47,992 nt of DNA from Oscillospiraceae bacterium (lineage in GTDB: Bacteria; Bacillota; Clostridia; Oscillospirales; Oscillospiraceae). Location: the NCBI GenBank assembly GCA_017519005.1, contig JAFWTG010000046.1, positions 1-47,992 on the forward strand, written 5' to 3'. This document shows, one piece after another, positions 1 through 47,992 of the stretch. The notes under the pieces are model-generated. The model was not told the origin of the DNA and made no database searches. It saw nothing but the letters and a program-made list of their open reading frames with translations. The stretch's first letter is position 1. Every line of letters begins with the position of its first letter. Position numbers and translations under genes: made by a program.

Positions 1-637
1 GACCGACGGAGTACTTGTCGTACTTGTTCAGCCAGTGGGAGATGTGCTCCACGGATACGGACTGATTCTCATGCTCGATGGCCTTTTCCACGGGGATCAC
101 GTGCATGCCAACGCCGGCGCCGCCCAGGGGGATCATGGGGGTCACGTTCTCCAAGGGCATCTGGGTCATCAGGTTGAAGAAGGTGGCCAGCTCCGGATGG
201 GCGTCCGTCAGCTCGTCGTTCATCATCATGAACTCCGCGGAGCCGGGGACGAAGATGGGTACGCTGTAGTGCTTGGTCTTCTGGGGGCCCTCCCGGGTCA
301 TCTCTAACATGCCGACCCAGCAGAGGTGCTTCACCATCTTCTCGGTGTCCTCCTCGGACATGTTGTTCATCTTTGCCAGGGTGGGGACGTCGTAGGGGAC
401 CCGAGTCTTCTTGAAGTTCAGCAGAAACCGTGCCTCCTCCTTGGTCAGCACTGCGTCCAGCGCCCAGTATTCCGGATCGTCATACTTCAGGCTGCGGGTG
501 TACTTTTGCAGGTAGCGGTCTGTGATCATGGTGCCGAGCTTCAGGATCAGCTTGGCCTTTTCGGGGTCCGCGGGCTTGTAGTTGGGATCCTGCTTGAAAT
601 CCCGCTCGTTGACCATGCGGTTCTTTTGGTCTTTCAT
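1..637 (-). CDS. N-terminal part of a probable Fe-S/flavin oxidoreductase (truncated by window edge)
   Basis: An uninterrupted leftward frame begins at an ATG (637) preceded by AGAGGTG and runs off the window, giving 212 residues without a stop. The visible part begins MKDQKNRMVNERDFKQD. It holds a winged-helix-like stretch (VPYDVPTLAKMNNMSEEDTEKM) followed by a FVPGSAEF segment. From memory, this arrangement precedes 4Fe-4S and FAD domains in large clostridial oxidoreductases, but no cysteine cluster lies in the part seen here, so the family is tentative. It is 44 bp downstream of two hypB genes on the same strand and probably shares their transcript. If so, the HypB proteins may serve this enzyme or a partner beyond the edge. 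Confidence 0.55.
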   Translation of the reverse strand, partial: MKDQKNRMVNERDFKQDPNYKPADPEKAKLILKLGTMITDRYLQKYTRSLKYDDPEYWALDAVLTKEEARFLLNFKKTRVPYDVPTLAKMNNMSEEDTEKMVKHLCWVGMLEMTREGPQKTKHYSVPIFVPGSAEFMMMNDELTDAHPELATFFNLMTQMPLENVTPMIPLGGAGVGMHVIPVEKAIEHENQSVSVEHISHWLNKYDKYSVG

Positions 638-681
638 GTTTGCACCTCTTTGTATCTGTTTGGTTGTTGCTTTATGATCGG

Positions 682-1341
682 TTAGATGTCTGACGCCCGG
701 AACAAACAGGCTTTGATCCATTGCTCGAGCTCCCGCATTCCTTCTCCCGTCTTTGCGCTGACGGGGAAGATTCGGAGCTTGGGATTCAGCTTCAAGACCC
801 GCTCCCGGCATTTTTCCAGGTCGAAGTTGAAATAGGGGAGGGTGTCAGTTTTGGTAATGACCAGCGCGTCGCTTTTTTGGAACATCAGGGGGTATTTCAG
901 GGGTTTGTCGTCGCCCTCCGGAACGGAGAGCAGCATGATATTTTTGGACGCGCCGGTGTCATATTCCGCCGGACAGATCAGATTGCCCACGTTTTCCAGG
1001 AAGATCAGCTCCAGCTCCTTCGATTCCATGGCCTCCCAGGCCGCGGCAGTCATGCCCGCGTCCATGTGGCACATGCCGGAGGTGTGGACCTGGATGGACC
1101 TGGCGCCCAGGGCTTCCATCCGCCGGGCGTCCACGTCGGATTCGATATCCGCCTCCATAACGCCGATCTTCACGGCAGGCAGGTCCCGGATGATCCGGGA
1201 CAGCAGAGTGGTCTTCCCGGAGCCTGGACTGCTCATGACGTTCACCAGCAGAGTCCCGGCGGCCTGCATCCGCTCCCGCAGAGCCTGGGCGTCGTGATCG
1301 TTGGAGGCTGTGACGGTGGCGTTCAGTTGGATCAGCTTCAT
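682..1341 (-). CDS. hypB: HypB-family nickel metallochaperone GTPase (copy 1)
   Basis: This 219-residue SIMIBI GTPase belongs to the family that inserts nickel into [NiFe] hydrogenases. The P-loop (SSPGSGKTT, about residues 37-45), the Cys-His pair of the G-domain metal site (C91-H92 in SGMCHMDA) and the third ligand (C123 in NLICPAEYD) are all present. The N-terminal CXXCGC high-affinity site and the His-rich tail of some homologues are absent. The start codon overlaps the stop of the second hypB copy by ATGA, which implies translational coupling. No hydrogenase subunit or hypA, C, D, E or F gene lies in this window, so the client enzyme is unknown. Confidence 0.9.
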   Translation of the reverse strand: MKLIQLNATVTASNDHDAQALRERMQAAGTLLVNVMSSPGSGKTTLLSRIIRDLPAVKIGVMEADIESDVDARRMEALGARSIQVHTSGMCHMDAGMTAAAWEAMESKELELIFLENVGNLICPAEYDTGASKNIMLLSVPEGDDKPLKYPLMFQKSDALVITKTDTLPYFNFDLEKCRERVLKLNPKLRIFPVSAKTGEGMRELEQWIKACLFRASDI

Positions 1342-2009
1342 CGGGAAGCCCTCCTTTCCGCCCGTAAGCGGCGGAGCCTTGCGGCAAGCGTGTCGAAGCC
1401 CGCGCCGTTCAGCGCCGATACGGGGAAAATCTCTATGTTGGGGTTCAGCGCCCTGGCGCGCTGAGAGGCTGTCTCCAGGTCAAAGTCAAACACCGGAGCG
1501 GCGTCGATTTTGTTGACCAGCATCCAATCGCTGACCGTAAACATCTGGGGATATTTCAGGGGCTTGTCGTCGCCCTCGGGGACGGAAAGAATCATCATGC
1601 GCAGGTCTGCGCCGACGTCAAATTCCGCGGGACAGACCAGATTGCCCACGTTTTCCAGAAATACCAGGTCAAGATCTTCCGGGCCCAGCGCCTCCAGCCC
1701 CCTGGCGGTCATGGCCGCGTCCATGTGACAGAGCCCGCCGGTGTGGAGCTGAACGACCCTTGCGCCCGCCTCCGCCACAGCTCTGGCGTCCACGTCGGAG
1801 TCCACGTCCGCCTCCATGACGCCGATCCGCAGCGTATCCCGCAACCGGGTGATGAGCTGCAGCAGGGCGGAGGTTTTTCCGGCACCGGGCGAGCCCATGA
1901 GATTCACCAGCAGGACGCCACGCTGCTTCAGCGTCTTCCGGGTCTCGGCGGCAATCCGATCGTTGTCCGCCAGAACCTGCTCCTTAACTTCCAAGATCTT
2001 GAAATCCAT
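1338..2009 (-). CDS. hypB: HypB-family nickel metallochaperone GTPase (copy 2)
   Basis: This is a second HypB-type GTPase of 223 residues. Its P-loop is GSPGAGKTS (about residues 39-47), and its metal-site residues C94-H95 and C126 match those of copy 1. The ATG at 2009 is chosen because AGGAGAG lies just upstream; a longer in-frame extension to 2156 lacks homology and a ribosome site. The two copies share the GTPase core but differ across most of their length, so this is an old duplication with possible specialisation (heterodimer or different clients), not a recent copy. It is the first gene of a leftward hypB-hypB-oxidoreductase unit, separated from the next gene to the right by a terminator. 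Confidence 0.9.
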   Translation of the reverse strand: MDFKILEVKEQVLADNDRIAAETRKTLKQRGVLLVNLMGSPGAGKTSALLQLITRLRDTLRIGVMEADVDSDVDARAVAEAGARVVQLHTGGLCHMDAAMTARGLEALGPEDLDLVFLENVGNLVCPAEFDVGADLRMMILSVPEGDDKPLKYPQMFTVSDWMLVNKIDAAPVFDFDLETASQRARALNPNIEIFPVSALNGAGFDTLAARLRRLRAERRASR

Positions 2010-2120
2010 CGTTCGTCTCTCCTGTGACGCTTGCTGCTTCCGCATCAGAGGGCGGGACGTGAAAATCGGGCACGTTGGGCAGCCTGCTTCCGCCTCCGGA
2101 TATTCTTCGCAGCATCTTTC
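2010..2120 (-). other. Structured 5' leader of the hypB unit, class unknown
   Basis: The untranslated stretch before the hypB unit contains the 10-mer GCGGAAGCAG twice (plus-strand 2034-2043 and 2084-2093, exactly 50 bp apart). It also has a short hairpin with ACGTG/CACGT arms and complementary CGGAGGCGG / CCGCC tracts. It could fold as a cis-regulatory RNA, but I could not match it to the NiCo, cobalamin or other riboswitch consensus I know. Confidence 0.25.
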
Positions 2121-2199
2121 TTTTAATATAACACGACTTCCGTCAAAAAGATACAACTATTTTTTGAATTATAAAAAATAATCGAAATAACAAAACGAA

Positions 2200-2231
2200 C
2201 GCTTCCGTGTGTCGGCTGACACGCGGAAGCG
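2200..2231 (-). terminator. Rho-independent terminator after the DUF5692-like gene
   Basis: A near-perfect inverted repeat has CGCTTCCG and CGGAAGCG outer arms and GTGTC/GACAC inside. On the minus strand it is followed by T-rich sequence (GTTTTGTTATTT). It lies 44 bp beyond the stop at 2275 and separates that gene from the hypB unit. Confidence 0.75.
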
Positions 2232-2274
2232 CTGTTCATGTTGTATTTAAATTGTCAGACAATCGGAAGACAGC

Positions 2275-3387
2275 TCAGAGAGCGGCTCTTGCCATAGCTT
2301 CCTCATAATCCCTGGTCCCGGCGAAGACTTCGTTGGAGTAGGGGTTCTTCTTCATCCGGATGGAACGCTTGATGATGACGGCAATGCAGAGCAGGTTCAC
2401 GCCAATGGAGAGCATGGCGATAAAACCCTGCATGCGCGCGTCCGCCGTAATCCCCATCTGCGCGATGGCCTCCCCGGCGGCGGCAGTCTTGCCCTGCCCG
2501 TTGTTGAAGAGCTCAATGGCCTTCTCATAGAGCGCCATGGTGGTGACGCCCTTTTCGGCAGCGCCGGTATAGAGGCTGGGCAGAACGGCGGCGAAGCGGC
2601 CCTTCAGCTGGAACAGCGGCACGGTCTGCGCCCACATGCACCAGATCGCCAGGGTGTTGGCACGGTTCTGGATCCAGCCGCCCTTGTTCCACAGCGCGTT
2701 GGCGACGGTGGGAGCCAGCAGCAGCGCGAAGCCGCAGTACCAGGCGTGGGTGGGCAGATTCAGATAGGTGTATTCGAAGTTCCAGATGTCGTAGGCGACG
2801 ATGAACCAGATGGTCATATCGGGCCACAGCATATCGGACCGGTTCTTGTCCTTGGAGCTGTAAAGGTGGATGCAGCCGGTCATGCAGAAGATGTTGATGA
2901 GGCCGGCCAGCGCGTTCAGAATGTTCCACCAGCCGCCGTAGAGGAAGACGCCCTCATTGGAGGCCCACCAGGCGCCGCTGAAGTTGCCGGTGATGGAATA
3001 GGCGGCCAGGGCGGACTCCATATCGGAGACGTTGGCGATCATGATGTTGGCGGCCACGATGAACCAGGGATACCACTTGAACCACTTTTTCTTGCCGAGG
3101 CCCCACTGATACTTGATCATCATGAAGCCTACGCAGCCGACGTCGGCGGCATACAGCTTGAAGTAGTGGAACCAGCCGTCCATGTAGGCGACGGTGGGAT
3201 TGCTCTTGCCGCCGAAGAGACCCAAGTGCGCCAGAACGTAGTAAACGGTGAGCATGACCGGGATGATGACGAAGATGATCATGCCGCCGGCCTTGGTCTT
3301 GCGGCCCAGCTCATTGAGAATAATGAGCCCGGCAAATACCAGGACCCAGCCCAGAATTTGCCACAGATTGCTGATTTGGAATATCAT
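2275..3387 (-). CDS. Multi-pass membrane protein, DUF5692-like
   Basis: This 370-residue integral membrane protein has many hydrophobic helices, starting with QILGWVLVFAGLIILNELG, and an unusually high tryptophan content (for example GAWWASNEG, GGWWNILNAL, DIWNFEYTYL). I recall this as DUF5692, a family of unknown function. The start at 3387 is set by GGGGAGGAAAAGAA directly before the ATG; an upstream in-frame ATG at 3435 falls inside the promoter -10 region and is excluded. It has its own strong promoter and terminator, so it appears monocistronic. It lies next to a LysR gene that also faces the amino acid fermentation operon. A transport or membrane-coupling role for those metabolites is possible but unproven. 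Confidence 0.65.
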   Translation of the reverse strand: MIFQISNLWQILGWVLVFAGLIILNELGRKTKAGGMIIFVIIPVMLTVYYVLAHLGLFGGKSNPTVAYMDGWFHYFKLYAADVGCVGFMMIKYQWGLGKKKWFKWYPWFIVAANIMIANVSDMESALAAYSITGNFSGAWWASNEGVFLYGGWWNILNALAGLINIFCMTGCIHLYSSKDKNRSDMLWPDMTIWFIVAYDIWNFEYTYLNLPTHAWYCGFALLLAPTVANALWNKGGWIQNRANTLAIWCMWAQTVPLFQLKGRFAAVLPSLYTGAAEKGVTTMALYEKAIELFNNGQGKTAAAGEAIAQMGITADARMQGFIAMLSIGVNLLCIAVIIKRSIRMKKNPYSNEVFAGTRDYEEAMARAAL

Positions 3388-3434
3388 TTCTTTTCCTCCC
3401 CGGATGATTTTTTTGTTGATTTCATCCAAATGCA

Positions 3435-3462
3435 ATTATACACCGTTTGAAATGATTGTCAA
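3435..3462 (-). promoter_or_regulatory. Sigma-A promoter of the DUF5692-like gene
   Basis: On the minus strand, TTGACA (3462-3457) and TATAAT (3440-3435) are separated by 16 bp. Both hexamers match the consensus perfectly, implying strong, largely constitutive expression unless repressed. Confidence 0.8.
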
Positions 3463-3495
3463 GAAGAAAGGGGTTCGACGCCGTCTGAAATCAGC

Positions 3496-4383
3496 TTAAC
3501 TCCTGCATTGCGTGGTCAGGTAATCCCGGAAGCGCTTGATCTCCGGCCGCTTCAGATTTGAATGCAGGCAGATGAACTGCAGGCTGATCCAGGTTTCCGG
3601 CTCCAGCGGAACGGCGGTTACGTGGAAGTAGTCCGCGAAGGAGGCCGGTCCCATGGCGACGCCCATACCGTCGCGCACCAGGCGCATACTGGTGTCGATG
3701 CCGTCGGTCCGGAAAACGCGCTTGATGCTGATGTGATACTTCCGCAGGGCGTTTTTCATGGAGCGGTCCTCGGCGGAGTCCTCCAGACCGGAGATCATGG
3801 TACAGCCCTGCAGATCCCGGAAGGCGAGGGAGTTGTAACCGGCGCGGGGATCGTTCTCGCTCAGCAGGACGCACTGCCGTTCCCGAATCAGCGGAACGGC
3901 GAAAAGCTCGGCGGAATCCGACTGGTGATCGTCCAGCGGGAGCCGGTCCAGGGCCAGATCCAGCTCTCCCTTCCGCAGCGACTCCACCATGTCGCGGCCG
4001 GCCTCCGTCACAAAGGTGACCTCGATCTCCGGCTTTGCTTCAAAGTAGGCGGCGATTTTCGGGAAGAGTCCGTTGGAGTAGACGCGGGAACCCAGGCCCA
4101 GACGCAGCCGAAGCGACGCGGGCTTTTCCTTCTGCTGTACGGTTTTACAGAACTCAATCCAACGGTCCGCCACCGGCTGCGCCTGATCGCAGAAGCTTTG
4201 CCCCTCCTCCGTCAGCTGCAGTCCGTTGGCGGTACGGGAGAAGAGAGAATAGCCCAGCTCCTCCTCCAGACGGCGCAGCTGCTGGGAGAGCGCGGACTGC
4301 GACAGATAGAGCTTTTGCGCCGCCTGCGACACGCTGGAGCGGGAGGCAATCTCCAAAACGTAAAGAACCTGTTGTATCGTCAT
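3496..4383 (-). CDS. LysR-family transcriptional regulator
   Basis: This 295-residue LysR-type regulator has an N-terminal winged helix-turn-helix (QVLYVLEIASRSSVSQAAQK, LSQSALSQQLRRLE) and a C-terminal periplasmic-binding-like effector domain. The ATG at 4383 follows AGAGGTAAAGCTT; a longer frame to 4470 would start inside the promoter and has no ribosome site. The gene is divergent from iorA with interlocked promoters, which is the usual LysR arrangement. I infer that it controls the iorAB-ptb-buk-aminotransferase-tnaA run and its own gene. The effector is unknown; an aromatic amino acid or aryl-2-oxo acid would be a logical candidate. Confidence 0.9.
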   Translation of the reverse strand: MTIQQVLYVLEIASRSSVSQAAQKLYLSQSALSQQLRRLEEELGYSLFSRTANGLQLTEEGQSFCDQAQPVADRWIEFCKTVQQKEKPASLRLRLGLGSRVYSNGLFPKIAAYFEAKPEIEVTFVTEAGRDMVESLRKGELDLALDRLPLDDHQSDSAELFAVPLIRERQCVLLSENDPRAGYNSLAFRDLQGCTMISGLEDSAEDRSMKNALRKYHISIKRVFRTDGIDTSMRLVRDGMGVAMGPASFADYFHVTAVPLEPETWISLQFICLHSNLKRPEIKRFRDYLTTQCRS

Positions 4384-4431
4384 AAGCTTTACCTCTAATG
4401 GAGCATGATTTTGCGGGAGAATAAGTAAATC

Positions 4432-4485
4432 TAATACTGCTATTATAAGTTTATTCTTTACAGTTTGCAAGTATTATTTTATAAT
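4432..4485. promoter_or_regulatory. Interlocked divergent promoters of lysR and iorA with a dyad
   Basis: The rightward promoter is TTTACA (4457-4462), 17 bp, TATAAT (4480-4485). The leftward promoter is TTGCAA (4470-4465), 17 bp, TATAAT (4447-4442). Each -35 element lies inside the spacer of the other, so polymerase should occupy only one at a time. A perfect 7-bp inverted repeat, TAATACT (4432-4438) and AGTATTA (4470-4476), brackets the leftward promoter and is a candidate LysR half-site pair. Confidence 0.75.
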
Positions 4486-4542
4486 ATTTTTGGACGGAAT
4501 TCACAAAATCCCGCTTGATAACTCAGAAAGGTGGTCATTACA

Positions 4543-6294
4543 TTGGATCGACAACTGCTTTCCGGCAATGAGGCCATTGCCAGAGGAGCCTATGAGGCCG
4601 GCGTCAAGGTCTGCTCCGCCTACCCCGGAACGCCCAGCACGGAGATCTTCGAGAATCTGCCCAAGTACAAGGATGCGCTCTACTGCGAATGGGCTCCGAA
4701 CGAAAAGGTCGCCACGGAGGTCGCCTATGGCGCCAGCATTGCGGGTGTTCGCAGCCTTTGCGCCATGAAGCACGTGGGAGTCAACGTTGCCGCGGACCCC
4801 ATTTTCACTGCGGCCTATAACGGCGTCAGCGGCGGCTTCGTTATCATTTCCGCCGACGATCCCAGCATGCATTCCTCCCAGAATGAGCAGGATAACCGGT
4901 ATTACGCCAAGTCCGCGAAAATCGCCATGATAGAGCCATCCGATTCTCAGGAATGCCTGGACTTTATGAAGGCTGCCTACGAGATCTCTGAGCAGTTTGA
5001 TATGCCCGTGCTTTTCCGGACCACCACCCGCGTGGCCCATTCCAAGAGCATCGTCAGCTTCGGCGAGCGCGTGGAGCGCGAGGTTCCGCCCTATGTGCGC
5101 AACACCCGCAAGTACATCTCCGCCCCCGCCAACGCCTATCGCAACCATCCCAAGCTGGAGGAGAATCTGAAGAAGCTGGCGGCCTACGGCTGCACCAGCC
5201 CCCTGAACAAGGTCGAGCCGGGCGACGGCAAGATCGGCGTCGTCACCGCCTCCATTGCTTACTACTATGCCAAGGACGCCTTCCCCGAAGGCACGGCCTT
5301 CCTGAAGCTGGGTCTGACCAACCCCCTGCCCATGGACCTGATCCGCGACTTCGCCTCCAAGGTCGAGAAGCTCTACGTCATTGAGGAGCTGGACGGCTTC
5401 ATGGAGGAGCAGATCAAGGCCGCCGGCATCCCCTGTGTCGGCAAGGAGCTCATCGGCAACATGTACGAGCTGAATCCGCAGCTTGTCAAAGAGCGGATCT
5501 TCGGCGAGGCCGCGCCCGTCACCGACGTGGGCGTGCAGGCCGTTTCCCGTCCGCCCGCACTCTGCCCCGGCTGCCCCCACAGAGGCTTCTTCTACACCAT
5601 GTCCAAGCATAAGGACTTCGTTATCGCCGGCGATATCGGCTGCTACACGCTGGGCGGCTCCGCACCTCTGAACGCGCTGGATTCCGTGGTCTGCATGGGC
5701 GGCGGCTTCTCCGTGGCGATGGGTATGGCCAAGGCCTTCGAGGCCGCCGGCGTCACCGACAAGAAGGTCTTCGGCGTCCTGGGCGACTCCACCTTCTTCC
5801 ACAGCGGCATGACCGGCGCGGCCGAGATCATCTACAACGGAGGCAATCTGATCCCCGTGGTGCTGGACAACTCCATCACCGGCATGACCGGCCACCAGGA
5901 TAACCCCGTCACCGGCTTCAACCTCCAGGGCGAGATTGCCGAAAAGCTGAAGATCGAGGACATTCTCACGGCCTACGGCTACAAGAAGGTTATCATCGTT
6001 GATCCGCAGGACCTCAAGGCCATGGAGCAGGCCGTTCAGGACGCCCTCCACTCCGAGGTCCCCGCCGCCATCATTGCCCGTCGGCCCTGCCTGCTGATCA
6101 AGCGCATCAAGCACGATATCGGCAAGTGCGTCGTCGATACGGACAAGTGCATCGGCTGCAAGCGCTGCCTCGGTGTAGGCTGCCCCGCCGTGCTCGTTGA
6201 GAACAAGAAGGCCCGGATCGATCACAATCAGTGCGTGGGCTGCACCGTCTGCGCGCAGGTTTGCCCGATGGGCGCCATCAGCAGAAAGGAGTAA
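4543..6294 (+). CDS. iorA: Indolepyruvate ferredoxin oxidoreductase, alpha subunit
   Basis: The large subunit of the ferredoxin-dependent enzyme that converts aryl-2-oxo acids (indolepyruvate, phenylpyruvate, hydroxyphenylpyruvate) to aryl-acetyl-CoA, CO2 and reduced ferredoxin. It has 583 residues: an N-terminal pyrimidine-binding domain (SAYPGTPSTEIFENL), a thiamine-diphosphate domain (GDIGCYTLGG, VLDNSITGMTGHQDNP), and two C-terminal 4Fe-4S motifs, CIGCKRCLGVGCP (CX2CX2CX4CP) and CVGCTVCAQVCP. The start is taken as TTG at 4543, because AAGGTGG at 4529-4535 lies 7 bp upstream and the family begins close to this residue. An in-frame GTG at 4531 overlaps that ribosome site and is less likely. 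It is the first gene of the operon and pairs with iorB. Confidence 0.93.
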   Translation: MDRQLLSGNEAIARGAYEAGVKVCSAYPGTPSTEIFENLPKYKDALYCEWAPNEKVATEVAYGASIAGVRSLCAMKHVGVNVAADPIFTAAYNGVSGGFVIISADDPSMHSSQNEQDNRYYAKSAKIAMIEPSDSQECLDFMKAAYEISEQFDMPVLFRTTTRVAHSKSIVSFGERVEREVPPYVRNTRKYISAPANAYRNHPKLEENLKKLAAYGCTSPLNKVEPGDGKIGVVTASIAYYYAKDAFPEGTAFLKLGLTNPLPMDLIRDFASKVEKLYVIEELDGFMEEQIKAAGIPCVGKELIGNMYELNPQLVKERIFGEAAPVTDVGVQAVSRPPALCPGCPHRGFFYTMSKHKDFVIAGDIGCYTLGGSAPLNALDSVVCMGGGFSVAMGMAKAFEAAGVTDKKVFGVLGDSTFFHSGMTGAAEIIYNGGNLIPVVLDNSITGMTGHQDNPVTGFNLQGEIAEKLKIEDILTAYGYKKVIIVDPQDLKAMEQAVQDALHSEVPAAIIARRPCLLIKRIKHDIGKCVVDTDKCIGCKRCLGVGCPAVLVENKKARIDHNQCVGCTVCAQVCPMGAISRKE

Positions 6295-6300
6295 TCAGCC

Positions 6301-6885
6301 ATGACGAAAACGAAAAGCGCGCTGTTGGTCGGCGTAGGCGGCCAGGGTGCTATCCTCACCGCGAAGGTACTGGTCAACGGTCTGATGCGTGCAGGCTATG
6401 ACGTCAAGATGTCCGAGGTCCACGGCATGAGCCAGCGCGGCGGCTCCGTCTCCACCCAGGTCCACTGGGGAGAGAAGGTGAATTCCCCCGTGATCGGCAA
6501 GGGTGCCGCGGATATCATCGTGGCCTTCGAGAAGATGGAGGCCGTCCGCTACGCCGACTACCTGAAGCCGGACGGCGTGGTGGTCGTCAACGACTACGAG
6601 ATGGCGTCCTCCTCCATCGCCGCGGGGCTTGCTCAGTATCCCGAGGGCTGTCTGGAGGCCATGCAGAAGCATTTTACCACCCACGTGCTGAAGGCGGGCG
6701 AGATTGCGGAGTCCCTGGGCTCCGCCAAGTGCATGAACATCGTCCTCTTTGGCTCCATGGTGAAGGCCCTGGGCATGGACGGCGTGGTGGACTGGGAGGA
6801 CGTGATCGCCTCCACCGTGCCGCCCAAGTTCCGGGAGCTGAACCTGAAGGCCTACCGCGCCGGTCACGACGCAGTCAAGGCCTGA
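6301..6885 (+). CDS. iorB: Indolepyruvate ferredoxin oxidoreductase, beta subunit
   Basis: A 194-residue subunit of the pyruvate/ketoisovalerate oxidoreductase gamma domain type. It carries the typical GVGGQGAILTAKVL start and the EVHGMSQRGGSV motif. It is the normal length for the family and begins 6 bp after iorA, giving a two-subunit enzyme like the archaeal and clostridial IOR. With IorA it decarboxylates the 2-oxo acid oxidatively and passes electrons to ferredoxin. The substrate range (aromatic versus branched-chain) cannot be read from the sequence alone. The neighbouring tryptophanase-family gene and the IorA architecture favour aromatic acids. Confidence 0.93.
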   Translation: MTKTKSALLVGVGGQGAILTAKVLVNGLMRAGYDVKMSEVHGMSQRGGSVSTQVHWGEKVNSPVIGKGAADIIVAFEKMEAVRYADYLKPDGVVVVNDYEMASSSIAAGLAQYPEGCLEAMQKHFTTHVLKAGEIAESLGSAKCMNIVLFGSMVKALGMDGVVDWEDVIASTVPPKFRELNLKAYRAGHDAVKA

Positions 6886-6898
6886 GAGGGATACCGAT

Positions 6899-7798
6899 AT
6901 GCTGAAGGATTTTAACGCGCTGCGCGAGCTGGTCGGGGCAGGGGAGCTCAGGACCGTCGCCGTCGCCTGCGCCCATGACGCCCATACCCTGGAGGCCGTG
7001 CTGCACGCGGCCGGGGAGGGCATTCTCAAATACGTCCTGGTGGGCCACCGGGACGAAATCCTCCGGATCGGCCGGGAGCTGGGGCACGAGATCGACCCCG
7101 CCGCCATTGTGGACGCCGATACCGACGAGGAAGCCGCCCGCATCGCCGTGGAGCTGATCCGGGAGAACAAGGCCGACTTCCTGCAGAAGGGCTATATGCA
7201 GACCTCCACGATCCTCAAGGCCGTGGTAAACAAGCAGACCGGCATCGGTACCGGCGGCATCATCTCCCACACCGCCTTTATCGAAATTCCCGGCTACCAC
7301 AAGCTGCTGGGCGTGGCCGACGGCGGCATGGTGCCCCATCCCGATCTGGAACAGAAGAAGGGTATCCTCCGCAACGCCGTGGAGGCCTTCCGGGGCCTGG
7401 GCTACGAGCGGCCTCTGGTGGCCGCCGTCTGCGCCGCCGAGACCGTCAGCCCCAAGATCGTCGAGACCGTGGATGCCGCGGCGCTGAAGGATGCCGCCCT
7501 CGCAGGCGAATTCGGCAATTGCTATGTGGAGGGTCCCATTTCCCTGGACCTGGCCATGGACAAAGCTTCCTGCGAGATCAAGAAGTACGACAGCCCCGTC
7601 AGCGGCAACACGGACATCCTGCTGGTTCCCTATATGGCCGTTGGCAACATCTTCGTCAAGGGGCTGCTGCTCTACGCCGGCGCCCGGATGGTGGGCGTCG
7701 TCACCGGCGCCAAATGCCCCATCGCCCTGAACTCCCGCAGCGCCAGCTTCGAGGAAAAGTACTACTCTCTCATGGCATGCGCCGCCATTTGCCGCTAA
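6899..7798 (+). CDS. ptb: Phosphate butyryltransferase-family acyl phosphotransferase
   Basis: This 299-residue member of the phosphate acetyl/butyryltransferase family exchanges CoA for phosphate on an acyl-CoA. The GTGGIISHTAFIEIPGYHKL and YDSPVSGNTDILLVP segments are characteristic, and the length matches known Ptb proteins. It starts 13 bp after iorB and 15 bp before the butyrate kinase gene. No crotonyl-CoA or butyryl-CoA genes are nearby, while an arylpyruvate oxidoreductase is. I therefore infer that its substrate here is an arylacetyl-CoA (or branched acyl-CoA) rather than butyryl-CoA. That is context-based, not residue-based. Confidence 0.9.
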   Translation: MLKDFNALRELVGAGELRTVAVACAHDAHTLEAVLHAAGEGILKYVLVGHRDEILRIGRELGHEIDPAAIVDADTDEEAARIAVELIRENKADFLQKGYMQTSTILKAVVNKQTGIGTGGIISHTAFIEIPGYHKLLGVADGGMVPHPDLEQKKGILRNAVEAFRGLGYERPLVAAVCAAETVSPKIVETVDAAALKDAALAGEFGNCYVEGPISLDLAMDKASCEIKKYDSPVSGNTDILLVPYMAVGNIFVKGLLLYAGARMVGVVTGAKCPIALNSRSASFEEKYYSLMACAAICR

Positions 7799-7813
7799 GG
7801 CAGGGGAGGGGCC

Positions 7814-8902
7814 ATGTCCTGTAAACAGCTCATCATCAATCCCGGCTCCACCAGCACCAAGCTGGCCCTCTACGACGGGACGCAAAAGGTCCTCCAGACC
7901 AGCATCGAGCACAAGCCCGAGCAGCTTTTGGCTTTTGAGAAGATCGGAGACCAGGTGCCCTTCCGTCTGGAACTGATCCGGGATTTCATGCGGCAAAACA
8001 ACATCAAAGGCGAGGAGCTTTCCTCCGTCATCGGACGCGGCGGCCTGGTCTTCGGGCTCAAAATGGGCGGCTACGAGGTCAACGACGAGCTTTGCGAGGC
8101 CTTGGTCAACCACGATTACAGCCAGCCCCATGCCTCCAACCTGGGCGGCCTTCTGGCCCGGGCCATCGCCGACGAATACCACATCCCCGCCTATATCTAC
8201 GACGCCGTCACGTCCGGCGAGCTGAGCCCCGTGGCCCGGATCACCGGGATGCCGGAGATCCGGCGGGCGTCCTTCAGCCACGTGCTGAACAGCCACGCCC
8301 AGGCCATCCGCTACGCGGAATCCATCGGAAAGAAGTATGAGGATCTGAACCTCATCGTCTTCCACCTGGGCGGCGGCACCTCCGCCTCCGTCCATCAGCA
8401 CGGCGTCATGATCGACTCCGTGGGCGATGACGACGGTCAGTTCTCCCCGGAACGGGCGGGCTGCTTCCCGTCTCTGGCCCTGGTGAAGCTGTGCTATTCC
8501 GGCCGGTACACCAAAAAGGAGATGGACAAGAAGATCCGCGGCAAGGGCGGCATGTACGCCTACCTGGGCACCAGCGACGCCCGGGAGATCGAACGCCGGA
8601 TCCAGGCGGGAGACCAGTACGCCGACGAGATCTATCAGGCCCAGGCCTACCAGATTGCCAAGACCATCGGCTTGCTCTCCGTGGCCCTGAAGGGGAACTG
8701 CGACGCCATCATCCTCACCGGCGGGCTGGCCTATTCCAAGCTGCTCACCGACCGAATCAAAGAATACGCCGGATTCATTGCTCCCGTGGTGGTGATCCCG
8801 GGTGAAAACGAAATGGAAGCTTTGGCCCAGGGCGGTCTTCGGATCCTCGCGGGTCAGGAACAGGCAAATGTCTATCATTTACCGGAAAGGAAGGAAGAGT
8901 AA
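7814..8902 (+). CDS. buk: Butyrate kinase-family acyl phosphate kinase
   Basis: A 362-residue ASKHA-fold kinase of the acetate/butyrate kinase family, making ATP from an acyl phosphate. The N-terminal INPGSTSTKLALYDG phosphate-binding motif, the HLGGGTSASVHQHG motif and the ILTGGLAYS adenosine motif are all present, at a normal family length. It pairs with the preceding ptb to give substrate-level phosphorylation at the end of the oxidative branch. Its stop overlaps the next start by one base (TAATG), so translation is probably coupled. The natural substrate may be an aryl-acetyl phosphate or branched acyl phosphate rather than butyryl phosphate, judging from the neighbours. Confidence 0.92.
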   Translation: MSCKQLIINPGSTSTKLALYDGTQKVLQTSIEHKPEQLLAFEKIGDQVPFRLELIRDFMRQNNIKGEELSSVIGRGGLVFGLKMGGYEVNDELCEALVNHDYSQPHASNLGGLLARAIADEYHIPAYIYDAVTSGELSPVARITGMPEIRRASFSHVLNSHAQAIRYAESIGKKYEDLNLIVFHLGGGTSASVHQHGVMIDSVGDDDGQFSPERAGCFPSLALVKLCYSGRYTKKEMDKKIRGKGGMYAYLGTSDAREIERRIQAGDQYADEIYQAQAYQIAKTIGLLSVALKGNCDAIILTGGLAYSKLLTDRIKEYAGFIAPVVVIPGENEMEALAQGGLRILAGQEQANVYHLPERKEE

Positions 8903-10098
8903 TGGTCGTAGAAAAATACCACAAGATGGGTGTTGCCAAGAGCCGGATCCGCGAACTGTTTGAATACGGCATGGCACAGGCCAAGGTAGTCGGAAAAGAA
9001 AACGTCTTTGATTTCTCCATCGGCAACCCCTCTGTTCCCGCGCCTGAAAAGGTGGCGGAGGTCGTCAGAGAGCTGCTGGAGATGGATCCCATCGCCCTGC
9101 ACGGCTACACCCCGGCAGGCGGCTGCGCCGAGGCCCGGGAAGCCATCGCTGCCGACCTCTCCCGGCGCGCCAAGGATAAGATCCGTCCCGAGAACATCTT
9201 CTTCACCTGCGGCGCCGCTCCCGCCATGACTGCCTGCATGCACGCCCTGGCCGTGGAGAACGCGGAATTCCTGCTGATCGCGCCCTATTTCTCCGAATAT
9301 CCTGCCTACTGCGCCTCCACTGGCGCCAAGTGCGTGGTGGTTCCCCCCGACACCGAGAACTTCCAGATCCGTTTCGACGAGCTGGAGAAGCGCATCAACC
9401 GGAACACCCAGGCGGTCATCATCAACTCTCCCAACAACCCCTCCGGCGTCATCTACTTCGAGGAGACCCTTCGGAAGCTGGGCGAGATTCTGACCCGTAA
9501 GGGTGAGGAGATCGGCCACCCCATCTACGTCCTTTCCGACGAGCCCTACCGCGAGTTGACCTATGACGGGCTGGATTTCCCCTACGTGCCGAACATCTAC
9601 CCGAATACCGTCATCTGCTATTCCTACTCCAAGATCCTCTCCATGCCCGGCGAGCGTATCGGCTACGTCTGCGTACCCGATCAGTGCGCCGACAGCGCGG
9701 CCCTATACGCGGCCATTGCCGGCGCGGCCCGGGCCATCGGCCACGTCTGCGCGCCGTCCCTGTGGCAGCGCGTCGTCGCCCGCTGCACCGAGCTGCGTCC
9801 CGATCTGGAGACCTACGACCACAATCGCGTCACCCTCTACACCGAGCTCAGCAAAATGGGCTTCCGCTGTGTCAAGCCCCAGGGCGCGTTTTACATGATG
9901 GTGGAAGCGCCCGACGGCGACTCTGAAGGCTTCTCCAACCGCGCCAAGGCCCTGAACATCCTGACCGTCCCCTGCGACGGCTTCGGCTGCCCCGGCTTCA
10001 GCCGATTCTCAACCTGCGTCAGCCCCGCTATGATTCAGCGCAGCCTGCCCGCATTCAAAAAACTGGCCGAGTCCTACGGCCTGCAGCCCCGTGACTGA
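8902..10098 (+). CDS. Class I/II PLP-dependent aminotransferase
   Basis: This 398-residue fold-type I aminotransferase resembles aspartate and aromatic aminotransferases. Recognisable parts are GYTPAGG (about 69-75), NSPNNPSG (175-182), SDEPYRELTYDG (212-223) and the PLP-binding lysine K244 in SYSKILSMPGERIGY. It is coupled to buk by a TAATG overlap. In the operon it would supply the 2-oxo acid for IorAB by transamination with 2-oxoglutarate or another acceptor. Amino acid specificity cannot be settled from motifs. The placement suggests aromatic amino acids. Confidence 0.9.
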   Translation: MVVEKYHKMGVAKSRIRELFEYGMAQAKVVGKENVFDFSIGNPSVPAPEKVAEVVRELLEMDPIALHGYTPAGGCAEAREAIAADLSRRAKDKIRPENIFFTCGAAPAMTACMHALAVENAEFLLIAPYFSEYPAYCASTGAKCVVVPPDTENFQIRFDELEKRINRNTQAVIINSPNNPSGVIYFEETLRKLGEILTRKGEEIGHPIYVLSDEPYRELTYDGLDFPYVPNIYPNTVICYSYSKILSMPGERIGYVCVPDQCADSAALYAAIAGAARAIGHVCAPSLWQRVVARCTELRPDLETYDHNRVTLYTELSKMGFRCVKPQGAFYMMVEAPDGDSEGFSNRAKALNILTVPCDGFGCPGFSRFSTCVSPAMIQRSLPAFKKLAESYGLQPRD

Positions 10099-10130
10099 TT
10101 GCCCTTTTCGATATTGGAGGAAATTTTAAA

Positions 10131-11774
10131 ATGGCAAAAGAATACCCCCTGAACGTCAAGACTCCCCGCAGCTTCACCTACGTGACCCGCAATATCCCCG
10201 AAGTGACCGTAGAACAGCGGGAACGCGCCCTGAAGGCCACCCACTACAACGAGTTCGCGTTCCCTGCCGGAATGCTGACCGTGGACATGCTCTCCGACTC
10301 CGGCACCACCGCCATGACCGACCAGCAGTGGTCCGCCATGTTCCTGGGCGACGAGTCCTACGGCCGCAACAAGGGCTACTACGTGCTGCTGGACGCCTTC
10401 CGCGACATCTTTGAGCGCGGCGGCGAGAAGAACTGGAAGAAGTCCATCGACCTGATCCGCACCGACTGCCACGACATTGAAAAGCTGATGAACGAGCTCT
10501 ACCTCTGCGAGTATGAGGGCGGCTTCTTCAACGGCGGCGCGGCCCAGCTGGAGCGCCCCAACACCTTCCTGATCCAGCAGGGCAGAGCGGCGGAGTCCGT
10601 ACTCTTCGAGATGGTCAAGAAGATCATGAGCCAGCGGCACCCCGGCAAGGTCTTCACCATCCCCTCCAACGGCCACTTCGACACCACCGAGGGCAACATC
10701 AAGCAGATGGGCTCCATTCCCCGCAACCTCTACAACAAGGAGCTGCTTTACGAGGTCCCCGAGGGCGGCAAATACGAGAAAAACCCCTTCAAGGGCGACA
10801 TGGACGTCAAGAAGCTTGAGGAGCTCATTGAGAGCGTCGGCCCCGAAAACGTCCCGCTGATTTACACCACCATCACCAACAACACCGTCTGCGGCCAGGC
10901 CGTCTCCATGAAGTCCATCCGGGAGACCGCCAAGATTGCCGCCAAGTACGACATCCCCTTCATGTTCGACGTGGCCCGCTGGGCGGAGAACGCCTACTTC
11001 ATCAAGGTTAACGAGGAGGGCTACGCCGACAAGTCCATCGCGGAGATCGCCACCGAGATGTTCTCTTACTGCGACGGCTTCACCATGTCCGCCAAGAAGA
11101 ACGGCCACGCCAATATGGGCGGCATGCTGGCCTTCCGCGATAAGGGCCGCTTCTGGAGAAAGTTCTCCGACTTCAATCCCGACGGCAGCGTCAAGACCGA
11201 CGTGGGCGTTCTGCTGAAGGTCAAGCAGATTTCCTGCTACGGCAACGACTCCTACGGCGGCATGTCCGGCCGTGATATCATGGCGCTGGCAGCCGGCCTC
11301 TATGAGGAGTGCAACTTCAACTACCAGGAGGCCCGCGTGCAGCAATGCGAGTACCTGGCCCAGGGCTTCTACAAGGCCGGCGTCAAGGGCGTGATTCTGC
11401 CCGCCGGCGGCCACGGCGTCTACATCAACATGACGGAGTTCTTCGACGGCAAGCGCGGCCATGAGACCTTTGCCGGCCAGGGCTTCTCCATCGAACTGAT
11501 CCGCCGCTACGGCATCCGCACCTCCGAGCTGGGCGACTACTCCATGGAGTACGATCTCAAGACCCCGGAGCAGCAGGAGGAGCTCTGCAACGTGGTTCGC
11601 TTCGCGGTCAACCGCAGCATGTGGAGCCAGGAGCATATGGACTACGTCATCGCCGCGGTCAAGGCGCTCTACGAGGACCGGGAGTCCATCCCCAACATGC
11701 GGATCGTCAAGGGCCGCACCCTTCCCATGCGCCACTTCCACGCCTTCCTGGAGCCCTACCCCAACGAAGAATAA
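10131..11774 (+). CDS. tnaA: Tryptophanase-family beta-eliminating lyase, long form
   Basis: A 547-residue PLP enzyme of the tryptophanase/tyrosine phenol-lyase family, which cleaves the amino acid to pyruvate, ammonia and indole or phenol. Family marks are DSGTTAMT, GDESYGRNKGYY (with the Y77 equivalent of Tyr74 in E. coli TnaA), SNGHFDTTEGN, FDVARWAENAYFIK and the PLP lysine in MSAKKNGHANMGG (K323). H535 in MRHF aligns with TnaA His463, where phenol-lyase has Phe, and L467 in SELG sits where phenol-lyase has the phenol-binding Arg381. Both favour tryptophanase. It is 76 residues longer than E. coli TnaA, mainly through an insert at about 95-141. A good ribosome site (GGAGG) precedes the ATG. 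Confidence 0.87.
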   Translation: MAKEYPLNVKTPRSFTYVTRNIPEVTVEQRERALKATHYNEFAFPAGMLTVDMLSDSGTTAMTDQQWSAMFLGDESYGRNKGYYVLLDAFRDIFERGGEKNWKKSIDLIRTDCHDIEKLMNELYLCEYEGGFFNGGAAQLERPNTFLIQQGRAAESVLFEMVKKIMSQRHPGKVFTIPSNGHFDTTEGNIKQMGSIPRNLYNKELLYEVPEGGKYEKNPFKGDMDVKKLEELIESVGPENVPLIYTTITNNTVCGQAVSMKSIRETAKIAAKYDIPFMFDVARWAENAYFIKVNEEGYADKSIAEIATEMFSYCDGFTMSAKKNGHANMGGMLAFRDKGRFWRKFSDFNPDGSVKTDVGVLLKVKQISCYGNDSYGGMSGRDIMALAAGLYEECNFNYQEARVQQCEYLAQGFYKAGVKGVILPAGGHGVYINMTEFFDGKRGHETFAGQGFSIELIRRYGIRTSELGDYSMEYDLKTPEQQEELCNVVRFAVNRSMWSQEHMDYVIAAVKALYEDRESIPNMRIVKGRTLPMRHFHAFLEPYPNEE

Positions 11775-11777
11775 TGT

Positions 11778-11801
11778 AGCGGCGCACATTGTGCGCCACA
11801 A
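11778..11801. repeat. GTAGCGG hairpin repeat, copy 1
   Basis: GTAGCGGCGCACATTGTGCG and onward, with palindromic arms GGCGCACA/TTGTGCGCC. It begins 3 bp after the tryptophanase stop codon and may also act as a transcription attenuator. Related copies lie at 12690, 42623, 44962, 47701, 47768 and 47835. Confidence 0.75.
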
Positions 11802-11850
11802 ACAACCGCCCTTCGGCACCCCGCCGGAGGGCGTTCCAATAGGTGAAGCT

Positions 11851-12693
11851 ATGGTAACATTTGAAATAAGAAAAATCACCGATCACATCACGGAATTTCT
11901 GGGCCGCTTCCATGAGCGCATGTATCTGGTGAAGGGCACGGAACGCGCCGCGCTGATCGACGCCGGCTGCGGCTTCGGCTCCCTGAAGGCCGAGGTGGAC
12001 AGGCACAACGAGCTTCCCCTGATGGTTCTGCTGACCCACGGCCACCAGGACCACGCCATGGGAGCCGTGGAGTTTGACGAGGTCTGGCTGAACCCAGAGG
12101 AAAAGGAAGTCTTTTTGCGCCATACCGACGGCCCCTACCGGCTTCTCGGCCTCGCCATCTCCCGGGATGCGAAGCTTGTCACCCCCGAGGACATGCTTCC
12201 CCCGCCGGATTACGACAGCTTCCGTCCCGTCCGGGCGGGAGACGTCTTTGATTTGGGCGGTGTTACGCTGGAGGCCTTTGCCTGCCCGGGCCATTCAAGG
12301 GGGCATCTGGTGTATTTGGATCGGGAGCACAGAATTCTCTTTTCCGGCGACGCGGTCAGCAGAGCCAGCTTCCTGCTGGGGAAGGAGGCTGTGAGCGTCG
12401 AGGAATACCGCGACAATCTGATCCGCTTGCGGGACCAATTGGACGGGAAGGTGGATCGCATTTTAGAAGGCCACGGCAGTGGCGAGCTGCCCTTTGCCAT
12501 CTTTGACGGCGTGATTCAGGTCTGCCAACAGGTTCTGGACGGCGATACGGACCGCGTCCCCTACGATCTCCGGGGCTACCGGGGCTTCACGGCGAAAAAA
12601 CGCCTGCCCCATTCTCTGGACCGGGAAGACGGCGGCTTCGGCAACCTGATCTACCGCGAAGACAAGCTCTGGCGCCGCCAGCTCACCCCGTAG
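11851..12693 (+). CDS. Metallo-beta-lactamase fold hydrolase
   Basis: A 280-residue MBL-fold metalloprotein. The di-metal motif LLTHGHQDHAMGA is clear. Further ligands are the His of CPGHSRGH, the Asp of LFSGDAVS and the His of LEGHGSGEL. AGGTGAAGCT before the ATG at 11851 sets the start; an upstream frame to 11791 only reads through the repeat. It lies 76 bp after the tryptophanase gene and may be cotranscribed, but glyoxalase-II-like hydrolase, lactonase or other activity cannot be told apart. Its TAG stop (12691-12693) is contributed by a hairpin repeat, so the original C-terminus may have been slightly different. Confidence 0.85.
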   Translation: MVTFEIRKITDHITEFLGRFHERMYLVKGTERAALIDAGCGFGSLKAEVDRHNELPLMVLLTHGHQDHAMGAVEFDEVWLNPEEKEVFLRHTDGPYRLLGLAISRDAKLVTPEDMLPPPDYDSFRPVRAGDVFDLGGVTLEAFACPGHSRGHLVYLDREHRILFSGDAVSRASFLLGKEAVSVEEYRDNLIRLRDQLDGKVDRILEGHGSGELPFAIFDGVIQVCQQVLDGDTDRVPYDLRGYRGFTAKKRLPHSLDREDGGFGNLIYREDKLWRRQLTP

Positions 12694-12715
12694 GGGCCGA
12701 TGCCCACATCGGCCC
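12690..12715. repeat. GTAGGGG hairpin repeat overlapping a stop codon
   Basis: GTAGGGGCCGATG, a short loop, and CATCGGCCC form a hairpin with arms GGGCCGATG/CATCGGCCC. The TAG inside its conserved GTAG edge is the stop codon of the metallo-beta-lactamase fold gene. Confidence 0.7.
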
Positions 12716-12776
12716 TTATAAATCGATCCCCCGCGGCGCATGACCGATCCCGCCCTCCCGCGCAGCCGAAACCGCC

Positions 12777-12805
12777 TTGTTTTTCCCGTTCCTATGTGCT
12801 ATACT
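12777..12805 (+). promoter_or_regulatory. Promoter of the flavin reductase gene
   Basis: TTGTTT (12777-12782), 17 bp, TATACT (12800-12805), followed after about 30 bp by AAGGAGGAAACGAT and the ATG. It marks a new transcription unit separate from the fermentation operon. Confidence 0.65.
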
Positions 12806-12834
12806 GAGAAAAACGAACACAAGGAGGAAACGAT

Positions 12835-13392
12835 ATGAACCGTCGAAAACTCTCCCTCTCCGAAATCGCCGCCTGTACCGCCGAAGCCCTCCCCAAGGGC
12901 ATCCTGCTCAGCTCGGCCGCCGACGGTAAGGTGAACAGCATGGTCATCGGCTGGGGCACCGTGGGCGTCAACTGGAATCTGCCGGTTTTTGCCGCCTACG
13001 TCCGGGTCAGCCGCTTTACCCGGGAGCTGCTGGATGAAAACCCCGAATTCACCGTGAACGTCCCCCTGGGGAATCCGGACAAAAACACCGTCGCTGTCTG
13101 CGGCAGCAAAAGCGGCCGGGACCTGGATAAGCTGGCCGCCTGCGGCCTCCATACCGTCCCCGGCGAGACGGTCAGCGTCCCCGCTATTCTCGAATTTCCC
13201 GTTACCGTCGAGTGCAGGATCCTCTATCGTCAGCAGGAGGATATCAGCCTTCTGCCCGAGGAAATCCGTTCCCGTTTCTATCCCCATAGCAGGGACAACG
13301 CACCGTCGGACAACTCCAAGGATCCCCACGTCACCTATTATGGACAAATTCTGAGCGCCTACGTCCTGGAGCCCGAGGAAGGGGAGGCCTGA
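12835..13392 (+). CDS. Flavin reductase-like (flavoredoxin-type) protein
   Basis: A 185-residue protein of the flavin reductase-like FMN-binding split-barrel family. The MVIGWGTVGVNWNLPVFAAYVR and ENPEFTVNVPLG segments are typical. These proteins bind FMN non-covalently and shuttle electrons in anaerobes, often with an unknown partner. A near-perfect ribosome site (AAGGAGGAAACGAT) gives the start. It is followed after 3 bp by the glutamine amidotransferase-family gene in the same direction, and the two probably form an operon. Nothing in the sequence ties it to the fermentation pathway upstream, though its position makes that possible. Confidence 0.85.
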   Translation: MNRRKLSLSEIAACTAEALPKGILLSSAADGKVNSMVIGWGTVGVNWNLPVFAAYVRVSRFTRELLDENPEFTVNVPLGNPDKNTVAVCGSKSGRDLDKLAACGLHTVPGETVSVPAILEFPVTVECRILYRQQEDISLLPEEIRSRFYPHSRDNAPSDNSKDPHVTYYGQILSAYVLEPEEGEA

Positions 13393-13395
13393 CCC

Positions 13396-14097
13396 GTGAA
13401 AAAGCCTGTGATCGGCGTTTTGCCCTTATACGATAAAGAAAAAGAATCCTATTGGATGCTGCCCCGCTACTATCAGGGCCTTCAGGCTGCGGGGGCCATT
13501 CCCGTCATGCTGCCCCTGCACGCGGAGGAGGACGCAGCCCAATTGACGGAGCACGTTGACGGGCTTCTGTTCACCGGCGGCCAGGACGTAGACCCTGCCG
13601 TCTACGGAGAGCAAAAGCTGGACTGCTGCAAGGAGATCCTGCCGGAGCGGGACAGCATGGAGGCCGCGGTCCTGAGGGAGGCCATGGTTCAAAAACGCCC
13701 CATCCTGGGCATCTGCCGGGGCCTGCAGCTCATCAACGCCTGCCTGGGCGGCGATCTCTGGCAGGATCTCACCACCCAGCGTCCCGGAAGCCGAAACCAC
13801 CGCATGGAGCGCCCCTATGACCGGGCAGAGCACCGCGTCGCTCTAAGCGGACCTCTGGCGGAGCTCTACGCGGCCGACAGTCTGGGCGTCAACAGCTGCC
13901 ACCACCAGGGCGTCAAGGTCCTGGCCCCCGGCCTTCGGCCGATGGCCGTCGCGGAGGACGGCCTGATCGAAGCCTTCTATCATCCGGAGCAGGCGTTTCT
14001 ATGGGCTGTCCAGTGTCATCCGGAGTTCTTTGATCCGGAATCCGGTCCGGGCGTACCGATCTTCATAGCTTTTGTCAAAGCGGCAAGCCTCAGCTGA
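13396..14097 (+). CDS. Gamma-glutamyl-gamma-aminobutyrate hydrolase-like class I glutamine amidotransferase
   Basis: A 233-residue peptidase C26/PuuD-type hydrolase. GLLFTGGQDVDPAVYGE (about 57-71), the nucleophile C107 in LGICRGLQLIN and the H208/E210 pair in QCHPEFF form the expected Cys-His-Glu triad. It starts at GTG (13396), 3 bp after the flavin reductase stop. The family removes gamma-glutamyl groups from GABA, polyamine conjugates or similar compounds. There are no other putrescine utilisation genes here, so the substrate is open. The gene ends inside a bidirectional terminator shared with the convergent neighbour. Confidence 0.88.
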   Translation: MKKPVIGVLPLYDKEKESYWMLPRYYQGLQAAGAIPVMLPLHAEEDAAQLTEHVDGLLFTGGQDVDPAVYGEQKLDCCKEILPERDSMEAAVLREAMVQKRPILGICRGLQLINACLGGDLWQDLTTQRPGSRNHRMERPYDRAEHRVALSGPLAELYAADSLGVNSCHHQGVKVLAPGLRPMAVAEDGLIEAFYHPEQAFLWAVQCHPEFFDPESGPGVPIFIAFVKAASLS

Positions 14098-14111
14098 GGC
14101 CTGCCGCTTTG
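14076..14111. terminator. Bidirectional terminator between convergent genes
   Basis: A long inverted repeat (CAAAGCGGCA and GCCTCAG arms, with CTGAGGC and TGCCGCTTTG) overlaps the last codons of the rightward gene and lies just before the leftward gene ends. Confidence 0.75.
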
Positions 14112-14117
14112 CTTCTG

Positions 14118-14888
14118 TTATACCTTGACGCGTTCGCCGATCGTCGCGTAAGCGTCCGTGGTCAGCGTTCCGGAGTATTCCACTCTGTCGATGACGCATT
14201 CGTTTCCGACGTGTACGTTGACGCCCCGGACGGTCTGCGCGTTCGTATATTCCAGGTCGATCTCGTCCGCTTCGATCAGCTCCGCGTTCAGCCGCGCGCG
14301 CTTCTGCAGCCCGAACAGGGAAAAACCGGAGCTTTTCCGGCGGACCAGGACGCTGCCGCCGCCGATGCTGTGAACGTTGTTTTCTCCGTTCAGCTCAATC
14401 TCGACGCGCTCTGCGTTCAACAGCCCGTCGATGCTGAGAGCGCCGGAGGAACGCAGCGTTTCCGCCTGCAGGTCGGCAGGCGTTTTCAGGACGCCGCTGA
14501 CTGTGATCTCGTTTCCGCGAATCCCGGCCTCCGCTTTGCAAACCCCAGAGACTTTCATGGAATCAACCCGCAGCGCGCCTTCCGCCTTGAAGCTGCCGGA
14601 CACTTCCGCCATCCCTTCGATCACGGCTTCCGCCTCCGTGCTGAGAGACCCGGAAACTTTGGCGCTCTGCGCGTAGAGCGGGCCTTCCACCTTCGCGGCG
14701 CCGGAGCAAGCGACGGGGCCATGGACGGTCAAGCCGCCGCCTTCGACCTTAGCCGCTCCGGAAACGTGAAAAGAATTACACTCCACCGGACCCAGCAGCT
14801 TTCCAGAGCCGCTGATTTGAACAGAGCCAAAGCAGCCGCCGCTCTGTTTTCCCACGCCGCTGATGTGAAGATCGTTATAGCTCCCCAT
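14118..14888 (-). CDS. Bactofilin-like polymer-forming protein (YhbE/YhbF type)
   Basis: A 256-residue protein made of repeated short beta-rich units around the pattern V-S-G-x-x-K-x-E-G (HVSGAAKVEG, ACSGAAKVEG, VSGSLSTEA, VSGVCKAEA). This is the signature of bactofilin beta-helices, which polymerise without nucleotide into envelope-associated scaffolds. A region near residues 185-195 (RRKSSGFSLFGLQK) interrupts the repeats. It overlaps the upstream YhbD-like gene by 14 bp and is cotranscribed with it, as in the yhbD-yhbE-yhbF order of Bacillus. Its role (cell shape, sporulation or envelope organisation) is inferred from the family. Confidence 0.8.
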   Translation of the reverse strand: MGSYNDLHISGVGKQSGGCFGSVQISGSGKLLGPVECNSFHVSGAAKVEGGGLTVHGPVACSGAAKVEGPLYAQSAKVSGSLSTEAEAVIEGMAEVSGSFKAEGALRVDSMKVSGVCKAEAGIRGNEITVSGVLKTPADLQAETLRSSGALSIDGLLNAERVEIELNGENNVHSIGGGSVLVRRKSSGFSLFGLQKRARLNAELIEADEIDLEYTNAQTVRGVNVHVGNECVIDRVEYSGTLTTDAYATIGERVKV

Positions 14889-15273
14889 GATTCAAAACTC
14901 CTTTCAGATTCTCCAAAAGTTCGGTTTGTTGTTCTCCCAGCACCAGACGCACGGAGTCCAGCGCCTCCAGCGGATAGCGGTGCTGCCCGTAGGCGTCCTG
15001 GATCAGCAGGAATGGTTTCGGGGCAGGGGAGGCCTCTTTTGTGTGATTGAGCTCGTCTGCCAGCTCGTCCAGCCCTGCCTTGCGTTCCAGAATGAGCTCC
15101 ATTCTGGGAATGATCTGCTCCCTGCGGAAAAAGGTCTCCTGTCCTGTCGGTGTGGAACGCCGGAGGAACCAGTCCTCCGGGATCAGACCCATCCGCTTCC
15201 AGCGGTAGAGCGCCCCATAGGAGATCCCGTAAATATCCAGCAGCTCCTTCTTGGAAATCAGTCGTTCGTCCAT
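14875..15273 (-). CDS. YhbD-like (DUF4004) protein with MerR-type helix-turn-helix
   Basis: A 132-residue protein whose N-terminus (ISKKELLDIYGISYGALYRW, RMGLIPEDWF) is a MerR-like helix-turn-helix, followed by a helical segment and a short C-terminal tail. It resembles Bacillus YhbD (DUF4004). The ATG at 15273 is set by AAAGGAGGATAT; the frame upstream of it is non-coding promoter and terminator sequence. It heads the two-gene unit with the bactofilin-like gene. Two identical-type palindromes at its promoter suggest autoregulation by this protein or control by another dimeric regulator. Confidence 0.82.
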   Translation of the reverse strand: MDERLISKKELLDIYGISYGALYRWKRMGLIPEDWFLRRSTPTGQETFFRREQIIPRMELILERKAGLDELADELNHTKEASPAPKPFLLIQDAYGQHRYPLEALDSVRLVLGEQQTELLENLKGVLNHGEL

Positions 15274-15286
15274 ATATCCTCCTTTC

Positions 15287-15338
15287 GTAACACTGTTACT
15301 TACGGGAGTATCATAACATAACAATGTTACGATGTCAA
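15287..15338 (-). promoter_or_regulatory. Promoter with paired palindromic operators for the yhbD-like operon
   Basis: On the minus strand TTGACA (15338-15333) and TATGAT (15315-15310) are 17 bp apart. Two 13-bp palindromes of type GTAACANTGTTAC lie at 15318-15330 (inside the spacer, one mismatch at the end) and 15287-15299 (perfect). Their centres are 31 bp apart, about three helical turns, so dimers would bind on the same face. Confidence 0.8.
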
Positions 15339-15377
15339 GAACTATTTTCGAACAGAGCGCGGGAAAACGAGAAAATG

Positions 15378-15425
15378 CCAGAAGGGGCTGCCGCAAACGT
15401 GTCGTTTTGCGGCAGCCCCTTCTGG
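15378..15425 (-). terminator. Strong terminator hairpin of the SGNH gene
   Basis: A 20-21 bp inverted repeat (CCAGAAGGGGCTGCCGCAAA against TTTGCGGCAGCCCCTTCTGG) with a short loop lies just beyond the SGNH gene stop. On the minus strand it is followed by CATTTTCTCGTTTT. Confidence 0.8.
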
Positions 15426-15433
15426 CGGCTGTA

Positions 15434-16450
15434 TTACGGATGCTCGATTTGCGCGCCCTCCGGGGTGGGGGCGTCGGGGGACCAGGGATGCTTCTCGTCA
15501 ACGTAGGCGTGCTGCAGCAGATAGTCGTGCCAGAGCGCGTATTTGCTGGCCTTCAGATGGGCGCCGTCCCCGGTGTAATCGGAGGGCAGGTGGTCGGTGC
15601 CGTCGTTCAGGCAGTCGTTGACCTCCAGATAGAAGGTATCCACGTCGTTGGCGAGGACCTGAATGGCCTGGTTCTTTTCCTTGATGTTGGCGGTGGCGAA
15701 AACCGGGTACTTGAGCTCATGGTTCTGGGTCACGTACAGAATGCTCTGAATATAGATCAGGGCGTCCGGCTGATACAGGCGGATTTCGTCCAGCACCTCC
15801 TTGTATTTTTCCGCGAAGGAGGCGGTGCTGTAGCCGACCTCGTTGATGCCGAACATCAGATAGATCTTGCCGAACTGCATACCCTTCAGCAGGTCGCGGG
15901 TGGTGGCGAAGCCGTAGCGCTTGTTTTCGTCCTTGCTGTCCAGAATCGAGTAGATCGTCATGGAGGTGGCGGGGAAGGGGTAGTGCTTGCAGTCGCCGGG
16001 CGTGCTGTAGAGGAAGAGTCCGTCGGTGCGGGAGTCGCCCAGGAAGAGGGCGTCCGCGAAGTAGCGGTCGTCCACCGTCATCATGGTGGGGCCGGCCGGC
16101 GCGGGTTCGGTGCTCTCGGTCACGGTCTCAGTCTCGGTCTCAGAACTGGCGGGCTCCGTGTCGCCGGAGCTGCTCTCGGCGGGTTCCGCGGAGGAAATCA
16201 CGGGGGGCGCCTCGGTGGAGGAGACCGGCTTGTCCGTCTGTTCGGTCTGGATCACGGGGTTCTGGCTGCTGCTCTCAGTTCCGTCGGAGGAGGCACAGCC
16301 CTTCAGGCCCATAAAGGCCAGGAAGGCCAGGCCGAAGGCTACCACCAGGGTCAGCATGGGGATGGCGGAGAGAATGGAGCTGCTGCGCTGCGGCGCGCTG
16401 CGGCGGCGTTCGCTGCGCTGCCGGGGGGAATTCGGATAATTGTCGTTCAT
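15434..16450 (-). CDS. Membrane-anchored SGNH/GDSL hydrolase-family protein
   Basis: A 338-residue protein with an Arg/Ser-rich cytoplasmic start, one transmembrane helix (about 28-50) and a low-complexity Ser/Thr/Glu/Pro linker (about 55-120), then an extracellular SGNH domain. The catalytic serine is S140 in FLGDSRTDG, the Asn block is GINEVG, and the Asp-His pair is D295/H298 in DGAHL. It follows the membrane O-acyltransferase gene by 20 bp. Pairs of this kind (DltB/DltD, AlgI/AlgJ, PatA/PatB) acylate cell-surface polymers, with the SGNH partner making the final transfer outside the membrane. The polymer and acyl group are not known here. Confidence 0.87.
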   Translation of the reverse strand: MNDNYPNSPRQRSERRRSAPQRSSSILSAIPMLTLVVAFGLAFLAFMGLKGCASSDGTESSSQNPVIQTEQTDKPVSSTEAPPVISSAEPAESSSGDTEPASSETETETVTESTEPAPAGPTMMTVDDRYFADALFLGDSRTDGLFLYSTPGDCKHYPFPATSMTIYSILDSKDENKRYGFATTRDLLKGMQFGKIYLMFGINEVGYSTASFAEKYKEVLDEIRLYQPDALIYIQSILYVTQNHELKYPVFATANIKEKNQAIQVLANDVDTFYLEVNDCLNDGTDHLPSDYTGDGAHLKASKYALWHDYLLQHAYVDEKHPWSPDAPTPEGAQIEHP

Positions 16451-16470
16451 ATTGTACTCCTAAGGATTGA

Positions 16471-18063
16471 TCAGAATGCGGCATAGCCCATGGGGTCGCT
16501 GCCGTTTTGGGTGAGGAGGTAGACCGCGTACCAGAACAGAGCTGCCAGAATGGCGGAGACAATCCAGGCGCCGATCCGGCTACGCTTCAGCAGACGGATC
16601 AGCCGGTCAACCAGGGGGAAGCAGAAGATCACGCCGATGAGCGCGAAGGGCCAGATCAGCTTCAGATAAGTGGCGAAGTCCGTGGGGTCCGCCCCGGCGG
16701 AGGCGCCGGCGGCAGGGAAGAGGCGGCTGAAATAGAGGCCCAGCTGTTCCAGGTCCTTGATGGTGAAAACGACCCAGCTCAGCACCATGGGGATCACCAC
16801 CCAGATATGGGCCAGGATGGAGACGAGAGCCTTCCAGAGCTTGCCCACGGGGCTGCTGCCCAGGCGTTCGCCGACCTGAAAACGTTCAGCTACGAAGGTC
16901 CTCCAGAGCCGCTCCAGCACGATCATGAGGCCGATGCTCATGCCCCAGATGATAAAGTTGAAGCCGCTGCCGGGTTCCCGGAGGAAGAACCAACTGATCG
17001 GGAGCAGGAGAAGGATCGGCAGCCAGCTCAGCGTCAGCACCCCAAGCCCTGGATGTCGACCGCGCCCGCGTCGGATTACCTGCTGCCAGAGCGGCGTCAG
17101 GGCCACGACTGCGCCGGACAGGACGCCCCAGATCATATATTTGGGGGCCAGGCCGTTGCCGTGCCAGAGGGAGGTCAGCAGCCACACGAAGAGCACGTTC
17201 ACGACGGTCCGCGCCAGACCGTTCCGGCTTCCGCCCAGGGGAATATAGATAAAATCCTTAAACCAGCGGGTCAGGGTCATGTGCCAGCGCCGATAGTAGT
17301 CGCCTACGGTGCGGGCGATATAGGGGAAGTTGAAGTTTTCCGGCAGCGTGAAACCCAGCATCCGGGCGATGCCCAGGGCCATATACATATAGGAAACCCA
17401 GTCCAGATAGATATGCAGGCTGGTGACCACTGCGCCAAGCCAGGCCAGCTCCGTGGAAATGGATTCGTAGCCGATCCGGGCCAGAGACCAGTATTCGCCT
17501 TCCTTGAAAAAAATACCCAGCTTCCCGACCACCAGGATATTGAGGATAAAGCCCAGAGTGAAGTCCTCCAGGCCCTTCTGGATGTTGGCCGCAGTGATCC
17601 GGGGCTTGTCCAGCTGCCCGCTCAGCTCGCTGGGGCGGGTGATGGGACCCTGGAGGAATTTCGGGAAGAAGAGCCCGAAGGTCGCAAAGCGGACCGGATT
17701 AAGCTCCGCCTCCACCGTGCCGCGGTAAACCTCCGCGAGATAGGCCATGAAGGAAAAGAGATAGAAGCTCACGCCCAGAACGCCGACGTTGGAAAGCTTG
17801 AAGGTCACCATCGCCAGCGCGTTGATGGCCACCGCCATGCCCAGAACGAGCTTCGGCCGCTCGGTCCGCTGGACGCAGATTCCCAGCAGGTAGTTGACCG
17901 CAGTGAAGAGCAGGACCCAGCCCAGCGCGGCTATAGAGCCGTAAGCGATAAAGAAAGCGCTGCCCAGAAGCAGCAGCCAGCACTTGAACCTGGCGGGGCA
18001 GAGACCGTACAGCACCAGAAACGCTGCCAGGAACCAGAGGAAGGGTACGGTGTTGAAGAACAT
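16471..18063 (-). CDS. MBOAT-family membrane O-acyltransferase
   Basis: A 530-residue multi-pass protein of the AlgI/DltB branch of membrane-bound O-acyltransferases. The family histidines are visible in YYRRWHMTLTRWFKDFIYIP and in LLTSLWHG; the latter is the presumed catalytic residue. The ATG at 18063 is preceded by GAGGGATCTCATTT, so the six-residue extension starting at TTG is rejected. It would move an acyl group, commonly acetyl, across the membrane for transfer to a surface polysaccharide or teichoic acid. The downstream SGNH protein is the likely partner. No dltA/dltC genes are present, which argues against D-alanylation. Confidence 0.9.
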   Translation of the reverse strand: MFFNTVPFLWFLAAFLVLYGLCPARFKCWLLLLGSAFFIAYGSIAALGWVLLFTAVNYLLGICVQRTERPKLVLGMAVAINALAMVTFKLSNVGVLGVSFYLFSFMAYLAEVYRGTVEAELNPVRFATFGLFFPKFLQGPITRPSELSGQLDKPRITAANIQKGLEDFTLGFILNILVVGKLGIFFKEGEYWSLARIGYESISTELAWLGAVVTSLHIYLDWVSYMYMALGIARMLGFTLPENFNFPYIARTVGDYYRRWHMTLTRWFKDFIYIPLGGSRNGLARTVVNVLFVWLLTSLWHGNGLAPKYMIWGVLSGAVVALTPLWQQVIRRGRGRHPGLGVLTLSWLPILLLLPISWFFLREPGSGFNFIIWGMSIGLMIVLERLWRTFVAERFQVGERLGSSPVGKLWKALVSILAHIWVVIPMVLSWVVFTIKDLEQLGLYFSRLFPAAGASAGADPTDFATYLKLIWPFALIGVIFCFPLVDRLIRLLKRSRIGAWIVSAILAALFWYAVYLLTQNGSDPMGYAAF

Positions 18064-18111
18064 AAATGAGATCCCTCGCAATAACTTGTGTTTTTCGCCA
18101 ATTTTCTATTT

Positions 18112-18140
18112 ATTATACCACTATATATCCAAAAAAGCAA
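18112..18140 (-). promoter_or_regulatory. Promoter of the O-acyltransferase operon
   Basis: Minus-strand TTGCTT (18140-18135), 17 bp, TATAAT (18117-18112), upstream of the ATG at 18063. Confidence 0.7.
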
Positions 18141-18155
18141 TACAATTTCTTCCAC

Positions 18156-18184
18156 TTGAAAAGATTGATGAAACGTGTTATAAT
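18156..18184 (+). promoter_or_regulatory. Promoter of the DEAD-box helicase gene
   Basis: TTGAAA (18156-18161), 17 bp, TATAAT (18179-18184). AAAGGAATCAGAAC precedes the ATG at 18220. The promoter is divergent from, but does not overlap, the O-acyltransferase promoter. Confidence 0.75.
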
Positions 18185-18219
18185 ATATAAAATATAGATT
18201 ATCACAAAGGAATCAGAAC

Positions 18220-19422
18220 ATGAACGAAAATCAAACCCAATCCGAAACAATCAGCTTCCAGCAGATGGATCTGCCCGCCCCCATCCTCCAGGCGCTGGAG
18301 GAAAAGGGCTATGCCTGGCCAACTCGGGTCCAGGCGGAGGCCATCGGTCCTCTGATGGCATGGAAGGACGTGATCGCCAAGGCCCCCACCGGCACCGGAA
18401 AGACCTTTGCCTTCGGCATCCCCATGATCGCCCATATCGACCCGTCCTGCGAGGACGTCCAGGGCCTGATCCTGGCCCCAACCCGGGAGCTGGCTTTGCA
18501 GATCGGCGACGAACTCCGCAGTCTGCTGACCCATTACGAGAATATCCGCGTGGCCGTGCTTTACGGCGGCCAGAAGCTGGAGCCACAGTTCGCCCAGCTG
18601 AAGAAAAAGCCGCAGATTGTCGTCGCCACCCCGGGCCGTCTGATGGACCACTACAAGCGGCATTCCATCCGCCTGGACCGCATTCAGACCGTCATTTTAG
18701 ACGAGGCCGACCGGATGCTGGACATGGGCTTCTTCAAGGACGTGACCGGCATCGTGGAAAAGATCAAAAACCGCCGGAACCTGGGGCTCTTCTCCGCCAC
18801 CATGTCTCAGGAGGTCATGACCGTCTCCTGGATGTACCAGCGCGACGAGATCGAGATCACCGTCAAGCCCGAAGCCGAGGAGCGGCCCGACATCGACCAG
18901 TATTCGGTGACAGTCCCGGCGATGGAGAAGCTGAACGCCGTCCGCTGGATTCTCCACCTGGGTGGTTTTGAGCGGGCCATCATCTTCTGCAACACGAAAG
19001 TCATGTGCCAGCGGCTCTCCGACGATCTGCGCCGGGTGGGCGTGGACGCGGACTGCATCCACGGCGATATCCCCCAGGCCCAGCGGGAGCGGACCATGAA
19101 GTCCTTCCGCAAGGGCAAGCTGCCCGTGCTGATCGCCACCGACGTGGCCTCCCGCGGCATCGACGTGGACGACGTGGACTGCGTCATCAACTACGACGTC
19201 CCCCAGGAGAACGAGTACTACGTCCATCGCATCGGTCGGACTGGCCGGGCGAAGAAAAAGGGCGTCAGCTATACCGTTGTCGGCAGCTTCCCCGAGCAGG
19301 CCAAGCTGGACGAGATCGCCAAGTACTGCAAGTTCACCGTGCAGCCCGTGGCCATCACTGAGGAGGGCTTTGTCCCCGTGGAGCGGCGCAAGCCGGCGCC
19401 GGTCTCCCGCCGCCGCAGATGA
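18220..19422 (+). CDS. DEAD-box ATP-dependent RNA helicase
   Basis: A 400-residue core helicase with all expected motifs: Q motif (FQQMDLP), motif I APTGTGKT (55-62), PTRELA, TPGR, DEAD, SAT and C-terminal HRIGRTGR. It ends shortly after the second RecA domain with a basic tail (RRKPAPVSRRRR). It therefore lacks the long C-terminal RNA-binding domain of DbpA/CshA types. It probably acts in RNA remodelling, ribosome assembly or mRNA decay. It overlaps the following DprA-like gene by ATGA, an uncommon partner. The promoter and AT-rich leader are well formed. Confidence 0.93.
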   Translation: MNENQTQSETISFQQMDLPAPILQALEEKGYAWPTRVQAEAIGPLMAWKDVIAKAPTGTGKTFAFGIPMIAHIDPSCEDVQGLILAPTRELALQIGDELRSLLTHYENIRVAVLYGGQKLEPQFAQLKKKPQIVVATPGRLMDHYKRHSIRLDRIQTVILDEADRMLDMGFFKDVTGIVEKIKNRRNLGLFSATMSQEVMTVSWMYQRDEIEITVKPEAEERPDIDQYSVTVPAMEKLNAVRWILHLGGFERAIIFCNTKVMCQRLSDDLRRVGVDADCIHGDIPQAQRERTMKSFRKGKLPVLIATDVASRGIDVDDVDCVINYDVPQENEYYVHRIGRTGRAKKKGVSYTVVGSFPEQAKLDEIAKYCKFTVQPVAITEEGFVPVERRKPAPVSRRRR

Positions 19423-20309
19423 CGGCCTCTGAGAAGGGCTTTTTGCTGCTCTGCGCCGAGCTGGGCGACGGGTTGAGCCCCCTGACCCCGGCGCAGCTTC
19501 GCACCCTGCGGGCCAGAGTTCTGGCGGCGGAGGGGACGGCCGGGGAACCGGACCGGCCGCTGACGGCTGCGGACCTGCGGGCGCTGGGTTACGACGCGGC
19601 GTTTTCCGACCGGGTCTGCGCGCTGCTGGGCCGGGAGGAGCGGCTTGCCTCCTATCTGGCTGTGGCCGCGGAGCGGGGCATCTGCCCCCTGACGCGGGTT
19701 TCTCCAGCCTATCCGGCGCGGCTGCGCCGCCTGGGGGACGCCGCCCCCGCCGTGCTCTTCTGCCGCGGAGACGCCGCCCTACTGGCCCGGCCTGCCGTCG
19801 CCCTGGTCGGCAGCCGGGAGTTGACGAAGGCCGGCGAGGCCTTCGCCCGCAGAGTTGGAGAGCTGGCCGCCCGGGAGGGCCTGGTTCTGGTCTCAGGCGA
19901 CGCCCGGGGCGCGGACCGGACTGCCCAGGAGGCTTGTCTGGCTGCCGGCGGTTCTGTGATAGCGGTGCTGCCCGAGGGCCTGTCTGAGCGCAGCTCAGAG
20001 CGGGAAAACGTCCTCTGGCTCTGCGAGTGGGGCTGGCATCTGCCCCTGGTACCTTACCGGGCCTTGGAGCGGAACCGGCTGATTCACGCCCTGGGAGAGA
20101 AAACCCTGGTGGCCCAATCCCGGCTGAGCGGCGGGACCTGGCGGGGCTCCGAGGAGAACCTGCGCCGCGGCTGGAGTCCGCTCTTTGTCAACACCGACGG
20201 CGGTCCCGGCTGCGAAGCCTTAATTGCCATGGGCGCAAGCCCCGTCTGTCTGGAGGGGCTGAACGCGCTGGGGAGCCTCCGCAGCGCGATGCTTCCGCTG
20301 TTTCCGTGA
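19419..20309 (+). CDS. DprA-like Rossmann-fold DNA-processing protein
   Basis: A 296-residue protein of the DprA/Smf family. The central Rossmann fold is seen in VALVGSRELTKAGEAFARRV and LVSGDARGADRTAQEACLAAGGSVIAVLPEG, preceded by an N-terminal helical domain. DprA loads RecA on incoming single-stranded DNA during transformation. This copy is divergent: the usual SGLARGID is SGDARGAD, and the C-terminal winged helix is not evident. It is translationally coupled to a DEAD-box helicase instead of lying beside topA or rnhB, as a housekeeping dprA usually does. It may be a second paralogue with a different, perhaps nucleotide- or RNA-linked, role. Confidence 0.75.
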   Translation: MTASEKGFLLLCAELGDGLSPLTPAQLRTLRARVLAAEGTAGEPDRPLTAADLRALGYDAAFSDRVCALLGREERLASYLAVAAERGICPLTRVSPAYPARLRRLGDAAPAVLFCRGDAALLARPAVALVGSRELTKAGEAFARRVGELAAREGLVLVSGDARGADRTAQEACLAAGGSVIAVLPEGLSERSSERENVLWLCEWGWHLPLVPYRALERNRLIHALGEKTLVAQSRLSGGTWRGSEENLRRGWSPLFVNTDGGPGCEALIAMGASPVCLEGLNALGSLRSAMLPLFP

Positions 20310-20315
20310 AAGCAC

Positions 20316-20344
20316 TTGTATTTCCGAAGAACGTATGCTATAAT
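20316..20344 (+). promoter_or_regulatory. Promoter of glmS
   Basis: TTGTAT (20316-20321), 17 bp, TATAAT (20339-20344). Only about 45 bp separate the -10 element from the glmS ATG, too short for a glmS ribozyme. Confidence 0.75.
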
Positions 20345-20389
20345 ATAAACAGTATCTTCACACTACCGAATTATTGGAGGTTATCGTAT

Positions 20390-22231
20390 ATGTGTGGAAT
20401 CGTAGGTTATCTTGGCAGCCGTCAGGCGGCTCCCATCCTGCTGGACGGCCTTTCCAAGCTGGAATACCGCGGCTATGACTCCGCGGGCGTCTGCGTCATG
20501 TCTGACGGGGTTCTGAAGGTGGCGAAGTCCAAGGGACGTCTGGCAAATCTCAGCGGCCTGATTAACGGCGGCAGCGCCATTCAGGGCACCTATGGCATCG
20601 GCCATACCCGCTGGGCCACCCACGGCGCACCCTCCGATATCAACAGCCATCCTCACATTGCCGACGCCGGAAAGATCGCCGTGGTTCACAACGGCATCAT
20701 CGAGAACTATCTGAAGCTGAAGGAAGACCTGCTTCGCAAGGGCAAGCACTTCCAGTCCGAGACCGATACCGAGGTCGTTGCCAATCTGGTGGAGTATTAT
20801 TACGACAAGCTGCAGGACTTCCCCCGGGCGGTCCGCAGAGCCGTCGGCCAGCTGGAGGGCAGCTACGCGCTGGGCATCCTGTGCCAGGACCACCCCGGCA
20901 CCATGATCGCCGTCAAGAAGGAAAGCCCGCTGATCTTCGGCTTCGGCGAGGGTGAGAACTTCATCGCCTCCGACGTGCCTGCCATTCTCAAATACACGCG
21001 CAAGGTCGTCTATCTGAACGACGGCGACACCGTCATCTTCACCAAGGATACCGTCCGCTTCTACGACGCCTTCTACGATCCCGTGGAAAAGACCCCCGAG
21101 ATCATCGACTGGGACATTGACGCCGCGGAAAAGGGCGGCTACGACCACTTCATGCTGAAGGAAATCCACGAAGAGCCCAAGGCCGTCCGCGGCACCCTTT
21201 CGCCCCGCATTAAGGACGGCCGGGTGGTGCTGGACGATGTCACCCTCTCCAAGGAATACCTGGAGGACCTGAAGCGCATCTACATCGTGGCCTGCGGCTC
21301 GTCCTATTACGTGGGCTGCCTCGGCAAGCACATTCTGGAGAAGACCTGCCGCATCCCCGTGGAGCCCATTCTGGCCTCCGAGTTCCGCTATTCCGAGCCC
21401 GTCCTGGGGAAGGATACCCTGGTGCTGATTATTTCCCAGTCCGGCGAGACCGCCGACACCAAGGCCGCCCTGATGGAGGCCAAGCGCCAGGGCGCCCGCA
21501 CGCTGGCCATCGTCAACGTGGTGGGCTCCGCCATTGCCAAGGAGGCCGACGACGTAATCTACACCTGGGCCGGCCCCGAGATCGCCGTGGCAACCACAAA
21601 GGCCTTCTCCACGCAGCTCTCCGTGATCTACCTGATTGCCCTGTATATCGCCGATCTGATGGGAACCATCAGCCCGGACGAGTACAACGCCGTCGTCAGC
21701 GAGCTGATGAAGCTGGATCAGAAGATCGCCCTCTGCCTGACGCCTGACAACGTCGCCAAGATCCGCTACTACGCCGAGCAGTACTTCAAGGTCCACGACG
21801 CCTTCTTCATCGGCCGCAACGTGGACAGCGCCATCTGTCTGGAGGGCAGCCTGAAGCTGAAGGAGATCGCCTACATCCATTCCGAGGCCTACGCCGCCGG
21901 AGAGCTCAAGCACGGCCCCATCTCTCTGATCGAGGAGGGAACGCTGGTGGTGGCTGTCGCCACGGTGGATAATCTCTTCGACAAGACCATGTCCAACGTC
22001 AAGGAGGTCCGCGCCCGGGGCGCCGACGTCTTCGCCGTCACCACGGAGAAGCACGCCGTCGAGATCAAGAAGACCGTTTCCGCGGTCGTCACCGTGCCAG
22101 AGACCCACCCCATGCTCCAGCCCAGCCTGACCATCATTCCGCTGCAGACCTTTGCTTACTACGTTGCCCTTCTGCGTGACTGCGACGTGGATAAGCCGCG
22201 CAACCTGGCAAAATCCGTCACCGTCGAGTAA
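20390..22231 (+). CDS. glmS: Glutamine--fructose-6-phosphate aminotransferase (isomerising)
   Basis: A 613-residue GlmS, making glucosamine-6-phosphate for peptidoglycan and other amino sugars. The Ntn-type glutaminase domain begins with the catalytic Cys (MCGIVGYLG) and includes YRGYDSAG and GHTRWATHG. Two SIS domains follow (ACGSSYYVG, ISQSGETADT), and the C-terminus is LAKSVTVE. The ATG at 20390 (GGAGG upstream) is correct; a longer frame extending to 20027 only reads through the end of the previous gene. It has its own promoter. Many Bacillota control this gene with the glmS ribozyme, but none fits in the short leader here. Confidence 0.96.
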   Translation: MCGIVGYLGSRQAAPILLDGLSKLEYRGYDSAGVCVMSDGVLKVAKSKGRLANLSGLINGGSAIQGTYGIGHTRWATHGAPSDINSHPHIADAGKIAVVHNGIIENYLKLKEDLLRKGKHFQSETDTEVVANLVEYYYDKLQDFPRAVRRAVGQLEGSYALGILCQDHPGTMIAVKKESPLIFGFGEGENFIASDVPAILKYTRKVVYLNDGDTVIFTKDTVRFYDAFYDPVEKTPEIIDWDIDAAEKGGYDHFMLKEIHEEPKAVRGTLSPRIKDGRVVLDDVTLSKEYLEDLKRIYIVACGSSYYVGCLGKHILEKTCRIPVEPILASEFRYSEPVLGKDTLVLIISQSGETADTKAALMEAKRQGARTLAIVNVVGSAIAKEADDVIYTWAGPEIAVATTKAFSTQLSVIYLIALYIADLMGTISPDEYNAVVSELMKLDQKIALCLTPDNVAKIRYYAEQYFKVHDAFFIGRNVDSAICLEGSLKLKEIAYIHSEAYAAGELKHGPISLIEEGTLVVAVATVDNLFDKTMSNVKEVRARGADVFAVTTEKHAVEIKKTVSAVVTVPETHPMLQPSLTIIPLQTFAYYVALLRDCDVDKPRNLAKSVTVE

Positions 22232-22305
22232 ACGACCGCCTGTCAAATCAGCTGTGGGGACAAGCCCTGCTTGTCCGCCGGATAACAGAAAGTGAGGAAT
22301 CTGTC

Positions 22306-22716
22306 ATGAAGCTTCCCAACAACACCGTCTGGTCTGACCGCAAGCACACCCTGTTTGGCCTGCCCTGGTCCTTCACCAAGTACATCCTGACCGATGAAAA
22401 GCTCCTGATTGTCAAGGGCTTTCTGAAGCAGACGGAGGAGGAAATCCGCCTGTATCGGATCATGGATATGTCGCTGACCCGCAGCGTTATGGAGCGGATT
22501 GACCGTGTGGGCACCATCCACTGCTGCTCCTCCGACAAGACTGCCTCCGAGTTCGACATCAAGCGCATCCGCAACGCCCGGGAGGTCAAGGAGATGCTCT
22601 CCGACCTGGTGGAGAAGCAGCGCATCGCCCGCGGCGTCAGCATCCGCGAGGACATGATGCCCAATCTGCTGGACCACGACCACAACGGCGTCGTCGATAC
22701 CATCGACCACAAGTAG
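22306..22716 (+). CDS. PH-domain (YdbS-like) protein with a C-terminal EF-hand-like loop
   Basis: A 136-residue protein consisting mainly of a bacterial PH-like domain (YILTDEKLLIVKGFLKQTEE, IRLYRIMDMSLTRS, VGTIHCCSSD, IKRIRNAREV). There is no transmembrane segment, unlike many YdbS-type proteins. The last residues, DHDHNGVVDTID, match the calcium-binding EF-hand/dockerin loop pattern (D1, D3, N5, G6, V8, D12). It lies between glmS and uvrA with a terminator after it. Function is unknown; a calcium- or lipid-sensing role is speculation. Confidence 0.75.
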   Translation: MKLPNNTVWSDRKHTLFGLPWSFTKYILTDEKLLIVKGFLKQTEEEIRLYRIMDMSLTRSVMERIDRVGTIHCCSSDKTASEFDIKRIRNAREVKEMLSDLVEKQRIARGVSIREDMMPNLLDHDHNGVVDTIDHK

Positions 22717-22780
22717 AGCCTGCGAAAACGCGACCCGCCCGGGGGGAAACGCCCTTCCGGACGGCGCGATCAGGAAACGA

Positions 22781-22827
22781 AGCAACAGGAAATCGAATTG
22801 ACTGTTTCAGTTCGATTTCCTGTTGCT
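22781..22827 (+). terminator. Terminator hairpin before uvrA
   Basis: A perfect 17-bp inverted repeat, AGCAACAGGAAATCGAA and TTCGATTTCCTGTTGCT, with a small ACTG/CAGT inner stem, is followed by TATTTGATCGTTTTC. It ends the glmS/PH-protein region, and its right arm overlaps the -35 box of the uvrA promoter. Confidence 0.75.
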
Positions 22828-22851
22828 TATTTGATCGTTTTCTGTTATAAT
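22823..22851 (+). promoter_or_regulatory. Promoter of uvrA
   Basis: TTGCTT (22823-22828), 17 bp, TATAAT (22846-22851). No LexA-type box was recognised. Confidence 0.65.
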
Positions 22852-22888
22852 AAAAGATACGATAATTGTGAAACCGGAGAACTGCCAA

Positions 22889-25717
22889 ATGAACGATACC
22901 ATCTCCGTCCGGGGCGCCCGGGCCAATAATCTGAAGAACGTGAATCTGACGATCCCACGGGACAAGCTGGTGGTCTTTACGGGGCTCTCCGGCTCCGGCA
23001 AGTCCTCCCTGGCCTTCGATACCATCTACGCGGAGGGGCAGCGGCGCTACGTGGAGTCCCTGTCCTCCTACGCCCGGATGTTCCTGGGCCAGATGGACAA
23101 GCCCGACGTGGACGCCATCGACGGGCTTTCGCCTGCCATCTCCATCGACCAGAAAACCACCTCCAAGAACCCCCGCTCCACCGTTGGCACCGTCACGGAA
23201 ATTTTTGACTATCTGCGTCTGCTTTGGGCCCGCACCGGCACGCCGCACTGTCCAAAATGCGGGAAGGAAATCCGGAAGCAGACCATCGACCAGATCGTGG
23301 ACAAGGTTCTGCAGCTGCCCGAGGGGACCCGTTTTCAGGTGCTGGCGCCCGTGGTACGGGGCAAGAAGGGCGAGCATCAGAAGGTCTTTTCCGACGCCCG
23401 CAAGTCCGGCTTCGCCCGGGTCCGGGTGGACGGCAGCCTTTACGAGCTCACCGAGGAAATCCCGCTGGACAAGAACAAAAAGCACAACGTGGATCTGATC
23501 GTGGACCGGCTGATCCTCCGGGGCGAGGTTACCCGCCGTCTGACGGACTCCATCGAGACGGCCACCTCCCACGGCGGCGGTCTCACCGTGATCCAGCGGC
23601 TGGACACCAACGAGGAGCTGCCCTTTTCCCTGAACTACGCCTGCGAGGACTGCGGCATCTCCATGCCGGAGCTAAGCCCCCGGATGTTCTCCTTCAACAA
23701 CCCCTACGGAGCCTGTCCCCACTGCGCGGGTCTGGGCTTTCAGCTGAAGGTGGACCCGGATCTGATTATCCCGAATCGCTCGCTGTCCATTCTGGACGGG
23801 GCCATTCAGGCCAGCGGCTGGGGGAACGTGAAGAATGATTCCATCGCCAAGATGTATTTTGACGCCCTGGCAGAGCGCTACCGCTTCAAACTGACGGACC
23901 CGGTGGAGAAGATTCCCGAGGCCGGTCTGGACGCCATTCTCTACGGCACGAAGGGAGAAAAGCTCAAGCTCTACTACGAGCGGGCCAACGGCCGCGGCAC
24001 CCTGGAGCAGGCCTTTGAGGGAATCGTCCCCAGCCTGGAGCGACGCTACCGGGAGACCCAGTCCGACGCCATGCGCAGGGAGCTGGAGGAATGCATGTCC
24101 AGCTCTCCCTGTCCCGAATGCGGTGGCAAGCGGCTCTCGCCCATCTCCAGGGCCGTCACCGTGGGCGGCATGCGGATTATGGACTACTGCGAGCTGCCCG
24201 TCACCAAGGCTCTGGACTTCGTGGAAAAGCTGGAGCTGCCTTCCACGGAGGCCATGATCGCCACCCCCATCCTGCGGGAGATCAAGGCCCGTCTGGGCTT
24301 CCTGCAGAGCGTGGGCCTGCAGTATCTGACCCTCTCCCGCGCCGCGGCAACCCTGTCCGGCGGCGAGAGCCAGCGCATCCGTCTGGCGACGCAGATCGGC
24401 TCCAGTCTTATGGGGGTCCTCTACATTCTGGACGAGCCCTCCATCGGTTTGCACCAGCGGGACAACGACAAGCTGCTGGAGACCCTGAAGCGCCTGCGGG
24501 ATATTGGCAACACCCTGATCGTGGTGGAGCACGACGAGGACACCATGCGGGCCGCAGACTACATCGTGGACGTGGGACCCGGCGCGGGTATTCACGGCGG
24601 CGAGATTGTGGCCCAGGGCTCCATCGCGGAGATTGAGGCGGAACCACGCTCCATCACCGGCCAGTATCTGTCCGGGCAAAGGACCATTCCGGTTCCGGCC
24701 CGGCGGCGTCCGGGCAGCGGGAAAGAATTGAAGGTCTGCGGCTGCCGGGAGAACAATCTGCAAAACGTGGACGTGACCGTTCCTCTTGGGACCCTCTGCT
24801 GCGTCACCGGCGTCTCCGGCTCCGGCAAGTCCTCTCTGGTCAACGAAATCATCTATAAAAAGCTGGCGGGCAGCCTGAACCACGCCCGCATCCGACCCGG
24901 CAAACACGAGCGCTTCGAGGGGATCGAGGCGCTGGACAAGGTCATCTGCATCGACCAGAGCCCCATCGGCCGGACGCCCCGCTCCAATCCCGCTACCTAC
25001 ACCGGCCTCTTCAACGACATCCGGGATCTCTTCGCTTCCACCCAGGACGCCAAGCTCCGGGGCTACGGACCGGGCCGCTTCTCCTTCAACACCAAGGGCG
25101 GCCGCTGCGAGGCCTGCGGCGGCGACGGACTGGTGAAGATTGAGATGCACTTCCTGCCGGACGTCTACGTGCCCTGCGACGTGTGCCAGGGCAAGCGCTA
25201 CAACCGGGAAACCCTGGAGGTTCGCTACAAGGGCGCTTCCATCTCCGACGTGCTGGATATGACCTGCGACGAGGCTCTGGACTTTTTCCAGAATTTGCCG
25301 CGGATTCGCGACAAGATCCAGACCCTGGTGGACGTGGGCCTGGGCTATATCAAGCTGGGGCAGAGCTCCACCACCCTCTCCGGCGGCGAGGCCCAGCGGG
25401 TCAAGCTGGCCACGGAGCTCTCCCGCCGCTCCACCGGCTCCACCTTCTATATCCTGGACGAGCCGACCACCGGCCTGCACGTCTACGACGTCAGCAAGCT
25501 CATCGACGTGCTGCAAAAGTTCGTGGACGGCGGCAACACGGTGCTGGTCATCGAGCACAATCAGGACGTCATCAAGTGTGCCGACTGGATCATTGACCTG
25601 GGCCCCGAGGGCGGCGACGGCGGCGGCAGCATCGTGGCCGAAGGCACGCCCGAGCAGGTGGCGGCGAACCCGGAGAGCTTTACCGGACAATATTTACGAA
25701 AGGTATTGGCATTATGA
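22889..25717 (+). CDS. uvrA: Excinuclease ABC subunit UvrA
   Basis: A 942-residue UvrA, the damage-recognition ATPase of nucleotide excision repair. Two ABC ATPase modules are complete: [20 protein letters not shown] with [13 protein letters not shown], and [14 protein letters not shown] with [14 protein letters not shown]. Zinc-binding Cys pairs occur in [26 protein letters not shown] and CDVCQGKRY. The ATG at 22889 has GGAG upstream and matches the usual N-terminus ([15 protein letters not shown]); the GTG at 22868 lacks a ribosome site. uvrB is not adjacent. The stop overlaps the S4-domain gene by ATGA. Confidence 0.97.
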
Positions 25718-25953
25718 GACTTGATAAATTCCTAAAGGTTTCAAGAATAATAAAGCGCCGCACCGTGGCCAACGAGGCCTGTGACGCGGAGCGGGTGACG
25801 GTGAACGGACGCCCCGCCAAGGCCGGCTATGAGGTCAAGGTGGGAGATCAAATTTCCATTCGCTTCGGCGCCAACACCCTGAACGTGGAGGTCCTCCGGG
25901 TGGAGGACAACGTCCGCAAGGAGGACGCTGAGGGCATGTATCGCGAAATCTGA
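25714..25953 (+). CDS. rqcP: S4-domain RNA-binding protein, RqcP/YabO-like
   Basis: A 79-residue single S4 RNA-binding domain ([41 protein letters not shown]), the length and sequence type of RqcP/YabO. RqcP assists RqcH in adding alanine tails to stalled nascent chains on the large ribosomal subunit. It is translationally coupled to uvrA here. In Bacillus it sits with divIC/yabP and mfd, so this location is different, though again near a DNA repair gene. Hsp15 (HslR) is a related alternative, but the short length favours RqcP. Confidence 0.85.
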
Positions 25954-26009
25954 TACCCGGAACACAGCCCCGATCATCGAATATCGAACAACGGAACGGA
26001 GGCATCCCT

Positions 26010-27092
26010 ATGAAAATATTCAAAAAGATCCTGCTGACCCTGGCGATTCTGTTCGGCGCTTTGCTTCTGTGCGCCGCGGCGCTGTTTACCTATCTGACCA
26101 TAACGGAATTCCGTCCCGAGCCTGTGGAGGGCCTGACAGCGGAGCCGCCGCTGGCCGCAGCGCCGGGCATTGCGACGCTGGACAAGGACAGCTTCACGGT
26201 GCTGAGCTGGAACGTCGGCTATTGCGGCCTGGGCAAGGAAAGCGACTTCTTCATGGACGGCGGCAGCCAGGTCCATCCGCTGAGCCGGGAGCTGGTGGAG
26301 AAGAACTTTGCCGGCATAGCGCAGGAGATTCAAGCCCGGAATGCGGACTTTACCCTGCTGCAGGAGGTAGACGCCGACTCCACCCGCAGTGGGATCAATG
26401 AGTATATGCTGCTTCGGGAGCGCCTGGCGGAGCAGAGCGACGCCTTTGCTCTGAACTTCTGCACCAAATTCGTACCCTATCCCTGGCCGCCCATCGGAAA
26501 GGTGAACTCCGGCCTGCAGACGCTGTCCCGCTACGGGATCAGCGAAGCGACCCGCATCAGCCTGCCCTGTCCCTTCTCCTGGCCGGTCTCCATGGTAAAC
26601 CTGAAGCGCTGCCTGCTGGTGACCCGGGTCCCCATCGCGGACTCCGACAAGGAGCTGGTGCTGGTGAACCTCCATCTGGAGGCCTACGACGACGGCGAGG
26701 GCAAGCTGGCCCAGTCCAAACAGCTCCGGGCCTTTGTGGAGGAGGAATACGCCAAGGGCAATTACGTCGTTGCCGGCGGCGACTGGAATCAGCTTTTCCC
26801 CAAATCGGAGAAATCCTGGCCCAATACCCACAAGGAGCTCTGGACGCCGGGCTATCTGGACGAACAGGAGCTCAGCGAGGGTTGGCGCTACGTGTGGGAC
26901 GCCTCCGTGCCGACCTGCCGCCTGCTCAATCAGCCCTACGATCCGAAGGACGAGGCGAACACCCAGTATTACGTGATCGACGGCTTCCTGATCTCGCCCA
27001 ATCTGAAAACAGAGAGGGCCGAGACCTTGGACGAGGGTTTTGAATTTTCCGATCACAACCCTGTGCTCCTGACGCTTTCTTTGGGGGAATAA
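26010..27092 (+). CDS. Membrane-anchored endonuclease/exonuclease/phosphatase-family protein
   Basis: A 360-residue protein with an N-terminal transmembrane/signal segment (LLTLAILFGALLLCAAALF) and an EEP domain outside. Visible EEP motifs are LSWNVGYCGLG, LLQEVD (the metal-binding Glu), LVNLHLEAYDD, AGGDWNQ and the terminal SDHNPVLLT. Proteins of this fold cleave phosphodiesters in nucleic acids, sphingomyelin or inositol phosphates. An extracellular one could scavenge phosphate or attack lipids, and the substrate is not evident. GGAGG lies before the ATG. It starts a compact rightward group of four envelope-related genes. Confidence 0.85.
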   Translation: MKIFKKILLTLAILFGALLLCAAALFTYLTITEFRPEPVEGLTAEPPLAAAPGIATLDKDSFTVLSWNVGYCGLGKESDFFMDGGSQVHPLSRELVEKNFAGIAQEIQARNADFTLLQEVDADSTRSGINEYMLLRERLAEQSDAFALNFCTKFVPYPWPPIGKVNSGLQTLSRYGISEATRISLPCPFSWPVSMVNLKRCLLVTRVPIADSDKELVLVNLHLEAYDDGEGKLAQSKQLRAFVEEEYAKGNYVVAGGDWNQLFPKSEKSWPNTHKELWTPGYLDEQELSEGWRYVWDASVPTCRLLNQPYDPKDEANTQYYVIDGFLISPNLKTERAETLDEGFEFSDHNPVLLTLSLGE

Positions 27093-27095
27093 GCC

Positions 27096-27863
27096 ATGAA
27101 ACGAGTACTTGTATGCCTGCTGGCCTTGCTGATGCTGACGGCGCTGGCGGCCTGTGATCTGCGGAACCGCAAAGATTCGGAGGACTTTTTTCCGGAGGAA
27201 TCGGATCTTCCGGGCTGGAACGGCTTTGATTCTCCGACAAACCGGCAAGAAAAGCAGTCGGACGAAGCCGTTGTTGTCAAGACGGTGATGGAGTATTCCG
27301 GAGACCTGCCCTATTCCAGTCCGCCGCAGGAATATTCTTATCAGCTGCCGATGATCGACCTGGCCGGCGCCCAGGCAGTGGGCTGCAACCAGGAGATCGA
27401 AAACGTCTTCGGCACGCTGATCCGTCAGTCGATGGATGCGATTCAGGAATATCAAACGCCAATCCTGGCGCAGTTAAGCTATTCCTACTACGTCTACAGC
27501 GGGATTTTAACGCTCCGTGTGCTGCGTCAGGATACGGACGGCCAGATCACAACGGCCTATTACACAGTCAACGCGAAGAACGGCGAGGCAGTCAGCCTCG
27601 CAGAGCTCTTTCGCACTGCCGGGATCTCCGGGACCCCGGATACCGTTGTCAATGACGCCCTGTTGGAGCGCTTCACAAGCCGCTTTGGGAAGCTGGAGGG
27701 CGCGGACCCCGCCGTAACCACAGCGCTGAATCAGACGCAGGCTGAGCTGTTTCCGCTGTCGCCGAATCGGATGTATATCACGGAGGACGGCCGCTTGTCT
27801 GTCAGATTTATGCTCTACGCGCCGAACGGCGGCAGCAGCATCGAGGAAATCATTCTTCCCTGA
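27096..27863 (+). CDS. Lipoprotein with DUF3298/DUF4163-like domain
   Basis: A 255-residue lipoprotein. The signal sequence MKRVLVCLLALLMLTALAAC ends in a clear lipobox with Cys20. An acidic linker leads to a domain resembling DUF4163/DUF3298 of RsiV-type anti-sigma factors and other exported proteins (SYQLPMIDLAGAQ, TAYYTVNAKNGEAVSLAELF). RsiV binds lysozyme, but there is no sigma factor gene or cytoplasmic anti-sigma domain here, so signalling cannot be assumed. It begins 3 bp after the EEP-family gene and is presumably cotranscribed. Confidence 0.75.
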   Translation: MKRVLVCLLALLMLTALAACDLRNRKDSEDFFPEESDLPGWNGFDSPTNRQEKQSDEAVVVKTVMEYSGDLPYSSPPQEYSYQLPMIDLAGAQAVGCNQEIENVFGTLIRQSMDAIQEYQTPILAQLSYSYYVYSGILTLRVLRQDTDGQITTAYYTVNAKNGEAVSLAELFRTAGISGTPDTVVNDALLERFTSRFGKLEGADPAVTTALNQTQAELFPLSPNRMYITEDGRLSVRFMLYAPNGGSSIEEIILP

Positions 27864-27874
27864 GGGAGGCGCCA

Positions 27875-28165
27875 ATGCCGATGAACGAGTCCATCGCCCT
27901 GTGTATCCTGGGCGTCAATCTGCTGAGCTTCCTGATCTACGGCCTGGACAAGCTGCTGGCAATCCGCCGCATGCGGCGGATCCCGGAGGCCAGCCTGCTC
28001 ACGCTGGCGGTCCTGGCCGGAAGCGTCGGCGCGATGCTGGGCATGCTGGTCTTCCACCATAAGACCGACGCCCGCGCCCACCCGGCCTTCGTCTGGGGCG
28101 TTCCCGCGCTCTTCCTGGCGCAGCTGATCGTCGGTCTGCAGCTCACCGGAGGGCTTGCGCCGTGA
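27875..28165 (+). CDS. DUF1294 small membrane protein
   Basis: A 96-residue membrane protein with three hydrophobic helices and the DUF1294 signature (NLLSFLIYGLDKLLAIRRMR followed by RIPEASLLTLAVLAGSVGAM, then HHKT). GGGAGG precedes the ATG. The family's function is unknown. Its stop overlaps the start of the next gene by GTGA, so it belongs to the same operon. Confidence 0.85.
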   Translation: MPMNESIALCILGVNLLSFLIYGLDKLLAIRRMRRIPEASLLTLAVLAGSVGAMLGMLVFHHKTDARAHPAFVWGVPALFLAQLIVGLQLTGGLAP

Positions 28166-28611
28166 AAAAGACGATGCTGATTCTCTGCGCCGTGGCCCTG
28201 GTTCTGATTATCCTGACGGTGGGCCTGCTGCTGGGTCTGTTCTCCACGCTGCGGGGAGCGGAGCCGCCCGCTCCGGAGGGGGGAGAAGCGCTGGCGCCCT
28301 ACCTGGCGGAGAATTGGCCCGTGTTCCGGCTCCGGGAATGGAATGCCGCGACGGGAGAGCTCCGGCTGGACTATCCGCTCCGCTTCAGCTACGCGCAAAT
28401 GCAAAAATACGGCGCGGCCATGGAGGAGCTGCAGGCGCTGCCTGCGGGGAATCTGGAAACGGTGGCGGCCCTGAAGACCGCCGCCCGGGAATCCTTGGGT
28501 GTCACGCTCCGCTCCGTCACCGTGTATGGCTGCACGAACGACGGGCAGATCGCCTACACCGTCTATCCGGACGGCGACGTGGAGGCCTGCTGGGATGAAG
28601 CGGAGCCTTAA
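28162..28611 (+). CDS. Predicted membrane-anchored protein of unknown function
   Basis: A 149-residue protein starting at GTG (28162), translationally coupled to the DUF1294 gene. One N-terminal hydrophobic helix (TMLILCAVALVLIILTVGLL) is followed by about 115 residues of soluble, probably extracellular domain with no family I recognise. The only notable sequence is a C-terminal YTVYPDGDVEACWDE segment. A bidirectional terminator follows. Confidence 0.65.
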   Translation: MKKTMLILCAVALVLIILTVGLLLGLFSTLRGAEPPAPEGGEALAPYLAENWPVFRLREWNAATGELRLDYPLRFSYAQMQKYGAAMEELQALPAGNLETVAALKTAARESLGVTLRSVTVYGCTNDGQIAYTVYPDGDVEACWDEAEP

Positions 28612-28614
28612 ATG

Positions 28615-28656
28615 AAAAAACGCAAGCTCCTGCGATTCGCAGGGGCTTGCGTTTTT
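28615..28656. terminator. Bidirectional terminator between the envelope group and htpG
   Basis: AAAAAACGCAAGC, an inner stem CTGCG/CGCAG, and GCTTGCGTTTTT. A-tract and T-tract on opposite sides let it serve both converging transcripts. Confidence 0.85.
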
Positions 28657-28664
28657 CTGTTGGC

Positions 28665-30569
28665 TTACAGCAGGCTGCAGATCAGGTCGGTGTAGGCCTG
28701 GGCGTCCTCGATGGGGAGATCCGCCAGGATCAAGCCCTGGGCGTAGAGCACGGCGGCGTACTGCTTCGCCTTCTCCGGGTCCTCTGTGATCAAGGTCTTC
28801 AGCTTCTGCACCACGGGGTGCTCCGGATTCAACTGCAGGACCTTCTGCATCGGCGCTGCCATTTCGGGACTCATGCGCTTGAAGTACTTCTCCATCTCGA
28901 AGCTCATGCCGCCATCGGGAACCAGGCAGACCGGATGGCTGCCCAGATCAGCGGAAACCTCTGCCCGGACGATCTTGCCCTCCAGTGCGGTCTTGACGAA
29001 CTCCAGCCCGTCCTTCCAGTCCGCGGCAACAGCCTCGGCGGCCTTCTTTTCCTCTTCGGTGCTGAGATCCAGATCGTCGGTGGAGAGGTTGCGGAAGTCC
29101 TTTTCCATATAGTTCATGAGCGTCCGGGGGACGAATTCATCCACGTCGTCGGTCATGAAGAGCACGTCGAAGCCCTTCTCCTGGAGCCGCTGATACTGGG
29201 GCAACTGCAGCAGCCGGGCGTTGGTCTCGCCGGAGGCGAAGTAGATGTGCTTCTGCTCCTCGGGCATGGCCTCCACGTATTCCTTCAGACTGACCAGCTT
29301 CTGCTCCTTGGCGGACCAGAAGAGCAGCAGATCCTGGAGGGCTTCCTTGTGCATGCCGTAGTCCATCACAACGCCGTATTTGAGCTGGCGGCCGAAGGCG
29401 GCGAAGAACTTTTCATAGTCCTCGCGGCGATCCTTCTGCATATTCATCAGCTCCTGCTTGATCTTCTTCTCCAGATTGCCGGAGATGATGGAAAGCTGGC
29501 GGTTGTACTGGAGCATCTCGCGGCTGATGTTCAGACTCAGATCGGCGGTGTCCACCACGCCGCGGACGAAGCGGAAGTAGTCAGGGATCAGATCCTCGCA
29601 GTGCTCCATGATCATCACGCCGGAGGAGTAGAGCTGCAGGCCCTTCTTGTAGTCCTTGGTATAGAAGTCGTAAGGGGCCTTGGCCGGGATATAGAGCAGG
29701 GCCTTATAGGTGACGGCGCCCTCCACGCTGATGGGAATATGAGCCAGGGGCTTCTCATAGTCGAAGAACTTGTCCTTGTAGAAGCCGTCATACTCCTCGT
29801 CGGTCACGTCCTTTTTCGCCTTCAGCCAGACGGGAACCATGGAGTTCAGGGTGGTGAGCTCGGTGTAGGTCTCCCATTCGGGCTGCTTGTCCTCGTCCTG
29901 CTCGCCCTCGGGGACTTCCTTCTGCCGGCTCTTCTCCATCTCCATGCGGATGGGGTAGCGGATATAGTCGGAGTATTTCTTCACCAGATTCTGCAGCTCG
30001 TACTGCTCCAGGAAGCGGGAATACTTCTCGTCGTCCGTGTCAGCCTTCAGCTTCAGAATGACCTCTGTGCCCACCGTGGTCTTCTCACAGGGAGAAACCG
30101 TGTAGCCGTCGGCCCCGGAGGACTGCCACATCCAGGCCTCCTCCTCGCCGTACTTTTTGGAGAGAACGGTGACGGTGTCCGCCACCATAAAAGCGGAGTA
30201 GAAGCCCACGCCGAACTGACCGATGATATCCACGTCGCTCTGGTCCTTGTCCAGCTCCTGCTTGAACTGGAGGGAGCCGCTCTTGGCGATGGTGCCGAGG
30301 TTCTGCTCCATCTCGTCCCTGCTCATGCCGATGCCGTTGTCGGAGACCGTCAGCAGCCCCAGCTTCTTGTCAACCCGCAGGTCGATGGCAAAGTCCTCCC
30401 GGTTCAGTCCCACGTTCTGGTCGGTCAGTGCCAGATAAGCCAGCTTATCGATGGCGTCGCTGGCGTTGGAGATCAGCTCCCGGAGGAAAATCTCCTGGTG
30501 GGTGTAGATGGAATTGATCATCATGTCTAGCAGCCGCTTGGATTCCGCCTTGAATTGTTTTTTCGCCAT
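28665..30569 (-). CDS. htpG: Molecular chaperone HtpG (Hsp90)
   Basis: A 634-residue bacterial Hsp90. The GHKL ATPase domain is visible in LRELISNASDAIDKL, the DNGIGM motif (VSDNGIGMSRDEM) and GQFGVGFYSAFMVAD; middle and C-terminal dimerisation domains follow to the normal length. The ATG at 30569 (MAKKQFKAESK) agrees with the family; an alternative GTG nine bases upstream is possible. A perfect CIRCE operator lies between promoter and gene, so this htpG should be repressed by HrcA. That differs from Bacillus subtilis, where htpG is outside the HrcA regulon. Confidence 0.96.
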   Translation of the reverse strand: MAKKQFKAESKRLLDMMINSIYTHQEIFLRELISNASDAIDKLAYLALTDQNVGLNREDFAIDLRVDKKLGLLTVSDNGIGMSRDEMEQNLGTIAKSGSLQFKQELDKDQSDVDIIGQFGVGFYSAFMVADTVTVLSKKYGEEEAWMWQSSGADGYTVSPCEKTTVGTEVILKLKADTDDEKYSRFLEQYELQNLVKKYSDYIRYPIRMEMEKSRQKEVPEGEQDEDKQPEWETYTELTTLNSMVPVWLKAKKDVTDEEYDGFYKDKFFDYEKPLAHIPISVEGAVTYKALLYIPAKAPYDFYTKDYKKGLQLYSSGVMIMEHCEDLIPDYFRFVRGVVDTADLSLNISREMLQYNRQLSIISGNLEKKIKQELMNMQKDRREDYEKFFAAFGRQLKYGVVMDYGMHKEALQDLLLFWSAKEQKLVSLKEYVEAMPEEQKHIYFASGETNARLLQLPQYQRLQEKGFDVLFMTDDVDEFVPRTLMNYMEKDFRNLSTDDLDLSTEEEKKAAEAVAADWKDGLEFVKTALEGKIVRAEVSADLGSHPVCLVPDGGMSFEMEKYFKRMSPEMAAPMQKVLQLNPEHPVVQKLKTLITEDPEKAKQYAAVLYAQGLILADLPIEDAQAYTDLICSLL

Positions 30570-30603
30570 AATAATCACTCTTTTTCTTAAAAATTCAATA
30601 GGG

Positions 30604-30630
30604 TTAGCACTCTTTTCTTCTGAGTGCTAA
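30604..30630 (-). promoter_or_regulatory. CIRCE operator (HrcA binding site)
   Basis: TTAGCACTC, nine bases, GAGTGCTAA: an exact match to the CIRCE consensus. The arms extend to 12 bp with flanking GGG/CCC. It starts 4 bp downstream of the -10 box, so bound HrcA would block initiation of htpG. Confidence 0.97.
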
Positions 30631-30634
30631 CCCT

Positions 30635-30662
30635 ATTATAGCAGGCATTTCCGAAAAAGCAA
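30635..30662 (-). promoter_or_regulatory. Promoter of htpG
   Basis: Minus-strand TTGCTT (30662-30657), 16 bp, TATAAT (30640-30635). This is a vegetative sigma-A promoter directly upstream of the CIRCE element. Confidence 0.75.
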
Positions 30663-30733
30663 GACCTGATTCAGAATTTTACAATCTGTTCAGAAATTTG
30701 CCTTCGTTTTGTGGGAATCGGCGAAAACCGCCG

Positions 30734-33685
30734 TCAGATCTCCGCAATCCGGATCAGGAAGCGGAGCAGGTAGTCCTCCCGGACGGAGAAGGTGTATTCC
30801 GGCGCGATGCGCGGGCCGCAGGAGCCGGTGCCGATGCCCTGCTGGAAGGCCTGAATCGTCACGTAGGTCCCGGTGCGGCGTTCGTCCTCCCGATGCTTCA
30901 TCTTCGTCAGCGCCAGGTCGGAATAGGGCTTCACCGCCAGCTCGAAGGGCCGGTCCACCGCCTCAAAGCTGATTTGGACCTTGTCACTCCGGAGCGCGGC
31001 CCAGCTGCAGTCGCAGCGGTTGCCGCTCTCCTGGGGCTTCAGATTCGGCTCTGTCATGTCCGCTGCGGACAGGGGTCCGACGTCTGCGATGGGAAATTGT
31101 TCCTTCATGTCGCAGTAGCTCTCGCCGGTCCTGCCATGATAGCTGACCGTATCATAGTCCCGGTGCAGACGGAAGACCTTGCCGAAGCGGGGGAGCGTCC
31201 CCTTGCCCCGGATGCAGTGCAGGCGGCTGGTGACCAGAATGCCGCCTTCCACACCCTCGTATCTGTCCGTAATCTCGAAAACGTTCAGCGGATCACGGGT
31301 CAGACGGGAACGGAGCTCAAAGCCGGTGGGGATCTGCTTGGCGGAGAGCAGCGTTTCCTTGGTACCGTACCACTTTTTCATGGTGTTGGCGCCCTGTGGG
31401 TCCCGGTCGTTGTCGGTGGCGGCCCGCCAAAGGGAGGTGGAGGGCGTCTCCGTCAAAAGCCGATGGCCGTCGGGGAGCGTTACGCAGAGCCGCCCGTCCA
31501 CGAATTCCACTCCGGCGGGAAGAGCTGCGGGGGCCGGCAGGAGCAGCGCGCCTTCCTCCAGAATCAGCTGCTCGGCGGAGACCTGGCGGCCCGTCCGGGT
31601 ATCCGTGACCTCCACGGTCACGGTTCGGCCGTCCTTCGTGCGCTCGCCCAGGGGCAGCTCCAGGACGGCTTTGGACAGCGGCGGCAGCTCAGGCTGCAGC
31701 GTTTGCTCGGAGCCGTCGTTCCAGCGCAGCCGGAGCTGATATGCTTGTCCCGGTGTAAAGGCTGTGGTGTTGAAGAGCTCGAAGCGATTTGCGTCCAGAT
31801 GCCGAATGCGGATGGGGCGGTAGACGTGACGGATAATCTTCGCGCCGGTGGAGGGGCTGCGGTCCGGATAGAAGAGCCCGTCCACGCAGAAGTTCCCGTC
31901 GTGTTCCCACTCGCCGTGGTCGCCGCCGTAGGTATAGCTGCCGTCCTCGTGCAGAACCGCATGGTCCGTCATCTCCCAGACGCAGCCGCCCATGAGATTG
32001 TCGTGGGCATAGATGAGCTTCCAGTAGGCCTCCGCGTTGCCGGGGCCGACGCCCATGGCGTGGGCGTATTCGCAGAGGAAATAGGGCCGGTCGTTGAGCC
32101 GGGCTTCCTTTCGCCTGTGCTCGCCCACGGCCTGCACCTGATCGACTGCGGGATACATCTCGCTGCCCACGTCGTAGCAGGTCCGCTTGCAATGGATGAC
32201 GGACTCGTAGTGGACGGGCAGGGAGGTTCTGGCCTTCAGCCAGTCATACATGGCGTCGGTATTGCAGGTGCCGCCGGACTCGTTGCCCAGCGACCACATG
32301 ACGACGCAGGTGTTGCCGTGCAGCTTATCCCGGCCGTAGAGCCTGGAAATCCGGTCCAGATACCGGGGCTCCCAGTTGGGGTCGTCGGAGATGCGGTCAT
32401 AGCTGGGAGGCAGACGGTGCGCCCAGGTGCCGTGGGTTTCCAGGTCGTTTTCGTCCACCACGTAGAGCCCCAGCTCGTCCGCCAGCTCCAGCAGCAGGGG
32501 ATCGGGGGGATAGTGGGAGGTCCGGATCGTATCAATGTTGAAGTCCTTGCAGACCAGCAGATCCCGCTCGATTTCCTCCGGCGTCAGGCTGTAGCCGTTG
32601 GTGGGGGAGCTGTCGTGGTGGTTGACGCCCTTGAGCTTGAGCTTCTGCCCGTTCAGCAGGAAGACGTCGCCCCGGATCTCCACGGTTCGGAAGCCGATGC
32701 GCTCCCTGACGCAGCAGCTCTCCGTCTCATAGTAGAGATTATAGAGGACGGGGGACTCGGCGTTCCATTCCAGGACCTCCAGCCCCTCGAAGCGAACGCC
32801 GGCCTTTCCGTTCTCCGCCGTTGCTTTCGCGCTGCGGTGCAGACCGAAGCCCTCCAGGGTGAAGGATATCTCCGTCCCCTCGGCGGCCTCGGCGCTGAGC
32901 TCCAGCGCGTACAGGCCGTTCTGCTTTTCCGTCCGGGCGCTGACGTCCCAGAGATCGGCAGGCCGGGAGACGCGCAGCAGCACGTCCCGGAAGATGCCGT
33001 TGTTCCGGAACATATCCTGGCATTCCAGATAGCTCCCGTTACACCAGCGGCGCACCACGGCCACCAGCTCGTTGCGGCCGGGCCGCAGGAAGGGGGTCAG
33101 GTCAAATTCGGCAGTGTTGTGCGCCCCCTCGGAGTAGCCCACAAAGCTGCCGTTGACGTGGAGCTCCAGGCAGGAGGCCACACCCAGGAAAGAGATCACG
33201 CAGCGGGAATCGCCCGGCTCCAGCTCCAGAAAGCGGCGGTAGACGCCCACGAAATTGTATTCGTCCTTCGGCGTTTTCCAGCGGGGCTTGACGCCATGGT
33301 CGAAGCCGATCCAGGAAAAGACCCGGCCAACCGGCTCCAGGGTCGGAATCCTCGGAGGATCGAAGGGGAACTGATAGCGCACGTTCAGATAGAAGGGCCG
33401 GTCAATCCCGTGGAACTGCCAGCAGCCGGGGACGGGCATCTTCCCGAAGTCCACGGCGTCGGTATCCAGCACGAGCGGCAGCTCCGCCGGTCTGGGGTAG
33501 AATTTGAAATCCCAGTCGCCGTTGAGGCAAATGACCTTCGGGGAGCCATAACGCTTTTCCTTCGGCGTCACGGCGTCCGCCAGAGCCCGGTTCGGATAGG
33601 GAATGAAATAGCTCCGCGCGGGCAGTCTGTTGCGCGCAAAGACGCTGAAATCCGCGTAATCGGAATGGTTCAGGGTGTAGAGCAT
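30734..33685 (-). CDS. lacZ: Glycoside hydrolase family 2 beta-galactosidase
   Basis: A 983-residue LacZ-type enzyme hydrolysing terminal beta-galactosides, probably in the cytoplasm because no signal peptide is seen. The acid/base is E469 in LGNESGG and the nucleophile E539 in LCEYAHAMG. The jelly-roll, immunoglobulin-like, TIM-barrel and C-terminal small-chain domains (GDHGEWEHDGNFCVDGLFYPDR, SLWRAATDNDRD) follow the E. coli order. The ATG at 33685 directly abuts the murC stop, and its ribosome site GGAGGAATAA is inside murC, so it is translationally coupled. No sugar transporter, regulator or other carbohydrate gene is next to it, which is unusual for lacZ. Confidence 0.94.
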   Translation of the reverse strand: MLYTLNHSDYADFSVFARNRLPARSYFIPYPNRALADAVTPKEKRYGSPKVICLNGDWDFKFYPRPAELPLVLDTDAVDFGKMPVPGCWQFHGIDRPFYLNVRYQFPFDPPRIPTLEPVGRVFSWIGFDHGVKPRWKTPKDEYNFVGVYRRFLELEPGDSRCVISFLGVASCLELHVNGSFVGYSEGAHNTAEFDLTPFLRPGRNELVAVVRRWCNGSYLECQDMFRNNGIFRDVLLRVSRPADLWDVSARTEKQNGLYALELSAEAAEGTEISFTLEGFGLHRSAKATAENGKAGVRFEGLEVLEWNAESPVLYNLYYETESCCVRERIGFRTVEIRGDVFLLNGQKLKLKGVNHHDSSPTNGYSLTPEEIERDLLVCKDFNIDTIRTSHYPPDPLLLELADELGLYVVDENDLETHGTWAHRLPPSYDRISDDPNWEPRYLDRISRLYGRDKLHGNTCVVMWSLGNESGGTCNTDAMYDWLKARTSLPVHYESVIHCKRTCYDVGSEMYPAVDQVQAVGEHRRKEARLNDRPYFLCEYAHAMGVGPGNAEAYWKLIYAHDNLMGGCVWEMTDHAVLHEDGSYTYGGDHGEWEHDGNFCVDGLFYPDRSPSTGAKIIRHVYRPIRIRHLDANRFELFNTTAFTPGQAYQLRLRWNDGSEQTLQPELPPLSKAVLELPLGERTKDGRTVTVEVTDTRTGRQVSAEQLILEEGALLLPAPAALPAGVEFVDGRLCVTLPDGHRLLTETPSTSLWRAATDNDRDPQGANTMKKWYGTKETLLSAKQIPTGFELRSRLTRDPLNVFEITDRYEGVEGGILVTSRLHCIRGKGTLPRFGKVFRLHRDYDTVSYHGRTGESYCDMKEQFPIADVGPLSAADMTEPNLKPQESGNRCDCSWAALRSDKVQISFEAVDRPFELAVKPYSDLALTKMKHREDERRTGTYVTIQAFQQGIGTGSCGPRIAPEYTFSVREDYLLRFLIRIAEI

Positions 33686-35062
33686 TTATTCCTCCGGTTC
33701 GCAAATGGCCTCGCCGGCCTTGACAATGGGACCGCCGCCGGTGGTGAGAATGGCGTCGCCTGGCCGGGCGATGGAGCGCAGATACTCTGCCACCTCGGGC
33801 ACCGTGTCGAAGTAGACGCAGCCGGGGATCTTGGCGGCAATGTCCTTGGAGGAGATGCCGTAGGTGTTGGTCTCCCGGGCAGGGTGGATTTCGCACATCA
33901 CCGTCACGTCCGCGGTGGAGAGGGCGTCCACAAACTTGTCGAAGAGGGTGGCGGCGCGGGAGAAGGTGAAGGGCTGGTAGGCCGTCACGATCCGCTTGTA
34001 GCCCATGGTCCGCATGCCCTCGATCAGAGCCTTGACCTCGCTGGGATGGTGGGCGTAGTCGTCGTAGACGTCGGCGCCGTTGCAGTGACCCTTCAGCTGC
34101 TGGCGGCGGCCCACGCTCTGATAGCCTGCGATGCCCTTGGACACAGTCTCGCCGTCGATGCCCATGCACCAGGAGACGGCGCAGGCGCCGATGGCGTTCA
34201 TCAGGTTGAATTTGCCGTAATTTGGGATGGTGATGTCGCAGTATTTCTTACCGTCGCAGATGACCGTGCAGTGCTTCCAGTCCGGGGAAACGTTGACGGG
34301 GTGGATATCGTTGCTCTCGCCCAGACCGAAGGTCCGGTAGGGGAGGCCCTTCAGCGTGTCCATGACGGTCTCGTCGTCGCCGTTGGCGATCAGGAAGCCG
34401 TCGGCGGGGACCATTTCCGCGAACTTCCGGAAGGTGGCCTTAATCTCGTCCAGGTCCTTGAAGAAGTCCAGGTGCTCGGCCTCAATGTTGTTGATAATGG
34501 CCACGGTGGGGCAGAAGTTCAGGAACGAATTGTAGTATTCGCAGCTCTCGGCAATGATGTCGCCGCCCTTGCCGACCCGGTGCGCCGCGTGGAGCAGGGG
34601 CATATAGCCGCCGATCATCACGGTGGGGTCCCGCTTCGCCTCCATAAAGATATGGGTAATCATGCCGGTGGTGGTGGTCTTGCCGTGGGTGCCGGCTACG
34701 CAGATGGCGTTCTTGTAATCCCGCATCAGCACGCCCCAGGCCTCCGCCCGTTCAAAGACGGGAATCCCGTGCTCCCGGGCATAGATGATCTCCGGGTTGT
34801 CGTCGTGGGCCGCGGCGGTGCGGATCACGCAGTCGGCCTTGCCGACGTTCTCCGCCTTGTGGCCGATATAGACCGTGATTCCCTGGGCAACCAGCTCCTC
34901 TGTGAAGACGGTGGCGCTGATATCGGAGCCCGTGATGCGAATGCCGCGATCGTGCAGCACGCAGGCCAGCGCCCGCATGGACACGCCGCCAATCCCGACG
35001 ATATGGATCTGCTTTCCGGGCTGGAAGCAGGCTTTCATCTGCCGGACCGCTTGTTCATTCAT
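33686..35062 (-). CDS. murC: UDP-N-acetylmuramate--L-alanine ligase
   Basis: A 458-residue Mur ligase that adds L-alanine to UDP-MurNAc in peptidoglycan synthesis. The N-terminal HIVGIGGVSMRALA nucleotide-sugar fold, the ATP motif VAGTHGKTTTTGM, NNIEAEHLDFF and the C-terminal DDYAHHPSEVKA motif are all intact. The ribosome site AGGAGG lies before the ATG at 35062. It has its own promoter and stands apart from the usual dcw cluster, as in many clostridia. The downstream partner is a beta-galactosidase gene with no intergenic space. Confidence 0.95.
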   Translation of the reverse strand: MNEQAVRQMKACFQPGKQIHIVGIGGVSMRALACVLHDRGIRITGSDISATVFTEELVAQGITVYIGHKAENVGKADCVIRTAAAHDDNPEIIYAREHGIPVFERAEAWGVLMRDYKNAICVAGTHGKTTTTGMITHIFMEAKRDPTVMIGGYMPLLHAAHRVGKGGDIIAESCEYYNSFLNFCPTVAIINNIEAEHLDFFKDLDEIKATFRKFAEMVPADGFLIANGDDETVMDTLKGLPYRTFGLGESNDIHPVNVSPDWKHCTVICDGKKYCDITIPNYGKFNLMNAIGACAVSWCMGIDGETVSKGIAGYQSVGRRQQLKGHCNGADVYDDYAHHPSEVKALIEGMRTMGYKRIVTAYQPFTFSRAATLFDKFVDALSTADVTVMCEIHPARETNTYGISSKDIAAKIPGCVYFDTVPEVAEYLRSIARPGDAILTTGGGPIVKAGEAICEPEE

Positions 35063-35133
35063 GCTTGAAACCTCCTGAAAGGGCAGTCTCCGTCGCAGAA
35101 ACGGAATGACCCTTATATTTTAATAGTCGATAT

Positions 35134-35162
35134 ATTATAATATGCCGTGGACAATTGTGCAA
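35134..35162 (-). promoter_or_regulatory. Promoter of the murC-lacZ unit
   Basis: Minus-strand TTGCAC (35162-35157), 17 bp, TATAAT (35139-35134), about 72 bp upstream of the murC start. Confidence 0.7.
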
Positions 35163-35257
35163 GTGTTTTTTCCGGAAAGCGCAATATTTTCACCGTTTCG
35201 ACAAAGCCGGGGCGGGATCCGGGAGCGCAGAAGCCTCCTTTCAGGGCGAAGCTCCGC

Positions 35258-35286
35258 TTGATTTCTGCCCAAAACTGCGATATAAT
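35258..35286 (+). promoter_or_regulatory. Promoter of the inositol-phosphatase-family gene
   Basis: TTGATT (35258-35263), 17 bp, TATAAT (35281-35286), followed by AGCAGGTGGTTCC before the ATG at 35318. Confidence 0.7.
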
Positions 35287-35317
35287 CACGGTAAACAACT
35301 GGAAAGCAGGTGGTTCC

Positions 35318-36102
35318 ATGCTGCAAAAACTCTGCGCGCTGGCAAGAGAGGCCGGCGCCATCATCCGCTCAGCCCGGGACGTGGAAAATTCCGTCCGGGA
35401 AAAGACCGGTCCCAGGGATCTGGTGACGAAATACGATCTGATGGTTCAGGAATTCCTGCGCCGGGAGCTGAGGGCCAGCTGCCGGAGGCGGGCTTCCTGG
35501 GTGAGGAGGGGGGCGCTTCGGAGGACCTTTCCGCCCGGGAATGGGTCTTCATCGTGGACCCCATTGACGGCACCACGAATTTCATTCAGGGTTATCACAA
35601 CAGCTGCGTCAGCATCGGTCTGGCCCGGAACGGCAGGATCGAATACGGCGTGGTCTTCAATCCCTACGACGGAGAACTCTATGCCGCCCAGCGGGGCCGC
35701 GGCGCGACGCTAAACGGTGCGCCCATCCGCTGCCAGGATCACGCGCTGGATCACAGCCTGCTGATCTTCGGCTCCGCCCTCTATTACCGGGAGCTGGTAC
35801 CCCTGACTCTGGAGCTTTTTAACGCGGCTTTCCCCCTGGTGCAGGATATTCGCCGCTTCGGCTCCGCGGCCCTGGATCTCTGCTATCTCGCAGCCGGGAA
35901 GGCGGGCGTCTTCTTTGAGGCCCGGCTCTGCCCCTGGGACTACGCAGCCGGCTCCCTGATCGCGGAGGAGGCGGGCTGTGCGGTGACGCAGCTTGACGGC
36001 GCTCCCCTGGACTTTTCTTCCAAATGCAGCGTGCTTGCCGGAAGTCCCACCGCGTACCGGGAGCTGCTGAAGCGCTTCCGGAAGCTCACAGAGGCGAAGT
36101 GA
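35318..36102 (+). pseudogene. Inositol monophosphatase-family gene with a -1 frameshift
   Basis: The first 52 or so residues (MLQKLCALAREAGAIIRSAR through RRELRA) are in one frame. The rest, from LPEAGFLGEEGG, is in the frame one base back and carries the metal-site motif WVFIVDPIDGTTNFIQG and the C-terminal WDYAAGSLIAEEAG motif. The switch point is at GAGGGCCAGCTG, about 35471-35478; one extra C there would give an unbroken enzyme of normal length (about 262 residues). Promoter and ribosome site are intact. It is therefore a recent inactivation, a sequencing or assembly error, or less likely recoding. The family dephosphorylates inositol phosphates, PAP or sugar phosphates. Confidence 0.85.
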
Positions 36103-36103
36103 G

Positions 36104-38005
36104 ATGGCGGGGAGAAGAGTCTTGCGGGCAGCCGCCCTGCTGCTGGCCTGTCTGCTGCTCCTGACGGCCTGTGGCCGGCAGCCGGAGCTTCCCTCCGGCG
36201 CGCCCGCCGCTTCCGGGACGCCGTCCGAAGCCGCGGAGCCCGGGGCCGGGACCGAAGCCGGGACCGAGTCCGGGACGGAGCTCTCCCACGGCACGGAGAG
36301 CCCGTCTGAAACGCCCGTCGAAACTACGTCTCCGGCGGATCCGAACGACGAGGCGCTGATCCGCTGGCAGAACGGCGGTCAGCGGGATTACCTCCCGGAC
36401 GCTCCGGTGGAGATGGTCCCATTCTCCGGGATGGCCTACGTCCGACCGGATACGGAAGCCCTGTACGGGGAATTTGACAAGCTGATCACCCGGGCGGAGA
36501 CGGAGGACGCGGAGGCGCTGCTTTCGGACTACTATCGCCTGTATTCCGACTATATCAGCTTTTATTCCATGGACGCCATCGCCAATATCCGCTACAGCCT
36601 GAACACCGCAGACGGCTATTATCAAGCGGAATATGACTTCTGCGAAAACGAGAAGCCGACCTTGGAGGAAAAGCTGGAAGTGCTGAACAAGGCCTTTGCC
36701 GCGTCTCCCGCCAGATCGGAGCTGGAACGGCTGTACTTCGGGGCGGACTACTTCGAGCAATACGACGACTACGAGGTCTATACGAATCCGGACTATCTTC
36801 GCCTGTCCCGGGAGGAGGCTGCCCTGCTCAGCGAGTACCGGGAGCTCAGCGCCGATCCCCGGGTCAGCTATCAGGGAGAGACCAGATCCCTGCATGAATG
36901 GATGGAATCGGACAGCTACGCCGTCTACCTGGGTGCGCTGAAGGCCTATTACCAGCAGTATAACGAGGCGCTGGGGGAAATCTATCTCCGCTTGGTCCGG
37001 GTTCGTCAGAAGCTGGCCGAAGCCCTGGGCTACGACAGCTACGCCGAATACAGCTATGAGATCAGCTATTTCCGGGACTACAGCCCCGCGCAGGGGAGCG
37101 CCTTTCTGCGGGAGATCCGGGAGCAGCTTCTGCCCGTGCTGGAGGACGCGTTGCGGAGTCCGTCCGTTTCCATGCAGAGCGCCCGGCCGGCCTCGGAGCG
37201 GGAGCTGACGGAGCTGGTCCGCTCCGCCGCGGAGAACATCGGCGGCCCTGTCTGGGACGCCTGGCGCTTCATGCAGGCCTACGGGCTCTGCGATATCTCC
37301 GCGTCTGCCGTGAAAACGGAGTCCTCCTTCCAGAGCTATATCTTCGACTACGAGGCGCCCTTTGTCCTGGTCAACGCGGAGGGGACCAGCAACGATTACA
37401 GCACCTTCGCCCATGAGTTCGGCCACTTTGCCGACGCCTATTACAATTACGGCGCCAACGAGGACGTCGAAACTGCCGAGACCTTTTCCCAGGCGATGGA
37501 ATACCTGGCCTTGCGGTATAACGATCTGCTCTCCGAAGACCAGCGGGAACGGATGCTCCGCAAAACCCTCTTTGAGCTGCTGGAGACCTTCGTGTATCAG
37601 GCGGCCTATGCCGACTTTGAAGCCCGGGTTTACGCGCTGGAGCCGGCGCAGCTCAGCGTGGAGACGGTCAACGAGCTTTACCGCCAAATCTGCAGGGACT
37701 ACGGAATCTACGACAAGAGCTACGACTTCTACTATTCCCAGGGCTGGATCGACGTGATCCACTTCTTTGAAGCACCGTATTATATCATCAGCTACTGCGT
37801 GTCCGCCGAGACCGCGCTGCAGGTCTGCGAGCTGGAAGCGGAGCGGGACGGGCAGGGGGTGGAGGCCTATTTCCGCCTGCTGGACCGCAGCTATGAGGCC
37901 GGAGTGCAGCAGGTCATGGAGGACGCCGGGCTGCAGAGTCCCTTCCGTGAGGAGGTCCTGAAGCAGGCCGCCGCCTTCTTCCGGCAGGAGCTGGGCTTGA
38001 ATTGA
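36104..38005 (+). CDS. Exported M3-family (oligoendopeptidase F-like) zinc metallopeptidase lipoprotein
   Basis: A 633-residue protein with a lipoprotein signal (ALLLACLLLLTACGRQ) and a Pro/Ser/Thr/Glu-rich linker (about 30-85), then an M3-like peptidase domain. The zinc motif is HEFGH (H437, E438, H441) within YSTFAHEFGHFADAYY, followed by a Glu-containing segment ETFSQAMEYLALRY. A C-terminal Tyr-rich motif (YDFYYSQGWIDVIHFFEAPYYI) resembles the substrate-binding region of PepF. Most M3 enzymes are cytoplasmic, so a surface-anchored form is notable. It starts 1 bp after the frameshifted phosphatase gene. Confidence 0.87.
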   Translation: MAGRRVLRAAALLLACLLLLTACGRQPELPSGAPAASGTPSEAAEPGAGTEAGTESGTELSHGTESPSETPVETTSPADPNDEALIRWQNGGQRDYLPDAPVEMVPFSGMAYVRPDTEALYGEFDKLITRAETEDAEALLSDYYRLYSDYISFYSMDAIANIRYSLNTADGYYQAEYDFCENEKPTLEEKLEVLNKAFAASPARSELERLYFGADYFEQYDDYEVYTNPDYLRLSREEAALLSEYRELSADPRVSYQGETRSLHEWMESDSYAVYLGALKAYYQQYNEALGEIYLRLVRVRQKLAEALGYDSYAEYSYEISYFRDYSPAQGSAFLREIREQLLPVLEDALRSPSVSMQSARPASERELTELVRSAAENIGGPVWDAWRFMQAYGLCDISASAVKTESSFQSYIFDYEAPFVLVNAEGTSNDYSTFAHEFGHFADAYYNYGANEDVETAETFSQAMEYLALRYNDLLSEDQRERMLRKTLFELLETFVYQAAYADFEARVYALEPAQLSVETVNELYRQICRDYGIYDKSYDFYYSQGWIDVIHFFEAPYYIISYCVSAETALQVCELEAERDGQGVEAYFRLLDRSYEAGVQQVMEDAGLQSPFREEVLKQAAAFFRQELGLN

Positions 38006-38029
38006 CGGTATAATTCCGGCAAAACCTGG

Positions 38030-38066
38030 AAATCCTCCCTTTGTACACAACGCAAAGGGAGGATTT
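38030..38066 (+). promoter_or_regulatory. Hairpin that contains the ribosome site of the CBS-domain gene
   Basis: A perfect 14-bp stem, AAATCCTCCCTTTG and CAAAGGGAGGATTT, with a 9-base loop, ends 4 bp before the ATG at 38071. The Shine-Dalgarno AGGGAGG is fully inside the right arm. Followed by TTTGC, it could also work as the terminator of the upstream peptidase gene. Either way translation of the CBS gene should be limited unless the hairpin opens or transcription starts within it. Confidence 0.7.
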
Positions 38067-38070
38067 TTGC

Positions 38071-38502
38071 ATGCAAGTCAAGGATATCATGTCGAGCCAT
38101 TTGATCACCGTGGATCGGGAGGAGACGGTGGCGGCGGCAGCGAGGCTGCTGAGCCGGCATAACGTCGGCGCTCTGCCGGTCACTGCGCAGGGCGGAAAAT
38201 TGGTGGGGATGCTGACGGACCGGGACATCACGGTTCGCTGCGTTGCGGCCAACTTCGACCCCAACGTCACCAGAGTCCGCACGGTCATGAGCGCTGGCGC
38301 CGTCACCGTCCCGGCGGAGGAGAGCGAAATCCGGGCCGCCCGCACCATGGGGAAGCACCGGGTCCGGCGTCTGCCGGTCACGCAGAACGGGAAACTGGTG
38401 GGAATGCTGAGCCAGGGCGATTTCGCCGCCTGCGCCGAACAGAGCGGCGATACGGCGAAGGCCTTTCGGGAAGTATTCGAGGCCGGTCCGAAGGATGATT
38501 GA
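38071..38502 (+). CDS. Tandem CBS-domain protein
   Basis: A 143-residue protein made of two CBS domains: VKDIMSSHLITVDREETVAA with VGMLTDRDITVRCV, and VMSAGAVTVPAEESEIRAAR with LVGMLSQGDFAA. Stand-alone CBS pairs bind adenine nucleotides and act as energy or redox sensors. The ATG at 38071 follows GGGAGG; a TTG start ten codons upstream would read through the hairpin and is rejected. It has no partner domain, so the target is unknown. A bidirectional terminator follows. Confidence 0.9.
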   Translation: MQVKDIMSSHLITVDREETVAAAARLLSRHNVGALPVTAQGGKLVGMLTDRDITVRCVAANFDPNVTRVRTVMSAGAVTVPAEESEIRAARTMGKHRVRRLPVTQNGKLVGMLSQGDFAACAEQSGDTAKAFREVFEAGPKDD

Positions 38503-38521
38503 AGGACGGAGCGCAAAAAAA

Positions 38522-38544
38522 GCCGCGGCGTCGGTCGCCGCGGC
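38522..38544. terminator. Bidirectional terminator between CBS gene and pgsA
   Basis: GCCGCGGCG, a TCGGT loop and CGCCGCGGC, flanked by AAAAAAA on the left and AAATTTTT on the right. Confidence 0.85.
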
Positions 38545-38554
38545 AAATTTTTAC

Positions 38555-39133
38555 TTATTGCTGCGTGTTGTCCTTGGGCTCCGGCTGCTTCCACTGGCTC
38601 ACGAAATAGTAGGTATAGAGGATTAGGGCCAGAGTCACGAAGAACATGCAGAGCAGAATGAGTCCGGTGGAGACCCAGGAGGGCATGGTGGGGAAGAGCA
38701 GCAGCGCCAGGGCCGTGGCGTAGAGAACCACGGTGGAGACCTTGCCATACCATCTGGCGCCGAACACCTTTCCGGTCTTACGGATGGTCAGAGCGCCCAG
38801 AATGCCCATGCTGGTCTCCCGAAATACACAGATGCCCAGCAGGTACCAGAGCAGGGGATAGGTGAAGGCCAGGCAGAGCACCACGCAGACCTGGGTCAGC
38901 TTATCCGCGATGGGGTCCAGCGCTTTGCCGAGATCGGAGATCATGTTGAAGTGCCGGGCGATGTGGCCGTCCAGCACGTCCGTCAGGGCGGAGACTGCCA
39001 GCAGAATGACGGTCAGAGGGGTGTCGTGCTTGCCTGCATAGGCCCATATGATCACCGGGACCAGGAGCAGACGGAACAGAGACATACAATTCGGAACGGT
39101 CCAGATCTTTCCGTCCGGGAACCACTTACGCAA
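38555..39133 (-). CDS. pgsA: CDP-diacylglycerol--glycerol-3-phosphate 3-phosphatidyltransferase-like protein
   Basis: A 192-residue CDP-alcohol phosphatidyltransferase. The family motif D-G-x2-A-R-x8-G-x3-D-x3-D is present as DGHIARHFNMISDLGKALDPIAD. Several hydrophobic helices follow. The likely reaction is the first committed step of phosphatidylglycerol synthesis; other CDP-alcohol transferases are possible. The start is TTG at 39133, after AAGGAGGG. The ATG at 39163 lies upstream of the expected transcription start, because the -10 box ends 3 bp before it, and so cannot be used. It is monocistronic between two terminators. Confidence 0.88.
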   Translation of the reverse strand: MRKWFPDGKIWTVPNCMSLFRLLLVPVIIWAYAGKHDTPLTVILLAVSALTDVLDGHIARHFNMISDLGKALDPIADKLTQVCVVLCLAFTYPLLWYLLGICVFRETSMGILGALTIRKTGKVFGARWYGKVSTVVLYATALALLLFPTMPSWVSTGLILLCMFFVTLALILYTYYFVSQWKQPEPKDNTQQ

Positions 39134-39165
39134 AACAAAACCACCCTCCTTCACTTTCCGCATCT

Positions 39166-39193
39166 ATTATACAGAAAAAATGCGCTATGTCAA
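39166..39193 (-). promoter_or_regulatory. Promoter of pgsA
   Basis: Minus-strand TTGACA (39193-39188), 16 bp, TATAAT (39171-39166), both perfect hexamers. Transcription should start near 39159, which rules out the ATG at 39163 as the pgsA start. Confidence 0.82.
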
Positions 39194-39211
39194 CAATAAA
39201 AACGAAAAAGA

Positions 39212-39239
39212 CGCCCGGCTCCGCCAGCGGAGCCGGGCG
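39212..39239 (-). terminator. Terminator of the SPFH-domain gene
   Basis: CGCCCGGCTCCG and CGGAGCCGGGCG form a perfect 12-bp stem with a 4-base loop, followed on the minus strand by TCTTTTTCGTTTTT. It lies 10 bp after the SPFH gene stop. Confidence 0.87.
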
Positions 39240-39249
39240 CTGAATCGGC

Positions 39250-40566
39250 TTACTGAATGTCCTTATCGTCGAAGAGATCGCCGCACTCCGGGCAGAACTT
39301 CGGCGGATGATGCGGGTCCTTGGGCTCCCAGCCGCACTTATCGCACTTGTACAACGGCTCGCCGGCGGGCTTCTTCTCGCCGCATTCCATGCAGAACTTG
39401 CCCTTGTTGACCTTGCCGCACTTGGGGCAGGTCCAGCCCTCCGCGGGCTTGGCTGCGCCGCATTCGGTGCAGAATTTGCCGGTGTTCTCAGCGCCGCAGG
39501 CGCACTTCCAGGTATTGGCCTTCGGCGCTGCGGGAGCGGCAGGCTGAGCCTGCGGCTGCTGCTGACCCATGGCAAAGAGGCTCTGGGCGTTGATGCCGCC
39601 GGCCTGCTGGGCCATGCCGTAGCCCATGAAGCCGGTCAAGGCGCCTGCGGAGTTGTTGGCGGCGTCCTTCATGGCCTGGCTCTGCGCCTCCACGAGGGTG
39701 GCCGCGGCCATGGTGGGATCGCGCATAATGGCGGCGTGCTGGGCCTTCTTGATGAGCTCCTGATCCTCCTCGGAGAGAGTGATGGGATTCATGGCGATGG
39801 AGACCACCTGCAAGCCCCGGAGCTCGCCCCACTTCTTGGACAGGGCGACGTTCATCGCCTCGCTCAGCTCCTCAGCGTGGCCGGGCAGGGCGGAGGGACG
39901 AACCTGCAGCTCGGAGATCCTGGCGAAGGCGGGCTGCAGCGCGGAGATGAACTCGGTCTTCAACTGGCTGTCGATTTCGGTGCGGCTGTAATCCCGCTCC
40001 ACGTTGCCGCAGACGTTGGCATAGAACAGCAGGGGATCCGCGATCCGGTAGGAATAGATGCCGCTGCAGCGGACGGAGACGTCAATATCCAAGTTGATGT
40101 TGCGGTCCACCACGCGGAAGAGAATGGGCGTGGGGGTGCCGAACTTGTTGTCGATAATCTCCTTGGTGTTGAAGTAGTAGACGCGCTGATCCTTGCCGGG
40201 GTCGCCGCCGAAGGTGAAGCGCTTGCCGATTTGCTTGAAGGTTTCCAGAATGCCCTTGCCGAGCTTTCCGGTGAAGATGGAGGGCTCGGTGGAGGAATCC
40301 CACACGAATTCGCCGGGCTCCGCGCAGACCTCAACGATCTTGCCCTGCTCCACGATGATCATGCATTGGCCGTCGGCCACCGCGATGACGGAGCCGTTGG
40401 AGATGATGTTGTCGTTGCCCTTGGTGTTGCTGGAGCGGCCGGAGATGCGCTTCTTGCCCTTGACCGCCAGAATGTTCTTGTCAATTGCGTCGCAGTAGAA
40501 GAATTCCTTCCACTGATCGGCAAGCACGCCGTTCAAGGCGCCAAGACCTGCTGCGATAAGTCCCAT
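39250..40566 (-). CDS. SPFH-domain protein with C-terminal zinc ribbons (YdjI-like)
   Basis: A 438-residue protein. An N-terminal SPFH/band-7-like region of about 310 residues (EFFYCDAIDKNILAVKGKKR, RYYFNTKEI-type segments) leads into a Gln/Ala-rich linker. The end has at least three CXXC-type zinc ribbon pairs (CACGAENTGKFCTECG, CPKCGKVNKGKFCMECG, CDKCG/CPECG). This layout resembles Bacillus YdjI and the so-called virion core protein homologues, which act in membrane stress responses with PspA-like and YdjH-like partners. No such partner is adjacent. AAAGGAG precedes the ATG. It has its own promoter and terminator. Confidence 0.87.
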   Translation of the reverse strand: MGLIAAGLGALNGVLADQWKEFFYCDAIDKNILAVKGKKRISGRSSNTKGNDNIISNGSVIAVADGQCMIIVEQGKIVEVCAEPGEFVWDSSTEPSIFTGKLGKGILETFKQIGKRFTFGGDPGKDQRVYYFNTKEIIDNKFGTPTPILFRVVDRNINLDIDVSVRCSGIYSYRIADPLLFYANVCGNVERDYSRTEIDSQLKTEFISALQPAFARISELQVRPSALPGHAEELSEAMNVALSKKWGELRGLQVVSIAMNPITLSEEDQELIKKAQHAAIMRDPTMAAATLVEAQSQAMKDAANNSAGALTGFMGYGMAQQAGGINAQSLFAMGQQQPQAQPAAPAAPKANTWKCACGAENTGKFCTECGAAKPAEGWTCPKCGKVNKGKFCMECGEKKPAGEPLYKCDKCGWEPKDPHHPPKFCPECGDLFDDKDIQ

Positions 40567-40641
40567 GGTGTGTGCTCCTTTCGTCTGAAAAAAAGTAGTT
40601 CATTTCAGCGGACCCGGGGAGGATCCGTCATTCCGGGAGCT

Positions 40642-40670
40642 ATTATATAATACTTTTTCGGTTTTCGCAA
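40642..40670 (-). promoter_or_regulatory. Promoter of the SPFH-domain gene
   Basis: Minus-strand TTGCGA (40670-40665), 17 bp, TATAAT (40647-40642). Confidence 0.65.
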
Positions 40671-40723
40671 CGGAAAATGAAAAAAATTTTCGACGCGGCA
40701 GGAAATAGCGGGCGGAAATATGA

Positions 40724-40752
40724 TTGACGAAACGGAGAAGATAAGGTACAAT
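40724..40752 (+). promoter_or_regulatory. Promoter of pepF
   Basis: TTGACG (40724-40729), 17 bp, TACAAT (40747-40752), 50 bp upstream of the pepF ATG. Confidence 0.7.
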
Positions 40753-40802
40753 GAAATCATGGGAATCCATTTTATACCGATTCAAAGAAAGGAAGTCAGA
40801 TC

Positions 40803-42608
40803 ATGGCAGAAACGAAGAAAATTTTGGAGCGCAGTGAAATTGATGCGGCCGACCGCTGGGCTGTCGAGGACCTGTATCCCAGCGACGAGGCCTGGAAGGA
40901 AGACCTGGAGAAGCTGAAGGCCCTCTCCGCAGAGCTGGCCGGCTTTGCCGGCAGGCTGGGCGAGAGCGCCGCTGTTCTGCTGGATTACGCGACCAAGAAC
41001 GAACAGGCCGGCGTGCTTCTGAGCAATCTCTACAACTATTCCTCCCGCCGCAACGACGAGGACACCCGCGTTGCCAAGTATCAGGAGATGAACGGAATGG
41101 CCATGTCCGCCTACGTGGGCTTCTCTTCCGCCACCTCCTTCGAGACCCCGGAGATCATGGCGATTCCCGCTGAGACCATGGAGCGCTTCTACGCCGAGGA
41201 GCCCGGCCTGGAGCGTTACCGCCGCTACATCTTCAATATCCGCCGCCACGCCGCCCACGTTCTGAGCCCCAGCGAGGAAAAGCTGCTGGCTATGGCGGGC
41301 GAGATGATGCAGTCTCCCGACGATATCTATTCCAAGTTTGCCGACGCGGATCTGAGCTTCCCCGACGCAGTGGACAAGGACGGCGTCAAGCATCCCCTGT
41401 CTCAGGGCACCTACATCTCCTATTTGGAGTCTGATGACCGGGAGCTGCGGAAGTCCGCCTTCCGGAACACCTACGATACCTGGGCCGCCTACAAGAACAC
41501 CGTGGCCGCGGCCCTGAATGCGCAGGTCAAGTCCCTGCAGTTCAACGCCGACGCCAGGAAGTACGCCTCCCCCCTGGAGGCCTCCCTGGACAACACCAAC
41601 GTCCCCGTCAGCGTGTACCACAACCTGATCGAGGCCGTCCACAACAACTTCGACAAGATGCACCGCTACGTCCGTCTGCGCAAGAAGCTGCTGGGCGTGG
41701 ACGAGCTCCACTTCTACGACCTCTATACCCCCCTGGTCCCCGGCACGGACGCGAAGATCCCCTTCGAGCAGGCCAAGCAGACCGTCTACGAGTCCCTGGC
41801 CCCCATGGGCGAGGACTACCGCAAAATCCTCAAGGAGGGCTTTGAAAACCGCTGGATCGACGTCTATCAGAACGTGGGCAAGCGCAGCGGCGCTTACTCC
41901 GCCGGCGCCTTTGTCCATCCCTACGTCCTGCTGAACTACTCCGGCACGCTGGACAGCCAGTTCACCCTGGCCCACGAGATGGGCCACGCCCTCCACTCCT
42001 GGCACTCCAACAAGTACCAGAATCCCGTGGACGCCGATTACGTAATCTTCGTGGCCGAGGTGGCCTCCACCTGCAACGAGGCTCTGCTGATGGAGTACCT
42101 GCTGAGTAAGACCACCGACAAGAAGGAGCGGGCCTACCTGATCAACCACTTCCTGGAGCAGTTCCGCACCACCCTCTACCGCCAGACCATGTTCGCGGAG
42201 TTCGAGCTGATTATCGGTCGGCTGAACCAGGAGGGCGTGGCCCTCACCGCCGAACGGATGTGCGAGGAGTACAAAAAGCTGAACGCCGCCTACTTCGGCG
42301 AGGACATCGTCCTGGACGATGAAATCGCCTACGAGTGGGAGCGCATCCCGCACTTCTACTACAACTACTACGTCTTCCAGTACGCCACCGGCTACTCCGC
42401 CGCCATCGCCCTGTCCCGCCGTATCCTGCGGGAGGGTGAAAGCGCCGTCAAGGACTACATCGGCTTCCTCTCCGGCGGCTGCTCCAAGGACCCCATCGAC
42501 CTGCTGAAGGGCGCCGGCGTGGATATGTCCAGCCCCGAGCCCGTCAACCAGGCCCTGGCCCTCTTCGGCGAGCTGCTGGATGAGATGGAAGCGCTGATGG
42601 CCGAGTAA
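40803..42608 (+). CDS. pepF: Oligoendopeptidase F
   Basis: A 601-residue cytoplasmic M3B zinc metallopeptidase that hydrolyses short peptides. The zinc motif HEMGH is in TLAHEMGHALHSWHSNK, followed about 25 residues on by the third ligand in VAEVASTCNEAL; the C-terminal HFYYNYYVFQYATGY substrate-binding segment is present. Length and domain order are normal. AGGAAGTCAGATC lies before the ATG. This cytoplasmic enzyme and the lipoprotein M3 peptidase at 36-38 kb form a possible outside/inside pair for peptide use in an amino-acid-fermenting cell. Confidence 0.95.
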   Translation: MAETKKILERSEIDAADRWAVEDLYPSDEAWKEDLEKLKALSAELAGFAGRLGESAAVLLDYATKNEQAGVLLSNLYNYSSRRNDEDTRVAKYQEMNGMAMSAYVGFSSATSFETPEIMAIPAETMERFYAEEPGLERYRRYIFNIRRHAAHVLSPSEEKLLAMAGEMMQSPDDIYSKFADADLSFPDAVDKDGVKHPLSQGTYISYLESDDRELRKSAFRNTYDTWAAYKNTVAAALNAQVKSLQFNADARKYASPLEASLDNTNVPVSVYHNLIEAVHNNFDKMHRYVRLRKKLLGVDELHFYDLYTPLVPGTDAKIPFEQAKQTVYESLAPMGEDYRKILKEGFENRWIDVYQNVGKRSGAYSAGAFVHPYVLLNYSGTLDSQFTLAHEMGHALHSWHSNKYQNPVDADYVIFVAEVASTCNEALLMEYLLSKTTDKKERAYLINHFLEQFRTTLYRQTMFAEFELIIGRLNQEGVALTAERMCEEYKKLNAAYFGEDIVLDDEIAYEWERIPHFYYNYYVFQYATGYSAAIALSRRILREGESAVKDYIGFLSGGCSKDPIDLLKGAGVDMSSPEPVNQALALFGELLDEMEALMAE

Positions 42609-42622
42609 CGGACTATCTGTCT

Positions 42623-42646
42623 GCAGCGGCGCACAGTGTGCGCCGC
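42623..42646. repeat. GCAGCGG hairpin repeat (variant of the GTAGCGG family)
   Basis: Arms GCGGCGCACA and TGTGCGCCGC form a hairpin 14 bp after the pepF stop. The edge reads GCAG instead of GTAG. Confidence 0.7.
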
Positions 42647-42665
42647 AAAAGGAGTCAAGAAAGCT

Positions 42666-42932
42666 ATGAACACCGTCTGGCTTCCCGTCTTTCACCACTT
42701 TGAAAACGGCAACGTCTTCACCGGCAGCGCCGGTCCGTTCCGCTATAAAATCACCCCCAACGTGGTCATGGCCACCCCCAAGGAGGTGGACCACGCCGCC
42801 AGCTCCATCAAGGCCGAATACTGGCACGGTCCATTGAGCTATGAGCTCAGCCCCATCGAGGGCGAGAAGACCTTTCCCATGTCCCCCGAGGGCCGGATCG
42901 AAATGCAGGCCTGGCTGGAATCCAATCTGTAG
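42666..42932 (+). CDS. Small protein of unknown function
   Basis: An 88-residue soluble protein (MNTVWLPVFHHFENGNVFTG, then YKITPNVVMATP and AEYWHGPLSYELS) with codon use like its neighbours and no recognised family. The ATG at 42666 follows AAAGGAG with a long spacer; the frame upstream only reads through the repeat. Its TAG stop (42930-42932) is the GTAG edge of a repeat copy, so the present C-terminus may have been set by the repeat. It lies between pepF and the phosphopantetheinyl transferase gene. Confidence 0.65.
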   Translation: MNTVWLPVFHHFENGNVFTGSAGPFRYKITPNVVMATPKEVDHAASSIKAEYWHGPLSYELSPIEGEKTFPMSPEGRIEMQAWLESNL

Positions 42933-43002
42933 GGGCGGAAGCCCTTGCCCACGGAAAAACCTCCCCTGCCTGCAGGGGAGGGGGACCGGCCTCAAGGCCG
43001 GT
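42929..43002. repeat. Compound intergenic repeat: GTAGGGG unit plus double hairpin
   Basis: A degenerate GTAGGGGCGG unit (42929-42952) overlaps the small gene's stop. A perfect hairpin follows (CCTCCCCTGC/GCAGGGGAGG, 42960-42981), then a second one (ACCGGCCT/AGGCCGGT, 42985-43002). I remember this CCTCCCC...ACCGG...GGTGGAGGGG design as a common interspersed element in Oscillospiraceae; that recollection was not checked. Confidence 0.7.
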
Positions 43003-43054
43003 GGAGGGGTGCGTTTCGACGAGCGGCCTGCTCCGCGCAAAAAGGAGAGCCCCC

Positions 43055-43816
43055 ATGCTCTGGATCCTTGAACACATCGATCAACTGAATACGGACGCCG
43101 TGCTCTCCCTTCTGCCGCGGCTTTCCGAGGCCCGACGGGCCCGGGTTCTGTCTATGACGCACGTCCCGAGCAAGGTCCGCTCGATCCTGGCGGAGCTCCT
43201 GCTGCGCCATGCCCTCCGGGAAGAGTACGGCCTGACGGAGCTCCCCCGGATCGAGACCGGGGAGAAGGGCAAGCCCTTCTTCCCGGAGCGCCCGGAGCTC
43301 CACTTCAACCTCTCCCACTGTCAGACCGCCGTCGCCTGCGCCCTGGATCGCAGTCCCGTCGGCGTGGACGTCCAGGAGCTCCGCCCTCTCCGTAGGGCGG
43401 CCAGACCCCTGGCCGCCGCGTCCTCAAGCTTTCCCCTTGAGGGGAAGCTGTCACCGGTGCGTACACTGGCGAAGGATGAGGCGGTCTCCCAGGCAGGGAA
43501 GACACCCCCTGTCTACCGCATCCTTTCGGAACCCGAGCGCGCCTGGGTCGAGGCTGGGGAGACCCCGGCCGAGCAGGACCGCCGCTTCACCGCCGTCTGG
43601 ACCAGCAAGGAGGCCTGGGGCAAGGCCATGGGCGTCGGCATCCTGTACGACCTGAAATCCACCTGCTTTATCCCTGATGAAGAGAGCTGGATTCAATATG
43701 ATTCTATGTTCGTTCACCTCTCCTGCGAAGCATATGAGCTGACCCTCTGTTCCCGGGAGCTCTTGACCTGCGAAGCCGTATGCTTTGAAGCGCTCCGAGA
43801 CGAGGTGAGCTTGTGA
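43055..43816 (+). CDS. 4'-phosphopantetheinyl transferase (Sfp family) with a repeat-encoded insert
   Basis: A 253-residue Sfp-type enzyme, which moves phosphopantetheine from CoA to carrier proteins. Family motifs are present: GEKGKPFF (70-77), FNLSHCQTAVACA (84-96), VGVDVQ with metal-binding D105 (102-107), and WTSKEAWGKAMG (182-193). Between VGVDVQELRP and YRILSEPERAWV, adjacent in normal family members, about 40 residues are inserted. They are encoded by two hairpin repeats (43392-43481) and flanking bases, in frame and without a stop. The ATG at 43055 has AAAGGAG at good spacing. Whether the enzyme is still active is open. The stop overlaps the next gene by GTGA. Confidence 0.85.
   Translation: MLWILEHIDQLNTDAVLSLLPRLSEARRARVLSMTHVPSKVRSILAELLLRHALREEYGLTELPRIETGEKGKPFFPERPELHFNLSHCQTAVACALDRSPVGVDVQELRPLRRAARPLAAASSSFPLEGKLSPVRTLAKDEAVSQAGKTPPVYRILSEPERAWVEAGETPAEQDRRFTAVWTSKEAWGKAMGVGILYDLKSTCFIPDEESWIQYDSMFVHLSCEAYELTLCSRELLTCEAVCFEALRDEVSL
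43392..43481. repeat. Two hairpin repeats inserted inside a coding sequence
   Basis: Unit A (43392-43417) is GTAGGGCGGCCAG...CTGGCCGCC, of the GTAGGGG family. Unit B (43426-43481) starts AAGCTTTCCCC, forms a hairpin with GGGGAAGCT, then has a second stem (CACCGGTG...CACTGGCG) and ends GGATGAGG. Both are read in frame as part of the phosphopantetheinyl transferase (residues about 113-143). Confidence 0.75.
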
Positions 43817-44430
43817 AGAAACCCAAAAAACATGTCAACGCGTTTATCCTCCTTGCAATGGTCCTGCTCTCGCCCCTGCTCCTCCTTGCGGCGGTCTTCT
43901 TCCTTCCCTATGCGCTGGTTCAAAACTACAAGGAGAAGCAGAAATATCTGGCAAGCCCATATTTTCATAAATTCGGTCTGCGCTTTCACTCCAGACTCCT
44001 GCAGCAAGCTGCCTATCGCTTCTATAACGACGCTGTTGACGCCGGATACGATCCTCTGCTTGTTCGGCAGGCGGCAAACGGCGTGGAATATTTGCTCCTG
44101 GAAAACGTGGCCTATGTGTTCGAGCTCTGCATAGAGGACTTTCAGGCGATTTATTACTCAGATGAGCACGGGGAGTGGCGCGTTCTGGCTGACGGGGACT
44201 GCGGGCCTTTGACAGAGGCATGGGAAAAAAGCGTCGAGAGGATCGAACCGGAGCTTTCCGGAAAAATTCCCCGGCTGCTTCTGGAGCGTTGGATGATCTG
44301 GCCCAGAGACAGCGGAGATTCGGGATATGTGGAGACGGAAGCCAGAGAGGGAGACCTTGCGCTGGAGCTGCTCCCTCCATTTGTGAAAGTCGTGGAAAAA
44401 TATCTTGACATTCTGGGAGGAACAAAATGA
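43813..44430 (+). CDS. Membrane-anchored protein of unknown function
   Basis: A 205-residue protein starting at GTG (43813), overlapping the phosphopantetheinyl transferase stop. A basic N-terminus (MKKPKKH) and one hydrophobic helix (AFILLAMVLLSPLLLLAAVF) are followed by about 170 soluble residues. The sequence has lower GC and more aromatic residues (FHKFGLRFHSRLLQQAAYRF, YLLLENVAYVFELC) than its neighbours. No family recognised. The stop overlaps the next gene by ATGA. Confidence 0.65.
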   Translation: MKKPKKHVNAFILLAMVLLSPLLLLAAVFFLPYALVQNYKEKQKYLASPYFHKFGLRFHSRLLQQAAYRFYNDAVDAGYDPLLVRQAANGVEYLLLENVAYVFELCIEDFQAIYYSDEHGEWRVLADGDCGPLTEAWEKSVERIEPELSGKIPRLLLERWMIWPRDSGDSGYVETEAREGDLALELLPPFVKVVEKYLDILGGTK

Positions 44431-44954
44431 AACACTTTTTAGTTGTGGTCGATATGCAGACCGACTTTATTGACGGCTCCCTGGGCAGTCCCGAGGCCGC
44501 TGCCATCAAACCCGCCGTCCTCAATTTGATTCACAGCTTCCCCGGGGAGATCTGGGCCACTGTGGACACCCACGGCGAGAACTACCTGGAGACTGCCGAG
44601 GGTCGCCATCTGCCCGTGGAGCACTGTATCAAGGGCACCCCCGGCTGGGCTGTGGACCGGGAAATCGCCACCGCTCTCAACGGCCGCGGCGCGGTCTTCG
44701 TGGAGAAGCCCACCTTCGGCTCCCTGGTGCTGCCCCAGCTCATCGAGGACGCCGCGGCGGGGGAGGACTTCGACCTCACCCTCTGCGGCCTCTGCACCGA
44801 CATCTGCGTGATCTCCAACGCGCTGCTGCTGAAGGCCCGCTTCCATGAGAAGGAGATCTACGTTCACGCCGCCTGCTGCGCCGGCGTCACCCCCGAGAAG
44901 CACCTGGCTGCCCTGGAGACCATGCGCTCCTGCCACATCAACGTGATCGAATAA
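44427..44954 (+). CDS. pncA: Isochorismatase-family hydrolase, probable nicotinamidase
   Basis: A 175-residue cysteine hydrolase with the Asp-Lys-Cys triad of nicotinamidases: D9 in VVVDMQTDF, K94 in FVEKPTFG and C127 in GLCTDICV. A putative metal-binding stretch (D47-T-H49, H66) fits PncA, which converts nicotinamide to nicotinate. The gene next to it encodes NAD synthetase, supporting a role in NAD salvage; nicotinate phosphoribosyltransferase and NadD would be needed from elsewhere. It is coupled to the preceding unknown gene by ATGA. Other amidohydrolase substrates remain possible. Confidence 0.78.
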   Translation: MKHFLVVVDMQTDFIDGSLGSPEAAAIKPAVLNLIHSFPGEIWATVDTHGENYLETAEGRHLPVEHCIKGTPGWAVDREIATALNGRGAVFVEKPTFGSLVLPQLIEDAAAGEDFDLTLCGLCTDICVISNALLLKARFHEKEIYVHAACCAGVTPEKHLAALETMRSCHINVIE

Positions 44955-44961
44955 CGCTGCC

Positions 44962-44985
44962 GTAGCGGCGCACAGTGTACGCCAC
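44962..44985. repeat. GTAGCGG hairpin repeat between pncA-like gene and nadE
   Basis: GTAGCGGCGCACAGTGTACG and CCAC, with arms GGCGCACA/TGTACGCC (one mismatch). It begins 8 bp after the upstream stop codon. Confidence 0.7.
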
Positions 44986-45013
44986 CGCAGCCAAATGACA
45001 TAGGAGGTACGAT

Positions 45014-45763
45014 ATGTTTGACGTAAAAACCGTAACCGAAGCCTGCGTCCAATGGGTTCGCGACTTCTTTGAGGAAAACGGCCCCGGCTGCAACGCCGTT
45101 CTGGGCATCTCCGGCGGCAAGGACAGCTCCGTGGCCGCCGCCGTCTGCGTGGAGGCCCTGGGCAAGGACCGGGTCATCGGCGTGCTCATGCCCAACGGCG
45201 AGCAGCACGACATCGACATGGCCTATCTGCTCTGCGAGCACCTGGGTATTGAAAACTACGTGGTCAACATCCACGACGCCGTGGAGGGCGTCAAGAACGC
45301 CATGCCAGAGGGCTTTGAGCTTTCCAACCAGAGCATCGTCAATCTGCCGCCCCGCATCCGCATGGCCACCGTCTACGCCGTCAGCCAGAGCCGCAACGGC
45401 CGGGTGGTCAACACCTGCAACCTCTCCGAGGACTGGGTGGGCTACTCTACCCGCTACGGCGACGCCGCCGGCGACTTCAGCCCCCTCTCCCACCTGACCG
45501 TGGACGAGGTCAAGCAGGTGGGCCGCTATTTGGGCCTGCCCGACGTGCTGGTGGACAAGGTCCCCATCGACGGCCTCTGCGGCAAGACCGACGAGGACAA
45601 CCTGGGCTTTACCTATGCCGCCCTTGATCGCTATATCCGCACCGGCGAGATCGACGACCCCGCCACCAAGGAGCGCATCGACCGGCTCCACCGCCGCAAC
45701 CTCTTCAAGCTGAAAATGATGCCCAGCTTCGACTACGGCATCGAGACGAAGGCGGACGAATAA
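45014..45763 (+). CDS. nadE: Ammonia-dependent NAD(+) synthetase
   Basis: A 249-residue NadE that amidates nicotinate adenine dinucleotide. The PP-loop LGISGGKDSSVAAA, the NTCNLSEDWVGYSTRYGDAAG segment and the DGLCGKTDEDNLGFTY motif are typical. The length fits the ammonia-using form without a glutaminase domain, which suits an organism releasing ammonia by amino acid fermentation. AGGAGGTACGAT precedes the ATG. It follows a nicotinamidase-like gene, from which it is separated by one repeat. Confidence 0.95.
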   Translation: MFDVKTVTEACVQWVRDFFEENGPGCNAVLGISGGKDSSVAAAVCVEALGKDRVIGVLMPNGEQHDIDMAYLLCEHLGIENYVVNIHDAVEGVKNAMPEGFELSNQSIVNLPPRIRMATVYAVSQSRNGRVVNTCNLSEDWVGYSTRYGDAAGDFSPLSHLTVDEVKQVGRYLGLPDVLVDKVPIDGLCGKTDEDNLGFTYAALDRYIRTGEIDDPATKERIDRLHRRNLFKLKMMPSFDYGIETKADE

Positions 45764-45823
45764 GCGGCGCGCCGCCCGAATCCCCGCAGAACCTCTAAAC
45801 TCAAACCGGAAGGAGAAATGACG

Positions 45824-46855
45824 ATGATGAGAGAAGCGACGGAGCCCTGGAGCTCCGTGGAATTACAGGGCCGGGAGCGCGAGGTGGCGCTGCAGAACCG
45901 GGCCGCCTCGCTTACCCTGTGGATCAGTCTCGGCGCCATCCTCAGCATGCTGCTGACCTGCTTTTTGGGTTCCTTCCGCCTGCTCACCGACAGAAAAGAG
46001 CCCTACCTCCTGATTTTGGGCGTCCTGCTGATTGCCTCCGTGATCATCTTCTTCGTGCCGTCCAAAAAAGATGAGCGCTGGCTGATCGTATCCTCTCTGC
46101 TCAATTACGCCGGCATCGGCATCGCCGTGCTGTTTCTGCTGAAGGTCCTGGGTCTGGAGATTCGGCTGATGAATCTGGCTGTCAGCGGCCTGCCCGCGGG
46201 GGCCGTTCTCTTCGGCGCCGTGATGTTCTATCTCGGCGCGGAGGAGGGGAGCCGGAAGCGGCTCTTGTATGGGGGGCTCGTCCTGCTGGTGCTGGTCTCC
46301 TTGGGCGCGGGGATTATGTACTTCCGGGAAAACACGGAATTCTGGCTCTGCATGGCGGTCTGCGCCCTGCTGAGCTGTGCAGGCCTGGGCGCGCTGCTCT
46401 GGACCAACGCCGATCCGGAGGGACGCTCCATCTATAAGGCGTTGGCGGTCTCCAGCTTTTCCGTCTATCTGCTGCTGCTGATCGCCGCGGCAGTCGCGCT
46501 CTTCGTGGCCGCTTCCGGTTCCGGCAGCTCCGATCGGAACAAGAGCCGCAGCAAAAAGAGCGACTCGGACAAGGGCGGCATCTTTGGCAGCGGCTCCATT
46601 CTGGGCAGTATCTTCGGCGGGGAGCGCGGGACGCGCTCCGGCTATCGCGTGAGGACCTTTTGGTTCCCCGGCTATCTGTGGTATTTCACACCCTATACCC
46701 GCTACGCGGCCATCGACCGCATGGAGGGCCTGAGCATGGAGGAACGGGAGGCCCAGCGCAGACGCTACCGCAGCCAGAGAGCGCTCGTCCTGGGCGTCGT
46801 GGCCGTGATCGTGATTGCGGTCATCGCGCTGGCGGTTATCACCGGCCGCAGATAA
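45824..46855 (+). CDS. Multi-pass membrane protein of unknown function
   Basis: A protein of about 343 residues with some seven hydrophobic segments between residues 25 and 235. A Ser/Lys/Gly-rich low-complexity region follows (SGSGSSDRNKSRSKKSDSDK, FGSGSILGSIFGGERG). The end has an aromatic motif (FWFPGYLWYFTPYTRYAAID) and a final transmembrane helix. No family recognised. AAGGAG at 45810-45815 is 8 bp before the ATG at 45824; ATGs at 45818 (too close) and 45827 are alternatives. It is 60 bp after nadE and 17 bp before the PHP gene. Confidence 0.7.
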   Translation: MMREATEPWSSVELQGREREVALQNRAASLTLWISLGAILSMLLTCFLGSFRLLTDRKEPYLLILGVLLIASVIIFFVPSKKDERWLIVSSLLNYAGIGIAVLFLLKVLGLEIRLMNLAVSGLPAGAVLFGAVMFYLGAEEGSRKRLLYGGLVLLVLVSLGAGIMYFRENTEFWLCMAVCALLSCAGLGALLWTNADPEGRSIYKALAVSSFSVYLLLLIAAAVALFVAASGSGSSDRNKSRSKKSDSDKGGIFGSGSILGSIFGGERGTRSGYRVRTFWFPGYLWYFTPYTRYAAIDRMEGLSMEEREAQRRRYRSQRALVLGVVAVIVIAVIALAVITGRR

Positions 46856-46872
46856 CAGACAGAGGATCCGAT

Positions 46873-47649
46873 ATGATTGCGAATTACCACACCCATACGC
46901 CCCGCTGCAATCACGCCGACGGCAAGGAGCGCCGCTACGTGGAGCGGGCGCTGAAGGGCGGCTTTTCGGAGCTGGGCTTCTCCGATCACACCCCCTATTT
47001 CTTTGACGAGCCCGGCTACTATTCCTCCTTCCGGATGCGGCCCGAGCAGCTCCCGGACTACGTGGAGACCCTGCTGGCCCTCCGGGAGGAATACCGGGAC
47101 CGGATCCGGCTCTTCATCGGGCTGGAGGCGGAGTATTACCCGAAGCTCTTCCCCCGGCTGCTGGATTATATCCGCCAATTCCCCCTGGATTATCTGATCC
47201 TGGGCCAGCACGCCCTCTACAACGAGACCGAGGGCGTCTTCTCCCCCCGGCCAACAGACGACGCGAAGCTGCTGGACCAGTACAGGAACCAGAGCTTAGA
47301 GGCCCTGGAGACGGGGCTGTTCAGCTACTTTGCCCACCCGGACCTGTTCTGCTTCACCGGCGACCCCAGGGCCTATGAGCGCCACGTCCGGACCCTCTGC
47401 CGCCGGGTAAAAGAGCTGGACCTGCCCCTGGAGTTCAATCTGTTGGGCCGCAGCGAGGGCAAGCACTACCCGGACCCGGTCTTCTGGCGCATCGTGGCCG
47501 AAGAGCAGCCCAAGGTCGTAATCGGCTGCGACGCCCACAACCCCGCCGCCGTCTGGAACCCCGCCCTGATCGCCGAGGCCGAAGCCGTCCTCTCCGGCTT
47601 TGGGATCACCCCCCTCCAAACCGTCCCCCTCCGTCCCATCAGAGCTTAG
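46873..47649 (+). CDS. PHP-domain phosphatase, histidinol-phosphatase-like
   Basis: A 258-residue PHP-family phosphoesterase. The metal-binding motifs are NYHTHTPRCNHADG (H6, H8), FSDHTPYF, GLEAEYYP, GQHALYN, FAHPDLF and GCDAHNP. It matches HisJ/HisK-type histidinol-phosphate phosphatases, but no other histidine biosynthesis gene is nearby, so another phosphate ester may be the substrate. AGAGGATCCGAT precedes the ATG at 46873. The 3' flank is a repeat array. Confidence 0.85.
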   Translation: MIANYHTHTPRCNHADGKERRYVERALKGGFSELGFSDHTPYFFDEPGYYSSFRMRPEQLPDYVETLLALREEYRDRIRLFIGLEAEYYPKLFPRLLDYIRQFPLDYLILGQHALYNETEGVFSPRPTDDAKLLDQYRNQSLEALETGLFSYFAHPDLFCFTGDPRAYERHVRTLCRRVKELDLPLEFNLLGRSEGKHYPDPVFWRIVAEEQPKVVIGCDAHNPAAVWNPALIAEAEAVLSGFGITPLQTVPLRPIRA

Positions 47650-47992
47650 AGAGCAGGGAACAGGGAGCAGGGAACGGGTAACAGGGAACAGACCTGCCCG
47701 TAGCGGCGAGCATTGCTCGCCACCCGGCAGGGAACGGGTAACAGGGAACAGGGAACAGACCCGCCAGTAGCGGCGAGCATTGCTCGCCACCCGGCAGGGA
47801 ACGGGTAACAGGGAACGGGGAACAGACCCGCCCGTAGCGGCGAGCATTGCTCGCCACCCGGCAGGGAACGGAGAACAGGGAACAGACCCTCCCGTAGGGG
47901 ACGGGTCCCCCGTCCCGCTGCCCATACGGCGAATGACGGTCCGGAACAGATGTTGGGACGGCACTCTGCCGTCCGGTCCGCCGCAGGCGGAC
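47650..47992. repeat. 67-bp tandem array with embedded hairpins, no gene seen
   Basis: This 343-bp end of the window has no convincing gene. Three units start with TAGCGGCGAGCATTGCTCGC at 47701, 47768 and 47835, an exact 67-bp period. Each unit joins the palindrome GGCGAGCA/TTGCTCGCC to runs of CAGGGAAC and GGGTAACAGGGAAC. A partial unit of the CAGGGAAC type precedes them (47653-47690). Then come three different hairpins: GTAGGGGACGGG/CCCGTCCC (47894-47916), GGACGGCA/TGCCGTCC (47956-47974) and GTCCGCC/GGCGGAC (47976-47992). Confidence 0.85.

Follow-up and report, generated by a model that had tools for sequence, protein, structure and literature searches.

The locus and the proposed pathway

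Which pathway is served by six adjacent genes that join an indolepyruvate:ferredoxin oxidoreductase to an acyltransferase and a kinase named after butyrate, an aminotransferase and a tryptophanase? The genes lie on contig JAFWTG010000046.1 (positions 1 to 47,992, forward strand) of Oscillospiraceae bacterium, assembly GCA_017519005.1; this 47,992-nucleotide stretch, analysed as a whole, is called the window, and the genome to which it belongs (G000) is 86% complete. With a probability of about 0.8, we read them as a LysR-controlled operon for the oxidative (Stickland-type) fermentation of aromatic amino acids. The features are as follows.

3496..4383, minus strand: LysR-type regulator gene (PF00126/PF03466), divergent from iorA
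4421..4452, plus strand: dyad ATAAG-N5-CTWAT, ATAAGTTT, in a conserved block upstream of iorA
4457..4485, plus strand: sigma-70-type promoter of iorA, TTTACA-17-TATAAT, 11/12 consensus matches, conserved
4543..6294, plus strand: iorA, indolepyruvate:ferredoxin oxidoreductase alpha subunit (TIGR03336, 693.6 bits, cut-off 650.9)
6301..6885, plus strand: iorB, beta subunit (NF005325, 247 bits, cut-off 230)
6899..7798, plus strand: ptb-like phosphate acyltransferase gene (PF01515, 112.6), on the IOR-linked side of the tree
7814..8902, plus strand: buk-like acyl kinase gene (TIGR02707, 435.6, cut-off 289.1), on the tree side of all 19 IOR-linked Buk rows
8902..10098, plus strand: PLP aminotransferase gene (NF005305/PRK06836, 492.8, cut-off 376)
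10099..10130, plus strand: 32-bp gap between the aminotransferase gene and tnaA, with a ribosome-binding site and lacking the leader RNA of related tnaA genes
10131..11774, plus strand: tnaA, long-form tryptophanase (PRK13238, 616.9, cut-off 285)
11781..11797, plus strand: perfect hairpin GGCGCACATTGTGCGCC, directly 3' of the tnaA stop, without a T-run
11851..12693, plus strand: MBL-fold hydrolase gene (PF00753), the next gene; start uncertain, GTG at 11791 possible

All six genes were found at 4543 to 11774 with the order (iorA-iorB-ptb-buk-aminotransferase-tnaA), strand and ends that a sequence-only reading had given them. Their spacings are 6 bp (iorA/iorB), 13 bp (iorB/ptb), 15 bp (ptb/buk), -1 bp (buk/aminotransferase) and 32 bp (aminotransferase/tnaA), so the earlier figure of gaps of 32 bp or less was correct. 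Of the two coupled junctions claimed with it, one was recovered as the buk/aminotransferase overlap TAATG, the sole overlapping junction of the operon, and no second overlap was seen. The 6-bp iorA/iorB spacing may be the second junction that was meant. The start codon of iorA is the TTG at 4543, with the ribosome-binding site AAGGTGG upstream.

No terminator-like site was detected on the plus strand from 4543 to 12233, and the six genes are probably transcribed together. The terminator scan made no call at the hairpin at 11781..11797, which is possibly the 3' end or a processing site of the operon. The MBL-fold hydrolase gene, present 3' of tnaA in eight stretches from the genus (L033, L035-L037, L039-L042), may be reached by read-through.

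In the proposed pathway, the aminotransferase would convert an aromatic amino acid to the arylpyruvate, and IorAB would turn arylpyruvate and CoA into arylacetyl-CoA, CO2 and reduced ferredoxin. The Ptb-like enzyme would swap CoA for phosphate on arylacetyl-CoA to give arylacetyl phosphate, and the Buk-like enzyme, as an arylacetate kinase, would make ATP and release phenylacetate, 4-hydroxyphenylacetate or indoleacetate. TnaA, apparently recruited into the operon in the window's lineage, is predicted from its sequence to convert tryptophan to indole, pyruvate and ammonia. Because tnaA is inside the operon, both tryptophan fates would respond to one signal; an aromatic amino acid signal would turn both on, and phenylalanine and tyrosine would give arylacetates only.

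A long-form tnaA as the sixth gene

The earlier description of a tryptophanase-type lyase in the same run was borne out, as the sixth gene passed PRK13238. With 547 aa as against 463 positions in the subfamily model, its product is a long form; the long form falls outside the equivalog TIGR02617, and the window's TnaA scored below that cut-off (301 against 825.8). Tyrosine phenol-lyase was rejected as the identity of the sixth gene (TIGR02618, 278.9 against a cut-off of 720.7). Alignments with solved tryptophanases show that TnaA keeps their FDTT, SAKK and RHF stretches, which we take to hold the residues that tell tryptophanase from tyrosine phenol-lyase. A full-length match of 1068 bits was obtained to PDB 8sl7 'Tryptophanase', a long-form enzyme collinear with the window's TnaA over 547 aa.

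A survey of gene order in related genomes had been suggested as a check. All 17 stretches taken from further genus genomes kept the order iorA-iorB-ptb-buk-aminotransferase as far as their contigs reach, which goes beyond chance. Of 24 genus genomes, 21 have an IorA of the window's type, cut or split by contig ends in four of the 21 (G001, G003, G006, G014). The placement of tnaA was judged in 17 of the 24, the other seven being outside judgement, and it is directly 3' of the aminotransferase gene in 13 of these 17. Three of the other four (G011, G016, G021) carry tnaA away from the cluster, and in the fourth, G005, no tnaA was found. The ior/tnaA linkage also occurs in L071, a record labelled Erysipelotrichaceae with a different GC content. 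Among 40 iorA loci from other genomes of the class, hand-picked among the higher-scoring ones (263 of 391 genomes had a match), none had tnaA within the stretch; a tblastn search of low sensitivity, with the proteins of the window as queries, found ptb in 11 and buk in three. The ior/tnaA linkage is not general. The iorAB-ptb-buk core is of an already published kind (PMC13285125, PMC13290082); what is new is the sixth gene, a long-form tnaA, which was seen there in no other lineage.

The tnaA gene could instead be a passenger, a chance neighbour with no function or regulation in common with the ior genes. Of 81 tree rows of long-form tnaA, 59 are unlinked; the gene is not behind the aminotransferase gene in 4 of the 17 judged genus genomes, and in L061, L062 and L083 it has its own leader RNA inside the cluster. 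However, the linkage holds in 13 of the 17 and extends to L071, seven of the 14 named linked loci have gaps of about 10-40 bp, and the leader is absent in 12 of 15 linked rows as against 15 of 59 unlinked rows. We regard a chance neighbour as doubtful, if with a real share of the probability.

Oxidoreductase, acyltransferase and kinase

Both oxidoreductase subunits pass the curated IOR cut-offs, and IorA has TPP-binding and 4Fe-4S domains. IOR, phosphate acyltransferase and kinase stand in one cluster, the trio that characterizes an oxidative aromatic fermentation cluster. These scores, and the side of the trees on which Ptb and Buk fall, support the ferredoxin-linked arylpyruvate oxidation with substrate-level phosphorylation that the sequence-only reading had proposed.

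The flux might also run in reverse, Buk and Ptb activating scavenged arylacetates and IorAB carboxylating them reductively for aromatic amino acid synthesis, and PMC13285125 describes each step of its own pathway as reversible. IorAB is, however, partnered by a phosphate acyltransferase and a kinase, a pair able to yield ATP, and not by an AMP-forming ligase, and the sixth gene is one of tryptophan degradation. Synthesis is therefore improbable as the main direction, and we keep to the fermentative one.

Trees of Ptb and Buk were built from 46 hand-picked loci, the window and six loci of its lineage; the loci came mostly from the top matches of the window's own Buk, and only ORFs longer than 200 aa were kept. 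The Buk tree (66 rows) has two sides, with a split support of 100/100. On the window's side are 19 IOR-linked (seven from the window's lineage), eight unlinked and four VOR-linked rows, and on the other 30 VOR-linked rows, four unlinked and one BCD-linked. In the Ptb tree (39 rows; split support 95/94) the window's side holds 16 IOR-linked rows (seven from the window's lineage), three VOR-linked and two unlinked, and the other side 13 VOR-linked, four unlinked and one BCD-linked. The window's Ptb and Buk thus share a side with every IOR-linked homologue sampled, and the other side has most of the 2-ketoisovalerate-type homologues and the single butyryl-CoA-dehydrogenase-linked one. The VOR-linked Buk and Ptb rows on the IOR side are exceptions. 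Used as a cheap rule, this split by adjoining oxidoreductase would allow 'butyrate' genes to be reread.

The trees bear on a further alternative, an operon whose substrates are aliphatic 2-oxo acids, branched-chain or other. Within the class, VOR-type oxidoreductases adjoin many related Ptb/Buk pairs, and OFOR specificity can depart from sequence, according to passages of PMC13290082. Yet IorA exceeds the IOR alpha cut-off, Ptb and Buk both group with IOR-linked homologues, and a second OFOR, its alpha and beta subunits encoded separately, exists in the genome (G000:C77), so that an aliphatic role has only a slim chance.

That Ptb and Buk are ordinary butyrate genes, as their names and the butyrate kinase model TIGR02707 would have it, is scarcely credible given the gene context, the trees and the result for acyl-CoA dehydrogenase (PF02771): none of the 24 genus genomes had a match (control positive in 10 of 14), hence no sign of butyryl-CoA dehydrogenase in the genus. 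The sequence-only reading had likewise held them not to be butyrate enzymes, and Ptb agrees with it, falling below the phosphate butyryltransferase cut-off (TIGR02706, 271.9 against 410.5) within the superfamily PF01515; Buk does exceed TIGR02707, a match that does not settle its substrate.

The aromatic fermentation reading also bears on what would follow the arylacetates. None of the 24 genus genomes gave a PFL-like glycyl radical enzyme (control 3 of 14), and a downstream glycyl-radical decarboxylase was rejected on this result; nothing points to a decarboxylation of arylacetates to skatole or p-cresol, and these products would need other species. A 2-hydroxyacyl-CoA dehydratase was found in 1 of 24 genus genomes (control 2 of 14) and not in the window's own, where there is therefore no sign of a reductive aromatic branch. 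Homologues of the aminotransferase with at least 40% occur at 3 of 12 IOR-linked loci versus 0 of 21 VOR-linked loci. The PRK06836 model has no named substrate.

Promoter and regulator

The LysR gene adjoins iorA in all 15 genus stretches long enough to show it and in L184-L187; its product presumably regulates the operon, with the dyad at 4421..4452 as the presumed operator. All 16 genus loci aligned, the window included, have the dyad/promoter block in nearly unchanged form. The dyad gave one match in the window versus none in 100 shuffles, and a search of the window's own genome with up to three mismatches allowed gave a single copy of the 51-base block. In the linked relatives L061, L062, L071 and L083, which carry all or most of the six-gene order, no match to the LysR gene and dyad was found beside iorA, and LysR control is therefore not general for this operon type. 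In the window's lineage, the operon would place indole formation under the same promoter as the arylacetate genes.

Comparison with known systems

By description, C. difficile 'Cd2' (PMC13285125) likewise has an IOR of the two-gene type, a phosphate acyltransferase and an acyl kinase; the window adds an aminotransferase gene and tnaA in the run and a LysR gene beside it, in another host lineage. For the kinase of this C. difficile IOR cluster, phenylacetate and hydroxyphenylacetate are the best substrates and indoleacetate is a poorer one (PMC13285125). The C. scatologenes HpdDEFG-HpdJ-HpdK system has in common arylpyruvate oxidation, phosphate aryl-acyl transfer and a kinase, with ATP and reduced ferredoxin formed, whereas only Hpd has a VOR-like four-subunit oxidoreductase and a p-cresol-forming decarboxylase (PMC13285125), a PFL-like enzyme not found in the window's genus. 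According to passages of PMC13290082, the enzymes of I. bartlettii (CLOBAR_02866-02867) and the B. hydrogenotrophica PPFOR loci are of the IOR/PPFOR type, as is the window's, and favour aromatic 2-oxoacids. Multiple OFOR loci of these species co-occur there with aminotransferase, ptb and buk homologues; tnaA, present in the window's run, is unmentioned in those passages.

Uncultured bacteria with the operon are likely to produce phenylacetate, hydroxyphenylacetate and indoleacetate, and several of its bearers come from rumen and omasum samples. Rumen indoleacetate is reported, in passages of PMC12548289, to damp goat epithelial inflammation and is credited there to Selenomonas and Bifidobacterium; bacteria of the window's type would be a further putative source.

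A leader RNA of related tnaA genes

A covarying leader RNA precedes tnaA in 50 of 80 related loci, including 44 of the 59 unlinked ones, and is lacking at the window's tnaA. Twelve of its 19 pairs are doubly changed, the covariation score is 0.212 as against 0.057-0.092 when slid, and the tnaA ribosome-binding site is predicted to be paired in 48 of 49 isolated leader tails. It is thus a covarying 5' leader that could occlude the ribosome-binding site, one of two traits looked for in a candidate riboswitch, the other being a ligand whose binding changes expression. Some points speak against an RNA: helix 2 is invariant, helix 4 is paired in 70% of cells, and the statistic for further pair types was reached by 26 of 500 shuffles. 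The RNAalifold consensus also omits helix 4 and has a covariation term of only -0.72, with 4 of 12 pairs doubly changed. Four full leaders gave modest z-scores (-1.2 to -2.4), and the whole modelled structure is in the lowest-energy fold of only one of them (L058).

No leader in nine loci matched Rfam at gathering score; at E up to 10, three leaders had low-scoring matches, none above 17 bits and all far under the gathering scores. Viral scans gave no leader, and a plasmid search gave no match. When a leader peptide was considered, an ORF entered the element in 24 of 49 leaders, and the spacing of the conserved halves varied modulo 3.

On one reading, which we judge slightly better than even, the leader before long-form tnaA is a natural L-tryptophan riboswitch with predicted ribosome-binding-site control, later lost in the window's lineage. 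It would free or hide the tnaA ribosome-binding site and so control translation. The ior operon would have captured tnaA first with the RNA, as in L061, L062 and L083, and later without it; with the leader lost after capture, we propose that tryptophan RNA control was exchanged for operon control. The matching passages and titles of the literature searched describe no natural tryptophan riboswitch, and we know of no report of one in print.

The conserved 3x3 internal loop of the leader is CYA/GAC (5' CG-CYA, 3' GAC-CG). The tryptophan riboswitch 'Blc3' (PMC11126579) shares with it, in the fold predicted for Blc3, a 3x3 CCA/GAC loop and the 5'-CG and CG-3' flanks; unlike the leader, which is natural, stands before tnaA and has more conserved positions, Blc3 is synthetic. 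The synthetic switch Blc4 (PMC11126579) is without the CYA/GAC loop pattern. Should the leader bind tryptophan, laboratory selection would have arrived independently at the binding loop of a natural tryptophan riboswitch. The leaders of Anaerococcus show an apparent second, degenerate copy (E 0.09-0.14).

Gene content of the operon

The sequence-only reading had placed six genes at 4543-11774, and all of them were found again at these coordinates, downstream of a divergent regulator gene:

3496-4383, minus strand, LysR-type regulator, divergent, facing iorA
4543-6294, plus strand, iorA (693.6 bits; cut-off of the curated model 650.9)
6301-6885, plus strand, iorB (247 bits; cut-off of the curated model 230)
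6899-7798, plus strand, ptb (271.9, below the phosphate butyryltransferase cut-off of 410.5)
7814-8902, plus strand, buk (435.6 bits; cut-off of the curated model 289.1)
8902-10098, plus strand, aminotransferase (AT; PRK06836, 492.8; cut-off 376)
10131-11774, plus strand, tnaA (subfamily PRK13238, 616.9; cut-off 285)

The TnaA is of the long form and collinear in alignment with the solved tryptophanase 8sl7. A perfect hairpin, GGCGCACATTGTGCGCC, lies directly 3' of the tnaA stop codon (11781-11797) and has no T-run. At its left edge the window encodes the beginning of an Fe-S/flavin oxidoreductase of 944 aa (82% to the relative locus L184, where hypA is also near by). Two tandem hypB genes lie at 2-685 and 682-2054, and such a nickel-chaperone set adjoins the ior regulator in several genomes of the genus. 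A DUF5692 membrane protein (2275-3435) lies between hypB and the LysR gene; among the genus stretches fetched around Ptb, only L033 has it at the same place. The source genome comprises 2.29 Mb in 141 contigs and is 86% complete. The nearest named records are uncultured Oscillospiraceae or Clostridia assemblies, several of them from rumen or omasum samples.

Conservation of gene order

A survey of gene order, proposed in the sequence-only reading, bore out the unit: iorA-iorB-ptb-buk-AT is kept, to the limit of each contig, in all 17 stretches taken around Ptb in other genomes of the genus. A close Ptb (at least 87% identity) is present in 18 of the 24 genus genomes and IorA of the window's type in 21, four of these being cut or split at contig ends. 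The latter was not found in G009, G018 or G019 when the 24 genomes were searched; G018 has a fragment of another kind. In G019 a different indolepyruvate:ferredoxin oxidoreductase (IOR) pair (51%/42%; L183, contig C12) adjoins an arginine deiminase-like gene, named by eye, and this genome is the sole one of the 24 with 2-hydroxyacyl-CoA dehydratases. tnaA follows the AT in 13 of the 17 genus genomes where the place could be judged; it is located elsewhere in G011, G016 and G021, and the search of G005 found none.

Promoter and regulator

A nearly invariant block precedes iorA in 16/16 aligned loci, the window included. It consists of the dyad ATAAG-N5-CTWAT, a further ATAAG and TTTACA-17-TATAAT; with up to 3 mismatches allowed, it occurs once in its own genome. 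The block reads as a single, putatively LysR-controlled promoter for the entire run. tnaA would share it, since the gap behind the AT is 32 bp and the run holds no terminator-like site. Both the dyad and a LysR match beside iorA are absent in L061, L062, L071 and L083, relatives that share all or most of this gene order; the operon therefore also occurs without the regulator. In L083 (7511-9380), which has iorAB-AT-tnaA, about 100 bp separate iorB from AT, and neither ptb nor buk is there; L062, with similar flanks, holds both, and the difference may reflect either a deletion or an assembly error.

Substrate and end product

Three lines point to aromatic acids as the probable substrates: the IOR family, the company kept by Buk and Ptb, and the absence of rival genes. 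For the first, both IOR subunits are present. For the second, trees were built from Buk and Ptb ORFs longer than 200 aa in 46 hand-chosen loci of the class, the window and six lineage loci, rows being called linked when beside the named oxidoreductase. The Buk tree (66 rows) parted in two at 100/100 support. On the window's side stand 19 IOR-linked rows, of which 7 belong to this lineage, together with 8 unlinked rows and 4 linked to a 2-ketoisovalerate-type oxidoreductase (VOR); opposite them are 30 rows linked to VOR, 4 unlinked ones and 1 linked to acyl-CoA dehydrogenase. The Ptb tree (39 rows, 95/94) set 16 IOR-linked (7 of this lineage), 3 VOR-linked and 2 unlinked rows against 13 VOR-linked, 4 unlinked and 1 linked to butyryl-CoA dehydrogenase. 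Aminotransferases at least 40% like the window's occur in 3/12 IOR-linked loci and 0/21 VOR-linked loci. Many VOR-linked loci of the class (L312, L314-L317, L319, L321-L324 and others) carry two buk genes, usually flanking one ptb; the paired copies sit in two clades, which suggests two substrates.

As to rival genes, the sequence-only reading had taken the absence of crotonyl/butyryl-CoA genes to argue that ptb and buk are misnamed as butyrate genes, and this agrees both with the Ptb score below the phosphate butyryltransferase cut-off and with acyl-CoA dehydrogenase having been found in none of the 24 genus genomes, which are incomplete assemblies. In the same incomplete set PFL-like enzymes were found in none and 2-hydroxyacyl-CoA dehydratase in one, which is not the window's own. 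On these grounds arylacetate is likely to be the end product, rather than butyrate, arylpropionate, skatole or p-cresol.

The core of the operon is of an already known kind. In PMC13285125, a 2-oxoacid:ferredoxin oxidoreductase (OFOR) of C. scatologenes with Ptb and Buk homologues converts tyrosine-derived hydroxyphenylpyruvate to hydroxyphenylacetate; many IOR-type sequences of Peptostreptococcales lie near Ptb/Buk-type pairs or a ligase; and the kinase associated with C. difficile IOR prefers phenylacetate and hydroxyphenylacetate to indoleacetate. PMC13290082 demonstrates that I. bartlettii and B. hydrogenotrophica have IOR-type enzymes specific for aromatic substrates; neighbouring aminotransferase, ptb and buk genes are mentioned there as well. 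A literature search for papers naming at least three of iorA, tnaA, ptb and buk gave none, and further searches showed no paper on a joint operon among the matches listed.

tnaA as the sixth gene

Among 80 named long-form tnaA loci (the best 80 of 137 relatives), tnaA follows the AT of the operon in 14, does not in 59, and is cut in 7. In the TnaA tree all 15 such linked rows, the window included, share a clade of 22 rows, the remainder being 4 unlinked and 3 cut ones; support for this clade is not strong (SH-aLRT 85). One linked locus, L071, is labelled Erysipelotrichaceae and has the same six-gene operon at 48-52% GC, compared with 61% in the window, which suggests whole-unit transfer or mis-binning.

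Outside the window, a strongly conserved element was seen upstream of tnaA in relatives (L058-L131), for example at:

L099:9868-9933, leader RNA
L066:6357-6402, leader RNA
L087:9885-9950, leader RNA

A covariance model trained on 45 distinct examples matched 50 of the best 80 loci at E <1e-6, always shortly upstream of tnaA; L107 and four duplicate rows lay outside the training set. Elsewhere in the 80 loci there was no match save two weak ones (E 0.09-0.14) in the Anaerococcus leaders L102:9797-9944 and L116:9817-9963, each an apparent degenerate second copy directly upstream, tandem-riboswitch-like. At E up to 1 the same search found none in two additional sets, one of 65 loci and one of 40, nor in the window, whose tnaA thus lacks the leader.

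The leader is present in 3 of the 15 linked rows (L061, L062 and L083), absent in 12, and present in 44/59 unlinked rows (Fisher p 0.0002, the rows not being independent). In those three it starts about 20-35 bases behind the AT, which leaves little promoter room. In the simplest history, tnaA with its leader would have been inserted behind the ior operon; later loss of the leader would have placed the gene under the control of the operon itself. Such a history lends support, though no proof, to the idea that indole and arylacetate formation are expressed together.

Structure and candidate ligand of the leader RNA

Double changes occur at 12 of the 19 pairs of the leader. Helix 4, which is variable, accounts for 7 of them, helix 3 for 3 and helix 1 for 2; helix 2 is invariant and has none. 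The structure had a covariation score of 0.212. Slid structures scored 0.057-0.092 and shuffles 0.135, and as the rows are related, the comparison with shuffles flatters the result. Run unaided, RNAalifold recovered helices 1-3; its covariation term was small. The leader matched no Rfam family. In 48/49 isolated tails the GGAGG ribosome binding site is predicted to pair with bases directly 3' of the element; in 46/49 these partners share one base or more with the 3' strand of the basal helix, and in 23 the overlap is a single base. A promoter pattern, ending about 8-40 bases upstream, was seen in 9/49.

Within the element, conservation is highest in 5' CG-CYA, a stem, and GAC-CG 3', a pattern exact in 44/49 leaders. 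A CYA-containing loop is reportedly emphasised in the original tryptophan aptamer selection papers. Synthetic tryptophan switches are built on selected L-tryptophan aptamers, according to PMC12566513. Of two such switches printed in PMC11126579, one is predicted to fold into the same 3x3 loop, CCA/GAC, with the same CG/CG flanks as the leader, whereas the other is without this pattern. The match covers about ten positions in the same structural place, upstream of the one gene with tryptophan as substrate, and was spotted after the fact with a single candidate ligand in mind. On this likeness we put the chance that the leader is a natural tryptophan riboswitch at slightly better than even (about 0.55).
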